A stretch of DNA of 64,000 nucleotides from Marinobacter alexandrii (lineage in GTDB: Bacteria > Bacteroidota > Bacteroidia > Cytophagales > Cyclobacteriaceae), in the NCBI GenBank assembly GCA_039984955.1, contig JBDWTN010000007.1, positions 186,001 to 250,000 on the forward strand. The letters run 5' to 3'. This document shows, one piece after another, positions 1 to 64,000 of the stretch. The notes under the pieces are model-generated. The model was not told where the DNA came from, ran no database searches, and was given only the letters and a program-made list of their open reading frames with translations. Every line of letters starts with the position of its first letter. The first letter of the stretch is position 1. The position numbers were made by a program, and so were the translations under genes.

Positions 1-2
1 TT

Positions 3-842
3 AGAGTTGCTTTCAAAAGCAGATTAGGTGATAAGAACCTGAAAACTCAATGGATTGAAACTGATTTTGGGAAAATCAGAGCGCTTGATACACAAGGGAA
101 TAAACCAGTAATCATTAATGTTCCAGATGGTCCAAATGTTATTGAACATCATGAGTATTTAATTGAGAAACTTTCTAAAGACTTTCGAGTAATTTGTTTT
201 GAGTTTCCTGGGTTTGGCTTTTCATACCCTACATTAAAATATGACTACTCACTCGAAAAATCAGTCAGTCTGGTTTTAAATTTAATGAATATTTTAAGAG
301 TGGAAGAAGCTGCTCTCTCATTTTCTTGTGGCAATGGGTTTTATGCAATTAAAGCCGCCCAAGTAGCCCCAGAACGATTCACTCATCTGTTTTTAGCTCA
401 AACACCTTCCATACATTTAATGGAAAGCTGGGTATCTAACACCGTTCCTAAGATTTTAACAAAACCAATTCTAGGACAGTTGGCTAATGCATTTTTAGAA
501 AAAAAATTCGCGAAAAACTGGTATAAGTATGCACTCCCCAAGGGTTCTGATATATCAGGTTATCAAAGTAAGGCTTTGAATTCTTTAAAAAAAGGCGGGT
601 GTTTTTGCTTATCAGGGCTAGTTCAAGGATTGACTAAGGATAAGAATTCAGCACTCAAAACATTAGAAGTACCAGCAACTTTGGTATGGGGAAATAAGGA
701 CTTTACCCATCAGAAAACGAACAATAAGTCTATCCTTGAGCACTTACCTAATTGTGAGATAATAGAATTTAATGACTGTGGACATTTTCCTGAATTGGAA
801 AATTCACACCATTATGTAAAACTTGTAAAAGAACGACTGTAA
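3..842 (+). CDS. alpha/beta hydrolase, 5' end outside window
   Basis: The frame is open from the left edge, so the start lies upstream; the first ATG in frame is at 285 but clear hydrolase sequence precedes it. The fold is seen as a strand plus PDGPN turn (oxyanion region, where most relatives have HG), FEFPGFGFS, the nucleophile elbow SFSCGNG (Ser in the small-x-Ser-x-Gly pattern), WGNKDF (acid Asp) and DCGHFPELE (catalytic His). These are the order and spacing of the S-D-H triad in MhpC-like hydrolases. No signal peptide can be judged. The substrate is unknown. A membrane protein and an NTPase follow on the same strand, but the 48-base gap does not prove co-transcription. Confidence 0.8.
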   Translation, partial: RVAFKSRLGDKNLKTQWIETDFGKIRALDTQGNKPVIINVPDGPNVIEHHEYLIEKLSKDFRVICFEFPGFGFSYPTLKYDYSLEKSVSLVLNLMNILRVEEAALSFSCGNGFYAIKAAQVAPERFTHLFLAQTPSIHLMESWVSNTVPKILTKPILGQLANAFLEKKFAKNWYKYALPKGSDISGYQSKALNSLKKGGCFCLSGLVQGLTKDKNSALKTLEVPATLVWGNKDFTHQKTNNKSILEHLPNCEIIEFNDCGHFPELENSHHYVKLVKERL

Positions 843-890
843 AACTGATGAGGATTTCTGAAGATTTCCAGTTTGAATAGTTGTTGATTA

Positions 891-1910
891 ATGAAATCTC
901 TTTTATTGGAAACATCACAAAATAACAACATAGCATCAACCCAGTTAACTCATCGGATCACCATTGCCTGGTCCATATCTGAGTGTGCATTGGGGGGTAT
1001 CATGCATACTGTCCAGTCTCCCTTTACAGGATTGATCGTGGGGGGACTTTCTGTATTATTCATTGCACTGATCGCTTTTCATGCTGAGAAGCCTGCTACT
1101 GAAATCTTGAAATCTGTTGTATTCGTACTCGGCATAAAACTAGCCATCAGTCCACATGCACCTATAGGTGCTTTTTTCGCTGTTGCATTACAAGCTTCAT
1201 TAGGAGCATTATTCTTTCATGTCATTCGAAACTTCACTATTGCAGCTTTGTTCACAGCCATTTTGAGTCTTGTCCTATCAGCAATTCAGAAGATCATCAT
1301 CCTGACCATCTTGTTTGGTGTCAATTTTTGGGAGGCAATCGATCAATTTTCCAAAAGTCTGATAACCAGATTATCAATTTCAGAGATTGACTTTTCACTA
1401 TCCAATTGGCTCATTTTCTCCTATATTGGTTTATATACCATCGGAGGATTGATCGTTGGCATCATCTCAACCAAACTCCCCTCTCTATTCCATCGCAATG
1501 CTAAACAGCTGGATGAACGCATTGCTTCATTTCCATCATTGAATCTTGAGCAGAAAACCACTCATTCTCCAAAGCGAAAATGGATCATGCTTCTTCTCAT
1601 CATATTGGTTGTACTATTTATTCAAGTCCTATTCTTAAGCTATGAATCTGCGATCACACAACTAGTTAGAACTATCATCATCATTAGCGTTTGGTTGATC
1701 ATTGCCCGTCCAGTCTTGGCTTGGGGTATGAAAAGAATCTTCCATGAAAAACAAGCCTCTTTGACCTCTGAAATTGAAGCAGTGCAAGTTCGCATACCTA
1801 TATTGATCGGCTTTGGGCAGTTTGCATGGAAACATCGAAAACAAGGAAGCGGCTATCCATTTACCAACTTCATGACTCTTTATCTCTACTATGCCATCTA
1901 CAAACTGTAG
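891..1910 (+). CDS. multi-pass inner-membrane protein of unknown function
   Basis: A 339-residue protein with about six hydrophobic segments in residues 25-200, a polar loop around 200-230 and two more hydrophobic segments near 230-280. The N-terminal part (SECALGGIMHTVQSPFTG, then a long hydrophobic run) has the look of small-molecule uptake S components, but I cannot assign a family. Its last 20 bases overlap the start of the downstream THEP1-type NTPase, which points to translational coupling and a shared job. A membrane component coupled to a small P-loop NTPase could be a transport or cofactor-salvage pair; that is inference only. Confidence 0.7.
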   Translation: MKSLLLETSQNNNIASTQLTHRITIAWSISECALGGIMHTVQSPFTGLIVGGLSVLFIALIAFHAEKPATEILKSVVFVLGIKLAISPHAPIGAFFAVALQASLGALFFHVIRNFTIAALFTAILSLVLSAIQKIIILTILFGVNFWEAIDQFSKSLITRLSISEIDFSLSNWLIFSYIGLYTIGGLIVGIISTKLPSLFHRNAKQLDERIASFPSLNLEQKTTHSPKRKWIMLLLIILVVLFIQVLFLSYESAITQLVRTIIIISVWLIIARPVLAWGMKRIFHEKQASLTSEIEAVQVRIPILIGFGQFAWKHRKQGSGYPFTNFMTLYLYYAIYKL

Positions 1911-2394
1911 CATTTATATTCTCACTGGAGAAATCCAATCGGGAAAGTCTACCGCATTGTCTGAGTGGATTGATGACATAGAAAAGCAAGGAATGCGTGT
2001 AGGTGGGTTACTCAATCTTGTCATTGATTCTAAAAAATGGTTTCTGGACATTGCTTCCAAAGAACGTTGGTCCATGGAAAGGCTTCAAGAAAATGATAGT
2101 CCCATTAATGTAGGCAGATATATCTTTTCTGAAAAGGCCTTTGATCAAGCTAGAAAGACATTAAATGAAAGTAATGCACCTTACGATTACTTTATTGTGG
2201 ATGAAATTGGGAAGCTAGAACTGAAAAACTTGGGACTTGAACCTGCGTTAAGTCATTTTCTTGAACATATCCAATCAGTATCTATTCAAAATCTTATTTT
2301 GGTCGTGCGAGATTCCCTAGTTGATGAGGTATTGGAAAAATATAAGCTACCAATAAAAGCAATTCTGGAAAAAGAAGATGTACCCAGTTTATAA
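1891..2394 (+). CDS. THEP1-type nucleoside-triphosphatase
   Basis: A 167-residue P-loop NTPase. Residues 10-18 give the Walker A (TGEIQSGKST), followed by GGLLN and a beta-rich stretch (WFLDIASKERW) and a Walker-B-like strand FIVDEIGKLEL with the acidic pair. This order (GxxxxGKST, VGG, DEIGKxE) is that of the THEP1/NTPase_1 family, which hydrolyses NTPs with little base specificity. The length fits the family (about 170-180). The start codon lies inside the 3' end of the upstream membrane-protein gene (20-base overlap), so the two are probably translated together. The physiological role is not known. Confidence 0.85.
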   Translation: MPSTNCSIYILTGEIQSGKSTALSEWIDDIEKQGMRVGGLLNLVIDSKKWFLDIASKERWSMERLQENDSPINVGRYIFSEKAFDQARKTLNESNAPYDYFIVDEIGKLELKNLGLEPALSHFLEHIQSVSIQNLILVVRDSLVDEVLEKYKLPIKAILEKEDVPSL

Positions 2395-2484
2395 TTAGAA
2401 AATCTTGACCTTTTCAAAATTGATTGGCGGAACATCAGGGTTCGACAATCGTTTATCTGGTTTTACAAATAATCCATAATATTT

Positions 2485-2937
2485 ATGAAGCATTCTATTA
2501 TCCTCATACTGGGTCTATTTTTTGGATCTACATCTTATATCAACGCTCAAACCTCACAAGACTCTTTGGACATTAAGCAAGTCGCCCTAGACTACATTGA
2601 ATCACAACATAATGTGAAACCTGAACAATTTGAGCGGGCAGCTCACCCAAGAATGGTCAAAAGAACTTTTTGGACAAATAAAAAGGCTAAAAAAGAATAC
2701 CTAAGAGAGACATTTAAAGATGGTATGGTTCTTTTAGCAGCGACTTACAATGAGAATGGAGACAAGTTTCCAGAGAACCCGAAGAAGGACGTAATCATAC
2801 TTGATGTTTATGATAAAGTAGCTTCTGTGAAGCTCATAGCCGATGATTGGATCGACTATATGCACATCGTGAAATTGAATGGCAAATGGCAAATCGTAAA
2901 TGTGCTTTGGCAGTTTAATGATTCAGAAGATCATTAA
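2485..2937 (+). CDS. secreted NTF2-like / putative lumazine-binding protein
   Basis: A 150-residue protein with an N-terminal signal peptide (LILGLFFGSTSYINAQ, cleavage likely after Ala-Gln). The mature part follows the NTF2-like cone fold used by the putative lumazine-binding family (PF12893): an initial helix with ALDYIESQHNVKPEQFERA, then HPRMVKRTF, and C-terminal strands VASVKLIADDWIDYMHIVK and GKWQIVNVLWQ. Ligand and role are unknown. It stands alone in its transcription unit. A short copy of the bshB1 3' end lies nine bases after its stop. Confidence 0.8.
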   Translation: MKHSIILILGLFFGSTSYINAQTSQDSLDIKQVALDYIESQHNVKPEQFERAAHPRMVKRTFWTNKKAKKEYLRETFKDGMVLLAATYNENGDKFPENPKKDVIILDVYDKVASVKLIADDWIDYMHIVKLNGKWQIVNVLWQFNDSEDH

Positions 2938-2945
2938 TTTAAAGT

Positions 2946-2965
2946 CAAATCAAACAAACTCTTCA
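2946..2965 (-). repeat. short third copy of the bshB1 3'-end sequence
   Basis: The 20 bases here match 19 of 20 with 5411-5430 and 18 of 20 with 7739-7758, the last codons of bshB1 read on the minus strand. All copies have the same orientation, and each lies 3' of a plus-strand gene. After about 20 bases the similarity is lost. A chance match is possible because the DNA is A+T-rich, but the position repeats that of the stronger copy. The rest of 2966-3139 shows no gene or clear signal. Confidence 0.5.
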
Positions 2966-3139
2966 ATCAAAGTAATAGTAGTTCGCACTAGAGTTCAGTA
3001 ATTGGAAACGTTTATTGCATAATTATTATTAAAATTTTTGCGCAAATCATTTTCACGAAAAAATCTTCTCTACTATTTTGGAACAAATGAACAGTAAGCG
3101 CAATTAACGGATATACCTGAATTTCCGAGCAAACCAACT

Positions 3140-5389
3140 ATGAGAAATAATATTTTTATTCTAAGTGTAATCTTACTTATCAGTACTTCTTGCACAAAGA
3201 AACAAGACAAATTCGCCAATTTAAAAACCTTTACTAAGGCATATGGCTATGTAAAGTATTTTCATCCTAGTGATGAAGCTTCTAATATTGATTGGAATAG
3301 TTTTTCTGCTTATGGAGCTGAAGAGATTTCGAAATGTAAAAATCAAGAAGAAGTAATTAATACACTCAATCGCTTATTCCAACCTATCGCTCCAAGTGTT
3401 TCGTTTTCAAAGAAAAGAAAAGATTATAATTTAGAAACAATTACACCTGAAAACATAGAAAATTATCAAACCTCTCATTGGCAACATTTAGGAGTATCCT
3501 TTGACATGAATCCGGGTCGTCTCTATAAAAGTGTCCGGGTAAATCGACTCATGAAAATTGATGAAACTAGTCGTTTTGGGAATCTCTTAATGTCAATTGA
3601 TCCCGAGAAATATAAAGGAAAGAAAATAAAATATTCAGGTTGGGTAAAACTTAAAGAAGGAAGTACAGGAACAGGGCGTTTATGGTTAAGGGTTGATAAA
3701 TCTGACAAAACGAGGGGTTTTTTCGATAATATGGGCAATAATCCTATTCAAAGTAACAGGTGGACAGAATATGAAATCATGGGAGACATTGATTCCTTAG
3801 CTTCTAATCTGGTTTTTGGTTGTCTTATTTCTGGAAAAGGAACTTTATATCTGGATGATGTCCATCTTTATTATCAGGAAGACGATCAATGGATAGAGAT
3901 ACCCATTAAAAATGGTGACTTTGAGGCTGAAGAGGTCGGTGAAAAAAATGAACAAACAGAATGGATTGGAAAAGGTGATGGATACTCCCATGAAGTTTCA
4001 AATACGGAGTATGTTCAAGGTCAAAGAGGTGCGGCCATCAAATATGAAGGGAAGATAAAAAGGATAAAAGGAGAATCCATTTTTGAAGCATACCCAGAAT
4101 TTGGAGAATTCATTCAAGAAGAAATAGGTGAGGGTGTCTTTTGCCAAATACCGTTAAGTTTATATGGTAATGAAGAAAACACTTATCCTAAAAGCAATTC
4201 TATAAAGGAACTACAAGAAAGGTTAAAGGACATTCCTAATAATCCGAATAATATAAATGTGCGCCTAGGTAATATCATAACCACCTATAATGTATTCCAA
4301 CACTTTTATCCATACTTCCAGGAAGTAGGTGTGAACTGGGTGGAAGAATTAGAAACTGCTTTGGAAAGAAGTTTTATTGACTCAACACCTCATGAACACC
4401 TTATAACACTACAAAAATTTACAGCTTCGTTAAAAGATGGACATATCACAGTACGTGGCGTTTCTTTAGACTATGTCCCTCCGATAAGATGGGAATGGAT
4501 AGAAGGCAAACTTGTCATCACAAAAATCTATGATGAAAACAAGGATTTACAAGTAGGCGATATTGTAACCAAAGTAAATAATCTTTCCGCGGAAAATTAC
4601 TTTAATGAAGTTCACACTAGAATTTCAGCGGGAACAAAAGGATGGTTGGATTATAAGGCTCGAACTAAAAGTTTAATGGGTGAAAAAGACCAAGAGTTAA
4701 TATTGGAAGTGAACCAGAAAAACATTGTGCTAAAACACAGTGAAAAATATCTATATGGCAATGATAGTAATATTGAGATTCAAGAAAACAACTATAAACT
4801 ATTAGATAAAAACATTATTTATCTCAATCTTGATATGATTGAAATAGACACCATCAGGAATATTTTACCAAAACTTAAAGAAGCAAAAGGCATCATTTGT
4901 GATTTAAGAGGTTATCCAAACGGAAATCATGATTTCATTTCATACTTATTACCAAGAAACGATACTTCTAAGGCCTGGATGAGGGTGCCGAATATCATCT
5001 ATCCCAATCAAGCAAAAATTACTGGTTATGACAAATATGGATGGGAATTGCAAGCAAAAGAGCCCTACCTGGGCGATAAAAAAATTATTTTCCTAATTGA
5101 TGGTAGTGCGATAAGTTATGCAGAAAGCTATATGGGTTTCATAGAAGGTTATGAATTAGCAACTATTGTAGGTCAGCCAACTGCGGGTACTAATGGTAAC
5201 GTGAATTCATTCGATCTTCCGGGAAATTATAATATAAGCTGGACAGGAATGAAGGTTTTCAAACATGATGGTTCTCAGCATCATGCTATCGGGGTATTAC
5301 CAGACATATATGTTAACAAAACAATTGAGGGGTTCAATTCAAACAAGGATGAATTTTTAGAAACTGCTATTAATGTGATTTTAAAATAA
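3140..5389 (+). CDS. S41-family peptidase lipoprotein
   Basis: A 749-residue protein with a lipoprotein signal (ILLISTSC, Cys at about residue 18), so an envelope lipoprotein. The N-terminal third starts with KAYGYVKYFHPSDEASNIDW and is followed by a beta-sandwich region (about 120-260) ending in a DGYSHE stretch. A PDZ-like part (about 450-520, QVGDIVTKVNN) precedes the S41 core: IICDLRGYPNG, FLIDGSAISYAES (the nucleophilic Ser lies here) and VGQPTAGTNGNVNSFDLP. These are features of tricorn/C-terminal-processing peptidases of family S41. The substrate is unknown. The gene looks more A+T-rich than its neighbours and is bracketed by bshB1 3'-end repeats, which suggests acquisition. Confidence 0.88.
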   Translation: MRNNIFILSVILLISTSCTKKQDKFANLKTFTKAYGYVKYFHPSDEASNIDWNSFSAYGAEEISKCKNQEEVINTLNRLFQPIAPSVSFSKKRKDYNLETITPENIENYQTSHWQHLGVSFDMNPGRLYKSVRVNRLMKIDETSRFGNLLMSIDPEKYKGKKIKYSGWVKLKEGSTGTGRLWLRVDKSDKTRGFFDNMGNNPIQSNRWTEYEIMGDIDSLASNLVFGCLISGKGTLYLDDVHLYYQEDDQWIEIPIKNGDFEAEEVGEKNEQTEWIGKGDGYSHEVSNTEYVQGQRGAAIKYEGKIKRIKGESIFEAYPEFGEFIQEEIGEGVFCQIPLSLYGNEENTYPKSNSIKELQERLKDIPNNPNNINVRLGNIITTYNVFQHFYPYFQEVGVNWVEELETALERSFIDSTPHEHLITLQKFTASLKDGHITVRGVSLDYVPPIRWEWIEGKLVITKIYDENKDLQVGDIVTKVNNLSAENYFNEVHTRISAGTKGWLDYKARTKSLMGEKDQELILEVNQKNIVLKHSEKYLYGNDSNIEIQENNYKLLDKNIIYLNLDMIEIDTIRNILPKLKEAKGIICDLRGYPNGNHDFISYLLPRNDTSKAWMRVPNIIYPNQAKITGYDKYGWELQAKEPYLGDKKIIFLIDGSAISYAESYMGFIEGYELATIVGQPTAGTNGNVNSFDLPGNYNISWTGMKVFKHDGSQHHAIGVLPDIYVNKTIEGFNSNKDEFLETAINVILK

Positions 5390-5408
5390 TTCACTAAAAC
5401 ACTGAAGA

Positions 5409-5497
5409 ACCAAATCAAACAAGCTCTTCACTCCCGGAAAGTGCTTCACTTTAAAGCTTCGGTGTATTCAATTACAATGCGTTGATCCCATTCATGA
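5409..5497 (-). pseudogene. remnant of a bshB1 3' end
   Basis: Positions 5409-5458 match 7737-7786, the 3' end of bshB1, at 44 of 50 bases without gaps. Similarity continues more weakly, with one indel, to about 5497. Read on the minus strand it encodes a C-terminus like KVKHFPGVKSLFDLV. Four of the six differences fall in third codon positions, three of them silent, so the copy comes from a bshB1 that was diverging under selection. Homology stops four bases inside the gene; the stop codon is not included. It lies between the S41 peptidase and the beta-helix gene. Confidence 0.8.
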
Positions 5498-5622
5498 TTG
5501 TGTTCAATCAAACAAAAAGATTATCAAAAGTTAATTTCTGATTTTGTGAAAAATAATAAAACGGTTAATTGTTAGTTATATTTAAACTTAGGTTCAAGCA
5601 AATACTTACCAAAGTTATTGAG

Positions 5623-7689
5623 ATGAAAAAATTATTACTCGGTCTAGTTGTTCTAGTTGGATGTACACAAGTTGAAGTAGAACCAGAGTTAAATCCAGAG
5701 ATTGTTTCCCCTGCTAGTTCAGTTAATAAGACCATAAATGATATTGATCCAGCATACAATAATGCCATCAATATTACTGATTATATGAGTCTGGGATTGA
5801 CAGCAACACAGGCTATTGATTCAGCCATTTCAGACAATAAATCAATCTATTTCCCTAACGGAACTTACTCAATAGATAAAACAATAGAATTCTTGAGCAC
5901 TGCAAAGAATTCCCACTATTTAGGTGAAACAAAACACGGTGTTGTCTGGGAATATAATGTTACCGACCCAACATTAAGAATGGCAGATATTCGAGCTGAT
6001 TCTGTGAAATTTGAAAATATAACATTCTCTGGAAATAATCGAGATGTAGGAACAGCGTTATTAGAAGTTGGTGCTTTCTGGGATACAGTTGATAACATTG
6101 ATAATGTTCACTTTTCAAACTGTATAATTAAAGATATCAAAAGCCCTCTAAATGTCGATACTTATGATGATGAAGATAATAATTACGGTATGCGGATAAC
6201 CTTAGGTGAAGTATGGGATTTCAGCCTAGATGGAATAGAATTTAAAAATATAACGGCAGTAAATACGGATACAGCTGCAGGTGCAGGATTTGCTGGAGGA
6301 CTTCTTCTTTGGTCAAATGTTGGAGCAGAAACTTTTAATCGTCCACTAAATGGATATATCCAAAATTGCAAATTCTCAAATATTTATACAGAGCAGACTG
6401 GGGGTAATATAAATTACTCAGATGCAGATGGCATCAGAGTATTTGCTAGCAACTCTCAAAGTGAGAACATTACTGTTCCATTTAATCTCAATTTTATTGA
6501 CAATACTTTTGAAGGGGTTGAAAAATCTGCAATAAAAATTTCCGCGGGAAAAGGAATTAATATCACCAATACCATAATCAAAAGTACTAGCCCCAATCCA
6601 AATGATTCACTTCCAGATATGATTTCTGGAATACGTATTCAGCCAGCTATAGATGTTGACATTACAAACACACAAGTTGAGGGTAGCTTCAAATTTGTAG
6701 TTAATCTTATTGGTCAGGATATTACAGTGGATGGAATTAGTAAATACAATAACAATTATGAAGCAACTGCATTATTTGATGGAGGTAGTGCAATAGTTCA
6801 AATTCAAAAAGACTATGGTATCGATAACAAAAACATTGTTGTCAAAAATATAGAAGATGGATATGTACGAAAGGTCTTTAAATTGAGATCGGATACGTTA
6901 GGCCGATTGGATGAGAGCATAACATTGAGTAACGTTAATCTTAATGGAGACATGACATACTATAACAATCTCGGTGGCGGTAATGGAAGAATAGATATCG
7001 TACAAGCGAAAGATGTGTTGTTAGAGAACGTAGACATAATTGATTGGAGTACAGGAACGAGACCAATTGTTATTATTGATTCTGAAGACATCAATATCTC
7101 GGGTGGTCATTATTACGCCAAGGAAGTAGGAATTGAAACCAGATTTACGAGCGATCCACAGGCTGTGAAAAATATAGAGATTGATAATGTAGTTTTTAAA
7201 AGAGGCGATCATTCAAGTTCAAATCTAAGATTTGCTTACCTAAGACCCTTAAGTACGGATGGACAGACTTGGGGGGCTATTGATCGAGTTTCGCTAACTA
7301 ACACTAGCTTTTATGCACACGGGTTTGATGCTCAAGGCAATTTTGGTAAAGGCAATCAGGAAGCCGTTTTCATTGGTGCAGATGAGATTGAGATAGACAA
7401 TGTTCAGATCTACTATACACCTGAAACTGGGCAATATCTACCCAACTCCGGTATGTATATAAGAGATGCATCTAAAGTTTCGGTAATTGATGTAACCCTC
7501 GACACAAATCCAGTATATGCGGGCGGAATCTATGCTTTGTATGCTTTTGGTTGTTCTGATTCAGATGGGTTAATTGATATCAATAATATTACATCAACAA
7601 ACAATGGTGTTTGGCTGAAACAGTGTGTGACAGTAGGTGTTGCCGAAAATAATATTACTTGCCCCGGTATTAAATTATTAGAGCAATAA
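5623..7689 (+). CDS. right-handed parallel beta-helix lipoprotein
   Basis: A 688-residue protein from the ATG at 5623; the frame is open further upstream, but only this start gives a clean lipoprotein signal (MKKLLLGLVVLVGC, Cys 14). After a short linker comes a pectate-lyase-3-like opening (ATQAIDSAISDNKSIYFPNG), then many beta-helix coils rich in V-x-I/F-x-N-x-x-F/I units such as VKFENITFSGN and VHFSNCIIKDI. Such folds occur in polysaccharide lyases, hydrolases and adhesins. No catalytic set can be assigned by eye, so activity is open. The gene lies between a bshB1 remnant and bshB1 itself, and looks A+T-rich. Confidence 0.85.
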   Translation: MKKLLLGLVVLVGCTQVEVEPELNPEIVSPASSVNKTINDIDPAYNNAINITDYMSLGLTATQAIDSAISDNKSIYFPNGTYSIDKTIEFLSTAKNSHYLGETKHGVVWEYNVTDPTLRMADIRADSVKFENITFSGNNRDVGTALLEVGAFWDTVDNIDNVHFSNCIIKDIKSPLNVDTYDDEDNNYGMRITLGEVWDFSLDGIEFKNITAVNTDTAAGAGFAGGLLLWSNVGAETFNRPLNGYIQNCKFSNIYTEQTGGNINYSDADGIRVFASNSQSENITVPFNLNFIDNTFEGVEKSAIKISAGKGINITNTIIKSTSPNPNDSLPDMISGIRIQPAIDVDITNTQVEGSFKFVVNLIGQDITVDGISKYNNNYEATALFDGGSAIVQIQKDYGIDNKNIVVKNIEDGYVRKVFKLRSDTLGRLDESITLSNVNLNGDMTYYNNLGGGNGRIDIVQAKDVLLENVDIIDWSTGTRPIVIIDSEDINISGGHYYAKEVGIETRFTSDPQAVKNIEIDNVVFKRGDHSSSNLRFAYLRPLSTDGQTWGAIDRVSLTNTSFYAHGFDAQGNFGKGNQEAVFIGADEIEIDNVQIYYTPETGQYLPNSGMYIRDASKVSVIDVTLDTNPVYAGGIYALYAFGCSDSDGLIDINNITSTNNGVWLKQCVTVGVAENNITCPGIKLLEQ

Positions 7690-7732
7690 GTTGAAGGTTC
7701 AATTCTTTAAACTATCAGGTTGACTTTACAGA

Positions 7733-8449
7733 TCACACCAAATCAAACAAGCTCTTTACTCCTAGAAAGTGTTTCACTTTGAAGCCCTCTGCATACTCGA
7801 CTCCTATACGTTGACCCCATTCTCTGGTTCGAGATTCAAGCATACTCATGAATCCCCTTGAACTGATGAATGTTTCAGGCTCTTCACTATTGGGATCGTA
7901 GAATTGAGATTTAAATGCATTGATCGCATCACGTCTTTCTTCGATCACATCAGAGATATCTACGAGTAGATCTGGCTCATGTGCAGTACTTTGAATAGAG
8001 TAATACAGTCGTTCTGGTCTGGATGCCTCTTGAATGTCACCCTCCCATTCTGTTTCCACGGCTTTCAGTCCTGCAATGAAACAAGCAGTTTCTACCAATT
8101 GTGCTCCTCGCGTATGATCGGGATGGCGATCATAGATGGAATTGGTAATGACAACTTTTGGTTGGTATCTTCTGATTTGCTGCGCTACTTTCAATTGATT
8201 CTCTTTATTGTTTTCAAAGAATCCATCTGCCAAACCAAGATTTTTTCGAACGGATAGCTTCAAAATTTTACTTGCTTCGGCAGCTTCTTGCGCCCTGATT
8301 TCTGGTGTACCTCTTGTTCCTAGTTCTCCTTGTGTGAGATCGAGAATCCCTGTTTTATAACCTTGTTTTTGGTGAGACAATAATGTCCCTCCAAAGGAAA
8401 GTTCTACATCATCAGGGTGTGCGACTATCGCAAGTATATCCAATTTCAT
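7733..8449 (-). CDS. bshB1: N-acetylglucosaminyl-L-malate deacetylase BshB1
   Basis: A 238-residue LmbE/PIG-L-type zinc deacetylase. It carries the metal and catalytic motif AHPDDVE at residues 10-16 and the third ligand region DRHPDH at about 107-112. GELGTRGTPEIRAQEA and the C-terminal RTREWGQRIG agree with the BshB1 branch, which removes acetate from GlcNAc-malate in the second step of bacillithiol synthesis in Bacteroidota and Firmicutes. The other bsh genes are not in this window. The gene is transcribed divergently from the amidohydrolase run. Its 3' end is repeated twice further left (5409 and 2946). Confidence 0.93.
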   Translation of the reverse strand: MKLDILAIVAHPDDVELSFGGTLLSHQKQGYKTGILDLTQGELGTRGTPEIRAQEAAEASKILKLSVRKNLGLADGFFENNKENQLKVAQQIRRYQPKVVITNSIYDRHPDHTRGAQLVETACFIAGLKAVETEWEGDIQEASRPERLYYSIQSTAHEPDLLVDISDVIEERRDAINAFKSQFYDPNSEEPETFISSRGFMSMLESRTREWGQRIGVEYAEGFKVKHFLGVKSLFDLV

Positions 8450-8579
8450 TAGTTCTTCATATTTAGGTCAGCGAAGGCTGTAAGCTGCAAAGTAACACCA
8501 CTCATATAATATTGGTTTTCTTGCCCTCTAAATTTCTTAAATTCCCTATCCATTTTATTAAACCTAAAGTAAATAACCT

Positions 8580-10295
8580 ATGCGAAAACGTGACAGCTTA
8601 TTCAGAAGCGTCATCCTGATTTTGCTGATGGGCTTAGTGCCTTTTATCAGTATATCTCAGGATAGCGATCTGAGGCCTGTAACCAACAAGTACGTAATAA
8701 AGAATGCTACGATTGTACAGGCACCAGGCAAAATCATTAAAAATGGTACCGTCCTGATTGAAAACGGAATTATCAAAGCAGTAGGATCAAGTGTTGCTAT
8801 ACCGGCAGATGCCTGGGTAGTGAATGCTGATTCTATGTTTGTTTATGCCGGATTTATCAGTGGTCTATCCAACATTGGTGTAGAGAAACCAAAAGATAAA
8901 GATCGAAAAGACGACAGAAAATTGACTGGAACGCCTTCTTATGAACGAGCAGGAATCACTCCTGGTAACACCGTGAGAGATATGCTCAAGCCCAGCGATA
9001 AGTCTGTTGCAGATTTCAGAAAGCTAGGATTCACGGCTTCTCACAGTGTTCCTCATACAGGAATGCTTCCGGGAACAGGATCAATCGTGCTATTGGGAGG
9101 ATCTAACGGAGACAACATGGTCATTAAGGATCAAATCTCTATGTATTCTCAGCTTTCCGGAGCAGATGGCGTATACCCAAACACTGTAATCGGTGTGATG
9201 GCGAAGTACCGAGACCTCTACAGAAAAGCAAACCAGGCAAGAGGTTATCAAAGCAAATACAATAGCAATTCCAATGGCATGGAGCGTCCTACTCCAGATG
9301 CGACCATTGAGGCCTTGTACCCAGTTGTTTCGAAACAATTGACGGTAGCTTTCAAAGCAGAAAGTGTAAAAGATGTGATGCGTGTAATTTCACTTCAACG
9401 TGACCTTGGATTCAAAATGATGCTTGGCGAAGTGAAGCAAGGGTGGGATGCAATTCCAGCCATCAAGGGGACAGGCGCTCCAGTATTCCTTTCGTTAGAC
9501 CTTCCTGAATGGAAGGAAGAAGAAAAAAAAGAGGCGAAAGAAGGAGATGATGAGGAAAAAGAAGAGAAAGAACCAACAGCAGCAGAACTGGAGAAAAAGG
9601 CATTAGAAGCTCGCAAGATGGAGATGATCAAGAACTACTATACGCAAGCTGGAAAATTCAGCAGCAATGGTGTCAAGTTTGGATTCTCTACCATGGAAGT
9701 GAAATCAAAAGACTTTAAAACAAATCTTCTGAAAGTGATTGAAAATGGCCTTTCTGAGGATAAAGCGCTTGCAGCACTAACTACAGAGCCAGCAAGTATT
9801 CTGGGAGTATCCAGTTTGATGGGAACGGTAGAGGCTGGCAAAATGGCTAACCTGATTATTTCAGATACGGCTTACTTCTCAAAAGATGCCAACGTGAGGT
9901 ACGTTTTTGTAGACGGCATGAAGTATGATTATGAAGTGAAAAAGAAGAAAAAGAAGAAAAGCAGCGGTGAAAGTGGTGAAGAAGCTGTTGATGCAGCCGG
10001 TGTTTGGAACTACACGACTGAGACCCCACAAGGAAATGGAAGTGGCGTAATCACTATTAAGGGTACTCCTGGAGATTACAGCGGAACGATCACGGTCAGC
10101 TTTAATGGAAGCACAAACGACATTCAGGATGTAGAGGTAGATGGTACCAATGTTGCCTTCAGTTTCAAACTGAATATGGGTGAAGAAATCAATGTAGATA
10201 TCACGATGGATATAGACGGTGATTCTTTTGAAGGAACTTTATCTGTAGCAGCATTTGGCAGCTTCCCTATGGAAGGGTCACGTGATCCTAAATGA
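8580..10295 (+). CDS. amidohydrolase-like periplasmic protein without metal ligands
   Basis: A 571-residue protein with a signal peptide (SVILILLMGLVPFISISQ). Residues 40-75 form the beta-sandwich typical of amidohydrolases (IIKNGTVLIENGIIKAVGS), but where active members have PGxIDxHxH this one has YAGFISGLSNIG, so the first metal pair is absent. The barrel continues to LTTEPASILGVSSLMGTVEAG. A highly charged Glu/Lys stretch (about 305-345) interrupts the barrel, and a poly-Lys/Ser linker (about 452-465) joins it to a C-terminal beta domain of about 100 residues. It is probably a pseudoenzyme. It heads a run of three related genes, 85 bases before the next. Confidence 0.85.
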   Translation: MRKRDSLFRSVILILLMGLVPFISISQDSDLRPVTNKYVIKNATIVQAPGKIIKNGTVLIENGIIKAVGSSVAIPADAWVVNADSMFVYAGFISGLSNIGVEKPKDKDRKDDRKLTGTPSYERAGITPGNTVRDMLKPSDKSVADFRKLGFTASHSVPHTGMLPGTGSIVLLGGSNGDNMVIKDQISMYSQLSGADGVYPNTVIGVMAKYRDLYRKANQARGYQSKYNSNSNGMERPTPDATIEALYPVVSKQLTVAFKAESVKDVMRVISLQRDLGFKMMLGEVKQGWDAIPAIKGTGAPVFLSLDLPEWKEEEKKEAKEGDDEEKEEKEPTAAELEKKALEARKMEMIKNYYTQAGKFSSNGVKFGFSTMEVKSKDFKTNLLKVIENGLSEDKALAALTTEPASILGVSSLMGTVEAGKMANLIISDTAYFSKDANVRYVFVDGMKYDYEVKKKKKKKSSGESGEEAVDAAGVWNYTTETPQGNGSGVITIKGTPGDYSGTITVSFNGSTNDIQDVEVDGTNVAFSFKLNMGEEINVDITMDIDGDSFEGTLSVAAFGSFPMEGSRDPK

Positions 10296-10380
10296 ATGAG
10301 CATAGCTCACCTTTAATATTGAGATAATGAATTGTTTCAACTACAATCTGAAGCAAACAGCTTAATAAAAACATATTAAA

Positions 10381-11730
10381 ATGAAGAAAATAAATATAAT
10401 CATAGCCCTACTCCTCACTGTCACTTTTGTGATGGCACAGGAAAAAGGCAGTGTGCTTATTAAAAACGGAACGGTATTGACTGTAACGAATGGCACACTC
10501 GAAAACACGGACGTTTTGATCCGAGATGGAAAGATCTCTAAAATTGGAACAGGACTGAGCGCTCCAAGCGGAGCAAAAACCATTGATGCCAATGGAATGT
10601 ATGTGATGCCTGGCATCATTGATGCGCACTCTCACCTTGCACTTGATGCAGTGAACGAAGCGACTAATCCAGTTACTGCTGAAGTATGGGTAGGTGATGC
10701 TCTTAATCCTTTAGATGTTGGAATCTACCAGGCGTTGGCCGGTGGAGTTACTTCAGCTCACTCCATGCATGGATCTGCCAATGCGATTGGTGGGCAGTGC
10801 GAGACTGTGAAGTTTCGATATGGGGAAATTGATCCAGACAAAATGCGAATGGCGGGTGCACCTCGTACCATTAAGTTTGCATTGGGAGAAAATCCAACCA
10901 GAGTTCATGGAAGTGGAAACGGCATTTTGCCGCGTACACGTATGGGCGTTGAGCATGTTATAAGAAGTTCATTTCAGCAAGCCAAAGAATACATGCAGGC
11001 GATGGATAAATACAATGCTGGAAAAGGAAAGAAAGGCTTTAAAGGAAAAGCTCCAGCTTATGATCTAAGAATGGAGACTTTAGCTGATATTCTTCGAGGT
11101 GATATCATCATTCACTGTCACTCCTATCGGGCTGATGAAATTTACATGCTGATGAAAGTATGTGAAGATTTTGGAATCAAAAGATTGGTTTTCCAGCATG
11201 TAAATGAGGGGTTCAAAGTAGCTCCTGAGCTCGCTAAATGGGGAGCAGGTGCTTCGATTTTTGCTGATTGGTGGGCTTACAAATTTGAAGTTTATTATAG
11301 CACGGCGTACAATGCTGCTATATTGACTAAGAATGGTGTGACTACTTCTATCAACTCTGATTCTGGTGAACTTATTCGTCACCTGTACCACGAAGCTGCT
11401 AAGTCTCAACGGTATGGTGGACTAACAGATGATGAAGCTCTTTCACTGATTACGATCAACCCAGCGAAACAGCTAGGTATTGCTAGCAGAGTAGGATCAT
11501 TGGAAGAAGGAAAAGAAGGTGATGTAGCGATTTTCAAGAATCACCCATTATCCATTTATGGTGTTCCAATGATGACTATTGTTGATGGTATCGTTCGATT
11601 TGACAGAGAGAATGATGCCGACGATATGCGTATCTATCCAGATCCGGAAGAAAAAATTGATGTGACTCACTGGCAAGCAGAAGATCACGATCGATGCATG
11701 CAGAACACAGAATTTTTATTTCATGAATAG
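10381..11730 (+). CDS. periplasmic amidohydrolase (metal-dependent)
   Basis: A 449-residue protein with a signal peptide (IIIALLLTVTFVMAQ). Unlike its two neighbours it keeps the amidohydrolase metal set: HSH in MPGIIDAHSHLAL, His in DIIIHCHSYRADE, His in RLVFQHVNEG and Asp in TSINSDSGEL. The C-terminal INPAKQLGIASRVGSLEEG closes the composite sandwich, as in imidazolonepropionase-like enzymes. It is probably a periplasmic hydrolase of cyclic amides or peptides; the substrate is not evident. It is the middle gene of the three-gene run and may supply the only catalytic site, with the flanking proteins as partners (inference). Confidence 0.88.
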   Translation: MKKINIIIALLLTVTFVMAQEKGSVLIKNGTVLTVTNGTLENTDVLIRDGKISKIGTGLSAPSGAKTIDANGMYVMPGIIDAHSHLALDAVNEATNPVTAEVWVGDALNPLDVGIYQALAGGVTSAHSMHGSANAIGGQCETVKFRYGEIDPDKMRMAGAPRTIKFALGENPTRVHGSGNGILPRTRMGVEHVIRSSFQQAKEYMQAMDKYNAGKGKKGFKGKAPAYDLRMETLADILRGDIIIHCHSYRADEIYMLMKVCEDFGIKRLVFQHVNEGFKVAPELAKWGAGASIFADWWAYKFEVYYSTAYNAAILTKNGVTTSINSDSGELIRHLYHEAAKSQRYGGLTDDEALSLITINPAKQLGIASRVGSLEEGKEGDVAIFKNHPLSIYGVPMMTIVDGIVRFDRENDADDMRIYPDPEEKIDVTHWQAEDHDRCMQNTEFLFHE

Positions 11731-11745
11731 TTACGAGTAATTAGA

Positions 11746-12016
11746 TACGAGTCACGAGCATGAAGAATTTTAAGCAACTATTGATTTGGCAAAAAGGAAT
11801 GGAGATTTGGAAAGAAGTGTATGTTCTCTCCAAAGATTTTGCAAGATTCCTTCAAATTGCATTAGGTTCTTCATTCGAATTAGAAACTTTTCTAGTTGGT
11901 ATAAAAATGCTTGAATTGAATATTTCGGAAAATGAAGTTGATCACATTCTTCAATTAGTTGATGAAGAACAAAAAATGATTATGAGCTTCAAAAAGAAAA
12001 TAGTAACAGACTCGTA
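11746..12016. repeat. inverted repeats around the four-helix-bundle gene
   Basis: TACGAGTC at 11746-11753 is matched by its exact reverse complement at 12009-12016. The left copy is part of a degenerate run of TACGAGT-like units (11732-11758). The right copy is followed by short units of the form CTCAAAA/CTCAAGA up to about 12040. The flanks therefore form a short imperfect inverted repeat around the 85-residue gene. Similar simple flanks are common next to IVS-type four-helix-bundle genes. Confidence 0.6.
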
Positions 12017-12017
12017 G
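11760..12017 (+). CDS. 23S rRNA IVS-type four-helix-bundle protein, internally deleted
   Basis: An 85-residue product. The N-terminus (MKNFKQLLIWQKGMEIWKEV) and the segment ARFLQIALGSSFELETFL are characteristic of the S23/IVS four-helix-bundle family, whose members are usually near 120 residues. Here the first helix runs straight into the third (SKDFARFLQ). The expected middle part, which usually contains a SIPSNIAEG-like motif, is missing; about 35-40 residues are deleted in frame. The protein is unlikely to form the usual bundle and may be a relic. It sits between two amidohydrolase genes on the same strand and is flanked by inverted repeats, so it was probably inserted into an older operon. 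Confidence 0.75.
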   Translation: MKNFKQLLIWQKGMEIWKEVYVLSKDFARFLQIALGSSFELETFLVGIKMLELNISENEVDHILQLVDEEQKMIMSFKKKIVTDS

Positions 12018-12048
12018 CTCAAAACTCAAGACTCAAAACTTTAAGAAA

Positions 12049-13341
12049 ATGAAAAATATAAAAAATATACTGACCCTGTTTTTACTAGCTCTAACCGGAA
12101 TCACTTTCGGGCAGATCCCTAGCGCAGAAACAGGCACGTTTGCATTGACCAATGCAACAATAGAAACCGTTACAAACGGAACCATTCAAAATGGTACGTT
12201 GATTATTTCAGATGGTAAGATTGCGGAGGTAGGAACGAATGTTTCTATTCCGCAAGGCGCAAAAACGATTGATTGTTCTGGTATGACCATCTATCCAGGA
12301 ATGATTGATGGCGGTACACAAATTGGTTTGGTAGAAGTAAGCTCCGATCCAAGAACACGAGATAACAGTGAGATTGGAGACGTGATTCCCCATATTCAAG
12401 CTTTAACGGCTGTAAATCCAAGTTCTGCTATTCATCCGGTAACCCGTGTGAATGGGGTAACTACAGCACTTACTATGCCTTCAGGTGGATTATTCCCCGG
12501 AACGGCAGCATTGATTAATCTGCATGGATATACTCCAGATCAGATGTATGCTGGGTTCAAAGGAGTAGTCTTGAACTTCCCTGCTACAGGCAGAAGAGGT
12601 CGCTGGGATAGAAGATCAGATGAGGACATCAAGAAAGCTGCTGAGAAGAACCTCAAGAAGCTCAATGATGTTTGGGCAAAAGCAATGCAGTATCATAAGA
12701 TTGACTCAGCATCAGGAGGAAAAGATCAACCTTACTATCCTGAAATGGAAGCTCTGCTCCCTGTAGTTAGAGGTGAAATGAAGCTTTTGGTGAATGTAAA
12801 TGCAGCCAATGATATCAAAGCAGCTTTGAAGTGGATTGACGAAAAAGGTGCTGATGCCATTCTTTGCGGCGTATCAGAAGGCTGGAGAATGGCTGAGGAA
12901 ATAGCTAAAGCTGGAATTCCGGTTGTTACAGGACCAGTATTAAGCAATCCAACCAGAAGCTATGACCGATATGACAGGCCATATGCCAATGCCGGAGCTA
13001 TGCAAAAAGCCGGTGTGAAAGTAGCACTCAGAACAAATGAAGTAGAAAATGTGAGGAATCTCCCTTTCCATGCTGGATTTGCTGCTGCTTATGGAATGGG
13101 GAAAGAAGAAGCTTTAAAAGCGATCACTATCATTCCTGCTGAAATTTTTGGGGTGTCTGACATGTATGGGTCGCTTGAGAAAGGAAAAGTAGCTAACCTA
13201 TTGGTTGCCAATGGTGATCCATTTGAGACGAGCACCATGATAAAATATGTATTCATCGATGGATGGAACATTCCAATGGTGAGTAGACATACTCAGCTCT
13301 ACGAAGAATATCTGAATAGAGCACCAGGGGTGAAGAAGTAA
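12049..13341 (+). CDS. amidohydrolase-like periplasmic protein without metal ligands
   Basis: A 430-residue protein with a signal peptide (LTLFLLALTGITFGQ). The N-terminal sandwich is clear (NATIETVTNGTIQNGTLIIS), but the metal site has become IYPGMIDGGTQIGL in place of DxHxH. The barrel parts GVTTALTMPSGGLFPGTAA and MEALLPVVRGEMKLLVNVN resemble the first gene of the run (MLPGTGSIVLLGG; IEALYPVVSKQLTVAFKAE), so the two are paralogues. The C-terminus ITIIPAEIFGVSDMYGSLEK is typical of the family. It is probably catalytically dead, or active through other residues. A strong terminator follows. Confidence 0.85.
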   Translation: MKNIKNILTLFLLALTGITFGQIPSAETGTFALTNATIETVTNGTIQNGTLIISDGKIAEVGTNVSIPQGAKTIDCSGMTIYPGMIDGGTQIGLVEVSSDPRTRDNSEIGDVIPHIQALTAVNPSSAIHPVTRVNGVTTALTMPSGGLFPGTAALINLHGYTPDQMYAGFKGVVLNFPATGRRGRWDRRSDEDIKKAAEKNLKKLNDVWAKAMQYHKIDSASGGKDQPYYPEMEALLPVVRGEMKLLVNVNAANDIKAALKWIDEKGADAILCGVSEGWRMAEEIAKAGIPVVTGPVLSNPTRSYDRYDRPYANAGAMQKAGVKVALRTNEVENVRNLPFHAGFAAAYGMGKEEALKAITIIPAEIFGVSDMYGSLEKGKVANLLVANGDPFETSTMIKYVFIDGWNIPMVSRHTQLYEEYLNRAPGVKK

Positions 13342-13356
13342 ATTCTTTTTTACAAT

Positions 13357-13400
13357 CAAAAGCCCTTGTCTTTGAATCCCATTCAAGACAAGGGCTTTTT
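13357..13400 (+). terminator. intrinsic terminator after the amidohydrolase run
   Basis: A long hairpin: AAAAGCCCTTGTCTT with TGAA, a short TCCCA loop, then TTCAAGACAAGGGCTTTTT. There is one unpaired T in the left arm. The arms are about 18 base pairs, followed by a T run. It lies 16 bases after the last amidohydrolase stop. Confidence 0.85.
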
Positions 13401-13505
13401 GATACACCATTTGATCTTAAACAATGTTAGTTCGGCTATTCATAAGTTATCAAACTTTCCTGTTGTTATACAGGTTGATTCTAAAAACCCAATTATTTTA
13501 CACCC

Positions 13506-14273
13506 ATGATCAGTTTTGGAAAGAAAAAATATAATCTAGGTATTGCCATGGGAGGCGGTGGTGCTAGAGGATTTGCTCACTTAGGAGTCATGGAAGCACT
13601 GGCGGAAAAAGGTATTAAACCGGATATCATTTCTGGCGTAAGTGCAGGGGCCATAGCAGGTGCATTCATTGCTTCAGGTCAAAGCCCTCGAGATGCTTTC
13701 GATCTTATGAAGAAATACAACTTTACTGGGCTTGCTAAACTCACAGGTTTCAAACAAGGTCTCTTAAGTTTAACGAAGATGAAAGAAGATCTAGAAAAGA
13801 AGATTAAAGCCAAAAATCTTGAGGATTTGGATATACCTCTTATAGTCACGGTAAGCAACATGCTAGAGGGCAAAGTCGAATACCTATCAGAAGGACCTCT
13901 TTCAACCATTGTACAAGCATCTGCATCTATTCCTATCATCTTCAGTCCAGTTGAATACCAGGGGAAACTTTATAATGATGGAGGTTTATTTGATAATCTA
14001 CCTATCAAACCTCTCCAAGACAACTGCAAAAAAATCATTTCTATTAGCATAAGTCCTATTCAGAAGCTTGATGAGTTGAAAAATCTAAAAGAAGTCGTCT
14101 TCAGAATGTTTCAGTTGGCTATCAATACATCATCAGAGGAAATTGCAGCAAACTCTGACCTATGCATAGAACCGCTAGAACTAGCTAACTATGATATCAT
14201 GGATACAAAAAATGCCGAAAAAATATTTGAGATTGGCTATAATTATGCAAAGAATCTAGACATTAAGTTGTAA
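13506..14273 (+). CDS. patatin-like phospholipase (RssA/NTE type)
   Basis: A 255-residue cytoplasmic protein. The glycine-rich oxyanion loop GGGGARGFAHLG (about 16-27), the nucleophile motif GVSAG (Ser 46) and the catalytic Asp motif NDGG (Asp 158) form the Ser-Asp dyad of patatin-type lipid acyl hydrolases. No signal peptide or added domain is present, so it resembles the short RssA-like members rather than the outer-membrane PlpD group. It is monocistronic and converges with the next gene, with three bases between the stops. Confidence 0.9.
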   Translation: MISFGKKKYNLGIAMGGGGARGFAHLGVMEALAEKGIKPDIISGVSAGAIAGAFIASGQSPRDAFDLMKKYNFTGLAKLTGFKQGLLSLTKMKEDLEKKIKAKNLEDLDIPLIVTVSNMLEGKVEYLSEGPLSTIVQASASIPIIFSPVEYQGKLYNDGGLFDNLPIKPLQDNCKKIISISISPIQKLDELKNLKEVVFRMFQLAINTSSEEIAANSDLCIEPLELANYDIMDTKNAEKIFEIGYNYAKNLDIKL

Positions 14274-14276
14274 AAT

Positions 14277-14867
14277 CTAGTTTCTGAGATTGTATCTGAT
14301 CCCTGTTTTTAAGGACCACTGTTGATTCACAAAGACATCACTAAACTCATCAAAATCAGATTTAGTATCTCTAAAAATAGCGTTGGCTCCTATCCCTATT
14401 GTTTGTGTTATGCTTAGCTTATCACTTAAATTCAAAAGAACACCAGCACTGGCACTAAGAAACACGTTATTATCGATCTGCTCTATCTCGTTGCTCACAA
14501 ATGAGTTACTATTCGTATCAAAAATCTGTGAATTCTGAACATCTTTAATACGCTGTGATATAAAATCAAATGAATGAAACATGTTCCATTTTGCTGATTT
14601 ACCATGTGGGAAATTTTCATAACCCACGGCAATTCCAGTCAATTTTAAAGCGTCCCTTTCTTCAATTTGATCACCAAAAGAAAACAATAATGCAGGCCCG
14701 ATGCTCCATGCATGATTATCAAAATCAAACCTTACGGATGGAGAAATAATGAAAGCGTCTTCCTTATCTAACTTATTGAAACTAACGTCTATTGATGATA
14801 TTTCCTGTGAAAAAACATAACTGACCATTGCAAAAAGCATAAAAACACCTACTACCATTTTTTTCAT
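14277..14867 (-). CDS. secreted or outer-membrane beta-rich protein, unknown
   Basis: A 196-residue protein from the ATG at 14867, chosen because it gives a signal peptide directly (KKMVVGVFMLFAMVSYVFSQ); a start at 14888 would add seven residues before it. The mature part is made of alternating strands (SVRFDFDNHAWSIGPALLFS; KLTGIAVGYENF; LSITQTIGIGANAIFRDT) and ends with LKTGIRYNLRN, the terminal-strand style of small outer-membrane beta-barrels. No family was recognised and the role is unknown. Confidence 0.65.
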   Translation of the reverse strand: MKKMVVGVFMLFAMVSYVFSQEISSIDVSFNKLDKEDAFIISPSVRFDFDNHAWSIGPALLFSFGDQIEERDALKLTGIAVGYENFPHGKSAKWNMFHSFDFISQRIKDVQNSQIFDTNSNSFVSNEIEQIDNNVFLSASAGVLLNLSDKLSITQTIGIGANAIFRDTKSDFDEFSDVFVNQQWSLKTGIRYNLRN

Positions 14868-14937
14868 ACTCAAATGTATCATATGCAAATTGATCTAGCG
14901 AGTCCTAAAGGTGACATTCAATTAATCCATAACAGAA

Positions 14938-14945
14938 TATCTTTG
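14938..14945 (+). promoter_or_regulatory. -7 box TATCTTTG for the next gene
   Basis: TATCTTTG is an exact match to the Bacteroidota -7 consensus TAnnTTTG. It ends four bases before the ATG at 14950, so transcription would start at or inside the start codon (leaderless). No clear -33 TTG is seen at the usual spacing. Confidence 0.5.
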
Positions 14946-14949
14946 ACCA

Positions 14950-15954
14950 ATGAGAATTACTTTCCTGATCATTGTTTCCTTACTATTCAGCTGCAAAGAA
15001 AACTATGAGGTACCCAATCATACCCCAGGTGTGGTGAAAGTATTTGATGATCTACTGATGGTGGCATATGGAGAAGGTGGGTTAGTTATTTCGAGTGAAA
15101 ATTCCGGCCAAATACTCACTCAAATTTTTCCTCCTAACGGAATGAATAGTATTGATGATTTTGATGTAGATGGAGACTTGATTTTTGTGTTAGATTCAAG
15201 AGGAAGAGACTTTATGGCTGTCTTTTCATTTGATGGGAATAATGTCAGTCTCGTGTCAGATCCAGTAACGGTAGAGGGCGGGCCATTCAATGGGATCTCT
15301 GCTGTTTCAGGAAATCTTGTAGTTTCTGGTGGTACTACGTTCCTCAATAGATTTACTTACTCTGAAAAAGGAGATGTCCAAGGGCCCATCTCATTTGGTC
15401 GAGATAGAGGTCACCCTGATGTGCTTTTATCAACCAATGGACAAGCTGCTTTTATTTCCACTGATTTTGGTATAGGGTTAGATATTGAGAGGTTTGGAGT
15501 TACGTCACTTTTTATTGGTGACGAATTAGACATACCGTACGTCATTTCCGAATTGGGTATTGCTGAATCAGGGCTTACCGAAGGGCTTACATCACCAGTA
15601 GGTTTCCCTATACAGTCAGTCATATATAACGACAATCTCCTAGTCGCACATGGGGGTGGATTGACAATTATTGATTTGATAGAAGACTATGTATTTGGAT
15701 CCAATAATATGATTGATATTGGCATCAATGCTATTTCAGTAGATGTAGATTCAGATATTGCGTACGTTATTGGGTATCAAGAGACAATACCTTCACTGGT
15801 TAGAGTTGATATAACAGACCTGAGTGCTCCAACAATCATTAGTACCGAAGCTCTTCCAACCAATGGTAGCATTCCAACATCCGTTGCTGTAGGAACTAGC
15901 AATGTTTATATAGCAGCTGGTAAGGCTGGATTAATTACACTCCCAAAGAATTAA
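14950..15954 (+). CDS. beta-propeller-like lipoprotein
   Basis: A 334-residue protein with a lipoprotein signal (MRITFLIIVSLLFSC, Cys 15). The mature part is a chain of similar units of about 45 residues containing VxVxxDxAYVxG-type strands (VDVDSDIAYVIGYQ; VAVGTSNVYIAAGKAGL), as in LVIVD-type beta-propellers. No catalytic residues are evident; a binding or structural role at the envelope is likely. It is monocistronic. A TATCTTTG promoter box just before the ATG suggests a leaderless mRNA. Confidence 0.7.
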   Translation: MRITFLIIVSLLFSCKENYEVPNHTPGVVKVFDDLLMVAYGEGGLVISSENSGQILTQIFPPNGMNSIDDFDVDGDLIFVLDSRGRDFMAVFSFDGNNVSLVSDPVTVEGGPFNGISAVSGNLVVSGGTTFLNRFTYSEKGDVQGPISFGRDRGHPDVLLSTNGQAAFISTDFGIGLDIERFGVTSLFIGDELDIPYVISELGIAESGLTEGLTSPVGFPIQSVIYNDNLLVAHGGGLTIIDLIEDYVFGSNNMIDIGINAISVDVDSDIAYVIGYQETIPSLVRVDITDLSAPTIISTEALPTNGSIPTSVAVGTSNVYIAAGKAGLITLPKN

Positions 15955-15983
15955 TTCATACGCATGGAAGATTAAATTCTCAA

Positions 15984-16013
15984 TTGAGATATCAGAAGGG
16001 TTGACTAAATTTA
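15984..16013 (+). promoter_or_regulatory. promoter TTG-N19-TAAATTTA
   Basis: TTG at 15984-15986 and TAAATTTA at 16006-16013 are 19 bases apart, the normal spacing for Bacteroidota -33 and -7 elements (consensus TTG / TAnnTTTG; the last base here is A). The ATG at 16017 begins four bases after the -7 box, so the mRNA would be leaderless. Confidence 0.55.
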
Positions 16014-16016
16014 GAT

Positions 16017-16373
16017 ATGAGTTCTACATTAATCTTCACAAATCTTGTTGTTGGGCCCCTTCTACTAGTGTTTGCATTGATATTCAAAATGTATCCTCCT
16101 AAGAAGATCAATCACATTTACGGGTACCGCACAAAACGTTCAATGAAATCTCAGGAAGCATGGGACGCTTCAAATAAATATGGTAATGATTTAATGTTAT
16201 GGACCGCTATCATTACGGTCGTATCTCAAATCATATTGTATTTAGTATTTGACCCAACAACTGCTTTGCTTACTGCTTGTGTAATCATGTGTATCCTATT
16301 AGTAGTGATGGTCTTTGTAGTAGAAAATTATCTAAAAAAGAACTTCAATTCCAACGGGGAGTGGAAAACATAG
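16017..16373 (+). CDS. SdpI-family membrane protein
   Basis: A 118-residue protein with three hydrophobic segments (about 6-25, 60-79, 82-104). The loop after the first segment carries the SdpI signature NHIYGYRTKRSMKSQEAWD. In Bacillus, SdpI is an immunity and signalling protein against the SdpC toxin; in most other bacteria the function of such proteins is unknown, and no toxin gene is nearby. The start is supported by the promoter just upstream. The DUF748 protein gene begins 43 bases later and may be co-transcribed. Confidence 0.85.
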   Translation: MSSTLIFTNLVVGPLLLVFALIFKMYPPKKINHIYGYRTKRSMKSQEAWDASNKYGNDLMLWTAIITVVSQIILYLVFDPTTALLTACVIMCILLVVMVFVVENYLKKNFNSNGEWKT

Positions 16374-16416
16374 GTAGGTAGAATTGTTTTTAAAAAGTGC
16401 AGAATAGGAAGGAAAA

Positions 16417-17511
16417 ATGAAAGTCAGAAAGAAAGTCAGAAAAGTAGCATTAGGAATCATCATTCTGTTGATTATACTGCATGTTTCTCTTCCATTTATT
16501 TTAGTTAGATATGTTAATAACACGCTTAATGAAATACCCGACTACAAAGGTTCAGTCGAGTGGATTCATGTCAATTTATTTAGAGGGGCATACCAAGTAC
16601 ATTCATTGGAATTACTTGTTGAAAGCGAAGACTCTTACGAGCCTTTTTTCAAAACAAAGACAATTGATCTATCTATTGAATGGAGGGCTCTTCTTAGGGG
16701 CCGTATAGTTGGCGAACTTATTTTCACCCAACCTGAATTAGTATTCATTGCTCTTAGTTCTGACAGTGCTGAGTCTAACAAAGAGAGTTCTTCCAATCAA
16801 AATGAGAAGAATGTCGATTGGACCAAACCACTTAAAGATTTGATGCCATTAGCTATCAATAGATTTGAGATAATTAGCGGTTCCATACATTATAAGGATT
16901 TAAATAGTGATCCTGAAGTTGATATTTTTCTTGACCAACTCAATGGTCTCGCAACTAACTTAAGTAATGCGGAAACTTCATCAAAAGAACTTCCCTCTGA
17001 GCTAAAATTAAGCGGTAAGTCCATTGGCAATGGTCAATTGGAGATCGATGGCTATCTAAATGTTTTACTCCCTACCCCTAACTTTGATTTCAATCTATCC
17101 TTCGAAGAAGTAGATATGACGTCTCTCAATGATTTCACAAAAGCTTACACAAATATTGACTTTGAAAGAGGAACCCTAAATGTCTATGGTGAATTTGCAG
17201 GACAGGACGGACAATTTGATGGTTATATCAAACCATTAATTAAAGATTTGAAATTGGTTGATTTCAAAAAAGATAAAAAGAAGCCATTCAAATTAATTTG
17301 GGAGTCTATTGTAGGGACATTAGCTGAGATATTTGAAAACCAAGGCGAAGATCAATTTGCGACGAAAGTCCCTTTAAAAGGAAGCTATGAAAATATCAAT
17401 TCTAAAACATGGCCTGCTGTAAGAGGTGTATTGAAAAATGCTTTTATTGAGGCTTTTAAAACGAAACATGATGATAGCATCAATTTGAAAAAGAAAGACG
17501 AAAAAGACTAA
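16417..17511 (+). CDS. DUF748 / AsmA-like envelope protein
   Basis: A 364-residue protein with one N-terminal membrane anchor (IILLIILHVSLPFILVRYV) and a long periplasmic part. The region about 30-120 (HVNLFRGAYQVHSLELLVE; IDLSIEWRALLRGRIVGE; FTQPELVFI) has the repeated-strand layout of DUF748/AsmA proteins, which are thought to act in envelope lipid transport or assembly. The C-terminus is rich in Lys and Asp. An AGGA stretch lies just before the ATG. It converges with the histidine kinase gene. Confidence 0.75.
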   Translation: MKVRKKVRKVALGIIILLIILHVSLPFILVRYVNNTLNEIPDYKGSVEWIHVNLFRGAYQVHSLELLVESEDSYEPFFKTKTIDLSIEWRALLRGRIVGELIFTQPELVFIALSSDSAESNKESSSNQNEKNVDWTKPLKDLMPLAINRFEIISGSIHYKDLNSDPEVDIFLDQLNGLATNLSNAETSSKELPSELKLSGKSIGNGQLEIDGYLNVLLPTPNFDFNLSFEEVDMTSLNDFTKAYTNIDFERGTLNVYGEFAGQDGQFDGYIKPLIKDLKLVDFKKDKKKPFKLIWESIVGTLAEIFENQGEDQFATKVPLKGSYENINSKTWPAVRGVLKNAFIEAFKTKHDDSINLKKKDEKD

Positions 17512-17531
17512 ACTATAGTTTGGTAAATAAA

Positions 17532-18800
17532 TTAATCTTCCTTAGGAAAGATAATCTTTACTGTCGTTCCTTTGTTTAACTCGCTATGGAGTTCTATATC
17601 TCCTCCTAAAGATTCAATTTGCTTTTTAGCAACAAACAGACCTAATCCATTTTCCATACCGCTTTCTGTGTGAAACCTTGAACCTACCTCGAAAATACGA
17701 TCTCCATATCTGCTTAAATCAATTCCTTTTCCATAATCAACAAAAGAAATCACTGTCCTGTTTTTATAATTTTTTGACTTTATGACTATCTTTTTTGACT
17801 CATCATTCACTCCATATTTTATGCAATTCGTCAAAAGCTGATAAAAGACATTGTCTAAATAACCTGGAAATACATTTATAACCAGGTCATCAGGAATTCT
17901 ATTTTCTATATCAATTTCATTTTCGCTAATTACTTCTGACAATGCGACTATAAGTCTATTCAATAGGCGAGAAATCTTACACTCTGATCTCTTCAAAAGT
18001 TCATTGTGGTCTTCATTTAGAATCTCATTTACATTGAGTAAACTAGTATTGAGCTTACTGACTGTATCTTGAAGCATCTTCATGTAGCTCTCAGAGTACC
18101 CATTATTTAAGAGATCTGTGATTGCGACTAGATTAGCAACGGAAGCTCGAATGTTGTGTGATGTAATGAATGAAAAATCAGTGTGCCTCTTGTTTTGTAC
18201 AGTTGTTTTTTCTATGAGTTTTTCCAACCGAATTCGATCCTTACTTTGAACCAAGAAGTTGGCAACCATATTTGCAAATAGCTCGATTGATGCTAACTCA
18301 TAATTTTCATAAACATCTCTTGTCTTCTTTACAGATTCTACCGAGATGAATCCTATGTATTTACCTTTCAACTGTACTGGGACAAAAAGAATGCTTTTGA
18401 TTTGTTGAGATTTCAATTCTGACTTCACAGAATCCAGAGGAAGTTGATCTACATCTGATATGAAGGAAGATAGATTAGTAACATCAGAAATCATTCTGTA
18501 GACAAGTTCAAATGAAAGCGTCTTTGCCTCACAGATAGAAGGCTCATTTTTTTTATACCACTGATGCAGTAAAATGCATAATTCATTTTCCTCATGGTAT
18601 TCATGTATTCGCATCCTATCGGCTCCTAATTGCAAACACATCTCCTTTAACGAATCATTAATTGAAACCTTAATGTTGTCTAATTCATCATTGAGAAAAC
18701 GAGAAGAAATTTTAGTCAAAATAGAATAATAAGACGCACCAGCATATTGGGATTCAATAGAGATTGATCCCTTTTTAACAGACGAGAGTAAAGAGGACAT
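17532..18800 (-). CDS. soluble sensor histidine kinase with GAF-like domain
   Basis: A 422-residue protein from the ATG at 18800; an in-frame ATG at 18863 would add 21 residues. There are no membrane segments. Residues of roughly 35-195 form a GAF-type sensor domain (ILFVPVQLKGKYIGFISVES). A dimerisation region follows with the likely phosphoacceptor His in ITSHNIRASVANL. The HATPase domain has the N box (LLTNCIKYG), DYGKGID (G1) and GLGLFVAK (G2). It signals in the cytoplasm from an internal cue, since nothing anchors it. No response regulator is encoded nearby, so it is an orphan kinase. Confidence 0.87.
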   Translation of the reverse strand: MSSLLSSVKKGSISIESQYAGASYYSILTKISSRFLNDELDNIKVSINDSLKEMCLQLGADRMRIHEYHEENELCILLHQWYKKNEPSICEAKTLSFELVYRMISDVTNLSSFISDVDQLPLDSVKSELKSQQIKSILFVPVQLKGKYIGFISVESVKKTRDVYENYELASIELFANMVANFLVQSKDRIRLEKLIEKTTVQNKRHTDFSFITSHNIRASVANLVAITDLLNNGYSESYMKMLQDTVSKLNTSLLNVNEILNEDHNELLKRSECKISRLLNRLIVALSEVISENEIDIENRIPDDLVINVFPGYLDNVFYQLLTNCIKYGVNDESKKIVIKSKNYKNRTVISFVDYGKGIDLSRYGDRIFEVGSRFHTESGMENGLGLFVAKKQIESLGGDIELHSELNKGTTVKIIFPKED

Positions 18801-18884
18801 TCGCTTAATTTTACCTAAATAAAAAGGAATACTTGCCAAGGTCACAGAAAAGTGGGTATACAAATAGTCTACAAATAGTCAAAA

Positions 18885-18912
18885 ACAAAAAAGCCATGCT
18901 TAGCATGGCTTT
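18885..18912 (-). terminator. intrinsic terminator of trxB
   Basis: A perfect 10-bp hairpin (AAAGCCATGC, loop TTA, GCATGGCTTT; arms 18890-18899 and 18903-18912). Read on the minus strand it is followed by a T-rich tract. It lies just after the trxB stop. Confidence 0.9.
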
Positions 18913-18933
18913 AACTCTTGTTTTCTGGGGAAA

Positions 18934-19884
18934 TTAGACTTCAGATAATTCTACTTCTTTCTCAGCTATCCATTTTTCTGCATCCAGAGCTCCCATACAT
19001 CCACTACCTGCGGCAGTTACGGCCTGACGGTAAATTTTATCTTGAGCATCTCCGGTCGCAAACACTCCTGGAATATTCGTTTTGGAAGTTCCGGGAATTG
19101 TTTTGATATAGCCCTGTTCATCCATATCTAACCATCCTTTGAAGATATCTGTATTGGGCTTGTGCCCTATAGCTACAAAGAATCCTTGTGCTTCCAACAC
19201 CGTTTCTTCACTTGTCTTTCTATTAACAACTTTTACTCCATTAACCTCTTCATCTCCAAGTACTTCTTTCGTCTCAGTATTGAAAAGAATTTCAATGTTT
19301 GGAGCGTTTTGTACTCGCTGTTGCATGATTTTAGATGCGCGCATCTCATCACGACGAACAAGCATGTAAACTTTGTTCACAATCTTAGAAAGGTAGCTAG
19401 CTTCTTCTGCAGCTGTATCTCCAGCTCCTACGATCACCACATCCTGGCCTCTGAAGAAAAAACCATCACATACCGCACATGCAGAAACGCCTTTCCCGTT
19501 CAATCTTTGTTCACTTTCCAAGCCCAACCATTTTGCTGATGCTCCAGTAGAAATAATTACTGATTCTGCTTCAATCTCTGTTTTCTCATCAACAGTCACT
19601 TTGTGTGGCCACCCGCTAAAATCGACGGCTGTAATCATGCCACTTCGTACATCAGTACCGAATCTTTCTGCCTGCTTTTGGAAATCAACCATCATTTGTG
19701 GTCCCATCACTCCATCAGGGTATCCAGGATAGTTTTCTACGTCATTTGTGATCGTTAACTGTCCTCCTGGTTGTCCTCCTTGATATAACACAGGTTTCAT
19801 ACCTGCTCTAGCAGCATAAACAGCCGCTGTAAATCCTGCAGGACCTGATCCTACAATTAGTACTTTTACTCTCTCTGTTGACAT
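18934..19884 (-). CDS. trxB: thioredoxin-disulfide reductase
   Basis: A 316-residue flavoprotein of family length. It has an N-terminal FAD-binding GSGPAGFTAA (12-21), the redox-active CAVC (Cys 136 and Cys 139), the NADPH-binding GAGDTAAEEA (153-162), and the C-terminal FAD motif GVFATGDAQDKIYRQ. It passes electrons from NADPH to thioredoxin in the cytoplasm. In a bacillithiol maker it would be the general dithiol reductase. It forms its own transcription unit: the pnp terminator lies upstream and its own terminator lies just downstream. Confidence 0.97.
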   Translation of the reverse strand: MSTERVKVLIVGSGPAGFTAAVYAARAGMKPVLYQGGQPGGQLTITNDVENYPGYPDGVMGPQMMVDFQKQAERFGTDVRSGMITAVDFSGWPHKVTVDEKTEIEAESVIISTGASAKWLGLESEQRLNGKGVSACAVCDGFFFRGQDVVIVGAGDTAAEEASYLSKIVNKVYMLVRRDEMRASKIMQQRVQNAPNIEILFNTETKEVLGDEEVNGVKVVNRKTSEETVLEAQGFFVAIGHKPNTDIFKGWLDMDEQGYIKTIPGTSKTNIPGVFATGDAQDKIYRQAVTAAGSGCMGALDAEKWIAEKEVELSEV

Positions 19885-19902
19885 ATATTAAGATATTCTT
19901 TT

Positions 19903-19934
19903 ACAAAAAAATGGTGTCCTCTCCAGAACACCAT
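19903..19934 (-). terminator. intrinsic terminator of pnp
   Basis: On the minus strand, ATGGTGT pairs with ACACCAT around a ten-base loop and is followed directly by a run of seven T. Arms are at 19928-19934 and 19911-19917. Confidence 0.85.
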
Positions 19935-19988
19935 CTCATTCGCTTTTGTGCCACAAGTGCACTGTAATAATTTAAAGTGTCTTGAAGA

Positions 19989-22148
19989 TTACTCTTCAGT
20001 TTTTTCTTCTGCCTTCTCCTCCTTTGGGGGGCGTGGTAAAAGAACTTTTCTTGAAAGCTTGAATTTACCCGTTCGTTTATCGATATCTATAAGTTTTACT
20101 TTTATTTCTTCTCCTTCTTCCATCACATCGGCTACATTCTCTACCCGCTCCCATTTGATTTCAGAGATGTGAAGTAATCCATCTTTACCAGGAATGAACT
20201 CAACGAAAGCTCCAAATGGCATAATAGACTTCACTTTCCCATCATACACTTCTCCAATTTCTGGCTGCTGAACAATCGCCTTAATTCGGGCCATTGCGTT
20301 ATCTAGTGAATCACCGTCCACAGCAAAGATACTTACTTTACCGCCTTTTTCATCTTCTTCAATATTAACAGTTGCTCCAGATTCTTTTTGAATTTCCTGA
20401 ATGATCTTTCCTCCAGGTCCAATCACAGCTCCAATAAGCTCACGATCTATTCTCAACTGCTCCATTCTAGGAGCATGAGATTTAAGGTTTTGTCTGGGCT
20501 CTGTAATAGCCTTAGCCATCTCTCCTAATATATGTAACCTACCTTTCTTAGCTTGTTCTAACGCCTGCGAAAGAACATCATAGGAAAGTCCGTCTACTTT
20601 AATATCCATCTGACATGCAGTGATACCCTCGGTAGTTCCTGTCACTTTGAAATCCATATCTCCAAGATGATCTTCATCTCCCAAGATATCGGAAAGTATA
20701 GCATACTTACCTGATTCGCTATCAGAAATCATTCCCATTGCAATACCAGACACAGGTCGTTTAACTTTAATACCAGCATCCATCAATGCCATCGTTCCTG
20801 CACATACTGTAGCCATAGAAGACGAACCATTAGATTCAAGAATATCAGAAACGACTCTTATCGTGTAAGGATTCCCTTCGTCTTCTGTTGGTATCATCGG
20901 CTTCAGAGCTCTCATTGCAAGATTGCCATGTCCCACTTCTCTTCGTCCCGGGCCTCTATTAGGCCTTACTTCACCGGTTGAAAACCCTGGGAAATTGTAG
21001 TGAAGGATGAACTTATTGAATCCAGAGAACATCGCTCCATCGATCATCTGCTCATCAAGTTTTGTACCTAATGTCACAGATGTCAATGATTGTGTTTCAC
21101 CTCTTGTAAATACAGCAGAACCGTGTGCAGACGGCAGGTAATCTACCTCAGACCAAATAGGTCTAATTTCATCTGGCTTCCTTCCGTCGATTCTTTCTTG
21201 AGAATCAAGTACGAAGTTTCTAATTGCCTCTTTCTCAACATCATGAAAATACTTTCCAAGAAGAAAGTCATTCATTTCTTCAAGTTGTTCATCAGAAAAT
21301 TGTCCGATGTATTCTTCATAAACAGCTTTAAAAGCTTCTTTACGTTCTGATTTATTTGGATTCTTCTTCGAAGCTACATCATAAAGCTTTTGATAGACAG
21401 CTTTGTGCATTGACGCTTTCAACTCCTCATCTTTTGGCTCATGATCAAACTCACGCTTCTCAGTAGCTCCAGCTTCTTTCGCAAGTTCCTCTTGAGCAGC
21501 ACATTGAATTTTGATTTCTTCGTGAGCTTTTTTGATTCCCTCCAACATTTCAGACTCATCTACTTCTTGGCATTCGCCTTCCACCATCATGATGTTGTCT
21601 GAAGTTCCTGCAACGATTAAGTCAAGTGTAGCTTTTTCTCTTTCCTCTGGCGATGGATTCACTTTATATTCTCCATCCAATTTAATCACTCTGACTTCTG
21701 AAATAGGGCCGCCGAATGGGATGTCCGAAACAGAAATAGCAGCAGACGCAGCAAGTGCAGCAAGTGCGTCTGGCATTACATCTTTATCAGCAGAGATCAG
21801 CTGAATGAATACCTGAGTATCAGCATGATAATCAGATGGAAATAATGGTCTAAGTGCACGATCAACTAATCGACAAATTAATACTTCGTAATCTGAGAGT
21901 CTTGACTCTCTCTTTAAAAAGCCACCTGGTATTTTACCAGCGGACGCAAATTTTTCTTGATAGTCTACTGAAAGTGGTAAGAAATCCACTCCTTCTTTGG
22001 CTTCCTTTGATGAAACCACTGTCGCCAAGAGTTTGGCATTTCCCATACTAACAACAACAGATCCATTTGCTTGCTTTGCAAGCTTTCCTGTTTCAATGGA
22101 TACTTCCCTGCCGTCCGATAGTTGGAAGGTTTTAGTAATTACGTTCAT
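19989..22148 (-). CDS. pnp: polyribonucleotide nucleotidyltransferase (PNPase)
   Basis: A 719-residue enzyme of normal length. It has two RNase PH domains (about 10-230 and 315-545, the second with [18 protein letters not shown] and the active-site stretch [13 protein letters not shown]), an alpha-helical linker, a KH domain with [11 protein letters not shown] (about 560-620) and an S1 domain with MPFGAFVEF (about 625-695), then a Glu/Lys tail. It degrades RNA 3'-to-5' with phosphate and is the exonuclease partner of the degradosome. It follows rpsO on the same strand, the common rpsO-pnp order, with a terminator and a leader hairpin between them. Confidence 0.97.
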
Positions 22149-22162
22149 AATAAATAGATAAT

Positions 22163-22181
22163 TAGGGCACGTTTTGCCCTA
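22163..22181 (-). promoter_or_regulatory. hairpin in the pnp leader
   Basis: TAGGGCA and TGCCCTA arms around a short loop, 15 bases before the pnp start codon. No T run follows on the minus strand, so it is not a terminator. In enterobacteria the pnp leader hairpin is the target of RNase III and PNPase autoregulation; a similar role here is inference. Confidence 0.5.
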
Positions 22182-22190
22182 GCGGGTTAA

Positions 22191-22227
22191 TAATTAAAAA
22201 AGGGAATCAGAAATATGATCCCCTTTA
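22191..22227 (-). terminator. intrinsic terminator of rpsO
   Basis: On the minus strand, AAAGGGGATCA pairs with TGATTCCCTTT (one G-T pair) around a short loop, followed by T-rich sequence, directly after the rpsO stop. Read-through would be needed for rpsO and pnp to share a transcript. Confidence 0.8.
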
Positions 22228-22233
22228 ATTTTC

Positions 22234-22503
22234 TTACTTTCTGATATTTAGCTTAGCAATGATGCTACGATACCTCTCAATATCATTTTTGTGTAGGTAG
22301 TCAAGAAGTCTTCTTCTTTTACCTACTAATCTCAAAAGACCTAGTCTTGATGCATGGTCTTTCTTTTGTGTCTTTAAGTGGTCAGTCAAATGATTGATTC
22401 TGTAAGTAAACAATGCAATTTGTGACTCTGGAGAACCCGTGTCTGTATCTGACTTTCCGTGTTCTTTAAAAATTTCTACCTTTTTTTCTTTTGCTAGATA
22501 CAT
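22234..22503 (-). CDS. rpsO: 30S ribosomal protein S15
   Basis: An 89-residue protein of exactly the family length. Diagnostic stretches are [37 protein letters not shown] and the C-terminal [18 protein letters not shown]. It binds 16S rRNA early in small-subunit assembly. A good promoter lies about 34 bases upstream, at the very end of the LptF/LptG-type gene. Confidence 0.98.
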
Positions 22504-22536
22504 CCTATAAATCTTCTACCTCTATTATTTAAAGCG

Positions 22537-22567
22537 CAAAGTTACGCTTTGTTCTTATTCCTAGCAA
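22537..22567 (-). promoter_or_regulatory. rpsO promoter TTG-N20-TAACTTTG
   Basis: On the minus strand, TTG (22565-22567) is followed after 20 bases by TAACTTTG (22537-22544), an exact fit to the Bacteroidota consensus. The start site would be near 22530, giving a leader of about 27 bases. The -33 element and spacer lie in the last codons of the upstream permease gene. Confidence 0.7.
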
Positions 22568-24314
22568 ATCTTCGCCTAAGCTTTTCAATAGCTATACGAT
22601 AAGCATCTAGTTCAAATATTCTAGCATCCACTCTTGCTTGTTTCAAAAAGAATAATCCAAAGGGTAAAAGGATCATGTCTGACATCCAGACTGCCAAGTA
22701 GGGATTCATCGCCCCTACTTTTGCTTGTTTCTCCCCAATACTTGTGAAAATGTAATAAATGATAAAAAAGAATATAGCAATAATGGTAGGCACTCCCAAT
22801 CCGCCTTTCTTAATAATTGCGCCTAGAGGAGCCCCAATAAGAAACATCAATATACAAGCTAAAGCTTGTGCGTATTTCTTATATTTTTCAATGGTATACA
22901 GATTTGCATCTTTTTGAAATTGAAAAATTCTTGACTTTACTGAATTGAGATTCACCTTTATGTTCCTTGCTTTATTTAGAGCATCAGCTACTAGTGGTTT
23001 ATTCTTATTTGCCCCCTTATTTAAATAGGCATCAAGGTGTGTCCATGTCAAAGTATCTATTTTACCAGCATAAAGCTTATTGCCATTACTTTTTTTCTTC
23101 TTATTTTTTTTGACATCAGTAACTAATTCTTCTGATATAAAAAGCTTATCAGATTTTTGATTTAATGGTTTTTTTTTCGGGACAACCTCGACAAAAGCAA
23201 CAGAACTTGATGTATCCACCCAATTAAACATATTAACATACAGTGTGTCTTCTCTCGGCCAAACATTGGTATCGTCCTGTTCAACTGTCTTTTGTTGCTC
23301 TGATTTCTGCACAAATAAATTTAGAGGAAACATCGAAGCTTCAACCTCATCAATCTTGTCTTCTTTTTGCTCACCATCTTCTTGCTTTAAGTCTGCTTTA
23401 TTGATAATAAGATTTTTATTGCTCAGATGAAAATCAAAATATCTTCGAGTATTCTCAATTAGACCAGCTTTTTGCTTTACTATCATATTTCTAAATGAAT
23501 CAATATCATCGGTTAGTTCATCGATATTCTTCATTTGCCGGTTATTTTGGAATAACTCTTCTTTTCTCCTTTTTAAATCAAATGATGAGAGACTGAAAAC
23601 CATATCCATTTTATAATACTCTGTGCGATAAAATCTATCAATTGAGTTTTTGGATACTGTCTCTTCTGAATAATAATGGCCATTGTATAGTTCCAGCTTA
23701 AGATATCTGTCATCCAAAATGGTATACATCAAACTTGAGTCTGCTAGTATGACTGTTTTGTTACCTCGTCCTTGTGAGTGATCGTAGATTATAACGTCGA
23801 TCAGTGTCTTTCCATCTGGAAGTTTATCTTTTGCCTTTATACTGTAATTGGGTATTCCATTATAAAAGAGTCCTGGTTTTATGTCTAATGCGGGTTTCGT
23901 ATGTTTTATATCATACAATAGGCTATAAGCCTTAAGGTTAGCAGCAGGAATTGCATAATTATTAAAGAAATAGGCCCCAATAGACAACACAAATACAAAA
24001 AGAAATATAGGTCTGAGTGTACGTATAATTGAGATACCTGAACTTTTAATTGCAGTTAGTTCGAAATTTTCCCCAAGATTTCCGAATGCCATCAGTGAGG
24101 CAAGTAATACTCCAAGAGGAAGTGCTATTTGCAGCATATTGAGAGAAAAGTAAAATAACAATTCGGCGAAAACTGTAAAGCCAAGATTCTTTCCGACAAA
24201 ATCATCAAAGTACTTTAGCAAGTATTGTATAAGTAATATAAAGTTGGAAACTGCTGTGGTTAGCAGAAATGGTCCAATGAAGGATTTAAGCATTAATACA
24301 TCCAACTTTTTCAC
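22542..24314 (-). CDS. LptF/LptG-family permease (YjgP/YjgQ)
   Basis: A 590-residue protein. N-terminal membrane segments follow MKKLDVLMLKSFIGPFLLT, the typical LptF/G start, and LPLGVLLASLMAFGNLGENFELTAIKSSG is the conserved cytoplasmic-loop region. A long periplasmic part (about 125-470), expanded with Lys/Asp-rich linkers, precedes three C-terminal membrane segments with LIGAPLGAIIKKGGLG. It is the membrane part of the LptB2FG exporter that extracts lipopolysaccharide from the inner membrane. F and G cannot be told apart here. The length, greater than in Proteobacteria, is common in Bacteroidota. Confidence 0.9.
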   Translation of the reverse strand: MKKLDVLMLKSFIGPFLLTTAVSNFILLIQYLLKYFDDFVGKNLGFTVFAELLFYFSLNMLQIALPLGVLLASLMAFGNLGENFELTAIKSSGISIIRTLRPIFLFVFVLSIGAYFFNNYAIPAANLKAYSLLYDIKHTKPALDIKPGLFYNGIPNYSIKAKDKLPDGKTLIDVIIYDHSQGRGNKTVILADSSLMYTILDDRYLKLELYNGHYYSEETVSKNSIDRFYRTEYYKMDMVFSLSSFDLKRRKEELFQNNRQMKNIDELTDDIDSFRNMIVKQKAGLIENTRRYFDFHLSNKNLIINKADLKQEDGEQKEDKIDEVEASMFPLNLFVQKSEQQKTVEQDDTNVWPREDTLYVNMFNWVDTSSSVAFVEVVPKKKPLNQKSDKLFISEELVTDVKKNKKKKSNGNKLYAGKIDTLTWTHLDAYLNKGANKNKPLVADALNKARNIKVNLNSVKSRIFQFQKDANLYTIEKYKKYAQALACILMFLIGAPLGAIIKKGGLGVPTIIAIFFFIIYYIFTSIGEKQAKVGAMNPYLAVWMSDMILLPFGLFFLKQARVDARIFELDAYRIAIEKLRRRFARNKNKA

Positions 24315-24409
24315 GTGCAGGTATATTAGTTTTTAACAGCACACATGAAATTCGCGTAAATAAAACCACTCAATTATAGAGTAGATTTTATGCTCATTTC
24401 ATAGCGGCG

Positions 24410-24417
24410 CAAAATTA
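24410..24417 (-). promoter_or_regulatory. -7 box TAATTTTG upstream of the LptF/G gene
   Basis: On the minus strand, TAATTTTG matches TAnnTTTG. A TTG lies 16 bases upstream, shorter than usual. It would give a leader of nearly 90 bases for the permease gene. Confidence 0.4.
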
Positions 24418-24451
24418 GAGATTTGGATGATAGCAAGAAAGGTACCAGAGA

Positions 24452-24838
24452 TTAGCCTCCAACTATTTCTTTTAAATCGTGAATAAGTGATCCCCAAAGC
24501 TCATGTGCTTCTTCGTCATCCATATCAGAATAATCTGTAATTCTAACATACACAGACTGGGTAAGTTCATTCATATCAATGGTGAATTCAAAATAGTTGC
24601 TGTCATCATCCTCATCATCCACCACGTCAAATCTTACATGATGATTAGTTCTATTGGAAGTCAACTTGGCTTTTGTTTCATCCCCGTCCCAAATGAATGT
24701 ATAGACCTTATCTTCATTATTGATGTTTACATCGTCAGCAAACCACTGAGACAATCCCGATGCAGTACTAAAGTACGGGTACAACATTTTCTTAGATGCA
24801 TTGAATTCAAACTCTCCTACATATTGATGCTTTGCCAT
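24452..24838 (-). CDS. START-like domain protein
   Basis: A 128-residue single-domain cytoplasmic protein. HQYVGEFEFNASKKMLYPYF, then SGLSQWFADDVN and a helix at the C-terminus (EEAHELWGSLIHDLKEIVG) give the helix-grip layout of the SRPBCC/START-like family found across Bacteroidota. These proteins usually bind small hydrophobic ligands. The protein is very acidic (DDEDDD). The gene ends 35 bases before the likely lptF/G promoter; the function is unknown. Confidence 0.82.
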   Translation of the reverse strand: MAKHQYVGEFEFNASKKMLYPYFSTASGLSQWFADDVNINNEDKVYTFIWDGDETKAKLTSNRTNHHVRFDVVDDEDDDSNYFEFTIDMNELTQSVYVRITDYSDMDDEEAHELWGSLIHDLKEIVGG

Positions 24839-24910
24839 ACTTCTGAAATTTTCGATAAGGTAAAAAAAAAATCTATTTCGACAAGGCCATGGCTAAAAAG
24901 AAATCTTTTA

Positions 24911-24934
24911 TAGATTTGCGTTCCTTTTTGAGAT
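24911..24934 (+). promoter_or_regulatory. tRNA-Met promoter and start of leader
   Basis: TAGATTTG (24911-24918) fits the Bacteroidota -7 box. The following GCGTTCC-TTTTTGAGA is almost the same as the sequence after the tRNA-Pro -7 box (29593-29617), with one G absent. No TTG is seen at the -33 distance. Confidence 0.6.
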
Positions 24935-24978
24935 CGACATCTGAAAGGATGCAAAAAATCTCAAATTTTTCTTTTAAT

Positions 24979-25052
24979 GGCGTGGTAGCTCAGTTGGTTA
25001 GAGCGTCGGATTCATAACCCGGAGGTCGGGAGTTCAAATCTCCCCCACGCTA
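24979..25052 (+). tRNA. tRNA-Met (CAT)
   Basis: A full cloverleaf can be drawn: acceptor GGCGTGG with CCACGCT (first pair G-U), D stem GCTC/GAGC, anticodon loop TTCATAA with anticodon CAT, T stem GGGAG/CTCCC with TTCAAAT loop, discriminator A. The last anticodon-stem pair is A-C. The first pair is not the mismatch expected for an initiator, so it is probably elongator tRNA-Met; a CAT tRNA read as Ile2 after lysidine modification is less likely but cannot be excluded. CCA is not encoded. Confidence 0.95.
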
Positions 25053-25058
25053 CTGGAG

Positions 25059-25096
25059 GGGATTTCTGAAAATGATTTTCAGAAATCCCTTTTTTT
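25059..25096 (+). terminator. terminator of tRNA-Met
   Basis: A perfect 15-bp hairpin with a one-base centre (arms 25059-25073 and 25075-25089, starting GGGATTTCTG), followed by seven T. Confidence 0.93.
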
Positions 25097-25588
25097 ATGT
25101 TTGTAAGTTGGTGGTAGCCTGCTGGTTAAAATGGGAATCGTACTCACTAGCATGTTAAATTCAAAATAGTGCACCCTAATCTTTAGATAATTTTGTCTCT
25201 TTTTTATGATATTCGGAGATAATACCCACAAAAATTCAATCTCACCTAAAAAAGCGTTTTTCAATCTTCTTTATTAGCTTAATTCAATTGCTTCTTAGCT
25301 AAGTCATGATTCTGGAAATTAAATCTAGATAAGTGCTACTTAATAAAACTTTATCACAAGCTTGTCGAATTTCTTCTGGATGTTTACCGAGGTGATTTTG
25401 ATAAATATTCTGTTCATTGTCAAACTTCTGCTTTTCCTAAAACCTACTATAGTATAACCATAAGGTACGACTTCCATCCAAACTCTTTTTTGGAAATGTT
25501 CTTTAATCACATTTCATACAGTTAGTTGGAACAAATCTGAATCAAGTGCAATAAACAAGCAATTATTAATAACAAAACATTTTAACTT
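25097..25588. other. spacer without a recognised gene
   Basis: About 490 A+T-rich bases between the tRNA-Met terminator and a lipoprotein gene. A 61-codon minus-strand frame at 25079-25264 runs into the terminator and has no protein-like features. No repeats of the tRNA end, and no clear promoter, were seen. Confidence 0.6.
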
Positions 25589-26710
25589 ATGAAAATCAAC
25601 TTGCTATTTGCAGTATTTCTCATCGCTATTTTCGTGGCTTGTGATGAAGCACAGAACGAACTTGAGCTTGAAGCACCAAGTTCAAGTTCAATAAACGGGC
25701 CTCAAACAAGTTGTTCTAATAACAAGTGGGCACTTCAATTGAAAAAAGACGACAATACATTCTCTAATGTAGAAGGATCAACCATTGACATTTGTAATGA
25801 CAGATTAACCTCTTTCAGATACTATTATGATTCCTCTTCTCCAGGCGGACCTAACGTAGCTGAACCTTTTAAAATCTGGCATCCAGATCCAAATGCCTCA
25901 GCAGCAGAAACAAAAAACTATTTTCAATATTTAAAAAATTTAGGTGTGAAAATAAGAACGTATGCTTTTCATTTAATCCCTACACCAGAGAATTGGATAA
26001 AGATCCATACAGAAAGACAAGACCATGCTCTAATAGCCGATTTCGTACCTTTATATCCCGAAAATATCTGCACTGCATATAATGTTACAGATGAATTTGA
26101 AGTATTCATATACAATCCTACTTCTTTTGAGATCCGTATAGGACTTAAAAAAAACACAATCACTCCAATTGATCCTGTTTGGGGAACTACAGTTCCTTCA
26201 AACGAGTCTTTTGCCGTATTAAATGTAAAACCAGCTACCGAGTTCAGTACTGGTCCTTGGGATGTTGAATATGTAGAAACTACAGATTATAATTTTGGAG
26301 ATTGGCAACAAGTACACATGAAAGCAGTATATAAAGGTTGTGGAAATCCCTCAGACGCTTCATTCTATTTAGACGGAGGACTTCTTACTGGTATTATTGG
26401 AGGTCCAATTATAAATCATTCATGTGTTCAGGGGGACATTCAGTTCGGGCTTGCTCCAAACACTATATCTTATTCTAAATCTGAAATGGATGGCGAATTA
26501 GATTTTAGTTTGTTAGTTGGGTGTCATTCATGTCTTCCAGATGGTTGCATCATGCCCTGCTGGAGGATAGAGCCAATACTAAGTACAAGTCCTCCAATTA
26601 GCAATGGACCACAAATAGTGCAAGGCATTAGTGAAATCGTATCAAACGTTAGCCTTGGACATTGGGTGGACAATCAGGTTGGGAAAATTTGGGCACTCAG
26701 TTGTTATTAA
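25589..26710 (+). CDS. lipoprotein of unknown function
   Basis: A 373-residue protein with a lipoprotein signal (LLFAVFLIAIFVAC, Cys about 18) and an acidic, Ser-rich linker after it. The rest is a mixed beta-rich chain with about ten further cysteines, including HSCLPDGCIMPCW (about 330-342) and a final SCY. No family is recognised. It stands alone between tRNA-Met and a terminator, and there are no same-strand neighbours to hint at its job. It may be an accessory gene. Confidence 0.65.
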   Translation: MKINLLFAVFLIAIFVACDEAQNELELEAPSSSSINGPQTSCSNNKWALQLKKDDNTFSNVEGSTIDICNDRLTSFRYYYDSSSPGGPNVAEPFKIWHPDPNASAAETKNYFQYLKNLGVKIRTYAFHLIPTPENWIKIHTERQDHALIADFVPLYPENICTAYNVTDEFEVFIYNPTSFEIRIGLKKNTITPIDPVWGTTVPSNESFAVLNVKPATEFSTGPWDVEYVETTDYNFGDWQQVHMKAVYKGCGNPSDASFYLDGGLLTGIIGGPIINHSCVQGDIQFGLAPNTISYSKSEMDGELDFSLLVGCHSCLPDGCIMPCWRIEPILSTSPPISNGPQIVQGISEIVSNVSLGHWVDNQVGKIWALSCY

Positions 26711-26741
26711 TGTAGACTAATTAATAAGTAAACGATGCTAT

Positions 26742-26769
26742 AAAGGAGGCTTCATGCCTCCTTTCTTTT
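26742..26769 (+). terminator. intrinsic terminator
   Basis: AAAGGAGGC, loop TTCAT, GCCTCCTTT followed by CTTTTG, 31 bases after the lipoprotein stop. Confidence 0.85.
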
Positions 26770-26881
26770 GTAACATGGATCGGTACTAGTTTTTTTCTTG
26801 ACTTCAATCATCTTTTGCATTAATCACGTCTAAATGGAACGAGGAGAAACTTGGAATGCTCTACCAACACAAGATCTCAGA

Positions 26882-27742
26882 TTAGAACTCTTTTAAATAA
26901 GCTCCATCCTTCAGTTTTTGCAAATGATACTGGTCTACCTCTGTCACTGCTCTCTGATTCAACTTCTGAAATAAATGATGTTCCTCTGCGATTCCTCTTA
27001 AGTCGGAATTTTTAGCAATGAGAATCATGTAATAGAAATGAATCAACACTTCTTGTTCTGTGAAGTGAGACTTTAGAATATTATAATAGAAGGCGGGATC
27101 CTCACTTTTATTTTTTATGAATAGAAGCAGCGTTTTATAGTTTTCGAGATAATGCTGAAAGGTATTTTTGTATCCCTCGTAAACAGCAACAAAGCAATGC
27201 TCAAAAGACTCGTCTGATGGTTTGGTTGCTCCGGCATCTGACTTCCTTCTTTTCTTCAGCGCATTGGCATCTTTTTGAAAATCCGCAAAAAGTGCATCAA
27301 AAGGATTCATCGTCTTTCGTGAACCACTTGTAGGTGTTAAACGAATTTGACTTGCAGCATTTATATGAAAATTGAGGAGCTGGAAAAAGGTGTTTTCGAA
27401 TTGTTGGATTGCAATAGTTCTCGACTGAGACTCCATGATTTTTCTACTTTCATGAAGCTCCATACGCTGCAGTACTAATTCTCTCTTTTGATAAATCAAA
27501 GCAAGAAAGAAGAGAATCACACCTGCTAGCGCCCATATGGATCCTACAGTTCCTCCTAAAAACTCACCAGCCATTCCCATCATGGTATGATTTCCCCAGA
27601 TAGGTTCTTCGAGGTTGTTAATTTCTTGTAGGAAGACATAACACACATACAAGCCAAGCCCTATGGCTATAAGTGCACATATGGCTAAAGTATTTGCAAA
27701 GACATCACCAAAATTGATGTTAGGTTTCTTCATAGGGTACAA
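26882..27742 (-). CDS. putative phage abortive-infection protein (putAbiC-like)
   Basis: A 286-residue protein; the start may be the second ATG at 27733. Two N-terminal membrane segments (about 12-35 and 55-80) are followed by a helix with many charges and then the stretch QQFENTFFQLLNFHINAA, which marks the putative abortive-phage-resistance family (PF16872). The C-terminal half (YKTLLLFIKNKS; FTEQEVLIHFYYMILIAKN) is the matching helical part. Family members are predicted, by similarity to AbiC-type proteins, to act at the membrane against phage, but most are untested. It is a single gene, separate from the operon behind it. Confidence 0.75.
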   Translation of the reverse strand: MYPMKKPNINFGDVFANTLAICALIAIGLGLYVCYVFLQEINNLEEPIWGNHTMMGMAGEFLGGTVGSIWALAGVILFFLALIYQKRELVLQRMELHESRKIMESQSRTIAIQQFENTFFQLLNFHINAASQIRLTPTSGSRKTMNPFDALFADFQKDANALKKRRKSDAGATKPSDESFEHCFVAVYEGYKNTFQHYLENYKTLLLFIKNKSEDPAFYYNILKSHFTEQEVLIHFYYMILIAKNSDLRGIAEEHHLFQKLNQRAVTEVDQYHLQKLKDGAYLKEF

Positions 27743-27785
27743 TTAGTTCCCTAAAATATGAAATTTTTGGTGTATTAGAAGATGA

Positions 27786-28214
27786 TCAAGACTCGAAATC
27801 TATTTTCTTGTGACTACCATCGCAATATGGCTTATTTGATGAAGCTCCACATCTGCAAAAAGCAGTTACTCGATGTTTTGAGGTTTCAGAACCATCGTGA
27901 TGCTTTACTTTAATATTTCCGTAAACCATTAAAGGACCTCCTTTAACTACCTCTACGATTTGTTCATCTTGGATATCACTAGTATTCTCCATAGTTTCAT
28001 TGTTTAATTTATATGAAAGAGCCTCTGATGGGCACTTATCTATTTGTTCTTTTATTGTTTGGTCAGATGCTCCATTTACGTTCACCCATGGACGAGCCTT
28101 TGGATCGAAGACCTCCGACAGTCCTTTGAAGCACCTCTCTGAATGGATGCATTTTTCAGGTTTCCAGACTACTGTCAAATCTTCGCTTTCGTATTCTTTT
28201 ACTTTTTCTGACAT
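27786..28214 (-). CDS. ferredoxin-like (Fer4_19) and CDGSH iron-sulfur protein
   Basis: A 142-residue protein with two cluster domains. Residues 10-70 form a Fer4_19 domain (WKPEKCIHSERCFKG, ending DKCPSEALSY), and residues 85-138 form a CDGSH domain with FCRCGASSNKPYCDGSH, whose three Cys and one His bind a 2Fe-2S cluster. The fused form is known in bacteria as a small redox or cluster-transfer protein of unclear role. The GNAT gene starts the same operon just upstream (two-base gap), so this is the last gene of a tight group. Confidence 0.88.
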   Translation of the reverse strand: MSEKVKEYESEDLTVVWKPEKCIHSERCFKGLSEVFDPKARPWVNVNGASDQTIKEQIDKCPSEALSYKLNNETMENTSDIQDEQIVEVVKGGPLMVYGNIKVKHHDGSETSKHRVTAFCRCGASSNKPYCDGSHKKIDFES

Positions 28215-28216
28215 AG

Positions 28217-28522
28217 CTACAATTTAACTCCATCTGCTAACAAATGCTCATAGTCATCTTTATGCTTTTTTATAAAAACTTTAATGAAAGGACAAATTGG
28301 GATTATTTTTTCTCCTCTTTGATCTAATATATTAAGTGCTTCTCTGACAATCTTATAGCCTGCTCCCAGTCCCTCCCAGTTTTCAGGAACTTCCGTATGA
28401 ACTAGGTACCACTTTCCAGTTTTCCCAATTTTGTAATCGATAACGGCTATTCCATCATCACCTTCAAGTTCAAATCTCTGCTTCGAAGGGTTATCAATTG
28501 TCTTATGATTTGCCAGATTCAT
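28217..28522 (-). CDS. GNAT-type N-acetyltransferase, YjdJ-like
   Basis: A 101-residue short acetyltransferase of the GNAT_acetyltr_3 type. AVIDYKIGKTGKWYLVHTEVP, then EGLGAGYKIVREAL (acetyl-CoA loop) and IIPICPFIKVFIKKH are the hallmark segments. It overlaps the preceding flavoprotein gene by 20 bases and is two bases from the CDGSH gene. GNAT proteins of this kind often occur beside Fer4_19/CDGSH proteins; the target is unknown. Confidence 0.88.
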   Translation of the reverse strand: MNLANHKTIDNPSKQRFELEGDDGIAVIDYKIGKTGKWYLVHTEVPENWEGLGAGYKIVREALNILDQRGEKIIPICPFIKVFIKKHKDDYEHLLADGVKL

Positions 28523-29141
28523 TAACTAAGCTTTTTATATAGTCTGGAAGTGGCGTATTACTATCTAATTGATGATCGATTTCCGGCTCACCATAGCTTT
28601 GTTTGATCGGAATTACACCGCACCAAGCTGCATCGGGTTTTATAGAGACATTGACATCCCCAGCTCTTACTTTAGCAGCTGTATTCATTAGTGACAATCG
28701 TGCAATCTTCGTAATTGCTACTTGCTCAGGCGTAGGTTCTCCTACATCTGCAATACGGCTAGGAATATATCTGTCTGTGAACAGGTTGAAAAATTTTAGC
28801 TTCTCGATTGGATCCGTTATTTCTTCAACTTCCGCAAAGCCTATTGCTGATCGATAATTAAACGAGTGATCAAAAGCTGTTGGTGATAAAATGAGAGCAT
28901 CTAGGTGTGTAACAGAAAAACTGACCTGTTGCCCTAAAATACTATCCATGAAACCACTTTTAGCCGATGCATGGATATAAATATAATCATCCACTCTAGC
29001 GAATCCCGTAGGTATCTGATGTGGTATGCCATCTCGATTAAATGCTATGGTACAAAAAAGACCTTTATCAATAATTTGATATAAGGTCTTTCTGTCCTCG
29101 GTACCTCTACTTGGATACCTCGATGGTATTGTATGGGCCAT
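28503..29141 (-). CDS. pyridoxamine-phosphate-oxidase-like flavin-binding protein
   Basis: A 212-residue protein of the flavin-nucleotide-binding split-barrel group (NimA/Pyridox_ox_2 type). IPSRYPSRGTEDRKTLYQII, then GLFCTIAFNRDGIPHQIP and YIYIHASAKSGFMDSI show the FMN-binding barrel. The C-terminal KAAWCGVIP-like motif appears as PDAAWCGVIPIKQSYG. It probably binds FMN or haem in the cytoplasm. It is the second gene of a minus-strand operon: one base shared with the upstream coiled-coil gene, 20 shared with the GNAT gene. Confidence 0.87.
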   Translation of the reverse strand: MAHTIPSRYPSRGTEDRKTLYQIIDKGLFCTIAFNRDGIPHQIPTGFARVDDYIYIHASAKSGFMDSILGQQVSFSVTHLDALILSPTAFDHSFNYRSAIGFAEVEEITDPIEKLKFFNLFTDRYIPSRIADVGEPTPEQVAITKIARLSLMNTAAKVRAGDVNVSIKPDAAWCGVIPIKQSYGEPEIDHQLDSNTPLPDYIKSLVNESGKS

Positions 29142-29446
29142 TAAGTAAGGATAATGAGAAGCAATAAAATAATAATGATAGCCCCTATGGAAATGGAAAC
29201 TTTGCTATCCAACCCTGCCTGCTTCAATTCTTTTTTAATGTTCTTAACCTCCTTTTTTAATTCAATCTTTTGTTCTTTCTCCATATCAGAAAAGTCCATC
29301 TCCCAAATTTGGTGAACGCGATTTTCTAACTTCTCAACCTGTGCTTGAGGATCTGTTTCTTTCTTAGTGTTTGTATCAGATGCCGAGGCGATCAATGAAG
29401 TAGCCATAAAAGCAAAAACGAACGTTAGGTATTTGATTTTTCTCAT
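29141..29446 (-). CDS. small secreted coiled-coil protein with C-terminal anchor
   Basis: A 101-residue protein: signal peptide (YLTFVFAFMATSLIASA), a highly charged helix of about 45 residues (KEQKIELKKEVKNIKKELK) and a C-terminal hydrophobic segment (IGAIIIILLLLIILT) ending the chain. The layout recurs in Bacteroidota, and the function is unknown. Its stop overlaps the start of the flavin-binding gene by one base, so it leads the operon. Confidence 0.7.
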   Translation of the reverse strand: MRKIKYLTFVFAFMATSLIASASDTNTKKETDPQAQVEKLENRVHQIWEMDFSDMEKEQKIELKKEVKNIKKELKQAGLDSKVSISIGAIIIILLLLIILT

Positions 29447-29592
29447 GCTTAGATTGTTTAATGTTTAACTCTAAAAATAATCAAAGTTGAAATACGATCC
29501 AGCAAAATTTATTAAAACAAGCTAGAATAGATCGACTTTTTAAAAGTGAGAAAAAAAATTAATTCAATGCTAAAATTTAAGAATTGAATTTC

Positions 29593-29617
29593 TACATTTG
29601 CGTTCCGTTTTTGAGAC
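29593..29617 (+). promoter_or_regulatory. tRNA-Pro promoter and leader
   Basis: TACATTTG (29593-29600) is an exact TAnnTTTG box, followed by GCGTTCC-G-TTTTTGAGA as upstream of tRNA-Met. The tRNA starts 27 bases after the box. Confidence 0.65.
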
Positions 29618-29626
29618 GGAGATTAT

Positions 29627-29701
29627 CGGGGTATAGCGCAGTCCGGTTAGCGTACCTGCTTTGGGAGCAGGGGGTCGTAGGTTCGAATCCTACTACCCCG
29701 A
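29627..29701 (+). tRNA. tRNA-Pro (TGG)
   Basis: Acceptor CGGGGTA/TACCCCG, anticodon stem CCTGC/GCAGG around TTTGGGA (anticodon TGG), T arm with GTTCGAATC, discriminator A. All stems pair. CCA is not encoded. Confidence 0.96.
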
Positions 29702-29705
29702 CATT

Positions 29706-29741
29706 TAAAAAAGCCTTTAGGTAAAACCTGAGGGCTTTTTG
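29706..29741 (+). terminator. terminator of tRNA-Pro
   Basis: AAAAAGCC-TTTAGGT, loop AAA, ACCTGAG-GGCTTTTT: a hairpin with wobble pairs and a T run directly after the tRNA. Confidence 0.85.
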
Positions 29742-30296
29742 CATTTGATCAAAGGCGGTAACTACCTTGAATTCATACCTCGAACTACCGCCTCAATACT
29801 ATCCAAATAAGGACATTATTCATTTCTTTGAGGGCAGATTGCTACCGCAGCAGTCGCAAACATGTTTCTTAGATCATAAAACCTTCTATTTACTATCAGA
29901 AACATGGCTTCATTAATCAATATTAAAATGACCTTATATCTATACTACATAAAATCTACCTTCCAATGCAGCTTGTATTATAGAAGGAAATAATTCCTTA
30001 ACGATAAAGCTTCAACTAGAATAGAGTTTAAAGCGAGGCTAGACGATTCACAAGATTCGTGAAAAATTAAAGGATGTAATTGAGGCGGATTCAATAACTG
30101 AAGATAAAGTACTATGAGAGCTTCTCTGAAAAATCTCACTTCACAAAATAGCTCTCGGAAATAAGGCAGTTAGGAGTGTATGAAATGCAAGTGAGTATAG
30201 TCGTCGTTCTCATCTTATGTTCTGGATGTAGTCACAAAAAAATCAATCTAATTTAGATTGGTTCGGTATGATTTCTTATGAGATTTAAAACTTTCA
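29742..30296. other. spacer after tRNA-Pro, probably decayed
   Basis: About 550 bases without an intact gene. An inverted repeat GGCGGTA/TACCGCC (29754-29760, 29786-29792) lies near the left end. Short coding-like pieces broken by stops occur at about 30050-30180, and a lipoprotein leader lies at 30185. No copy of the tRNA 3' end is seen, so a tRNA-targeted island is not supported. Confidence 0.5.
30185..30256 (+). pseudogene. truncated lipoprotein leader (23 codons)
   Basis: ATG to TAG encodes 23 residues, with a hydrophobic stretch ending in ILCSGC, a good lipobox, then SHKKINLI and a stop. It looks like the first part of a lipoprotein gene cut short. It could also be a very small lipoprotein such as a lysis-type peptide. 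Confidence 0.35.
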
Positions 30297-31136
30297 TCAG
30301 TCCTCCCAAGTCATTGTACAGGACTCACATCCACCTGCAATACACTTATGACCAATAGTGGCGCCAAATTTCTTTATAGCTTCATAAGTGCAGCCACCCA
30401 CTCCTGAAGTGCAATCACATGAAACTTCATCTCCTCCGATTATTTCATTTTCTGTTCTAGCTGATGTAAAGCCTTCTGGAACCTTTAAACTAATATAAGT
30501 TCCGAAAATGCTAACAACTACTACCTCTGAAGTCTCAATATTAATATCTGTATCTCCCCAAATCTCATTAATAAAAGAATCAAGTTCCTCACTCACTTTA
30601 GGATGCTTTATTAAGACTTCCCATTCTGGAGCTCTCAGTGATGGCTTCTTATCATTTTTTAAAACAAAGGATATTCCTGAATTTAAATCAATGAAACCTC
30701 CACCTATTCCTGCACCTAGCGCTGGAAAGATACCTTCGTCATCATCAGATGACTTTCCTACACACTTTTCTGTGCTTTCTTCTGGACATCTTGAACAACC
30801 TACTTCATCTCCAAGCTTAACAACATCACATCCGCCGCTACATGTACTAGTACATGTATATCCGCCCTCATCAGCATCGCCTGTATCGCCATTAAGATCT
30901 TGAGCAATGTAAACTATCCCTTCTGGTAAGTAAACTTTTAGAGAGGAGCCGTCTTCGGACAATTCGGATCTTGTTCCTTTTGGAAGTACAACCCCACCAA
31001 AATTAATTCCCCCCATATCCGCAGGTATCTTGGTGTCAAATACTTCACTATTTATGACTGGTGAGTGGGCTTTATCTTCACTACATGCAAAGCAGATGAG
31101 TGTGATAAGAATTAGAATATAGCTTTTTGTTCTCAT
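30297..31136 (-). CDS. lipoprotein with two six-cysteine clusters
   Basis: A 279-residue protein from the ATG at 31136, which gives the lipoprotein signal (SYILILITLICFAC) directly. The first cluster (about 95-125) reads CTSTCSGGCDVV followed by GCSRC and EKC. The second, at the C-terminus, reads CDCTSGVGGC followed by HKC and GGCESC. Both contain a Ser/Thr-flanked GGC and a C-x2-C or C-x2/3-C end. Between them is an acidic region with about 120 residues of beta-type sequence. No family is recognised. Metal binding or disulfide knots are possible. A single gene. Confidence 0.7.
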   Translation of the reverse strand: MRTKSYILILITLICFACSEDKAHSPVINSEVFDTKIPADMGGINFGGVVLPKGTRSELSEDGSSLKVYLPEGIVYIAQDLNGDTGDADEGGYTCTSTCSGGCDVVKLGDEVGCSRCPEESTEKCVGKSSDDDEGIFPALGAGIGGGFIDLNSGISFVLKNDKKPSLRAPEWEVLIKHPKVSEELDSFINEIWGDTDINIETSEVVVVSIFGTYISLKVPEGFTSARTENEIIGGDEVSCDCTSGVGGCTYEAIKKFGATIGHKCIAGGCESCTMTWED

Positions 31137-31334
31137 GATTTGAAAAATTTGCAATTAAAGGTAGGATCAAAAACCATGATTAACAATACAATAGATATTA
31201 TTTATTAAACAACTGTTCCACGTAGATATCAAGTAAATTATCAGTTGATAACTGATAATACTTTTAATAAAAGATTAGTTAAAAATTTACATAGTTATGC
31301 AATAACCAGTTTGGAATTGGTAGTTTCTTAATTA

Positions 31335-31880
31335 CTAAGCAAGTCCAACAAAGAATAGCCAGACCATTCCTAGAAAGTGCCAAAACAAGAAGACATTATA
31401 TGCATATTGTCTTGATTTAGAATGCACTCTATATTCTCTTATTTTTCTAAAAACTGATGCCAGTAGTATTAGCCCTATTGAGACATGAATGAAATGGATA
31501 AGCGAAAACGGAAAAAGTATATTCCTGAAAGTCAGGTTGGAATCAATTAATTCATTCCATCCTATCACTTGTAACGCAGAAAAGAGTAAGCCGAAGAACA
31601 AACCTAATCCAGCGAATCGAAAGGCTTTTTCGATTTCATCTTCTTTTATTTTGATTTGGGACATGACTAGAAGCGCACTACTAACGAGAATAAACCATGT
31701 AGCGACTTGATAAATAGTAGGGATATTCAAACTTGGTAACTTCTGAAAAAACCATACGATTAAGAGTGTGAAAAAAATTAGAGAGCTAGTAATTATGAAT
31801 AAGTGAGTCATATGCTTACTTGCAGTGACCATTCTTTGCTTTTCCATCAGTCTTTCCTGTACTATTTCTCTTTCACTCAT
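31335..31880 (-). CDS. cytochrome-oxidase subunit III-like membrane protein
   Basis: A 181-residue protein with five hydrophobic segments. The fourth and fifth carry LIHFIHVSIGLILLASVF and FLFWHFLGMVWLFFVGLA, the His-containing helices that mark haem-copper oxidase subunit III. No other oxidase subunit lies nearby, so it is a stand-alone member. It may join an oxidase encoded elsewhere. Confidence 0.8.
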   Translation of the reverse strand: MSEREIVQERLMEKQRMVTASKHMTHLFIITSSLIFFTLLIVWFFQKLPSLNIPTIYQVATWFILVSSALLVMSQIKIKEDEIEKAFRFAGLGLFFGLLFSALQVIGWNELIDSNLTFRNILFPFSLIHFIHVSIGLILLASVFRKIREYRVHSKSRQYAYNVFLFWHFLGMVWLFFVGLA

Positions 31881-31998
31881 ATTATAACTTCTTACGTTAC
31901 TTTAACTATTCAAATTTTTCAATGTTTCGAATTTATTCTTAAATCTTAACGCCAAAATCCATCTTTCATTTTGCTACTCAATAGCGTAATTTGGGGCT

Positions 31999-33144
31999 AT
32001 GAGAAAAAAGATAAAACCGATTGATTTAGTCCGCCCGGATAAACTTTTATTTACTGGTTTAAAAACACTCACAGAGTTTACCCTTACTCCCCTTAATATG
32101 TATGCTGATCTCAAAGCACAGTCAAAAGGTAAAGCGGAGATTACTTTTATCGGTGAAAAAAAATTAGAGGAAGTAAAAGTTCAGCTTTTTTCTTTCAATG
32201 AAAAAGAGGTTGAAGAATCGATTGAAAAGAATTTTCAATCGATGAAAAGCCTTGCCAGTTCACACATTTATTGGTTGAATATTCACGGATTACATGAGGT
32301 TGAATTGATTCAAGAATTAGCCTCTATTATGGATTTAGATAGACTTTCTGTACGCCAACTTTTGGATACAACTCAAAGGCCAAAAGTTGAAGAATTTGAT
32401 AACTATTTATTCTTCAATCTCAAATCGATTCTTTTGGATAATGAAAATCGACTTGACGTAGAACAGCTTTCTTTTGTACTAGGTAAAAACTATGTAATCT
32501 CCTTTCAGGAGAAAGAAAGTGATCACTTTGATGACATAAGGTCTAAAATTCGTGAAGGGATTGGGTTCGTCAGGAAGCGAACAAGCGATTATCTTCTTAT
32601 CCAACTATTGGATGCCATTCTTGATAACTACTTCGAAACGATAGAAGATATCAATGAGGATATTGCCAAACTCGAAAAAGAGGTCTATAATGATCCTAGA
32701 AAAGAAACGCTTTTTGAACTTGAAAAGAGCAAAAAAAGGGCAGACTTGATCAAAAAGTCATTGACACCAATGATTGAATCGATTAACTACATTCTTAACA
32801 ACAGGACTTCTTTCTTTCAGAAGCCTAACATAAAATACATTAACGATTTGCGAATGAGCTGTGCGAATGCATTGGAAGAGGTTGACTCAACAGCACGTGC
32901 GCTCGAAAGCTTAACAAATATCTATTACGCATCATTGAGTCAGAAAATGAATGAGACCATGAAGGTTTTGACTACTGTTGCTACCATATTTATACCATTG
33001 ACATTTATAGCTGGTATTTATGGAATGAACTTTGAATATATGCCTGAATTACAATACAAGTATGGTTATTTCACCATTTGGGGGGTGATGATCTTGATAT
33101 TTATCGCAATGGTGGTGTACTTCAAACGCAAGAAATGGCTATAG
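31999..33144 (+). CDS. corA: CorA-type magnesium/divalent-cation channel
   Basis: A 381-residue protein of family length: a long cytoplasmic funnel domain with coiled-coil helices (EDINEDIAKLEKEVYNDPR), and two C-terminal membrane helices. The pore signature YGMNFEYMPEL follows the first of them, and the chain ends with a basic tail (FKRKKW). It would carry Mg2+ (or Co2+/Ni2+) inward as a pentamer. CGTAATTTG, close to a -7 box, lies just before the ATG. Monocistronic. Confidence 0.93.
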   Translation: MRKKIKPIDLVRPDKLLFTGLKTLTEFTLTPLNMYADLKAQSKGKAEITFIGEKKLEEVKVQLFSFNEKEVEESIEKNFQSMKSLASSHIYWLNIHGLHEVELIQELASIMDLDRLSVRQLLDTTQRPKVEEFDNYLFFNLKSILLDNENRLDVEQLSFVLGKNYVISFQEKESDHFDDIRSKIREGIGFVRKRTSDYLLIQLLDAILDNYFETIEDINEDIAKLEKEVYNDPRKETLFELEKSKKRADLIKKSLTPMIESINYILNNRTSFFQKPNIKYINDLRMSCANALEEVDSTARALESLTNIYYASLSQKMNETMKVLTTVATIFIPLTFIAGIYGMNFEYMPELQYKYGYFTIWGVMILIFIAMVVYFKRKKWL

Positions 33145-33219
33145 GCTAATCTTCAAAACTGGTCAGGTTATCTTCAGCTTCCTCCTATCCGTCGAACTAA
33201 ATTGGAAGTGGTTATTGAA

Positions 33220-33369
33220 ATGTCTTATTTCAAACTCATAACCAATGAATTCGCCATGTACACGTTCCGATTAACCATCAAACAAAAGAGTATCATTAAT
33301 AAGGGTTTAATGATTTGCACAACAGGTTTAGCTATATCACTTCTACTTGTTAGTATCCTTATAGGATAG
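33220..33369 (+). CDS. possible 49-residue single-pass membrane protein
   Basis: ATG to TAG with a basic N-terminal half (FRLTIKQKS) and a C-terminal hydrophobic run (LAISLLLVSILIG). This is the only coding-like item in the spacer 33145-33492. It is too short for certainty, but the amphipathic start and clean membrane segment are as expected for a small membrane protein. Confidence 0.35.
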   Translation: MSYFKLITNEFAMYTFRLTIKQKSIINKGLMICTTGLAISLLLVSILIG

Positions 33370-33418
33370 GCAATCAAAACTTTACTATTGTCAAACAATA
33401 ACTTTACTTTTTAGAATC

Positions 33419-33452
33419 GAAAAGGCTGTTCATTTTGAGCAGCCTTTTTTTA
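33419..33452 (+). terminator. intrinsic terminator
   Basis: AAAAGGCTG, an 11-base loop, CAGCCTTTTTTT. It lies between the small ORF (or corA) and the MscS gene. Confidence 0.85.
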
Positions 33453-33492
33453 TTTCCAATGATTCTAGACTTGGTGGTATAACTTTACGATT

Positions 33493-34008
33493 ATGGATAA
33501 AATAGTCGATTTCTTTGACCGATTACAAAACTTCTATTTTGTACAAGCGGCTCTAACCATTATTATTCTTTTCCTCTTTTTTTCAGCCAGATGGCTCATA
33601 AGGAAAAGTGTAAATCGTCTTGGGAAAGAATTTTCTTATGATCCCAATAGAACCGCAGCTACTAAGCGTATTCTCTACCTCTCTCTTTATGTTGTTGTTG
33701 GATTAATATTAGTCGTAATCTGGGGCGGAGATCTAAATAACCTTTGGGTTTCAATTGGAAGTATCCTCGGTGTAATCGCTATCGGGTTCTTTGCCATATG
33801 GAGTATACTAAGTAACATTGTTGCTGGAATTATCATCTATTCCATAAATCCATTCAAAATTACCGATACGCTTGTGTTGGTAGAGAAAAATGTGACCGGA
33901 AAAGTCAAAGACATTGGGCTGATTTACACTACACTTGAAGATGAGGACGGCATATTTACCGTCCCTAATAATTTATTCTTTCAGCAAGTCGTAAAAGTGA
34001 AAAAATAA
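33493..34008 (+). CDS. short MscS-type mechanosensitive channel
   Basis: A 171-residue protein with three membrane segments (about 14-33, 58-78, 86-120). The third is pore-like (GVIAIGFFAIWSILSNIVAGI), and the beta domain follows (INPFKITDTLVLVEKNVTGKVKDIGLIYTTL; then VPNNLFFQQVVKV). This is MscS order, but the chain stops after the beta domain; the usual alpha/beta vestibule of about 100 residues is missing. It could form a minimal channel. It ends where the permease gene on the other strand ends. Confidence 0.87.
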   Translation: MDKIVDFFDRLQNFYFVQAALTIIILFLFFSARWLIRKSVNRLGKEFSYDPNRTAATKRILYLSLYVVVGLILVVIWGGDLNNLWVSIGSILGVIAIGFFAIWSILSNIVAGIIIYSINPFKITDTLVLVEKNVTGKVKDIGLIYTTLEDEDGIFTVPNNLFFQQVVKVKK

Positions 34009-36669
34009 CTAATCTGTTCTTAAAGATTCAACAGGATTTACCTTCGATGCTCTTATGGTATGATAGCTTATTACCATCATCGCCAATAAGATTGAGATTA
34101 CACCGCTAATGATAAATAATTCAATACCAATCTCTGTTCTATAAGCAAAGTTTTCTAGCCATTTATTAATTAGCAATAATGTTATTGGAACTGAAAGAGC
34201 TATAGATATAACTATCTGTAAATAGAATCCTTTCGCTAATAATCTGAATATCGAAAGTGCAGAAGCACCCATCACTTTTCTGATCCCGATCTCTTTCACT
34301 TTACTATTCACTACCAGTAATGATAGACCTAGTAATCCAAGAATTGCTATGATGATCGAAAGAAATGTAGCTACAGAAATAAGTCTATTCATACGAGCTT
34401 CATTTTCATATTGTAATTTGATTTGCTCATCTATAAAGTTGAAATTCCAATTCTCGTTTGGAAACACCGCTTCCCATTCTTTCTTTAGAATTTTCGTCGC
34501 TTCTGTTAGATCAGATCCAGTATAGGTAAATACTAATTTAGGATCCAAAGAATCCGAGAAATCAGCATCTGAAACTCCTTTAAAAACAGGGACGGGGTTT
34601 TGTACGATAACCAAAGGTTCCACTACACTATGTAGAGAAGAATAGTGAAAGTCTTTTGCTACTCCGATGATCTGATGATCTCCAAAATCATCACCAGGAA
34701 GCTTCTTACCTAGAGGATCTTCCAAGTTAAAATAATCAACTGCAGTCTGGTTGAGAATGATTGATTGACGATCATCTAATCCATTTCCTACTTCAAAGCT
34801 TCTGCCCTCAGTTATCTTAATATTGAAAGCGGAGAGATAGTAAGAATCGACAGTTAGTATTCTAAACTTTCTAAAGTTTCCATCTTTGTCTTCGAATCCT
34901 AGTTGAGCCCAGCCGTTGCGTCCAAATATATGTGTTGCCATCGCTATATTCTTTATGTCTAGATACTTGGATAGCCCTGCTTTTAGAATTTCGCCATTAT
35001 TCATTCCAGAAGTGATAGACTTACTCAATCCTTGAGCTGCAGGATCTGTGGGTAGTCTTGTAGAAATAACGGCCTCATAATTGTATCCTAAATCTTTGCC
35101 TTGAAGAAAGTTGATTTGTTTTTTCATAATCAAAGTAGTACTTATCAAGAATACAGTGATTAAGAATTGAAATACTACCAAACTCTTTCTTGCAGTGAGT
35201 TTCCCCAATGATAGATTACCCTGAAGTATTTTAATTGTTTTAAATCCAGAGAGAATAAAAGAAGGATAAATACCTGAAATTATGCCAATTGTAACGCCAA
35301 TTGCAATAAAAATAAGCAAGTGCCAGGCTTGAAAATCATACAGTATAGAAGTTCCTGTGAGTGTGTTAAAAGTGGGTATAAGCAAAATAGCTATAGCGCT
35401 ACCAATAGACATTGCTATTAGTGATAACAACAAACTTTCGCTGAGGTATTGATAAATCAAAGTTCTTTTGTGAGCTCCTAACACCTTCCTCATACCGACT
35501 TCCTTCTTGCGCTTAAGTGATTGCCCCATAGCCAAAGTAGTGTAATTCACGCATGCTATAATCAAAACAAGCAAGCCAATTGCACCTAGTATATACACAT
35601 ATTCTGGATTTGCTACGGGTGCATATCCCAGCGGGATATTTGGGTTTAAATGAATGTCTGTCAAAAGCTGAAGTCCTATATTGTACTCTCCTCGGTTTAC
35701 TTCTTCACCCAGAAAACTCATCACAACATCTTGCATCTTTTCATCAATCATATCTACAGTTGCTCCCTCTTTAAGCAAGACATACGTTTCTGTCACAATA
35801 GTAAACCAACCACTCAATGCTCCTTCTGAATACAACTCTCTATTATTACCAGTAGATATAGCTAGATTAAATCGAATACTAGATTCATCTGGTATATCTT
35901 TCATTATAGCAGACACGGTAAAATCCCTAATGTTTTCATCAATCTGCAGCGCAAGCTTCTGCCCTATTGGATCACGATCTCCAAAGTATTTACCAGCATA
36001 CAACTCGGATATCACAATATCATTGCGCGTAGGTAGTGGTGATTTCTCGTTTCCCTCTATTATTTTGAAGTCAAAAACATTAAATAAATCTGGACTTACA
36101 ACGGATACACGTTCATCGATTCTATTTTCCCCTCTTCCAACCAAATGATTTTGTTCGATGTACTGAATTGCCCGCTCTACTTCTGGGAAATTCTCTTCCA
36201 ACAGAGCTTCAAATCTCAATGGTGTAATTGAATTAAAAAACTCTTTCCCATCTCCATAATCCTCCTTAAGCCATGTTCTATAAATACGATCTTTCTTTTT
36301 ATGAAATTGATCATAGCTGAATTCTTGCTTAACATACAATCCAAGAAGAATGAAACAGGTTATTCCTATAGTTAGCCCTAATAAATTGATAGAGCTATTG
36401 AATTTATCTCGCCATAGTACTCGCCCTGCGATTTTGAAGTTGTTTTTAGTCATCATAAGTCCTGAATTTTTGAATTTTTGATTCTTTTTGAGAGCAGACC
36501 ACCTGAATGATCGAATTACTAACCACCAATAAATCAGGTCTGCATTTTTCCTACTTTTCTGATATTTATCCTCGTAAACTTCATACAGGTCTCCTTGCAA
36601 ATCCTCCAATAAATAGGGATCACAAAACCATTCTAGTAATCGATCTGCAAGTTTTGGAGGTTGGTTCAT
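34009..36669 (-). CDS. FtsX/MacB-type ABC permease with PadR-linked prefix domain
   Basis: An 886-residue protein. Residues 1-65 form the prefix found on PadR-controlled permeases (LADRLLEWFCDPYLLEDLQGD). Then come two MacB/FtsX halves: membrane helix near 90 (INLLGLTIGITCFILLGLYV), periplasmic domain, three helices around ACVNYTTLAMGQSLKRKKEVGMRKVLGAHK, a second periplasmic domain and three final helices with VKEIGIRKVMGASA. The chain ends in NPVESLR. It exports or works on envelope substrates with an ATPase encoded elsewhere. It overlaps its PadR gene by four bases (ATGA). Confidence 0.92.
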   Translation of the reverse strand: MNQPPKLADRLLEWFCDPYLLEDLQGDLYEVYEDKYQKSRKNADLIYWWLVIRSFRWSALKKNQKFKNSGLMMTKNNFKIAGRVLWRDKFNSSINLLGLTIGITCFILLGLYVKQEFSYDQFHKKKDRIYRTWLKEDYGDGKEFFNSITPLRFEALLEENFPEVERAIQYIEQNHLVGRGENRIDERVSVVSPDLFNVFDFKIIEGNEKSPLPTRNDIVISELYAGKYFGDRDPIGQKLALQIDENIRDFTVSAIMKDIPDESSIRFNLAISTGNNRELYSEGALSGWFTIVTETYVLLKEGATVDMIDEKMQDVVMSFLGEEVNRGEYNIGLQLLTDIHLNPNIPLGYAPVANPEYVYILGAIGLLVLIIACVNYTTLAMGQSLKRKKEVGMRKVLGAHKRTLIYQYLSESLLLSLIAMSIGSAIAILLIPTFNTLTGTSILYDFQAWHLLIFIAIGVTIGIISGIYPSFILSGFKTIKILQGNLSLGKLTARKSLVVFQFLITVFLISTTLIMKKQINFLQGKDLGYNYEAVISTRLPTDPAAQGLSKSITSGMNNGEILKAGLSKYLDIKNIAMATHIFGRNGWAQLGFEDKDGNFRKFRILTVDSYYLSAFNIKITEGRSFEVGNGLDDRQSIILNQTAVDYFNLEDPLGKKLPGDDFGDHQIIGVAKDFHYSSLHSVVEPLVIVQNPVPVFKGVSDADFSDSLDPKLVFTYTGSDLTEATKILKKEWEAVFPNENWNFNFIDEQIKLQYENEARMNRLISVATFLSIIIAILGLLGLSLLVVNSKVKEIGIRKVMGASALSIFRLLAKGFYLQIVISIALSVPITLLLINKWLENFAYRTEIGIELFIISGVISILLAMMVISYHTIRASKVNPVESLRTD

Positions 36670-37001
36670 CTTATGCCAGAGAAGGTGAATTTGGGTAGTT
36701 TTTGATATAGTGAATAGCGAAGTTCCATGGACTGATCCAAGACACTTCTACCAGCTTTTGTCAACGTGAAAAAACGCTTTCTTCGACCGCCTCTTTCATT
36801 AGATGCACCGCCCATTTCTGAACATACATATCCCTTCTTCTCCAACCGTCTAAGCACGGAATGAATAGCTGTCACATCCATGTTCCTTTTGGTATTGTTC
36901 TTTATTTCTTCAAGGATGATTACTGCATATGCTTCACTTAATAATGATCCTACGGTAAGTAGAACAAGCTCCTCTAGCTCACCTATGTGCTCTCCTTTCA
37001 T
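36666..37001 (-). CDS. PadR-family transcriptional regulator
   Basis: A 111-residue winged-helix protein: ELEELVLLTVGSLLSEAYAV, then HSVLRRLEKKGYVCSE (recognition helix) and the wing GGRRKRFFTLTKAGR. This short PadR type usually represses its own operon. It is coupled by a four-base overlap to the permease behind it and is divergent from a second PadR-permease pair. TTGTACAA repeats lie 20 and 48 bases before its start. Confidence 0.93.
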   Translation of the reverse strand: MKGEHIGELEELVLLTVGSLLSEAYAVIILEEIKNNTKRNMDVTAIHSVLRRLEKKGYVCSEMGGASNERGGRRKRFFTLTKAGRSVLDQSMELRYSLYQKLPKFTFSGIR

Positions 37002-37012
37002 TTCTAATCAAA

Positions 37013-37061
37013 GTTATTTGTTGTACAAACGTACATGTTATCAATTAGTTGTACAAATAAC
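37013..37061. promoter_or_regulatory. candidate PadR operator with two TTGTACAA palindromes
   Basis: TTGTACAA occurs at 37021-37028 and 37049-37056, 28 bases apart centre to centre. The outer flanks mirror each other: GTTATTTG on the left, CAAATAAC on the right. ACATGT lies between. The dyad covers the region just upstream of the minus-strand padR and fits autoregulation. Confidence 0.55.
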
Positions 37062-37129
37062 CATATAATAGATTTGGATGTATTGATTAAAAGCCCTCAA
37101 CAACATTTTTAATTATTTTTTTCATAAAA

Positions 37130-37184
37130 ACTGCAATTACGAATAATATTTGTAACTATTTTTACTGCAATTACGAATAATATT
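37130..37184. repeat. perfect 21-bp direct repeat upstream of the plus-strand padR
   Basis: The 21 bases at 37130-37150 (beginning ACTGCAATTACG, ending AATAATATT) recur exactly at 37164-37184, a 34-base step. The repeats lie in front of the second padR gene and contain the near-palindrome ATTACGAATAAT. They are probably regulator sites or part of a promoter region. Confidence 0.6.
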
Positions 37185-37278
37185 AAGCGTGCCGCTTGAC
37201 CCAATTATCAATCGATATCTATTTGCGAGTCATTTTTGGGAGTTTAAAATGGCATCATGGCTTGGAAAATCATTAAAA

Positions 37279-37611
37279 ATGAAGAAAACAAAACTTGGCG
37301 AATTTGAGGAATTAGTATTACTATCTGTGATCGTTTTACGCGAAGACGCTTATGGCGTGGAGATTAAGAAAGAATTGGAAAAACGGATGGAAGATCGACT
37401 GAGCGTAGGATCTATTCAATCTGCACTAAAGCGTATGGAAGAAAAGGGGTTCTTGACATCAGAGTTCGGTGAGGCTACCCAAAAGCGTGGAGGAAAGAGA
37501 AAACGGATTTACAATGCTACACCGTACGCTGAAAAAGTCTTAAATGAAATTAGGGCTATCCGGGAAGGTTTTTGGACACAAATAGCTTCTCAAGGACTAA
37601 GAACTATCTAA
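37279..37611 (+). CDS. PadR-family transcriptional regulator
   Basis: A 110-residue protein from the ATG at 37279 (MKKTKLGEFEELVLLSVIVL), chosen because it aligns with the start of the neighbouring 111-residue PadR. In-frame starts at 37249 (ATG) and 37189 (GTG) add sequence unlike the family. The winged helix shows SIQSALKRMEEKGFLTSE and GGKRKRIYNATPYAEK. It is one base upstream of its permease gene. A 21-bp direct repeat precedes it, so it may autoregulate through sites different from those of its divergent partner. Confidence 0.92.
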   Translation: MKKTKLGEFEELVLLSVIVLREDAYGVEIKKELEKRMEDRLSVGSIQSALKRMEEKGFLTSEFGEATQKRGGKRKRIYNATPYAEKVLNEIRAIREGFWTQIASQGLRTI

Positions 37612-37612
37612 A

Positions 37613-40228
37613 ATGAATAGCGCACAGCTACCTAAATGGTCTCGAAGGCTTCTTAGGCTTTTCATTCATGGAGAGTATTTGGAAGAGATAGAAGGGGATC
37701 TTGAAGAAGTCTTCTATGATGATTTAGAAGTCTATTCGGTAAAAGAAGCACGAAGAAAATATTCATTCGGTGTTTTGAAGCTCTTCAGGGTTAGCTTATT
37801 AAAAAACTTAAAATGGATTTACAAACTAGGACTAATTATATCAATTATGAGGACTTTAAAAATCGCTTTCAGAAATCTGATTAAATTCAAAACTCACTCA
37901 GCTATCAATTTGGTTGGGCTTTCACTTGGGCTTGCTATTGGGGGGCTCATACTCTTGTATGTAACTGATGAGCTTTCCTTTGATGATTTTCATACGAATG
38001 GAGATCGCATCTACAAGGTAGTTACTACTTCTCCAGAAGGTGGAATGGAAACCAATGCACATCCTATTGGGTATCAACTTAGGACTAAATATCCTGAAGT
38101 AGAGTCTGTTTTATATACTCGATGGGCATCTCCGAGTTTTAAGATAAACTATGAGGGAAAAAGGTATGATCACAAAGTGTACTACGCAAGTGAAGAATTT
38201 TTTCATATTTTCTCATTTCCTCTAAAATCAGGTGACCCAAAGACTGCTTTAAAAGATCCTTACTCAATCGTAATCACTGAGGCTCTGGAAGAGACCTACT
38301 TTGATGGGTCAGCATTAGGTCAAGCCATTACGCTGAGAGATTCCGTGAATTTTACAGTCACCGGAGTTGTGGAAGACCTCCCAAAAAACTCACACATCCA
38401 ATTTGAGATGCTCATGTCCTTTTCCACCTTCCCTGATTTCAGATGGTTTAGTTATACTGATGGTTGGGGGAATTTTGATGTTAGAAATTATATTTTGCTC
38501 AAGGAAGGTGAAGATTCTGAAGAATTTCAAGCTAAAATCTCTAACATTTATGATGAGAATGTTGGAGATTGGTTAGACGAAATGGGCATGAAGTTTACTA
38601 CAACTCTAATGCCATTGAAGGAAGTCTATCTAGGAGATGTCTTTTGGAACGGTTTTGGGCCAAATAGTTCTGGAAAACGAGTAAAGACTGTAACCATCAT
38701 TGCAGCATTCTTACTAATTCTTGCCTGCATTAACTATATCAATTTAAGCACTGCAAGATCAGCTTATAGAGCAAAAGAAGTTGGGATGAAGAAGGTGGTT
38801 GGATCATCAAGAGGTTCAATCATTGCGCAATTCATGACTGAATCTTTTCTACTAACTATGATTTCTCTGATCTTCGGCATGTTGCTGATTATGATTACTC
38901 TACCATTCTTTAATGATTTGATGAGTAAAAGTTACACACTTAGTTCCTTTCTCACACCTTCATTTACCTCTGGAATTCTTGTGCTTGTCTTCGCAATCAC
39001 TTTTCTATCGGGGTACTATCCTGCTCTTGTTATTTCTGGATTGAGACCCCTGAACGCTCTTAGTGGTAAATTAGATAAGGCCTATCAAGGGTTAAACCTT
39101 CGCAAAACACTAATCACTTTCCAGTTTTTCATTTCCTCTGGGCTGGTCCTCTCCACTCTATTGGTCATCAATCAATTAGCGTATATGCAAACCCAAGATC
39201 TGGGATTCGATAAAGAACAAGTACTCGTTATTAATGCAACGGATCTTCCCAAATCAACTACACGAAAAGTACTCAAAAACGAATTGGAGGCATTGGTTGG
39301 GGTGCATAAAGTAACACATACGAATGCACTACCTGGAAGGCCGGGGTGGCAAGGGCAATGGGCTTACCCCGGAAAACAAGAAGGTGAGCAGGTAGACACT
39401 GAATATATGGCCATCGATGAAAATTATATAGAAGCTCTTGGGTTGAAAATAGTTGCTGGAAGGAATTTTGAAACCAGTAGGCCTTCAGAACTTAAAGATG
39501 GCCTGATCATCAATGAGTCCTGCGTTATAGCGATGGGTTGGGAGAATTCAGAAAATGCCATTGGAAAGCGGATTGTCTCTCCTTCGGGAACTCCTGAAGG
39601 TAATGTGATTGGCGTAGTAAAGGATTATCACGGACTGGGTCTTCAAGAGCAAATCTGGCCGAAGGCAATGGATTATACAGGAGATACGTATGGGAGGTAT
39701 TATGCAGTTAAGTATGACGCTAAACAAACCTATGATTTAATCAAGGGCATTGAAAAAACATGGAGTTCTACATTTGGCGATTATTCACTAGAGTACTTCT
39801 TCCTTGATGAAGACTTTGATAGGCAATATAGAGAAGAGAATCAGCTCGCTCAGGTATTATCAATCTTTGCTATCATCATCATCATCGTTTCAGCTATTGG
39901 GTTATTTGGATTGATCTCGTTCGTTGCTCTAAGCAGAACTAAAGAAGTGGGAATTAGAAAAACACTAGGTGCAAGTATTGGACAAATCGTTTTCATACTA
40001 TCGAAGGAATTTGTTTTACTCGTCATCCTAGGCAATTTTATGGCTGTTCCATTGACTTGGTATTTTGGTAATCAATGGCTCAATGACTTTGCTTATCACA
40101 CACGTATTGATCCTACTATTTTCATCATCACTATTGCAGCTACAGTTGTCATTGCATTTTTGACAGTAAGTATCCAAACAATGAAGACAGCACGGATGAA
40201 TCCGGTAAAAGCGTTAAGGTATGAGTAG
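37613..40228 (+). CDS. FtsX/MacB-type ABC permease with PadR-linked prefix domain
   Basis: An 871-residue protein with the same plan as the 34.0-36.7 kb permease. It has an N-terminal prefix (SRRLLRLFIHGEYLEEIEGD), a first membrane helix (INLVGLSLGLAIGGLILLYV), INYINLSTARSAYRAKEVG, a second core with SRTKEVGIRKTLGASIGQIV, and the end NPVKALRYE. The two are paralogues in a divergent arrangement. No ATPase gene is adjacent. The upstream PadR gene ends one base before the start. Confidence 0.92.
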   Translation: MNSAQLPKWSRRLLRLFIHGEYLEEIEGDLEEVFYDDLEVYSVKEARRKYSFGVLKLFRVSLLKNLKWIYKLGLIISIMRTLKIAFRNLIKFKTHSAINLVGLSLGLAIGGLILLYVTDELSFDDFHTNGDRIYKVVTTSPEGGMETNAHPIGYQLRTKYPEVESVLYTRWASPSFKINYEGKRYDHKVYYASEEFFHIFSFPLKSGDPKTALKDPYSIVITEALEETYFDGSALGQAITLRDSVNFTVTGVVEDLPKNSHIQFEMLMSFSTFPDFRWFSYTDGWGNFDVRNYILLKEGEDSEEFQAKISNIYDENVGDWLDEMGMKFTTTLMPLKEVYLGDVFWNGFGPNSSGKRVKTVTIIAAFLLILACINYINLSTARSAYRAKEVGMKKVVGSSRGSIIAQFMTESFLLTMISLIFGMLLIMITLPFFNDLMSKSYTLSSFLTPSFTSGILVLVFAITFLSGYYPALVISGLRPLNALSGKLDKAYQGLNLRKTLITFQFFISSGLVLSTLLVINQLAYMQTQDLGFDKEQVLVINATDLPKSTTRKVLKNELEALVGVHKVTHTNALPGRPGWQGQWAYPGKQEGEQVDTEYMAIDENYIEALGLKIVAGRNFETSRPSELKDGLIINESCVIAMGWENSENAIGKRIVSPSGTPEGNVIGVVKDYHGLGLQEQIWPKAMDYTGDTYGRYYAVKYDAKQTYDLIKGIEKTWSSTFGDYSLEYFFLDEDFDRQYREENQLAQVLSIFAIIIIIVSAIGLFGLISFVALSRTKEVGIRKTLGASIGQIVFILSKEFVLLVILGNFMAVPLTWYFGNQWLNDFAYHTRIDPTIFIITIAATVVIAFLTVSIQTMKTARMNPVKALRYE

Positions 40229-40290
40229 CTATCTTCCATAATAGAGTAACATGGGCTGCACTATTTCTTTATGAAATTTGTATCATAGTC

Positions 40291-40944
40291 ATGGAAGAGA
40301 TTCAAAAGTTGGAAGTTGAAACCAGCCTTCATTGCCAAGGATGTATTGATAAGGTAAAACCTCTGCTTGATTCAAATGACAAAATCAGTGAGTGGAAGGC
40401 TGATATGAATGGTCAAATCAAGCTCATTGTAGAAGGGTCAATTTCAAAAAAAGAATTGGATTCTCTTCTGGGTCAGAAAGGCTATCATATAAAATCAACT
40501 GAAGGTTTTTGGAAAGACAAGGTAAAATGGAATCGTGCTTCATTCAACACGTTGAATTGCTTGATTGGCTGTTCAATAGGAGATTTTGGTATGGTCTTTT
40601 TCCTTCAAGCATTTTACCCTTCCACTCCTATCATATGGCAAATGACGCTGGCTATCATAGCAGGATTATGCACTTCTATATTATTAGAAACTATCATTCT
40701 AAAAACCAGAGAGCATTTTTCTTGGTCTTTTGCACTAAAGACAGCTTTTGGTATGTCCTTCATCTCTATGGTAGCCATGGAACTAGCCATGACTTCAACA
40801 GACTTTATGATCACAGGTGGCAAAGCTGCATTTGATGATCCCATGTACTGGTTAGCCTTGGTTCCTGCCCTGATAGTAGGATTCATAACACCCCTTCCCT
40901 ATAATTATTACAAGTTAAAGAAGTTCAATCAAGCTTGTCACTAA
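40291..40944 (+). CDS. HMA-like domain fused to DUF4396 membrane protein
   Basis: A 217-residue protein. Residues 1-65 are a heavy-metal-associated-like ferredoxin fold with the metal pair in LHCQGCIDKV. Residues 80-215 form the DUF4396 region: LNCLIGCSIGDFGMVFFLQAF, a middle helix pair, FGMSFISMVAMELAMTS and a final helix (ALVPALIVGFITPLPYNYYK). DUF4396 proteins often occur with copper genes. It opens the metal-handling group on this strand. The HYC_CC_PP gene starts 33 bases later. Confidence 0.85.
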   Translation: MEEIQKLEVETSLHCQGCIDKVKPLLDSNDKISEWKADMNGQIKLIVEGSISKKELDSLLGQKGYHIKSTEGFWKDKVKWNRASFNTLNCLIGCSIGDFGMVFFLQAFYPSTPIIWQMTLAIIAGLCTSILLETIILKTREHFSWSFALKTAFGMSFISMVAMELAMTSTDFMITGGKAAFDDPMYWLALVPALIVGFITPLPYNYYKLKKFNQACH

Positions 40945-40964
40945 ACCTAAAAAGTTAATATCCG

Positions 40965-40972
40965 TATCTTTG
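40965..40972 (+). promoter_or_regulatory. -7 box TATCTTTG before a GTG start
   Basis: An exact TAnnTTTG box ending five bases before the GTG at 40978. Transcription would begin at or next to the GTG. A TTG lies 27 bases upstream, wider than usual. Confidence 0.5.
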
Positions 40973-40977
40973 CATCA

Positions 40978-41364
40978 GTGCGCATTTTTAAAAACATAGC
41001 GAATACTTTTTTGGCAATCACATTGTTGGTTGCTACTACAGGTATCACTCTCAATAAACACTATTGTATGGGTAGGCTAAAGTCCATGGCTGTGAATGTG
41101 CATTCAGAACACTGTTTTGAAGGTGAAGAAGAGCAGATGCCTTGTTGTAAGGACATCAGCGAAGAGCTTAAAGTTGAAGAAATCACAACGGTGTTTTTTG
41201 ATTTTGACGCAACTCCGGATTTGTTTCAGCTTGCTATTATCAACTATGTATTGTTGCAAGACATAGACTATAACAATGGATCTGAAAAATCCCCGTTCCA
41301 ACATTACTCGCCACCCCTCCCAGATCAAGATATCCCAGTTCTCATACAGTCTTTCCTTATATAA
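40978..41364 (+). CDS. HYC_CC_PP-family secreted protein
   Basis: A 128-residue protein with a GTG start. It has a signal peptide (ANTFLAITLLVATTGITL) and the three short marks of the family: KHYC, the MPCCKD pair and SPPLP near the C-terminus. Such proteins are found in Bacteroidota beside TonB receptors and HMA proteins; the Cys/His residues suggest metal contact. It lies between the DUF4396 and TonB receptor genes and has its own promoter box. Confidence 0.8.
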   Translation: MRIFKNIANTFLAITLLVATTGITLNKHYCMGRLKSMAVNVHSEHCFEGEEEQMPCCKDISEELKVEEITTVFFDFDATPDLFQLAIINYVLLQDIDYNNGSEKSPFQHYSPPLPDQDIPVLIQSFLI

Positions 41365-41430
41365 AACCTGATTGTTTTTTAGGCGAATCTATTCGCGCAA
41401 TTCGATTTTCTAATTGAAAAAAATTCAATC

Positions 41431-43626
41431 ATGTTAAAACATATATATATATCAACATCAATAATTCTATTGACGCTATCAGCTCAGTCACAAACTATAC
41501 GAGGCATGGTAGCAGATCAAAATCATGCGCCGCTTATTGGTGCTACAGTAATGGAACTGGGCACTCGAAATGGTATCGTTACGGGCACAAATGGCGGTTT
41601 TACTCTGAAATTATCTTCGAGAGACAGCAGGTTAATAGTCTCATATTCAGGCTTTTTAGCTGATACTATCAATGCTGACTTGTCGCAAAAGATGCACATT
41701 ATGCTAAAAGAAAATACGGCAGAACTCGATGAAGTAGTAGTGCAAGCCAGTAGCACTTTTATGGATGATCTGGAGTCTAAACATGTAGAAGTTATTACAG
41801 AAGCAGAGCTTACTAAAGCAGCTTGTTGCAATCTCTCCGAAAGCTTTGAGACCAATGCCTCCGTGGATGTCTCATTTACTGATGCGGTAAGCGGAGCAAA
41901 AACCATCCGAATGCTTGGACTGGATGGTCGATATGTTCAGATAAATCGAGAGAATATTCCAAATGTTAGGGGACTTTCAGGCCGCTACGGTCTCTCTTAT
42001 GTTCCTGGCACCTGGGTACAGTCGATCGATGTGGGAAAGGGAGCTGGAACAGTAGTAAATGGATATGAATCCATGACAGGTCAAATCAATGTAGAATTGA
42101 AGAAGCCTGAGAATAGTGAGAAAATTTACCTTAATGGCTATGCAAACTCATTTGGGAGGTTTGAGTTGAATGCAAATCATGCAAGAAATATTGATGACCA
42201 ATGGAGTACTGCACTCCTTCTGCACTCAAACTATTTCAATAATGAGATCGATCAAAATAATGATGGGTTTATGGATCTCCCAAAATCCCGACAGTTCAAT
42301 GTAATGAACCGATATAAATATCGTGGAGAAAAAATGGTATCTCAAATTGGATTTACAGTTATGCGAGATGAAAAAGCCGGCGGACAGCTTGGTTTTGACT
42401 TTGGAGACGACTTCAGCACTTCTTCTCAGTATGGTTTTGAAAATCAGACAACCCGAGCTGAAGTGTTTGGGAAAGTAGGCCTTCTGTTTCCACACAAACC
42501 ATACAAAGGGTGGGGATTTATTTACTCTGCTTCTTACTTGGATATTGATGGAGGTTTTGGAAGAGATAATTATAAAGGAACTGAAAAAACTCTCTATGGG
42601 AATATCATTTTTCAGAATATCATTGGTAACTCCTTCCACCAATATAAAACTGGCGTAAGTATTCTATATGATGATTTTGATGAAGTATATGCCGATTCTG
42701 CTTTTTCAAGACAAGAAGTTGTTCCGGGCATTTACTATGAGTACACCTATAGCCCTAGAGATAAATTCACCCTATTGCTAGGCGCAAGAACGGACTTTCA
42801 TAATTTGTATGGAACGTACTTTACCCCTCGCTTACATACGCGCTATCAGTTTTCAAAAAACACGACATTAAGAGCAGCCATCGGTAGAGGATATAGAACA
42901 CCTAATGTTATTGTAGAAAACAGTAACATTCTCGTTTCTTCCCGGCAAGTGATTATTGAGGAGAACCCTAAGCCAGAAGTATCCTGGAACATTGGAGGAA
43001 GTTTAGTGACAGCAATAAATGTGAGAGATAAGAAATTAAATCTTATTGTGGATTATTTCTATACGACATTTGAAAATCAACTTATTTATGATGTAGATGC
43101 CAATTCCAGTCAACTGAGTGTTTACAATTTAAGAGGTGATTCATATGCTCATAGTTTTCAGTTAGAAGGAAACTACCAGTTTTCAGAACGATTAAGTACA
43201 AAAGCAGCTTATAAGTTTTATGATGTTAGAGCCACAATCAATGAAAGAGTAAGAGAAGTACCCTTCAATTCGCGAGATAGATTCTTCTTAAACACATCGT
43301 ACTCAACACGATTTGACAAATGGGAAACAGACGCTACACTGCAGTGGTTCGGATCTAAACGCCTTCCAAACACTTTAGACAAGCCAGTCGAATTTCAACG
43401 TGGATCGTCATCTCCAGATTTTTTTCTTCTCAATGCGCAAGTAAGTCGGGGATTCAGGTGGGGCAACATCTATCTGGGTTCCGAAAACCTACTTGGCTAT
43501 ACGCAGAGCAACCCGATCATTGATGCGGAAAATCCGTTTGGCAATAATTTTGATGCATCTATTGTATGGGCGCCAATAGCTGGCCGTATGGTATATGCTG
43601 GATTTAGATATAAAATTAGACGTTAG
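41431..43626 (+). CDS. TonB-dependent outer-membrane receptor, metal-linked
   Basis: A 731-residue receptor: signal peptide, a carboxypeptidase-D-like regulatory domain (about 24-105; TIRGMVADQNHAPLIGATV), then LDEVVVQAS before the plug and a 22-strand barrel ending in MVYAGFRYKIRR. The plug begins with the unusual TKAACCNLSESFETNASVDV, a Cys pair typical of the subgroup found with HMA proteins. It would take up a metal complex, probably copper or a related ion, using TonB energy. Neighbours on both sides are metal-binding proteins. Confidence 0.9.
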   Translation: MLKHIYISTSIILLTLSAQSQTIRGMVADQNHAPLIGATVMELGTRNGIVTGTNGGFTLKLSSRDSRLIVSYSGFLADTINADLSQKMHIMLKENTAELDEVVVQASSTFMDDLESKHVEVITEAELTKAACCNLSESFETNASVDVSFTDAVSGAKTIRMLGLDGRYVQINRENIPNVRGLSGRYGLSYVPGTWVQSIDVGKGAGTVVNGYESMTGQINVELKKPENSEKIYLNGYANSFGRFELNANHARNIDDQWSTALLLHSNYFNNEIDQNNDGFMDLPKSRQFNVMNRYKYRGEKMVSQIGFTVMRDEKAGGQLGFDFGDDFSTSSQYGFENQTTRAEVFGKVGLLFPHKPYKGWGFIYSASYLDIDGGFGRDNYKGTEKTLYGNIIFQNIIGNSFHQYKTGVSILYDDFDEVYADSAFSRQEVVPGIYYEYTYSPRDKFTLLLGARTDFHNLYGTYFTPRLHTRYQFSKNTTLRAAIGRGYRTPNVIVENSNILVSSRQVIIEENPKPEVSWNIGGSLVTAINVRDKKLNLIVDYFYTTFENQLIYDVDANSSQLSVYNLRGDSYAHSFQLEGNYQFSERLSTKAAYKFYDVRATINERVREVPFNSRDRFFLNTSYSTRFDKWETDATLQWFGSKRLPNTLDKPVEFQRGSSSPDFFLLNAQVSRGFRWGNIYLGSENLLGYTQSNPIIDAENPFGNNFDASIVWAPIAGRMVYAGFRYKIRR

Positions 43627-43650
43627 ATTTAAGACATTAGATTTCGAGAT

Positions 43651-44037
43651 ATGAAAAATTCAATTACAATAATCTCCTTATTTTTATCAATCGTGGTTTT
43701 TGCTCAGAAAGAACCCTTAGAGGTAAATGGAGGGTTTAAAGTAGAGATTAAGACCTCAGCGATTTGTGCGATGTGTCAGTATGCGCTTGAGAAGGATTTA
43801 GCTTTTGAAAAAGGCGTGAAGGAAGCAACACTCAATCTTGATGATAAAGTGATGACCATATTCTACAATCCGAAGAAAACGAATGCAAAGACACTCAGGG
43901 AACGAATTACACTGGTAGGTTATCATGCAGATACATTAGCTCGGAACCCCGTTTCTTATGATAAGCTTCCTATGTGTTGTAAAGATGGAGCACACGGGAC
44001 TCCTATTCCTCAGGTACCATTAAAAAAGAATAATTGA
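43651..44037 (+). CDS. secreted heavy-metal-associated (HMA) domain protein
   Basis: A 128-residue protein with a signal peptide (ITIISLFLSIVVFAQ) and one HMA fold. The metal pair is in TSAICAMCQYALEKDL, where relatives have MxCxxC, and the C-terminal part adds LPMCCKDGAHG. It would be a periplasmic metal carrier. It starts 24 bases after the TonB receptor stop, so they are probably one transcript. Confidence 0.87.
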   Translation: MKNSITIISLFLSIVVFAQKEPLEVNGGFKVEIKTSAICAMCQYALEKDLAFEKGVKEATLNLDDKVMTIFYNPKKTNAKTLRERITLVGYHADTLARNPVSYDKLPMCCKDGAHGTPIPQVPLKKNN

Positions 44038-44052
44038 AAGAAGTTAGGCTAG

Positions 44053-44277
44053 TTATTTCGCTCGATGCTTAGCGAAAGTCCTTGCAGCACTGCAATAGTC
44101 CAGAAATGATCGGTTTAATGATTCATCATTGAGTCTGGAGATGTAACTCGCTACCGATTCTGCGTTATCCGCCAAATGATCATTGAGATCATTCGTTGAG
44201 TTGTCGAGATCTGAAACGAGTTGTTTGATCGAATTTTTCAGTTGCAATCGGTGAGATTGATTCTTTAGGTATAACAT
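44053..44277 (-). CDS. small helical protein, unknown
   Basis: 74 residues, strongly helical and polar (LKNSIKQLVSDLDNSTNDL; SYISRLNDESLNRSFLDY), with a basic end (AKHRAK). No signal peptide and no family recognised. It ends 15 bases from the HMA gene on the other strand. It may be a cytoplasmic helical protein; the coding call rests on composition only. Confidence 0.45.
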   Translation of the reverse strand: MLYLKNQSHRLQLKNSIKQLVSDLDNSTNDLNDHLADNAESVASYISRLNDESLNRSFLDYCSAARTFAKHRAK

Positions 44278-44430
44278 TTTTGTAGCTGGTTATCTAAGAA
44301 TCAAAAGAAGTATAAATCTGGAAGAATAACCACCGGATTTACACCTATTTTTTAAACGGTTTGTTTTCTTTATCAATCATTAACATTTATTTAAACTCTG
44401 CTACGGAGGAGTTTAAATGAAAATGATTAT

Positions 44431-44754
44431 TTACTCACCTCCTCTTTTCGGTCTTTTAGGCCTCATTTTCCTGAATTTTTCAAGTTGATCCTCAGTCAAT
44501 GTTGCTTCCAACTCCTCTTCCATCTTCTTTCTTGTCTCCTCTGCTTTTTGCTGTTCTTTCATAGCATCTTTATACTTTTCGTGAATAGCTTCCCATTGTT
44601 TTATCTGATCTCCAGTTAAGCTCAATTCTTTTGTAGCCTTTTTGATCATTTGTTCAGCAGATGGTGGTGCTTTGCGTTCAGGTCTTTGCCCTTGCGCATT
44701 CACAAAAGTTACCATGCATATCATTCCCAATATTATTAATGTCTTTTTCATCAT
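44431..44754 (-). CDS. Spy/CpxP-like periplasmic protein (DUF4890 type)
   Basis: 107 residues: signal peptide (LIILGMICMVTFVNAQ), then a charged helical part with LSLTGDQIKQWEAIHEKY and EATLTEDQLEKFRKMRPK, the repeated LTxxQ-type pattern of Spy-like chaperones. The second ATG (44751) may be the start. It would act in the periplasm as a chaperone or stress sensor. It lies in front of the HMA/TonB group but on the opposite strand, with the ECF sigma group. Confidence 0.8.
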   Translation of the reverse strand: MMKKTLIILGMICMVTFVNAQGQRPERKAPPSAEQMIKKATKELSLTGDQIKQWEAIHEKYKDAMKEQQKAEETRKKMEEELEATLTEDQLEKFRKMRPKRPKRGGE

Positions 44755-44831
44755 TATTTTGTTTTAGTTTCAACTTTAGACGCGAACTATTCAGGAATCC
44801 GTCGGCCTTAAACGTTAAAATCAGTTAATAA

Positions 44832-45524
44832 CTAGCCTAAGATAAATTTCACTGCCGCTTCTGAATGGCATTTTACAGTATTAAAAATTGGTACGCTTAA
44901 GTCCTCCTTTGCTATCATCAAAGGAAATTCTGTGCACCCAAGTATTACACCTTTTGCTCCTTGAGAAATCATTTTATCGAGAGAGCTCATCACATATTCT
45001 TTTGAAGAATCTTTACTTATCCCGAATGTAAGTTCTTCTTGAATAATCCGGTGAAGTTCTTCTATTGTTGAAGTCTTTTTTGGAACTAGTACCTCAACTC
45101 CATTGCGCGAAATCTTATCTATTATATATGACTCTTCCATGGTGAATCTTGTACCAATAAAACAGACTATTTTAATACCATTTGATATAATTGACTTAGC
45201 TGTTGCCTCCGCGATATGCAGTATAGGCACATTTATTGAATCGTTGACTGTATCGTAAACTTTATGAGGTGTGTTAGCACAAAACATAACCGCTTCCGCA
45301 CCCGCTTTTTCAAGATCTAAGGCAGCATTAGTGAGCATTTTTGCTACTTCTTCCCACTTATCCTCTTTTTGATATTTATGAATTTGCGATTGGTTAAGTG
45401 TATAAAGGACTATCGGTGGATTAGTGTTATCTCCAAAGTGATCATTAATACTTTGATTGATTGAGCTATAATATTCAATGGAAGAATGCCACGATGTACC
45501 CCCTATCAATCCTAGTTTTCTCAT
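44832..45524 (-). CDS. aspartate/glutamate racemase family protein
   Basis: A 230-residue enzyme from the ATG at 45524 (MRKLGLIGGTSWHSS), which is the family's start; the frame is open 21 codons further upstream but would overlap the next gene. The two catalytic cysteines are in VMFCANTPHKV and VILGCTEFPLM. The group converts L- and D-forms of Asp or Glu without a cofactor; EcdB/YgeA-like members have broad or unknown substrates. It lies 13 bases after the CnrX/Spy-like gene and may be read through from the sigma operon. Confidence 0.88.
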   Translation of the reverse strand: MRKLGLIGGTSWHSSIEYYSSINQSINDHFGDNTNPPIVLYTLNQSQIHKYQKEDKWEEVAKMLTNAALDLEKAGAEAVMFCANTPHKVYDTVNDSINVPILHIAEATAKSIISNGIKIVCFIGTRFTMEESYIIDKISRNGVEVLVPKKTSTIEELHRIIQEELTFGISKDSSKEYVMSSLDKMISQGAKGVILGCTEFPLMIAKEDLSVPIFNTVKCHSEAAVKFILG

Positions 45525-45537
45525 CTTCAAAAAAAAT

Positions 45538-46029
45538 TCAATTTCTAGACCTTCCAGATGGAGGTGGTTGATTCTTTTCTTTTCCAACTAGCACATTAGC
45601 AATGTCATCAACTACTAATTCATAGCGGGTTTGTTGTTCTTCATTGCAAAGATCTCTCAAATCCTCAAAGTGCTGATACGTAATAGTCAACTTCTCTTCT
45701 TCCAGGCTCTTTAGCTTCTCTAATGTCTTGGAAATCTGAATAGAGTCCTGTTCTAAATTCTTTAGATGGAAAAAATAGGACTTAATTATATTTCGATAAT
45801 CGTGATTAATCCGTCTCATACGGGCGCCATGAACTTTGGCTAATTCAAAATAAGCTTCTTCTTGCTCAATATTGAGATCCAATTCTCTACTTATCTTTTG
45901 CATTAAATCCCTTTTCTGTCGAAATGGTCTCTGACTTCCACCCTTAGCTGAAAACATCATTACAATCAAGATGCCATTCACAAGGAGCATCAAGATCAAT
46001 CCAATTTTGTATACGTTTAATTTACTCAT
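45538..46029 (-). CDS. CnrX/Spy-like periplasmic sensor protein
   Basis: 163 residues: one N-terminal membrane anchor (IGLILMLLVNGILIVMMF) and a periplasmic all-helical part with ISRELDLNIEQEEAYFELAK, HGARMRRINHDYRNII and LRDLCNEEQQTRYELVV. The hairpin of long helices with a LxxEQ-type turn is that of the CnrX/ZraP/Spy group. Several His and Met residues could bind metal. It follows an ECF sigma and a one-helix protein, the CnrH-CnrY-CnrX order, and so may sense envelope metal for them (inference). Confidence 0.7.
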   Translation of the reverse strand: MSKLNVYKIGLILMLLVNGILIVMMFSAKGGSQRPFRQKRDLMQKISRELDLNIEQEEAYFELAKVHGARMRRINHDYRNIIKSYFFHLKNLEQDSIQISKTLEKLKSLEEEKLTITYQHFEDLRDLCNEEQQTRYELVVDDIANVLVGKEKNQPPPSGRSRN

Positions 46030-46031
46030 CG

Positions 46032-46298
46032 TTAGTAGATATTGTAGTCACTGACTATAGTTGAATATGCATCCTGTTTTTCCACATCTGATAAAGATGA
46101 ACGGTAGGTTATGATAAAATATAGATTGGCAGAAAGTACCAGAGTAACAGTCGCAGCTACTGCAAGCCACTGACGTTTATTTAAGGATTCCATACGGATT
46201 TTTCTACGGATTTTTTGAAAAACAGCTTCTTGTGGTTCAACCCTCTTCATGCCTTCCAGACTGTTCATCATTTTGTCTTTCCAATCTTCCATAATCAT
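46032..46298 (-). CDS. single-pass membrane anti-sigma-like protein
   Basis: 88 residues with a cytoplasmic N-terminal half (about 45 residues, basic), one membrane helix (LAVAATVTLVLSANLYFIIT) and a short periplasmic tail. This resembles small anti-sigma factors such as CnrY in layout. No zinc motif is present. It overlaps the sigma gene by four bases and the sensor gene follows by two, so the three form one operon. Confidence 0.65.
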   Translation of the reverse strand: MIMEDWKDKMMNSLEGMKRVEPQEAVFQKIRRKIRMESLNKRQWLAVAATVTLVLSANLYFIITYRSSLSDVEKQDAYSTIVSDYNIY

Positions 46299-46897
46299 TT
46301 AGTCGTATTTTTAAAATGCTTCCCTCTCTCAGGATAATATTTTTCTAGGGCTACTCTAAGATTTGATTTTGCCCTTTGCAATAGTGATTCAACTGCTTTT
46401 CTAGAAATTTTCATAATCTCAGCTACTTCATTTTGAGGAAGGCCTTCCATTTGGGTAAGAATAAATGCCGTTTTTTGATTTTCAGCTAATCCGTCAATAA
46501 CGCTAAAAAGTAATTTTGCATTTTCCTGATTCTCCAATTTTACACCAGGATGTACAAAGTCTACTGATTCATGAAGGATTTCCGTGGTACCCGATTTGAA
46601 AATAGATGTGAATATGCCCTGACGTTTTTGACTGCTCTTTTTTCTTAGAAAGTCGAGTGACTTATTCACCGCAATTCGATAAATCCATGTGCTGACCTTT
46701 GCATCAAATCGGAATTTACTAGCTGTACTAAATATAGTTACAAACACATCCTGCAATACTTCCTCAGCATCCTCCACACTCTTTGTGTATCCGATAGCAG
46801 TGTTGTAGATTTTCGAGGAATATTCATTGTAAAGTTTTTCTAATGCGTACTCGTCACCTTTCGCTATCGATTTGATCCAATTGTTCTCTTTACTCAT
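46295..46897 (-). CDS. ECF RNA polymerase sigma factor
   Basis: A 200-residue protein from the ATG at 46897 (MSKENNWIKSIAKGD); an ATG at 46915 would add six residues. Region 2 reads YNEYSSKIYNTAIGYTKSVE with DAEEVLQDVFV; region 4 reads QMEGLPQNEVAEIMKISRKA followed by VESLLQRAKSNLR. These are ECF features. It directs transcription of a small regulon, with control by the downstream membrane protein. The target may include the metal genes on the other side, but no shared promoter motif was proved. Confidence 0.92.
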   Translation of the reverse strand: MSKENNWIKSIAKGDEYALEKLYNEYSSKIYNTAIGYTKSVEDAEEVLQDVFVTIFSTASKFRFDAKVSTWIYRIAVNKSLDFLRKKSSQKRQGIFTSIFKSGTTEILHESVDFVHPGVKLENQENAKLLFSVIDGLAENQKTAFILTQMEGLPQNEVAEIMKISRKAVESLLQRAKSNLRVALEKYYPERGKHFKNTTK

Positions 46898-47058
46898 TAC
46901 CCGATTATCCCTCACTAAAAGAGGTACTTGATTTCAAATATATGCAAAAGCTTACCTGAGCATGAAACTGAGACTAGACTTACAGACTAAATACTTCAAA
47001 TTAAAACTCAGTTAATGGATTGATAATCGTTAATCTTGTCATCTGAATTTAAGCAACT

Positions 47059-48831
47059 GTGAAAATCTATTCTTCCAACATCATAAACCTCAAAGAGGAC
47101 TTCAATAAGCTTTCAGCAAGTGACAAACAAATGAGCTTCACACGGCTATTTACAGCTTTGGCCGCCGGTTTGCTTTTTTATCAATACTATCAAACTGATC
47201 AAATAGCTTTTGGCTTAGCGAGCCTTTTAGTGACAATAGGATTTTTCTTACTTATCCAAAAGCACCAATCGATACGCTGGAAAAAAAGGCTTGCAAAAGA
47301 AAAAATAGAGATTAATGAAAATGAGTTAGCACATTTAGAAAGTGGAGAATTACCTTTTGAAGATGGATCAGAGCTTACTCAACATGATCATCCTTATTCC
47401 TATGACTTGGATTTTTTTGGCGAAAGATCATTATTCCAAACATTAAACCGTACTGGTACAATTCGAGGGAAACAAAAGCTTGCGGACTCATTGCTTTTCA
47501 TTTTATCCAAAAAGGAGATTGAGAAAACACAAGAGTCGGTAAAAGAACTCACTCCGATGGTAGACTGGCGCCACCATTTTCTTGCTCTGGCAAAGATAGA
47601 ACCCGATAGTTCTGAGACGTATCAAAAGCTGATTGATTGGTCGAAGAAAAAGCCGTCAAAAATCATTGTTTTTGTCCGTTTGCTTTCCTTTATTCTACCT
47701 ACTGCAACACTCCTACTTATTACCTTGTATTTCATCAATGGGTCAGGATTCATAGGAAATATGGTAGGGCTATTATGTCTTACAAATCTTGCTGTTTTAG
47801 GAGTTCATTTTAATTCGCTACGCAGTGAACTTACCGCTACTACAGACATAGAGAAAATTCTAAAACAGTACTCTCATCTTCTTAAGGCAATAGAACGCCA
47901 TCCTTTTGCCACAAAAAAACTCTCTGATCTTAGAGATCAATTAACAACAAGCCAGATCAAGGCCAGCTCCGCAATTCACAATTTGGCGCTATTGTTTGGA
48001 AGATTGGAACATGTCTCCAATGTATTTGCTAGCCCCATTTTAAATGGCCTGGTTTTGTATCACCTCCATGTTTTGCATGCTCTTAATAAGTGGCGAACAT
48101 TATACGCGACTCATATTAAAGATTGGTTAGATGTTATAGGAGAAGTGGAACAATTAAATAGCTTAGCTAATTTCCATTACAACAACCCGTCATTCACTTA
48201 TCCCGAAATCAATAGTGAGGAAAAGATATTTTTTGAAGATTTGGGACATCCTCTTATTCCTTCTGACAAAACGGTTACTAATTCCATAAGCTTTAATGAA
48301 CATAGCTTCTTTATCCTAACGGGTTCCAATATGTCTGGGAAAAGTACTTTTCTACGTACTGTTGGAATAAATATGGTACTTGCTGGAATAGGTGCTCCAG
48401 TTTACGCTACAAAATCTAGTGTCCACCCATTGCCTGTTCTGGTATCGATGCGCTTGTCGGATTCACTAAGTGATAGCGAGTCTTACTTTTATGCCGAAGT
48501 TAAACGTCTTAAGTACATCATGGATCGACTGGAAAAAGAGCCCTGTTTTGTGCTTCTGGATGAAATACTACGAGGCACTAATTCAGATGACAAACGAAAT
48601 GGAACGATAGAAGTAATTCGAAAAATGGCTGCTAAGAGAGTCTTCGGTGGAATAGCAACTCATGATTTAGAAGTTTGCAATGTATCAAAAGAATTTTCTA
48701 ACACGTTAATCAATAAGCGCTTTGAAGTAGAGATCATCAATGACGAGCTAGTATTTGACTATAAACTACAGGATGGTGTATGTCAAAACAAAAGCGCAAG
48801 TTTTATCATGAAGAAGATGGAGGTAATTTAA
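47059..48831 (+). CDS. membrane-anchored MutS-like ATPase
   Basis: 590 residues with a GTG start. Two pairs of hydrophobic segments (about 28-65 and 205-245) lie in the N-terminal half. The C-terminal half is the MutS ATPase: Walker A TGSNMSGKSTFLRTVG, the SRLSDSL-like ISMRLSDSLSDSES segment, and Walker B CFVLLDEILRGTNSDDK followed by ATHDLEV. The mismatch-binding and clamp domains of MutS are lacking. Such proteins occur widely in Bacteroidota; the role is unknown and not established as mismatch repair. A TAATCTTG box lies 20 bases upstream. Confidence 0.87.
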   Translation: MKIYSSNIINLKEDFNKLSASDKQMSFTRLFTALAAGLLFYQYYQTDQIAFGLASLLVTIGFFLLIQKHQSIRWKKRLAKEKIEINENELAHLESGELPFEDGSELTQHDHPYSYDLDFFGERSLFQTLNRTGTIRGKQKLADSLLFILSKKEIEKTQESVKELTPMVDWRHHFLALAKIEPDSSETYQKLIDWSKKKPSKIIVFVRLLSFILPTATLLLITLYFINGSGFIGNMVGLLCLTNLAVLGVHFNSLRSELTATTDIEKILKQYSHLLKAIERHPFATKKLSDLRDQLTTSQIKASSAIHNLALLFGRLEHVSNVFASPILNGLVLYHLHVLHALNKWRTLYATHIKDWLDVIGEVEQLNSLANFHYNNPSFTYPEINSEEKIFFEDLGHPLIPSDKTVTNSISFNEHSFFILTGSNMSGKSTFLRTVGINMVLAGIGAPVYATKSSVHPLPVLVSMRLSDSLSDSESYFYAEVKRLKYIMDRLEKEPCFVLLDEILRGTNSDDKRNGTIEVIRKMAAKRVFGGIATHDLEVCNVSKEFSNTLINKRFEVEIINDELVFDYKLQDGVCQNKSASFIMKKMEVI

Positions 48832-48845
48832 CCCCACTATCTTCC

Positions 48846-48853
48846 TAAATTTA
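48846..48853 (+). promoter_or_regulatory. -7-like box TAAATTTA before the WD40 gene
   Basis: TAAATTTA, one base off TAnnTTTG, ends four bases before the ATG at 48858. The same box and spacing occur before the SdpI-like gene. No -33 TTG at the usual distance. Confidence 0.35.
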
Positions 48854-48857
48854 GTTC

Positions 48858-50174
48858 ATGCGATACGTACTTATCATCATTACTCTATCCATGGCTCTGT
48901 CTTCATTTTCGCAGAAAGAGCCTGCAAACAATCCAAAAATTACCGAGTTGGTAATGTCCATGTCTCAACGATCACTTGTGATGCCGGGATATCTCACCGA
49001 CTTGAAAGCTTTAGTCGCCAGGCAAGCATATGAATTTTGGAAAAATGGAAATACAGAACTCTATGTTTCTCACCTGAATGTCTATCAAGCATTGTATCAA
49101 GCTAATAAGTATCTCGGTTACGATTCGGCTAGAGATATGACCTATAATCAAGTTGGTTTTCATTCCAACACCGTGACTTCAGTTGTTTTCAGCTCAGATC
49201 CTAACTTCTATTACTCCTCTTCTACGGATGGTAAAATTCTGAAATGGAATGTCAATGAACCTCGTAACATTCCTGAAGTAGTTTATGAATCTGAGAAAAT
49301 AATTCAGTCAATCGAAATGTCGAGTGATGGAAAGATTCTCATGGCAATTTTCTATCAGAAAGGACTTGCTCTTATCCCCACAGTTCAAAACCCACAAAAA
49401 GATATCTCTGTACTAGAGGATCCCCAACCCGTACAAACAGCCACATTTATTCCTGGAGAGCGCAAATATCTGAGTGTGACGAAGGAAGGAGACTTGATTT
49501 TGAAAGGATTTGATGCTCAAGCTAAAAATGTGGGAAAAACAGCTTTAAAGGTGAACAAACTAAAAGTTGACCAGCAGAATGGAACAGTCTACGCTGGCAC
49601 AGAACAGGGTGTTCTTGAAGCTTGGGAGAAACCGTATGAAGTCAAAGAAAGTCCTATTGAAGACATCATGAAAAACTGGCATGAGCAATCTTATTTTGGA
49701 TATGAACTAGGTTCATTTGCCATCAACTGTCTGGATATAAACCCTGACGGAAATACATTAGCTATAGGGAGGGATCGTGGAGATGTGATTTTATGGGATA
49801 TCTCAAAGAAAGAATTGATTCGAATCATCTCCGGACATCAAAGTACTGTAACTGATATTCAGTTTAGCCCAAATGGAAAGCTATTGCTCACCACGAGCCG
49901 AGATGGCTCTGCCAGAATCTGGGATCTCAGCGATTCTCGCAAGCTACCAATCATTTTGGATGATCATAACGATTGGGTATTCACTGGTAGCTTTAATCCT
50001 TCTGGCAGTCAGGTCATCACAGGGGGCGGTGATGAATATATTCGCACTTGGCCAGTAGATCCAGCTTTTTTTGCTTCGCGAATTTGTGAACTCGTTGACC
50101 GAAGCTTAACTCAAGAAGAATGGAATGAATTCGTGGGGATTAATATTCCATATGAGGGAACCTGCCGTAAATAG
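48858..50174 (+). CDS. secreted WD40-repeat protein
   Basis: 438 residues with a signal peptide (VLIIITLSMALSSFSQ). An N-terminal helical part (about 20-95) is followed by WD40 blades: HSNTVTSVVFSSDPNFYYSS with DGKILKWNV, DINPDGNTLAIGRDRGDVIL with WDI, and GHQSTVTDIQFSPNGKLLLT with DGSARIWDLSD. It is probably one propeller serving as a periplasmic binding scaffold. It follows the MutS-like gene by 26 bases and may be co-transcribed. Confidence 0.87.
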   Translation: MRYVLIIITLSMALSSFSQKEPANNPKITELVMSMSQRSLVMPGYLTDLKALVARQAYEFWKNGNTELYVSHLNVYQALYQANKYLGYDSARDMTYNQVGFHSNTVTSVVFSSDPNFYYSSSTDGKILKWNVNEPRNIPEVVYESEKIIQSIEMSSDGKILMAIFYQKGLALIPTVQNPQKDISVLEDPQPVQTATFIPGERKYLSVTKEGDLILKGFDAQAKNVGKTALKVNKLKVDQQNGTVYAGTEQGVLEAWEKPYEVKESPIEDIMKNWHEQSYFGYELGSFAINCLDINPDGNTLAIGRDRGDVILWDISKKELIRIISGHQSTVTDIQFSPNGKLLLTTSRDGSARIWDLSDSRKLPIILDDHNDWVFTGSFNPSGSQVITGGGDEYIRTWPVDPAFFASRICELVDRSLTQEEWNEFVGINIPYEGTCRK

Positions 50175-50282
50175 CTTTCTCTTTAATCCTAAAAAAGACT
50201 TACCTCATCGAAGTTTGGTTTCAAGATTGTGTAAAACGTATTTTCTTGGCGAATTAAACCTAATATTTGAATACCAACAACC

Positions 50283-50975
50283 ATGCTAAAACAATTTTCA
50301 CACTCATTATTGACAACTGAAGAACTTGCTATAATAGCCGAAAGGCTAGTACAAGCAGTCGATACATCTTCATTAAAGGGCATTCTTGGAAACAGAATTA
50401 AGAAAACCAATGAAGCTTCTACTGTATTGTCTGAAGCATTGAACGAAAGCTTGTCCAGCGTGTACGCCTCCCGAGTGCAGCAAGCTGACTTGCTTAGGGA
50501 TGATGCGTTCCAAGCCTTCAAATATGGTGTGCTATCAGCTTCTTATAGAACAGAACCATTAATTAAAAAAGCCGGTGAAAAGCTTGTTGAAATAGTTAGA
50601 AAAAGAGGCTTTAGCTTATACAACCTCGCTTACATTGCTCAAAGTGAAGCAATGAGGAGTTTAGTAGAAGATCTCGAGAAATGCTCACACGAAATATCAC
50701 AAGCGGGTGTAGCTGATTTACTTCAAGAAATGCTTACTGCAAATGAAAATTTCAGCCAAGTGTATCATGAGAAGTTAAGCGATGGCACACAGAACGAAAC
50801 ACCGCAGGTAGTAGTCTGGAAGACAGAATTATCTAAGCAAATAACGCTTTTCCTTAATCACATAGAACTGCTGGATGAAGACAAAGAAGAAGGTGTAGAA
50901 AAACTGGTGAATAGCCTGAATAGCATTATCACAGATATGATGAAGCAAGTTCAACAAAGGCAGCAAGTCGCTTAA
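50283..50975 (+). CDS. DUF6261-type helical protein
   Basis: 230 residues, almost wholly helical, no signal peptide. ERLVQAVDTSSL, then RDDAFQAFKYGVLSASYR and KAGEKLVEIVRKRGFSLYNL are the stretches I associate with DUF6261 proteins of Bacteroidota. The function is unknown. Similar genes are often scattered in intergenic places. TAATATTTG, close to a -7 box, lies 15 bases before the ATG. Confidence 0.75.
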   Translation: MLKQFSHSLLTTEELAIIAERLVQAVDTSSLKGILGNRIKKTNEASTVLSEALNESLSSVYASRVQQADLLRDDAFQAFKYGVLSASYRTEPLIKKAGEKLVEIVRKRGFSLYNLAYIAQSEAMRSLVEDLEKCSHEISQAGVADLLQEMLTANENFSQVYHEKLSDGTQNETPQVVVWKTELSKQITLFLNHIELLDEDKEEGVEKLVNSLNSIITDMMKQVQQRQQVA

Positions 50976-51041
50976 CAAGATTATTCCATTTGTCGGCTAT
51001 TTGCTAAACCCTTTCATGAACTTGTTACGTTACGCCTCCTC

Positions 51042-51785
51042 ATGATCAAATTCTTTTCTCTATTAATAGTAGTTGTAGTTGTTTCATGTAGTGCGCCTAG
51101 TCCTTCTGCACAACAAATAGTTGATGACGCCATACAAATGTCAGGAACAGAAGTACTCAATAATGCGAGTGCCTCTTTTTCGTTTCGCGGAATCACGTAT
51201 GAATACTCATCAAAAGACGGAAAGTATACATACACTCGTTCACTACAAGATTCGCTACAAAATGAGGTTAAGGATGTTTTGAAGAATGATGGGTTAATCA
51301 GGTATATTAATAATGAAGAGGCGATCATTACAGAAGAAAAAAGAACAACATACACTGCCTCAGTGAACTCTGTTATCTACTTTGCTTTTTTGCCAGTTTC
51401 CCTCAATGATGTTGCTGTAAACAAGACTTTAGAAGGAACTGTTGAAATCAAAGGAAATAGCTACTACAAAATTAAAGTCACTTTCGATTCTGAAGGGGGT
51501 GGTGAAGATTTTGAAGATGTATTCTATTATTGGTTTGATACGAAAGATTACAGTATGGACTATCTCGCCTATAGCTACAATGAAGTAGATGGCAAGGGTA
51601 TGCGTTTTCGAGTAGCTTACAATTCTAGAAAAGTTAATGGAGTCACCATACAGGATTATAAAAACCTTAAACCCAAAGTAAAAGAAAGCATATCCTTAGT
51701 AGGCATTGATCAAGCGTATACAAATGGTGAACTTGTGGAATTATCACTCATAGAATTAGAAGATGTGGTAATTTCGATTGAATGA
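51042..51785 (+). CDS. DUF6503-type lipoprotein
   Basis: 247 residues with a lipoprotein signal (SLLIVVVVVSC, Cys about 16). The mature part begins SAQQIVDDAIQMSG and continues in long strands (ASFSFRGITYEYSSKDGKYT; VFYYWFDTKDYSMDYLAYSY), like the outer-membrane lipoprotein carrier-like folds. DUF6503 is typical of Bacteroidota. It overlaps the next gene by four bases (ATGA), so both are one operon. Confidence 0.8.
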   Translation: MIKFFSLLIVVVVVSCSAPSPSAQQIVDDAIQMSGTEVLNNASASFSFRGITYEYSSKDGKYTYTRSLQDSLQNEVKDVLKNDGLIRYINNEEAIITEEKRTTYTASVNSVIYFAFLPVSLNDVAVNKTLEGTVEIKGNSYYKIKVTFDSEGGGEDFEDVFYYWFDTKDYSMDYLAYSYNEVDGKGMRFRVAYNSRKVNGVTIQDYKNLKPKVKESISLVGIDQAYTNGELVELSLIELEDVVISIE

Positions 51786-52984
51786 AATTGCACTACCTCC
51801 TATTACTATTTCTTTTCAATTACTGCACACAAACTCAAGAAGAAAAATCTCAGCTGATCTATGAACTCTCCAGCCCAGCAGCTGATCACTCAAGTCTACC
51901 CTATCTAGTTAAAGGTGACGATGGAAAGCTGTATTTAAGTTGGGTGGAAAAGGGGGATTCGATCAAGGTAGTTTTAAAATATTCAGAATTTCAATCTGAA
52001 AGCTGGTCTACTCCAGAGTCTATTGCTCACGGAAATAACTGGTTTGTTAACTGGGCTGATTATCCCATGATTGCAGCGGATAAGAAGGGAAATAAAATTG
52101 CCCATTACTTAGCCAAAAGTTCTAAAAGCACCTATTCTTACGATGTTAATATAGTTCTGAAACATCCTGACTCAGCAAATTGGTCTAAACCGATTATTCC
52201 CCATACTGATAACACACCTACAGAGCACGGATTTGTTACCATGTTGCCTAATAACAATGACTCTTTTGTACTTGCTTGGTTGGATGGACGAAATACTACC
52301 ACTGGGGATCATAGCGATCATGGAAGTGGTGGAGCCATGACCATTCGTACCGCGGTTTTAGATATGGAAGGGAATCTATCTAAGGAATTTGAACTTGATA
52401 GTCGAATCTGTGACTGCTGTCAAACAAGCGGCATACTGACTAAAAATGGGCCAATCTTTGTATATCGTGACCGTTCTGTAGATGAAATACGAGATATGGC
52501 ATATATTTCGAAAGTGGATGAGGAATGGCAAGCACCAAAGCTAGTAGCCAGAGACAACTGGAATATTTCAGGCTGTCCAGTCAATGGTCCTAGAATGGCT
52601 GCAACTGATAACACCATAGCTGTAGCCTGGTATACAGCAGCTTTGAATCGTCCCATGGTCAAAGTTGCATTCAAGGCTGGTGTAGAATTTGATGCTCCAA
52701 TCATTGTTGACAATTCTTCTCCTATCGGAAGAGTAGATGTTGTGATCATTAATGATCAAACAGTAATTGTTAGCTGGCTGGACGATGGGGAAACACCTGC
52801 CATCAAATATAGAGAGGTCCGTAAAAATGGATCTATGTCCCCAGTATATGTAGTCGCAGCAACATCGGAAGCGCGTGGAAGTGGCTTTCCCCAAATGGAG
52901 ATTCATGAAGGATCGATCTACTTCGCCTGGACCGAAGTAGGCGAAGTAGATCAAATCAGAATGAAGAAAGTCACCCTTAATTAG
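51782..52984 (+). CDS. sialidase-like (BNR) beta-propeller lipoprotein
   Basis: 400 residues with a lipoprotein signal (LHYLLLLFLFNYC, Cys about 15). The propeller shows YLVKGDDGKLYLSWVE-type strands and a SRICDCCQTSG cysteine cluster near 215, a mark of this exo-alpha-sialidase-like group in Bacteroidota. The catalytic arginine triad of true sialidases is not evident, so a hydrolase call is not safe. It is coupled to the DUF6503 gene. Its stop overlaps the stop of the anti-sigma gene on the other strand. Confidence 0.75.
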   Translation: MKLHYLLLLFLFNYCTQTQEEKSQLIYELSSPAADHSSLPYLVKGDDGKLYLSWVEKGDSIKVVLKYSEFQSESWSTPESIAHGNNWFVNWADYPMIAADKKGNKIAHYLAKSSKSTYSYDVNIVLKHPDSANWSKPIIPHTDNTPTEHGFVTMLPNNNDSFVLAWLDGRNTTTGDHSDHGSGGAMTIRTAVLDMEGNLSKEFELDSRICDCCQTSGILTKNGPIFVYRDRSVDEIRDMAYISKVDEEWQAPKLVARDNWNISGCPVNGPRMAATDNTIAVAWYTAALNRPMVKVAFKAGVEFDAPIIVDNSSPIGRVDVVIINDQTVIVSWLDDGETPAIKYREVRKNGSMSPVYVVAATSEARGSGFPQMEIHEGSIYFAWTEVGEVDQIRMKKVTLN

Positions 52985-53322
52985 GTGGAATATCTATTGA
53001 TTAACCTTCGATAGTTTCCAGTGCTTAAGATCGCAATTACCAGCATTAAAAAGACAGATATTATTACCACTGTTTTGCTTGACAGTATGGCAAGTGATTC
53101 ATAGAAAATTGTAGAGATTAGTAAGATCATTCCTATGACAATTGAGAATAAAAAGTACCGAAATGATATTCTAAGCTTTGCTGCAACTGAAGCTTTATGC
53201 TCATCAATTTCGACCATCTTTAATAGGACAGTTTCTTCGAAATTTTTATCAGAAATTTCAATTTTTGCCTTTCTGACTATCTCTTGAAGGAAATCGTCCT
53301 TAAATTCATCAGACTCTATCAT
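52981..53322 (-). CDS. membrane anti-sigma-like protein
   Basis: 113 residues: a cytoplasmic helical N-terminal part (about 1-45, with SDKNFEETVLLKMVEIDEHK) and two membrane helices (FRYFLFSIVIGMILLISTIF; VVIISVFLMLVIAILSTG). It sits one base after a sigma-70 gene, as membrane anti-sigma factors do. Its 3' end overlaps that of the sialidase-like gene by four bases. Confidence 0.65.
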   Translation of the reverse strand: MIESDEFKDDFLQEIVRKAKIEISDKNFEETVLLKMVEIDEHKASVAAKLRISFRYFLFSIVIGMILLISTIFYESLAILSSKTVVIISVFLMLVIAILSTGNYRRLINRYST

Positions 53323-53323
53323 G

Positions 53324-53842
53324 CTATTTCGTTTTTTCCATTTTACTTCTCAAGTTCTTTCTTGCTCTATGCAAAATTACTTTTGTATTTGCCAGAGTCC
53401 AGCCTGTAATGTTCATAACCTCTTTTAAACTATTCTCTTCCAAATAAAAAAGATTTAGTGCCAGGCTTTCATTTGCAGGCAATGCCTTTAGTGCTTTTTC
53501 AATTCTTTCTCGATCTTCATCTGACTCATTGGCTGAAGTTTTCTTAAAACTAACCTCGTTTATATCTGTTGTCGGAACTTCCTTTTTCAGCTTTCTCAGT
53601 CGCTGGAAAGATTCATTGACCACTATCCGATAAAACCAAGTACTAAATTTTGACTCTCTGTTGAAGGACTTAATTCCACTAAAAGCTTTTACAAAAGCAT
53701 CTTGAGCCACTTCCTCGGCATATTGATCATCTTTTACAATGGATACCGCAATGTTTAAGGCCATGTCTTTGTAGGTATTGATGAAGTAACGATAAGCATC
53801 GGAATCTCCTGCAAGGATTTTATCGAGGTAAACCTCATCCAT
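53324..53842 (-). CDS. ECF-type sigma-70 factor
   Basis: 172 residues from the ATG at 53842 (MDEVYLDKILAGDSDAYRYF). The frame is open 18 codons more upstream, but this start gives the family's usual N-terminus. Region 2: YKDMALNIAVSIVKDDQYAE with EVAQDAFVKAFSG. Region 4: LPANESLALNLFYLEENSLK with VMNITGWTLANTKVILHRA. It starts within the last eight bases of the DUF6249 gene, so the two are coupled. Confidence 0.92.
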   Translation of the reverse strand: MDEVYLDKILAGDSDAYRYFINTYKDMALNIAVSIVKDDQYAEEVAQDAFVKAFSGIKSFNRESKFSTWFYRIVVNESFQRLRKLKKEVPTTDINEVSFKKTSANESDEDRERIEKALKALPANESLALNLFYLEENSLKEVMNITGWTLANTKVILHRARKNLRSKMEKTK

Positions 53843-54227
53843 GCTTATCCAATCCCTTTTTTCCAATGAAATGATTAACCACACACGCAATTCCAAGACA
53901 TGCTCCGATGATGAATGTAATCAAAAACCCTTTGAACAATTCCATATCATTTTCCAATGATTTGACTAGAAACCCTATTAACAAAAAAGCGATACTCATT
54001 CCGACTAACACCACTCCTACTTTGAGCCAAGGAAAAGTAAACTCAAACTTGTTCTCTTTCTGAACGCCAATGATGTCCTCCAATTTATCACCTCTCTCAA
54101 TCAGAACCATCCGCTCTTTATCTCTTGCCTGATGATAGAAATACCAGGATAGAAACAGTGCTGCTATGAAAGCCACACCGATGATACAAAAGACAATTAA
54201 TTGAGTTATTTCTATTGTATTTCCCAT
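53835..54227 (-). CDS. DUF6249-type membrane protein
   Basis: 130 residues, three hydrophobic segments (about 8-30, 68-88, 97-120). The cytoplasmic loop has DKERMVLIERGDKLEDIIG, typical of DUF6249 proteins, which regularly precede sigma factor genes in Bacteroidota. It may tie sigma activity to the membrane state; the role is not known. It overlaps the sigma gene by eight bases and is five bases from the gene before it. Confidence 0.8.
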   Translation of the reverse strand: MGNTIEITQLIVFCIIGVAFIAALFLSWYFYHQARDKERMVLIERGDKLEDIIGVQKENKFEFTFPWLKVGVVLVGMSIAFLLIGFLVKSLENDMELFKGFLITFIIGACLGIACVVNHFIGKKGLDKHG

Positions 54228-54232
54228 TTTTC

Positions 54233-55003
54233 TTATCCTTTATCTATTTTTTGTGCTGGCATCTCTCCTTCCGGAGTTTTCATTACAAGACTGGTAATCA
54301 CTCCATTTCCGTTAGCAATAAACGTAATAATGGTACTTGAATCTTCTGTTGCAAACTCATTATTCGAGGTAGGTTTGATTTCTACTTTTTGCCCTTGAGC
54401 ATCCCCGAATAATTTACCATCTTCTAGGACAATCGATAAGATAAAATCCGGAGAAAACTGATAATCACCCAGAAATTTCTTCATATTCTTATCGCTCAAC
54501 TCGATAAACTCAAGGCCAGTATTCACCATCGTCACCTGACTATGAGCATAGCTTACAACTCTTGATAGCTTCCATTCTTTCCCATCGAGCAACCAAAGGT
54601 GTGAAAATTTAGCCTGTGTGCTGCCAAAGTTGTGTATCCCATTTTGTAAAGCACCATAGAGACCTTTTTCATTGTAAAGAGGAAATACTTCTAAGCTAGT
54701 ATTACCAAGTTCCCGATTTAATACATTCTTACCATTCTTACATAAATTCTTTTTGATGGTATTGATAAACTCCTTCTTCGAACCAATGAATCCATCTTTA
54801 TCATGAAAGAATTCAAAATCATCATTCACCAGTTTTTCCATTTGTTCAAGATTGCATTCGTTGAAGCCGATCGAGAAGAGTAATCGATCCTTTTCCTTCA
54901 ATACTTCAAATAGTTCTGCTTCATTGACCACTTGTGCTTGCAGTGAGCCCGTTGAAAAAATCAGTAATGTAATAATGACTTGTAGTACAGTTAATGTGCG
55001 CAT
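54233..55003 (-). CDS. secreted DUF4440/NTF2-like protein
   Basis: 256 residues with a signal peptide (VLQVIITLLIFSTGSLQAQ). The first 120 residues of the mature form are a DUF4440 domain (NLEQMEKLVNDDFEFFHDKD, then AKFSHLWLLDGKEWKLSRVV). The last 80 residues form a beta domain (FLGDYQFSPDFILSIVLEDG; VITSLVMKTPEGEMPAQKI) of DUF3471 type, often seen after beta-lactamase-like or NTF2-like parts. It leads the DUF6249-sigma-anti-sigma run, so it may be part of the same transcript. Confidence 0.82.
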   Translation of the reverse strand: MRTLTVLQVIITLLIFSTGSLQAQVVNEAELFEVLKEKDRLLFSIGFNECNLEQMEKLVNDDFEFFHDKDGFIGSKKEFINTIKKNLCKNGKNVLNRELGNTSLEVFPLYNEKGLYGALQNGIHNFGSTQAKFSHLWLLDGKEWKLSRVVSYAHSQVTMVNTGLEFIELSDKNMKKFLGDYQFSPDFILSIVLEDGKLFGDAQGQKVEIKPTSNNEFATEDSSTIITFIANGNGVITSLVMKTPEGEMPAQKIDKG

Positions 55004-55148
55004 AGTATTTCTTATTTTGAATTATTATGCCCGGTTGGATGAAAAGATTTTTGAAAAGGTTACAATCCTTGAAAAAAGTTTGAGAAAATCATGAAGGGAG
55101 ATTTATTCGTGCTGTATTTAATAGCTATGTATAAGATGCATTCCTGAA

Positions 55149-55190
55149 GAACTCCGAAGACTAGCCGTCCATGTTCAAAACTTCGGAGGT
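55149..55190. repeat. intergenic imperfect palindrome
   Basis: CTCCGAAG and CTTCGGAG arms around a spacer that includes GTTCAAAAC. The same core (GTTTTGAA on the minus strand) and GA-CT-TCC flanks recur at 63200-63231. Not followed by a T run. The rest of 55004-55206 holds nothing else I can name. Confidence 0.4.
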
Positions 55191-55206
55191 CTATTTAACT
55201 GATAAA

Positions 55207-56337
55207 CTAACCAGTTTTCTTCAAGCCAAACAATCGCCAGAGAAGCCTTACCCTTCGAATCAAAAACTCATAAAGCAGCCAACTAAGCCCAAACGTCCCG
55301 ATCAACATCACGCTGAATTTTATCACAAGACTCCATTCCATATCATAGATGTAATAGCCTATAACTATGATGATTGTCTGATGTAGGATGTAAAATGGAT
55401 AAACCGCTCGATTAGCATATGCTATCGTCCTACTTTTCTTATTGAGATTCAAAGAAGACCACCCAAAAATTGTCAATATCCATGCCCAGAGGTTGATGAC
55501 CTTTATAAGTGCCTCTGTGAAATGAACTATGTAAGAATCCTCTAAAAAATACCATCTGTACAAGAGCGCTGCAAAGCACATAACTCCCATAACCAGCATC
55601 TTTTTCCAAATGCGTCCTACAGCATTCCAAAACTGCTCTTTAATAGAGATCAGAATAAACCCATAAAAGAACAAGATTATACTACTCATAAAATTAAACC
55701 AGTCCCATACCAGATTGTGCGTAACATCAAAGAATGGCTCTAGAAATGCTTCGCAGAGATACAAAGGCAAAATCAGCCAAAACAAAAAATATGGATTTCT
55801 GGACACTCGTTTTCGTATCCAGGACAAAAAAGAATGATTTGGTTTGTTTCTCAGCTGAACAAATATGGGAGTGAGAACGATAGAAAAAACCAATAGATAG
55901 GGTAAAAACCAGAGGTGATGCCAGCTAAAATTTCCTTCGGGATAAAACCCATTTATAAACTCCCAACTTGCAAACCACTCTAGAAAAGAACCAGAGTAAT
56001 CACCATCATAGACTCTTTCCATATAGACCTGAGGCGAAACAATCAGAACCATACCTACAGCCAGCGGAATATAAAGACGAATAAAACGTTCTTTTATAAA
56101 CTGGCCAGCAGAACGAAAAGAAAGTGCATAAGCAGTTCCCATTCCTGAAATAACAAACAAGATGGGCAATCTCCATTGATTGAGAAATAGCATGGGATAT
56201 CTCAGCCACCCATATACTTCATTGTTCTTGATGTGCCATCCCCAAGGAACGAAAAACATCCCTACATGATAGAAAATTAAAAGACTGAACACAATGACTC
56301 TAAGCCAGTCCAAGTCATATCGACGTACTTTTTCCAT
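55207..56337 (-). CDS. acyltransferase-3 family membrane protein
   Basis: 376 residues with about ten membrane helices. It starts YDLDWLRVIVFSLLIFYHVG, the Asp-His region of the acyltransferase-3/OpgC family, and has NQWRLPILFVISGMG and FSWHHLWFLPYLLVF, also family marks. It would transfer acyl groups (acetyl, succinyl) to envelope glycans or lipids. Its start is one base after the AraC-FtsX fusion stop, so it is downstream in one operon. Confidence 0.9.
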   Translation of the reverse strand: MEKVRRYDLDWLRVIVFSLLIFYHVGMFFVPWGWHIKNNEVYGWLRYPMLFLNQWRLPILFVISGMGTAYALSFRSAGQFIKERFIRLYIPLAVGMVLIVSPQVYMERVYDGDYSGSFLEWFASWEFINGFYPEGNFSWHHLWFLPYLLVFSIVLTPIFVQLRNKPNHSFLSWIRKRVSRNPYFLFWLILPLYLCEAFLEPFFDVTHNLVWDWFNFMSSIILFFYGFILISIKEQFWNAVGRIWKKMLVMGVMCFAALLYRWYFLEDSYIVHFTEALIKVINLWAWILTIFGWSSLNLNKKSRTIAYANRAVYPFYILHQTIIIVIGYYIYDMEWSLVIKFSVMLIGTFGLSWLLYEFLIRRVRLLWRLFGLKKTG

Positions 56338-56338
56338 G

Positions 56339-59300
56339 TTACTCGTATCTCAATGAATCCACTGGATTAGAGAAGGTGATCTTAGTTACCGCTGAACCTA
56401 CACTTAGAATAGCCACAACCAGTAGAGCAAGACTTGCCCAAATAAATGGCATAATTCCAAAAGACGCTTGGTACGAAAACTCGCTCATCCATGTTTGCAT
56501 GAGCAAATAGGCCAAAGGAAGCCCAATCAGAAGCGCAATTGTAATCAGCTTTAAAAACTGACCTAGCACCATGCGCATGATTTGAGGAGAGCTAGCTCCC
56601 AATATTTTCCTCATACCCACTTCTTTGATTCTGTGGCTAAGTGTCGCAATGGCCATTCCTAGCAAACCAAGACATGCCAATGCCACCGCTATACCTGTGA
56701 AGACGGAAAAAATATTTAGCGTTTTCATCTCTCCTTCATACAATTCAGCCAACTGCTGATCCATGAAGTAATACTCAAAAGGAAGTTCTGCATTCAATTG
56801 GCTGTAAATTTCTTCTATCTCAGTCATCACGCTTCCGAATTCATTCCCATCCAATTTGACCAAAACATGCCCGGCTGCATAGGGTTCGACTACCATAAGT
56901 AAAGGTTGTATTTCTTGATGAAGCGATTTGTAATGAAAGTCTTTTACCACACCAATGATTTGACCTTCGTAGGTTGTATCATTATCAACCCACATAAGCA
57001 GCTCTCCTACTGGATTTTCCATGTTTAGCTGCTGGGCAGCTATTTCATTGATAACAAAACTGGCATTGGCTGTATCTGATGCATAAGATGGATCAAAAGC
57101 TCGGCCTGCTACAGTTCTTAAACCCAGTACTTCCTCTACCCCAAAATCAACCATTACCTCCGAAAAATCTATTCGATTGTCCGGGTTATTCTTCGCATAT
57201 ACAGGATGTTGATTAAACTGACCTCCAGGTAGGTTAGAAATCATTGAAGTACTTCTTACGCCAGAAATAGTTTCAATTTGCTGCCTCACGGAATAGACAG
57301 CAGGAAGGTTTATGCCTCCCGTAGCAATGCTCACTGGAATATTGAAAGAGATGACTGCTTCTTGATCAAACCCCAATTCTGTATTTTTCATAAAATCAAT
57401 CTGACGGAAAATAATCAAGCTACCCGTAATCAAAATCGCAGAAACTGCAAATTGCAAAACAACAAGTACACTACGCATTCTCACCCCTTTTGCTGAAGTA
57501 GTCAGCTTTCCTTTCAATACCTCCGTTGGTTTGAAAGAAGAAAGCGCTATTGCAGGATAGAAGCCCGCCAAAAGACCAATACCTAGAGACAGTCCCAATG
57601 ATTTAAGAAAGAAAGCACCATTGAAAATAGAATCAGTCATGAAATTTTTTCCTGATAGAAAATTGAATCCGTTAATAAAAAGGTATGCAACAATCAGAGA
57701 GAGGATGAATGCAATCAAAGAAAAGATGATTGATTCTAGGTAAAACTGAATAGTGAGATTAGCGGAAACTGCTCCCAATGTTTTGCGTACACCAATTTCC
57801 CTTGCTCGTTCCAGAGATTTTGCAGTGGTTAGATTGACATAATTGATGCCTGCAATAGTCAGCAAGAAAACTAATGTAGCTGTCAATATGTAGATATACA
57901 GCACATTCCCATTGCTTTCCAGCTCCCACCGTAAGTTTGAATGTAGATGAATATCTTCTATTGGCTGCACTCCAAAGTATCCAATCGATGCATCCATCAA
58001 TCCATCTATGCTTTCCTGATCCCAATCTAAATAGTTTGAAACCCACTCTGAGATTTTGGCTTGCAGCTCTGCAGGGTCAACTCCTTTGCCAGTTTTGATA
58101 TAATTGAAATGACCAAAATCTTCCCATGTCATCCAATTATCGTTGGGATTGATCTGTTTCAAAGTGATATAAGGAATGATGGCATTGAAGTGAAAATGAG
58201 CATTTTCAGGCATCCCTTTCACAACTGTTGTCACAGCAATAGGCATATCGTTTAACTCAAGTTCTCTTCCAATAGCGCTCGAATCGCCGAAATATTTTTG
58301 AGCCATTGCTTCTGTGATAATCAAAGAGAAAGGCTTGGTCAATGCTTCTTCATCTCCTTCCAGAACTTCAATATCGAAAACATCAAAAAAAGTGGAATCT
58401 GTAAAAAAGAAATCCGCCTCTTCAAACAACATATTAGTCTTAGGATTTTTCAACCTCACTGATTCCTTGCTCAGCCCCGGGCCATACCATGGTGATATAG
58501 AAACTGCTGCCTCCACCTCTGGCCAGTCATTAGCCATGGCTTGTGCCATTGGATGTGGTGTTCTTGTTTGTGGATTATCTCCCATCCATGTAATTCGGTA
58601 GATCTGGTCATAATCTGCTATGCCTTTGTCATATGAAAGCTCATCTTCAATAAACAAGTAGATGAAAATACTACACACAAACCCAACTGTCAAGCCAAAT
58701 AAATTTATCAACGAGAAGAGGCTATTTCTCTTCAAATTTCTACTAAACACTTTTAGAAAATTAAGAATCATGCTGCTTTTTATTTTTAGGTTAAAAACAT
58801 GATTCAAACTAAAAGTCTCACTGCCGAATGATGGTTCTTTCCGTTCGGATAGACGTTCTTCCCCATAAGTCTGAACGTTCTTTGCCTCACGATACTCCGA
58901 TGGAGTAAGCCCAGTTCTCTTCTTAAAAGCAGTGTTAAACGCTGATTTTGAGTTGTAGCCAACCATAGTAGCTACATTTTCAATTTTTATCTCCTGATAT
59001 CGTTTATCTCTAAGAATTTTACAAGCCTCTCTTATTCGGTAGCGTGCCATCAAATCCTGAAAGCTAATTTTCAATGACTCATTGAGTACTTGAGATAAAT
59101 GATGAGTAGTCGCTCCCAATTCCTCCGCCAGTTTACTTAGTGATGCATCGTCTCTTTGGTAGAACTTTTGTTCATCCATCACAGCTTCTAATTTTTCAAG
59201 AATTGAGGCTTTTATAGATGGATTGAGTGTCGACTTTTGATACTTGTTTCCTACTGGCACAGGTGTCAAAAAATTTGACTCTTTCAGCAGTTGGTAAAGT

Positions 59301-59854
59301 ACTTGACCAATAAGCAGCAGTAATAATAACGCAAAAGTCGGCGCTCCTACACCAATGAATGCTGTAACTAAAAGAAACAGATTATAGGTAATAAAATTTC
59401 GGAACCATCTGATTCTAGAACCCGCATTTAAAAAGTATGAAAATCCTCTGGAGTTACTCTCTAAGTACATCAATCGGATAGTTGAGAAAATATAGCTAAT
59501 AATGACTATTCCACTAAAAGCTGCAAGCACATATGCCTGATCCACGTAGATAGACGTAGCAATGAGTAGAACAACTGGCAACAGATGAATTCCACTTATT
59601 CGTTTCTTTTGAAAGAAGAAGGCCTTTGCATACAAAAACAAGACGATCGAAAGAGTACCCAATAGGGTAGGTCTGTTTAAATCGAATCCAAACTGCTGAG
59701 AAACTAAAATTCCAAGATAATTGAGAGTCAATACGCCAAGCCAACGTCCAGCGGGGAATTTATTTATCAGCAATATCACACCTGACAGGGTTCCTATCAA
59801 GAGGATACTCATCGTAAAAGTCTCAACCCAAGGGAATGACAACCACTGATCCAT
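56339..59854 (-). CDS. AraC-type regulator fused to FtsX/MacB-type ABC permease
   Basis: 1171 residues in one open frame. Residues 1-200 hold about six or seven membrane helices (TFTMSILLIGTLSGVILLI; LLIATSIYVDQAYVLAAF). Residues 235-340 are an AraC-type DNA-binding domain: SKLAEELGATTHHLSQVLNE and IENVATMVGYNSKSAFNTAF followed by KKRTGLTPSEYREA. A linker of about 25 residues leads to a full permease from about 362: SLFSLINLFGLTVGF, INYVNLTTAKSLERAREIG, HRIKEVGMRKILGASS and the end NPVDSLRYE. The membrane-AraC and FtsX parts are both known alone. Internal Met 362 (58771) could serve as a separate start. Confidence 0.88.
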   Translation of the reverse strand: MDQWLSFPWVETFTMSILLIGTLSGVILLINKFPAGRWLGVLTLNYLGILVSQQFGFDLNRPTLLGTLSIVLFLYAKAFFFQKKRISGIHLLPVVLLIATSIYVDQAYVLAAFSGIVIISYIFSTIRLMYLESNSRGFSYFLNAGSRIRWFRNFITYNLFLLVTAFIGVGAPTFALLLLLLIGQVLYQLLKESNFLTPVPVGNKYQKSTLNPSIKASILEKLEAVMDEQKFYQRDDASLSKLAEELGATTHHLSQVLNESLKISFQDLMARYRIREACKILRDKRYQEIKIENVATMVGYNSKSAFNTAFKKRTGLTPSEYREAKNVQTYGEERLSERKEPSFGSETFSLNHVFNLKIKSSMILNFLKVFSRNLKRNSLFSLINLFGLTVGFVCSIFIYLFIEDELSYDKGIADYDQIYRITWMGDNPQTRTPHPMAQAMANDWPEVEAAVSISPWYGPGLSKESVRLKNPKTNMLFEEADFFFTDSTFFDVFDIEVLEGDEEALTKPFSLIITEAMAQKYFGDSSAIGRELELNDMPIAVTTVVKGMPENAHFHFNAIIPYITLKQINPNDNWMTWEDFGHFNYIKTGKGVDPAELQAKISEWVSNYLDWDQESIDGLMDASIGYFGVQPIEDIHLHSNLRWELESNGNVLYIYILTATLVFLLTIAGINYVNLTTAKSLERAREIGVRKTLGAVSANLTIQFYLESIIFSLIAFILSLIVAYLFINGFNFLSGKNFMTDSIFNGAFFLKSLGLSLGIGLLAGFYPAIALSSFKPTEVLKGKLTTSAKGVRMRSVLVVLQFAVSAILITGSLIIFRQIDFMKNTELGFDQEAVISFNIPVSIATGGINLPAVYSVRQQIETISGVRSTSMISNLPGGQFNQHPVYAKNNPDNRIDFSEVMVDFGVEEVLGLRTVAGRAFDPSYASDTANASFVINEIAAQQLNMENPVGELLMWVDNDTTYEGQIIGVVKDFHYKSLHQEIQPLLMVVEPYAAGHVLVKLDGNEFGSVMTEIEEIYSQLNAELPFEYYFMDQQLAELYEGEMKTLNIFSVFTGIAVALACLGLLGMAIATLSHRIKEVGMRKILGASSPQIMRMVLGQFLKLITIALLIGLPLAYLLMQTWMSEFSYQASFGIMPFIWASLALLVVAILSVGSAVTKITFSNPVDSLRYE

Positions 59855-59971
59855 TAATCAAAAATGGGGAAATAGTTGGATTTGATAAGCTATGGTCTAG
59901 TTTTTCTTCATATGACATTCGAAACGCGTTACTAATTAGGTCAATTATATAAATTGTCAATCGATATCAAT

Positions 59972-61849
59972 ATGAAAACCTTAGCCCTTGTTTCAGTTCT
60001 AATGGCAAGCCATTTGTTATGTGCTCAAAATTTTAATGAAATTTTGGATAGTGCACTAGTCATTGAGGATAAAAAGAAGGCACTTGACTACTATATTTCT
60101 TATCAAAATCAATTTTCAGGCGTAGATAAAGCACACTACCTGTACGGACTAGGTGAGCTTCATTATTCTATGAGAATGCCATTGGATACAGTAATTAAAA
60201 CCTATTCATTAGCACATCAAAAATTTCAAGAGAGCGAGATGGACAGTATGGCTTTTGAATCACTTTTTGAAATTGCCTCGAAAGTTCGAAGAAGTGGGAA
60301 TAGAAAAAGAGCGGTTCAATATTATCTGAATGCTGCTGAATTTGCTAAGAAAACCGATCAGCGAGTTTTGGAGGGAGATGCGTTGAACAGCACAGGTGTA
60401 AATCTGTATCATCAAGGTGAATACGTCGAAGCATTGAAGTATTATCTACGTGCAAACAAAATCTATGAAGAACTGGAGGATCCGGAAAATATTGCTAAGT
60501 CATACAATAATATTGGAATCATTTACAAACTCTTCAATAATTATGAATTAGCCATAGAGTACTATCAAGAATCTTTAGAAATCAGGAAAAAAAATAATCT
60601 AAAAAATCAGACAGCACCATATTTCAACTTAAACGAGCTTCATCATTTCATTGGCGACCACAGAAAAGCCTTATTCTATTCCAATGAGTCGTTGAAAGCA
60701 GCCAGAGAATATGATAATAAAGTCTGGGAAATTGATGTGGTAATCAGTCATATAAAAGATTACCAGTATCTAAATGAACCAGACTCGATGAAACTATATG
60801 TTAATTTGTTGTTTGAGTTGATCGAAAATGATCCCTCGATGGTGCCCACTGCTAGGAAATTTTTAGGAATCTATTACATTGAAATTGGCAAATCCCGGGA
60901 AGCAATTACAGCTTTAAAAGAGGCGCTTGATTTTTTTGAAAAGGACAGTGACATTGACCAGATAGAGTTAATAAATAGTCACATTGGTGATGCTTACATG
61001 CAATTGAGGTTATATGCTAAAGCAATAGAATACTATTATGTAGCATTAAACATGGCCATTGACGAGAATTTCAGTCCTATGATCAACCTTGCGATGGAAA
61101 AGCTACATCCAGCCCTTTTAGCCTCTGGAAAGGTAGAAGAAGCGTATCACATGCTGGATTCACTCCGACTAAGAGAAGATAGTTTATTCAACGAATCTAA
61201 AGCGAGTATCACTGGTGCTATGGAAGCAAGAATGAACTTAATAGAAGAAGAAAATCGTAACACGATGTTAGTGAAAGAAGCAGAAATACAATCCGCCCAA
61301 ATTGCTAATCAGCGTATCATAATTCTGCTAATAAGTTCGATTTCTATTGGGTTGATTTTAGTAAGCATTCTATTTGTTAAACAACAAAAAGTCAAAAAGA
61401 AACTAGCTGAAAAAGAAAGGGAGTTAATCGCCTCAGAGCTTGATTACAAAAATCAAGAGCTCATCAATTTCGCAGTTCAGATTACTCAGAAGAATGAGTT
61501 TATAAAATCTTTGAATGAGAAAATTCAAAGTATTGAAAATTCCGATCTGGTAGGTATCCAAGAAATCGTGAGAGCCAATGAATCTATCACCAAGGATCGT
61601 GAAGAATTTGATAGGTATGTTCAAAATGTATGCGAAGGCTTCTTTGCCAAACTCAGTGACTTGTATCCAGAAGTTACTGCTTCTGAAAAACGACTGGCCG
61701 CACTTCTCAGACTCGACCTAAGCTCAAAAGAAATATCTACCGTATTGAATATTTCTCCTAAAAGTGTAGACATGAGCAGGTATAGACTCAGAAAGAAAAT
61801 GAATCTAGAGGCATCTGCAAATTTGTCGGAAGCACTTCAATCCATCTAA
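59972..61849 (+). CDS. TPR-TM-HTH transcriptional regulator
   Basis: 625 residues from the ATG at 59972, which gives a signal peptide (LALVSVLMASHLLCAQ); a TTG further upstream is unlikely. TPR repeats fill about 30-410 (GDALNSTGVNLYHQGEYVEA; KSYNNIGIIYKLFNNYELAI; INSHIGDAYMQLRLYAKAIE). A membrane helix (IIILLISSISIGLILVSILF, about 450-470), a coiled coil and a LuxR-like HTH (LDLSSKEISTVLNISPKSVD) follow. It would sense in the periplasm and act on DNA from the membrane. It is divergent from the AraC-FtsX gene, with about 115 bases between. Confidence 0.88.
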   Translation: MKTLALVSVLMASHLLCAQNFNEILDSALVIEDKKKALDYYISYQNQFSGVDKAHYLYGLGELHYSMRMPLDTVIKTYSLAHQKFQESEMDSMAFESLFEIASKVRRSGNRKRAVQYYLNAAEFAKKTDQRVLEGDALNSTGVNLYHQGEYVEALKYYLRANKIYEELEDPENIAKSYNNIGIIYKLFNNYELAIEYYQESLEIRKKNNLKNQTAPYFNLNELHHFIGDHRKALFYSNESLKAAREYDNKVWEIDVVISHIKDYQYLNEPDSMKLYVNLLFELIENDPSMVPTARKFLGIYYIEIGKSREAITALKEALDFFEKDSDIDQIELINSHIGDAYMQLRLYAKAIEYYYVALNMAIDENFSPMINLAMEKLHPALLASGKVEEAYHMLDSLRLREDSLFNESKASITGAMEARMNLIEEENRNTMLVKEAEIQSAQIANQRIIILLISSISIGLILVSILFVKQQKVKKKLAEKERELIASELDYKNQELINFAVQITQKNEFIKSLNEKIQSIENSDLVGIQEIVRANESITKDREEFDRYVQNVCEGFFAKLSDLYPEVTASEKRLAALLRLDLSSKEISTVLNISPKSVDMSRYRLRKKMNLEASANLSEALQSI

Positions 61850-61963
61850 GATTTTCGCACATTCATAGAGTATTTCACCCTTTGTAGAGATCATGTAGAG
61901 ATCAAAAATTAGTGGCTATGTATCTCATTTCCGTCTTTCGTACGGATTTAAAAACATAAAATC

Positions 61964-63187
61964 ATGAGATACTTAATTTATTCAATTTTTATTTTTGGTT
62001 CGTTTGTAGCAAACTGCCAATCCAATCTTGTCTTCTATACTGAAGAGGGTGAGAACTTCACACTTTACGTAAATGGTTCGCAGATAAATCAGGAGCCAGC
62101 ATCCAGAGCAAAGGCCTCTGGAATCACAGGCGATTTCGCTCAGGTAAAAATTATCTTCGAAACTCCAGGTGCTCCCGAAATCAAAAAAGGGATCATGATG
62201 GAGGTTGGAAAAGAAATGACATCTGCAATCCAAAAGAACAATAAAGGAAAATACGTTCTTAGACCGGTAAGCTCTGCTCCTATTCCAAGAGAATCGGAAA
62301 CTGAGGCTGTGCCGATTACGAATACAACTCCACCTCCTACCCAGACTTCCACAACTGCCAGTACTCAATCGTCTAGCACTACCTCTGCAATTAACACAGA
62401 TAGTGAAACGATTGGCATCAATATGAAGGTCGGTGACCAATCTGTTGGCATAAGTGTGAATATGGGTGGACTGGAAAGCACACAATCAAATGAGACTCAG
62501 CAACCCACCAATCAATCAGGCAACACACAGATATCTGCTACTCAATTATCTGCTAGAGTGGAAGGAAAAAAGATTATTCTGAGTGATGGACGAGTTTTTA
62601 ACTTCAACTACTACAATGCCAACCGGATGGGCCCGGTTATAGAAATGAAGAATCCGATAGGTGCTTCTGTAACTATCTCTTATGATGGTGTAGAGTCATA
62701 TTCCGGTGAAGTACCATTCCAATACAATGAAAATGATTGGAAGAAAAGTAATGCATATTTCAAACTGACAGTAATAGAAGCAGCAGGTACATGGTCTGTA
62801 AAGTTGAAACATAGCGGTAAAATCATCATTGATGGAGCCTCCAGTCAATCAGTTGAGCCAAATCAAGCTCCTAACCCATCCATAAGCACTGGATGCGCAT
62901 CCCCTATGAGTGATGGGAACTTCAACCGTTCAAAAGAATCCATTGAGGGGAAGTCGTTCGGAGATGAAAAGATGACGGTATTTAAGCAGATTGTTAGGGC
63001 AAATTGTTTCTCCGTAGATCAAGTAATTGGTTTCATGGAGCTTTTCACTTACGAAGAAGAAAAGCTGGATGTCGCAAAGTTCGCCTACCTCAAAACAGTA
63101 GATAAAGGCAACTACTATCAGGTCAATGATGCACTCACCTACTCAGATTCAGTTGCAGAACTAGAAGGTTTTCTGGCAGATCAATAA
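61964..63187 (+). CDS. secreted DUF4476 protein
   Basis: 407 residues with a signal peptide (YLIYSIFIFGSFVANC) that could also be a lipobox (VANC). A beta domain (about 22-95, LVFYTEEGENFTLYVNGSQI) is followed by a Thr/Ser/Pro-rich linker (about 105-180). Another beta domain (GKKIILSDGRVFNFNYYNAN) precedes the C-terminal DUF4476 domain (MSDGNFNRSKESIEGKSFGD; FMELFTYEEEKLDVAKFAYL). It is secreted, with a role unknown. The next gene starts 69 bases later. Confidence 0.85.
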   Translation: MRYLIYSIFIFGSFVANCQSNLVFYTEEGENFTLYVNGSQINQEPASRAKASGITGDFAQVKIIFETPGAPEIKKGIMMEVGKEMTSAIQKNNKGKYVLRPVSSAPIPRESETEAVPITNTTPPPTQTSTTASTQSSSTTSAINTDSETIGINMKVGDQSVGISVNMGGLESTQSNETQQPTNQSGNTQISATQLSARVEGKKIILSDGRVFNFNYYNANRMGPVIEMKNPIGASVTISYDGVESYSGEVPFQYNENDWKKSNAYFKLTVIEAAGTWSVKLKHSGKIIIDGASSQSVEPNQAPNPSISTGCASPMSDGNFNRSKESIEGKSFGDEKMTVFKQIVRANCFSVDQVIGFMELFTYEEEKLDVAKFAYLKTVDKGNYYQVNDALTYSDSVAELEGFLADQ

Positions 63188-63199
63188 CACTGCCCAAAC

Positions 63200-63231
63200 T
63201 GACTTCAAAAGTTTCAAAACCTTGGAAGTCT
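63200..63231. repeat. intergenic imperfect palindrome
   Basis: GACTTC...GAAGTC arms around AAAAGTTTCAAAACCTTG. Its minus strand reads GACTTCCAAGG then TTTTGAAAC, close to the palindrome at 55149-55190. It may form a hairpin after the DUF4476 gene. The T run after it (CATTTTT) allows a weak terminator function. Confidence 0.4.
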
Positions 63232-63256
63232 CATTTTTCACCTAGAGAATCTCAAA

Positions 63257-64000
63257 ATGAAACATACTCTAATTCTATTGATAATAGTAAGCTTCACTTC
63301 GCAAGCGCAAAAGAAGCTACTTAAACAAGCATTTGCGCTAGAATCCAGTGAACAGTATGAACAGGCTGCAGAAAAGTACAAAGAAGTCCTTTACAAGAAC
63401 GCTACGAGAACAGATGCTATCTCTGGACTTGAACGAACTGCTCAAAAGGTTATAGATAAAAAGCTTTCCGCATACTTCATCTCACGAAATTCAGGAGAAT
63501 TAGAAGAAGCAGTTAACATGTTTGAAAATGTAATTCAGTATCAAGAGGAGTTGAAATACTTCAACATTTCAGCAAAGATTCCCGCCTACTACCACACAGA
63601 CTATAAAGCTGATAAACAACGTTTGAAAACCGAATCTGAATTCAAATTAACAAAGGAAAAGAAAGAAGATAACGAGAGCAAATACACAGAAGCTGTTAGT
63701 CTTTACAATCAATATAAATGGGTATTGGCATGGGATATTTTCAGTACAATAAGCGGTTACAAGGAATCTTCGGCTTATCTCGACAAAATCAAAGCAAAGG
63801 CCACAAGGGTTTCCATCCTTGAAAACAGTAAGAATAGGTCAAGCAAAGGAGATGTATTCAGAAACAGCCTACTAGCTGAAATCATTCAGCTTGACAATCC
63901 ACTCATTCGGGTGATCAGTAGAGATAACCTGGATCAATTGATTGAAGAACAAAAGCTAGGTTTGACAGGATTACTAAACGAGCAGTCCGTCGCTGATTTA
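63257..64000 (+). CDS. CsgG-like lipoprotein/secreted protein, 3' end outside window
   Basis: 248 codons from the ATG, open to the right edge. A signal peptide (LILLIIVSFTSQAQ) is followed by TPR-like helices (FALESSEQYEQAAEKYKEVL) and helical sequence to about 210. It ends in the CsgG-like stretch IRVISRDNLDQLIEEQKLGL with TGLLNEQSVADL. In CsgG/LpoB-type proteins this segment belongs to the periplasmic alpha-beta domain. The pore-forming part cannot be judged. It probably shares a transcript with the DUF4476 gene. Confidence 0.7.
   Translation, partial: MKHTLILLIIVSFTSQAQKKLLKQAFALESSEQYEQAAEKYKEVLYKNATRTDAISGLERTAQKVIDKKLSAYFISRNSGELEEAVNMFENVIQYQEELKYFNISAKIPAYYHTDYKADKQRLKTESEFKLTKEKKEDNESKYTEAVSLYNQYKWVLAWDIFSTISGYKESSAYLDKIKAKATRVSILENSKNRSSKGDVFRNSLLAEIIQLDNPLIRVISRDNLDQLIEEQKLGLTGLLNEQSVADL

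Follow-up and report, generated by a model that had tools for sequence, protein, structure and literature searches.

An AraC-type membrane regulator fused in frame to a MacB/FtsX permease, with the regulator's probable operator and promoter inside the coding linker

The gene at 56339..59854 on the minus strand of the window (the whole 64,000-nucleotide stretch of Marinobacter alexandrii DNA that was analysed) raises the question of why a membrane region, a DNA-binding domain and a transporter share one reading frame, and what the DNA that joins them does. A first-pass annotation had claimed, without giving a strand, that one frame of 1171 codons links a membrane region, an AraC-type helix-turn-helix (HTH) and an FtsX/MacB permease. 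Indeed, the minus strand is open without interruption for 1171 codons from an ATG at 59854 to a stop at 56341-56339, and Pfam found the domains in this order. HTH_18 matched residues 242-323 (58886..59131) with 65.5 bits against a cut-off of 33.6 (E 5.6e-18), and HTH_AraC also scored above its cut-off, which gives the two-HTH arrangement of an AraC DNA-binding domain. Behind a linker of residues 326-361 (58772..58879) follows the permease, residues 362-1171 (56342..58771), with two MacB_PCD stretches (best at 381-602) and two FtsX stretches (best at 1051-1164), again above cut-off, as in the MacB/FtsX (type VII) permease superfamily. The predicted model of this part matched the fold of E. coli YbbAP best, followed by MacB, BceAB and LolCDE among others; the best NCBIfam model was ADOP (TIGR03434), although its 310.9 bits lie below the cut-off of 622.3.

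Hydropathy averaged over 23 homologues gave 8 hydrophobic peaks in the permease and 6, two of them adjoining, in residues 1-200 (59255..59854). A weak AlphaFold model placed seven main helices in this N-terminal region, all with a pLDDT below 50; from the model and the hydropathy, seven transmembrane segments are likely. Modelling of the chain, as suggested in the first-pass annotation, yielded a helix count, but with a mean pLDDT of 61 and poor values before about residue 270 the model is not good enough around the membrane parts and the linker to show contacts between the parts. In the alignment of the homologues, the region holding the AraC domain has a K/R content of 0.16 per residue and the permease loops 671-708, 767-796 and 1073-1099 have 0.15 to 0.19, versus 0.08 in the two large domains. 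The positive-inside rule therefore puts the AraC domain on the same side as these loops, in the cytoplasm. Judged by Pfam and hydropathy, with some uncertainty in the helix count, membrane helices and a DNA-binding domain thus sit on one chain with neither kinase nor receiver; Pfam detected no histidine kinase and no ATPase domain on it. A prefix domain (HAAS, perm_prefix_2) was not among the best 25 of 34 NCBIfam hits, which reach down to E 0.0016.

The other permeases of the window are built differently, as had been noted before: those at 34009-36669 and 37613-40228 carry perm_prefix_2 at 1e-13 or better and are accompanied by a separate PadR gene. A search of the window genome with the fused protein listed 71 permease matches, only one of them a fusion. 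For 55 of them the frame is as long as in the prefix type (845-1000 codons), and 39 are preceded, on the same strand and by no more than 600 bp, by a PadR match. The fused gene has no adjoining PadR gene: of 42 PadR matches across the genome, the closest is about 14 kb off. An ABC ATPase match lies within 500 bp of one and within 5 kb of four of the 71 permeases, as counted with 45 of 49 ATPase matches (four weak ones were left out). No listed ATPase match lies within 10 kb of the fused gene, and an ATPase for its permease would have to act in trans.

On one side of the fused gene, and separated from it by a single spacer base as stated in the annotation, lies an Acyl_transf_3 acyltransferase gene (55207..56337, minus strand). 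On the other side, the divergent regulator described there is a TPR protein with a LuxR-type HTH (59954-61849; Pfam). We found no operon partner conserved with the fused gene: the most frequent neighbour family reached at most 8 of the 25 fused loci of the family described below, and most neighbour families recur inside one genus only. That top family lumps different ABC ATPases. Of twenty neighbouring proteins, 17 matched assorted, unrelated Pfam families and three lacked a match; CoA transferase, MlaE, DUF2461 and DUF2911 are among the families seen. No plasmid record covered 80% of the first 405 residues of the fused protein; the one notable Bacteroidota plasmid match covered 61%.

The fusion is real and conserved. 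Homologues with the same domain order, which the annotation had proposed to look for, were found in 25 of 390 family genomes and 12 genera, the window included (two, G002 and G535, are cut by contig ends). Fifteen genomes of 146 relatives searched have it, counting the window's own, and a class search of 395 genomes added three fused genes in two genomes of another family (f61). No further intact fusion turned up in 395 phylum genomes and 291 order genomes; G115 has a broken fusion gene. Only the best 6 to 12 first-look candidates per genome were scored, and these counts may include misses. An assembly error, a frameshift artefact or chance is very unlikely in the face of 25 loci with one order. 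A tree of AraC domains united the 25 family fusions in one clade (100/99) and placed the three f61 fusions in a second clade apart from it, and two changes were needed in 200 of 200 bootstrap trees. Most simply, these trees point to two fusion events. In the permease tree (without G535), 24 family fusions grouped with one unfused permease, that of G065, which has a PadR gene upstream; this group as a whole has no resolved position in the tree.

The reading frame of the linker has been kept open. The 23 aligned linkers (G002 and G535, for their contig ends, and the three f61 proteins excluded) contain no in-frame stop, versus 36 and 67 in the other forward frames. Two thousand single-base shuffles had a mean of 55 stops, and none was free of them. 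Linker lengths are 105, 114 or 117 nt, the ATG counted, and every length change among the 23 is a multiple of three.

The linker is constrained as DNA as well. In each of nine pairs of genes, the linker had a smaller synonymous difference than either the HTH or the permease, as in G005/G007 (0.12 versus 0.80) and G641/G604 (0.00 versus 0.26-0.28). In eight pairs its difference was also below that of the membrane region; in the exception, G037/G548, both stood at 0.36. A scan along the whole gene for codon identity at unchanged residues peaked at aa 326-340 (0.75 versus 0.35 expected), with a second peak at aa 348-362; the excess was 0.39 at the peak versus at most 0.11 in all windows outside 310-375, and each subgroup taken alone had the peak. 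The near-copies G604 and G003a were left out of the scan and of the motif training described below, and G083 also of the subgroup scan. In a control of 4 PadR-type orthologues, codon identity near the junction was 0.79 versus 0.43 overall (52 comparisons). The same control gave 0.86 and 0.73 in two other places, and its raised junction value may or may not be real. Judged by these comparisons, the linker is selected both as protein and as DNA.

What the DNA may encode is suggested by an inverted repeat, ACGTTC-N14-GAACGT, at 58853-58878. Allowing up to 2 mismatches, 21 of 25 family fusions have it at the corresponding position, and G025, G056, G083 and G598 lack it; at the same stringency it was found neither within 2 kb upstream of any family fusion, over the sequence available, nor in the divergent region 59855-59971. 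The repeat lies inside a 42-nt motif, the proposed AraC operator, at 58838..58879 (minus strand). The earlier suggestion of a local target thus probably holds, but the likely site is inside the gene, at 58838-58879, and not in the divergent region. A longer pattern searched genome-wide had one site at 1 mismatch, inside the fused gene, and seven at 3 mismatches. A genome-wide regulon defined by the short repeat was rejected (31 matches at up to 1 mismatch versus 78 for a reversed control). A scan for sigma-70-type promoters gave 4 where 4.0 were expected, with a model ill-suited to this phylum.

The same motif was found outside coding sequence, behind stand-alone relatives of the regulator. 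In each of the four nearest of these examined closely, an acyltransferase gene is next downstream. An acyltransferase homologue lies downstream, always on the same strand, in 27 of 65 unique stand-alone loci, which are the best-scoring retained loci, a non-random sample with near relatives included. Among the fused loci examined, only the window has an acyltransferase gene nearby; the hint given by this gene in the first-pass annotation was useful all the same, since the gene recurs behind so many stand-alone regulators. A matrix of the 42-nt motif, trained solely on 21 fused linkers, was run on the regulator-acyltransferase gaps (three of the 27 loci, with wider gaps, were omitted). It scored above the 99th percentile of 6200 dinucleotide shuffles in 22 of 24 gaps and reached or exceeded the highest shuffle in 16, where close relatives make the number of independent cases smaller than 24. 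At loci without the acyltransferase, searched over 253 nt each, 4 of 38 passed the 99th percentile and 1 of 38 reached or exceeded the shuffle maximum.

Past the motif there is a second shared element. TAnnTTTG, the -7 consensus in this phylum according to PMC6847099 and PMC9723704, is found 25 or 26 nt past the motif in 15 of the 24 non-coding gaps, and only 2 of 17 such boxes in the gaps are at other positions. Subgroup-B linkers have TAnnTT[T/C]G at 26 nt in 10 of 10 cases. In subgroup A, to which the window belongs, TAGTTTG occurs in 4 of 13, TAnnTTTG in none and a weaker form in the rest; the window has a degenerate -7-like box, TTAGTTTG, at the corresponding position (58805..58812, minus strand), which we propose as an imperfect internal promoter. 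The gaps behind stand-alone regulators thus share motif and box spacing with the fused linkers. Stand-alone membrane AraC genes with an acyltransferase have the regulator family, the 42-nt motif and the box spacing in common with the fused gene; in the former the motif is non-coding and the acyltransferase comes next, whereas in the latter the motif is coding and runs into the permease. Where the relatives appear to have a promoter preceded by a candidate site, the fused gene has coding sequence.

An internal promoter would need a start for its product, and a candidate is the ATG of Met362 (58769..58771, minus strand), which is Met in 28 of 28 fused proteins and forms the sole invariant Met column in the 23-row alignment. 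Conservation alone was rejected as proof of an internal start, with Met also present there in 20 of 23 prefix-type (PadR) permeases. Since these permeases also keep the junction Met, we used the start context as the test. According to PMC6847099, adenines at -3, -6, -12 and -13 favour initiation in Flavobacterium johnsoniae. In fact, A at Met362 has a frequency of 0.65 at -3, 0.65 at -6 and 0.71 in -15 to -11, versus 0.24, 0.30 and 0.27 at 539 other in-frame Met. The junction Met of 19 PadR-type permeases had no signal at -3 and -6 (0.26 and 0.26 versus 0.29 and 0.33 at 349 other Met) but did show more A in -15 to -11 (0.54 versus 0.28). This Bacteroidota-type start context of Met362 suggests a second, permease-only product. 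The annotation had asked whether the full-length protein is made or one that starts at Met 362; by sequence, both may be.

We consider it probable that the single ORF encodes a regulator-permease that carries the regulator's own operator and promoter in its linker, probably driving a permease-only product. Points that weigh against this are the imperfect -7 box of subgroup A, the four family fusions that lack the repeat, the limited independence of the 24 gaps, the junction Met kept by PadR-type permeases as well, and the lack of a listed ATPase within 10 kb to power the permease. In our reading, the linker would descend from the operator and promoter of the ancestral regulator gene, which have since become translated sequence. 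The elements probably first stood in the order regulator, operator, acyltransferase, and a permease would have been gained between the operator and the acyltransferase and come under control of the regulator's promoter. Loss of the stop codon in the gene of the membrane AraC regulator would then have extended its frame across the operator and promoter that lay downstream of it, into that permease gene. The window retains all of these parts: regulator, operator motif, permease and acyltransferase. The fused gene would give rise to a full-length membrane regulator-permease and, from Met362, to free permease as a second product, and in the window genome the internal promoter would probably also drive the acyltransferase behind the permease. 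The AraC domain, in the cytoplasm between two membrane parts, would bind the internal site and set the level of free permease. That the AraC domain binds there, that transcription starts internally and that a second product is made are points that we infer, as are the direction of regulation and the nature of signal and substrate. Such a self-contained local circuit could plausibly serve envelope stress or export of a membrane-active compound; the two protein families involved, the acyltransferase and the MacB type, point to changes to the envelope or to the export of such a compound.

It is possible, though unlikely, that the full-length fusion alone matters, as a BceAB-like one-chain sensory transporter in which the state of the permease acts through the AraC domain on genes elsewhere and the linker DNA serves at most the control of its own gene. 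The strongly kept open frame and the common cytoplasmic side of AraC domain and permease loops would fit such a protein, but it does not account for the motif and box that follow stand-alone regulators in the gaps, for the Bacteroidota-type context of Met362 or for the lack of other good genomic sites for the longer pattern. A separate and rather improbable reading makes the regulator a cis-acting factor: during synthesis and insertion of the chain into the membrane, the nascent AraC domain, flanked on both sides by helices that hold it there, would bind the operator a few codons downstream, switch its own gene copy and draw it to the membrane, and added free permease subunits would then change the composition of the sensor. 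We find it very improbable that the open frame is a by-product, with internal initiation or cleavage yielding an AraC part and a permease that act separately, while the fused chain itself does little. The Met362 context would suit it, as would the adjacent but separate regulator and permease genes of G003, G716 and G711, although the regulators of these pairs belong to other subfamilies; against it, no linker of 23 has a stop or a length change outside multiples of three, where shuffles predict many stops. Finally, we give almost no credence to the linker as an RNA hairpin that tunes translation of the permease part instead of a DNA operator, since, although the inverted repeat can form a hairpin and in 3 of 6 linkers nearly all of 200 shuffles folded less well (4, 1 and 0 as good), this did not hold for the other three (63, 24 and 44 of 200 as good), RNAalifold found no consensus structure, covarying base-pair changes were not above shuffles, Rfam had no match for the linker, and the promoter-type box keeps a fixed distance past the motif in relatives.

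The regulator-permease with an internal operator, which we prefer, resembles several known systems in part. The HAAS-PadR dyad, proposed with FtsX/MacB_PCD permeases as an alternative to two-component systems in PMC11237479, likewise couples a MacB/FtsX permease that has an N-terminal regulatory part to a linked transcription factor; there, unlike here, the permease has a prefix and an adjoining PadR gene, and in the fused gene an AraC-type factor with a membrane region is on the same chain. The window genome's permeases with prefix and PadR fit that account, where we take perm_prefix_2 to correspond to HAAS. Transmembrane transcription regulators, as PMC10269533 presents them, also combine a membrane region and a DNA-binding domain in a single chain that lacks kinase and receiver, but the chain described here continues behind its DNA-binding domain into a whole permease, and the word permease is absent from the main text of that paper. 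BceAB-BceS (PMC5985334) is comparable in how it works, in that a type VII ABC permease is needed for signalling at the membrane that leads to gene control; its histidine kinase and ATPase are separate, and the fused chain has neither, nor is an ATPase listed within 10 kb of its gene. Two MacB-type halves on one chain, as in the fused protein, are also found in ADOP permeases (TIGR03434) and in E. coli YbbP, but these matches leave its 7TM-AraC part uncovered, and the ADOP score is below cut-off. The MacB tripartite efflux transporter has its ATPase on the chain or in the operon; the fused gene has it in neither place, nor is one listed within 10 kb. Among the open-access papers listed in literature searches, no title or beginning of an abstract describes the regulator-permease arrangement.

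Gene fusions are usually read as protein events, but the fused linker here appears to be a regulatory region inside an ORF. It has apparently been kept for both jobs across 12 genera, and reading frame and operator would then constrain each other. For a family of membrane AraC regulators in the Bacteroidota, the analysis offers a candidate operator and a candidate promoter, and it predicts a second protein which standard annotation would overlook. If our reading is true, sensor, transcription factor, operator and target would share one gene in a compact natural system.

A whole-genome search of the 4.9-Mb genome to which the window belongs (G000) returned 71 FtsX-type permease matches, including those at 34009-40228 of the window. 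For only 1 of the 71 did a match to an ABC ATPase lie no more than 500 bp away, and 39 of the 42 PadR matches lay directly upstream of an FtsX-type permease. In orthologues of the PadR-type permeases (L070:3329-6052, L072:2066-4774 and L075:12403-15126), codon identity was also raised near the junction of prefix and permease, as judged from few comparisons.

In genus g8, the fused gene was preceded at all four fused loci (L126, L129, L130 and L131) by a set of two genes with the same orientation; at L130, where this set was scanned, the two encode an MlaE permease and its neighbour, an ABC ATPase. A broken fused gene was found in G115 (L194:4238-6193), and an unannotated match on a Spirosoma plasmid (L204:4501-5187) covered 61% of the first 405 residues of the fused protein.

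Stand-alone membrane AraC genes were often followed by an acyltransferase gene (L200 to L203, and the 27 loci with such a homologue downstream), with the conserved motif and the -7 box between the two genes. The two genes probably form an operon with a regulator site between them; no naming of such an arrangement was found in the open-access literature searched.

In G257, from another family (f61), two fused genes stand in tandem (L134:264-3923 and L134:4314-7979). Their AraC parts are closely alike, and their permeases fall in different tree branches. The pair looks as if permeases had been exchanged behind one regulator.
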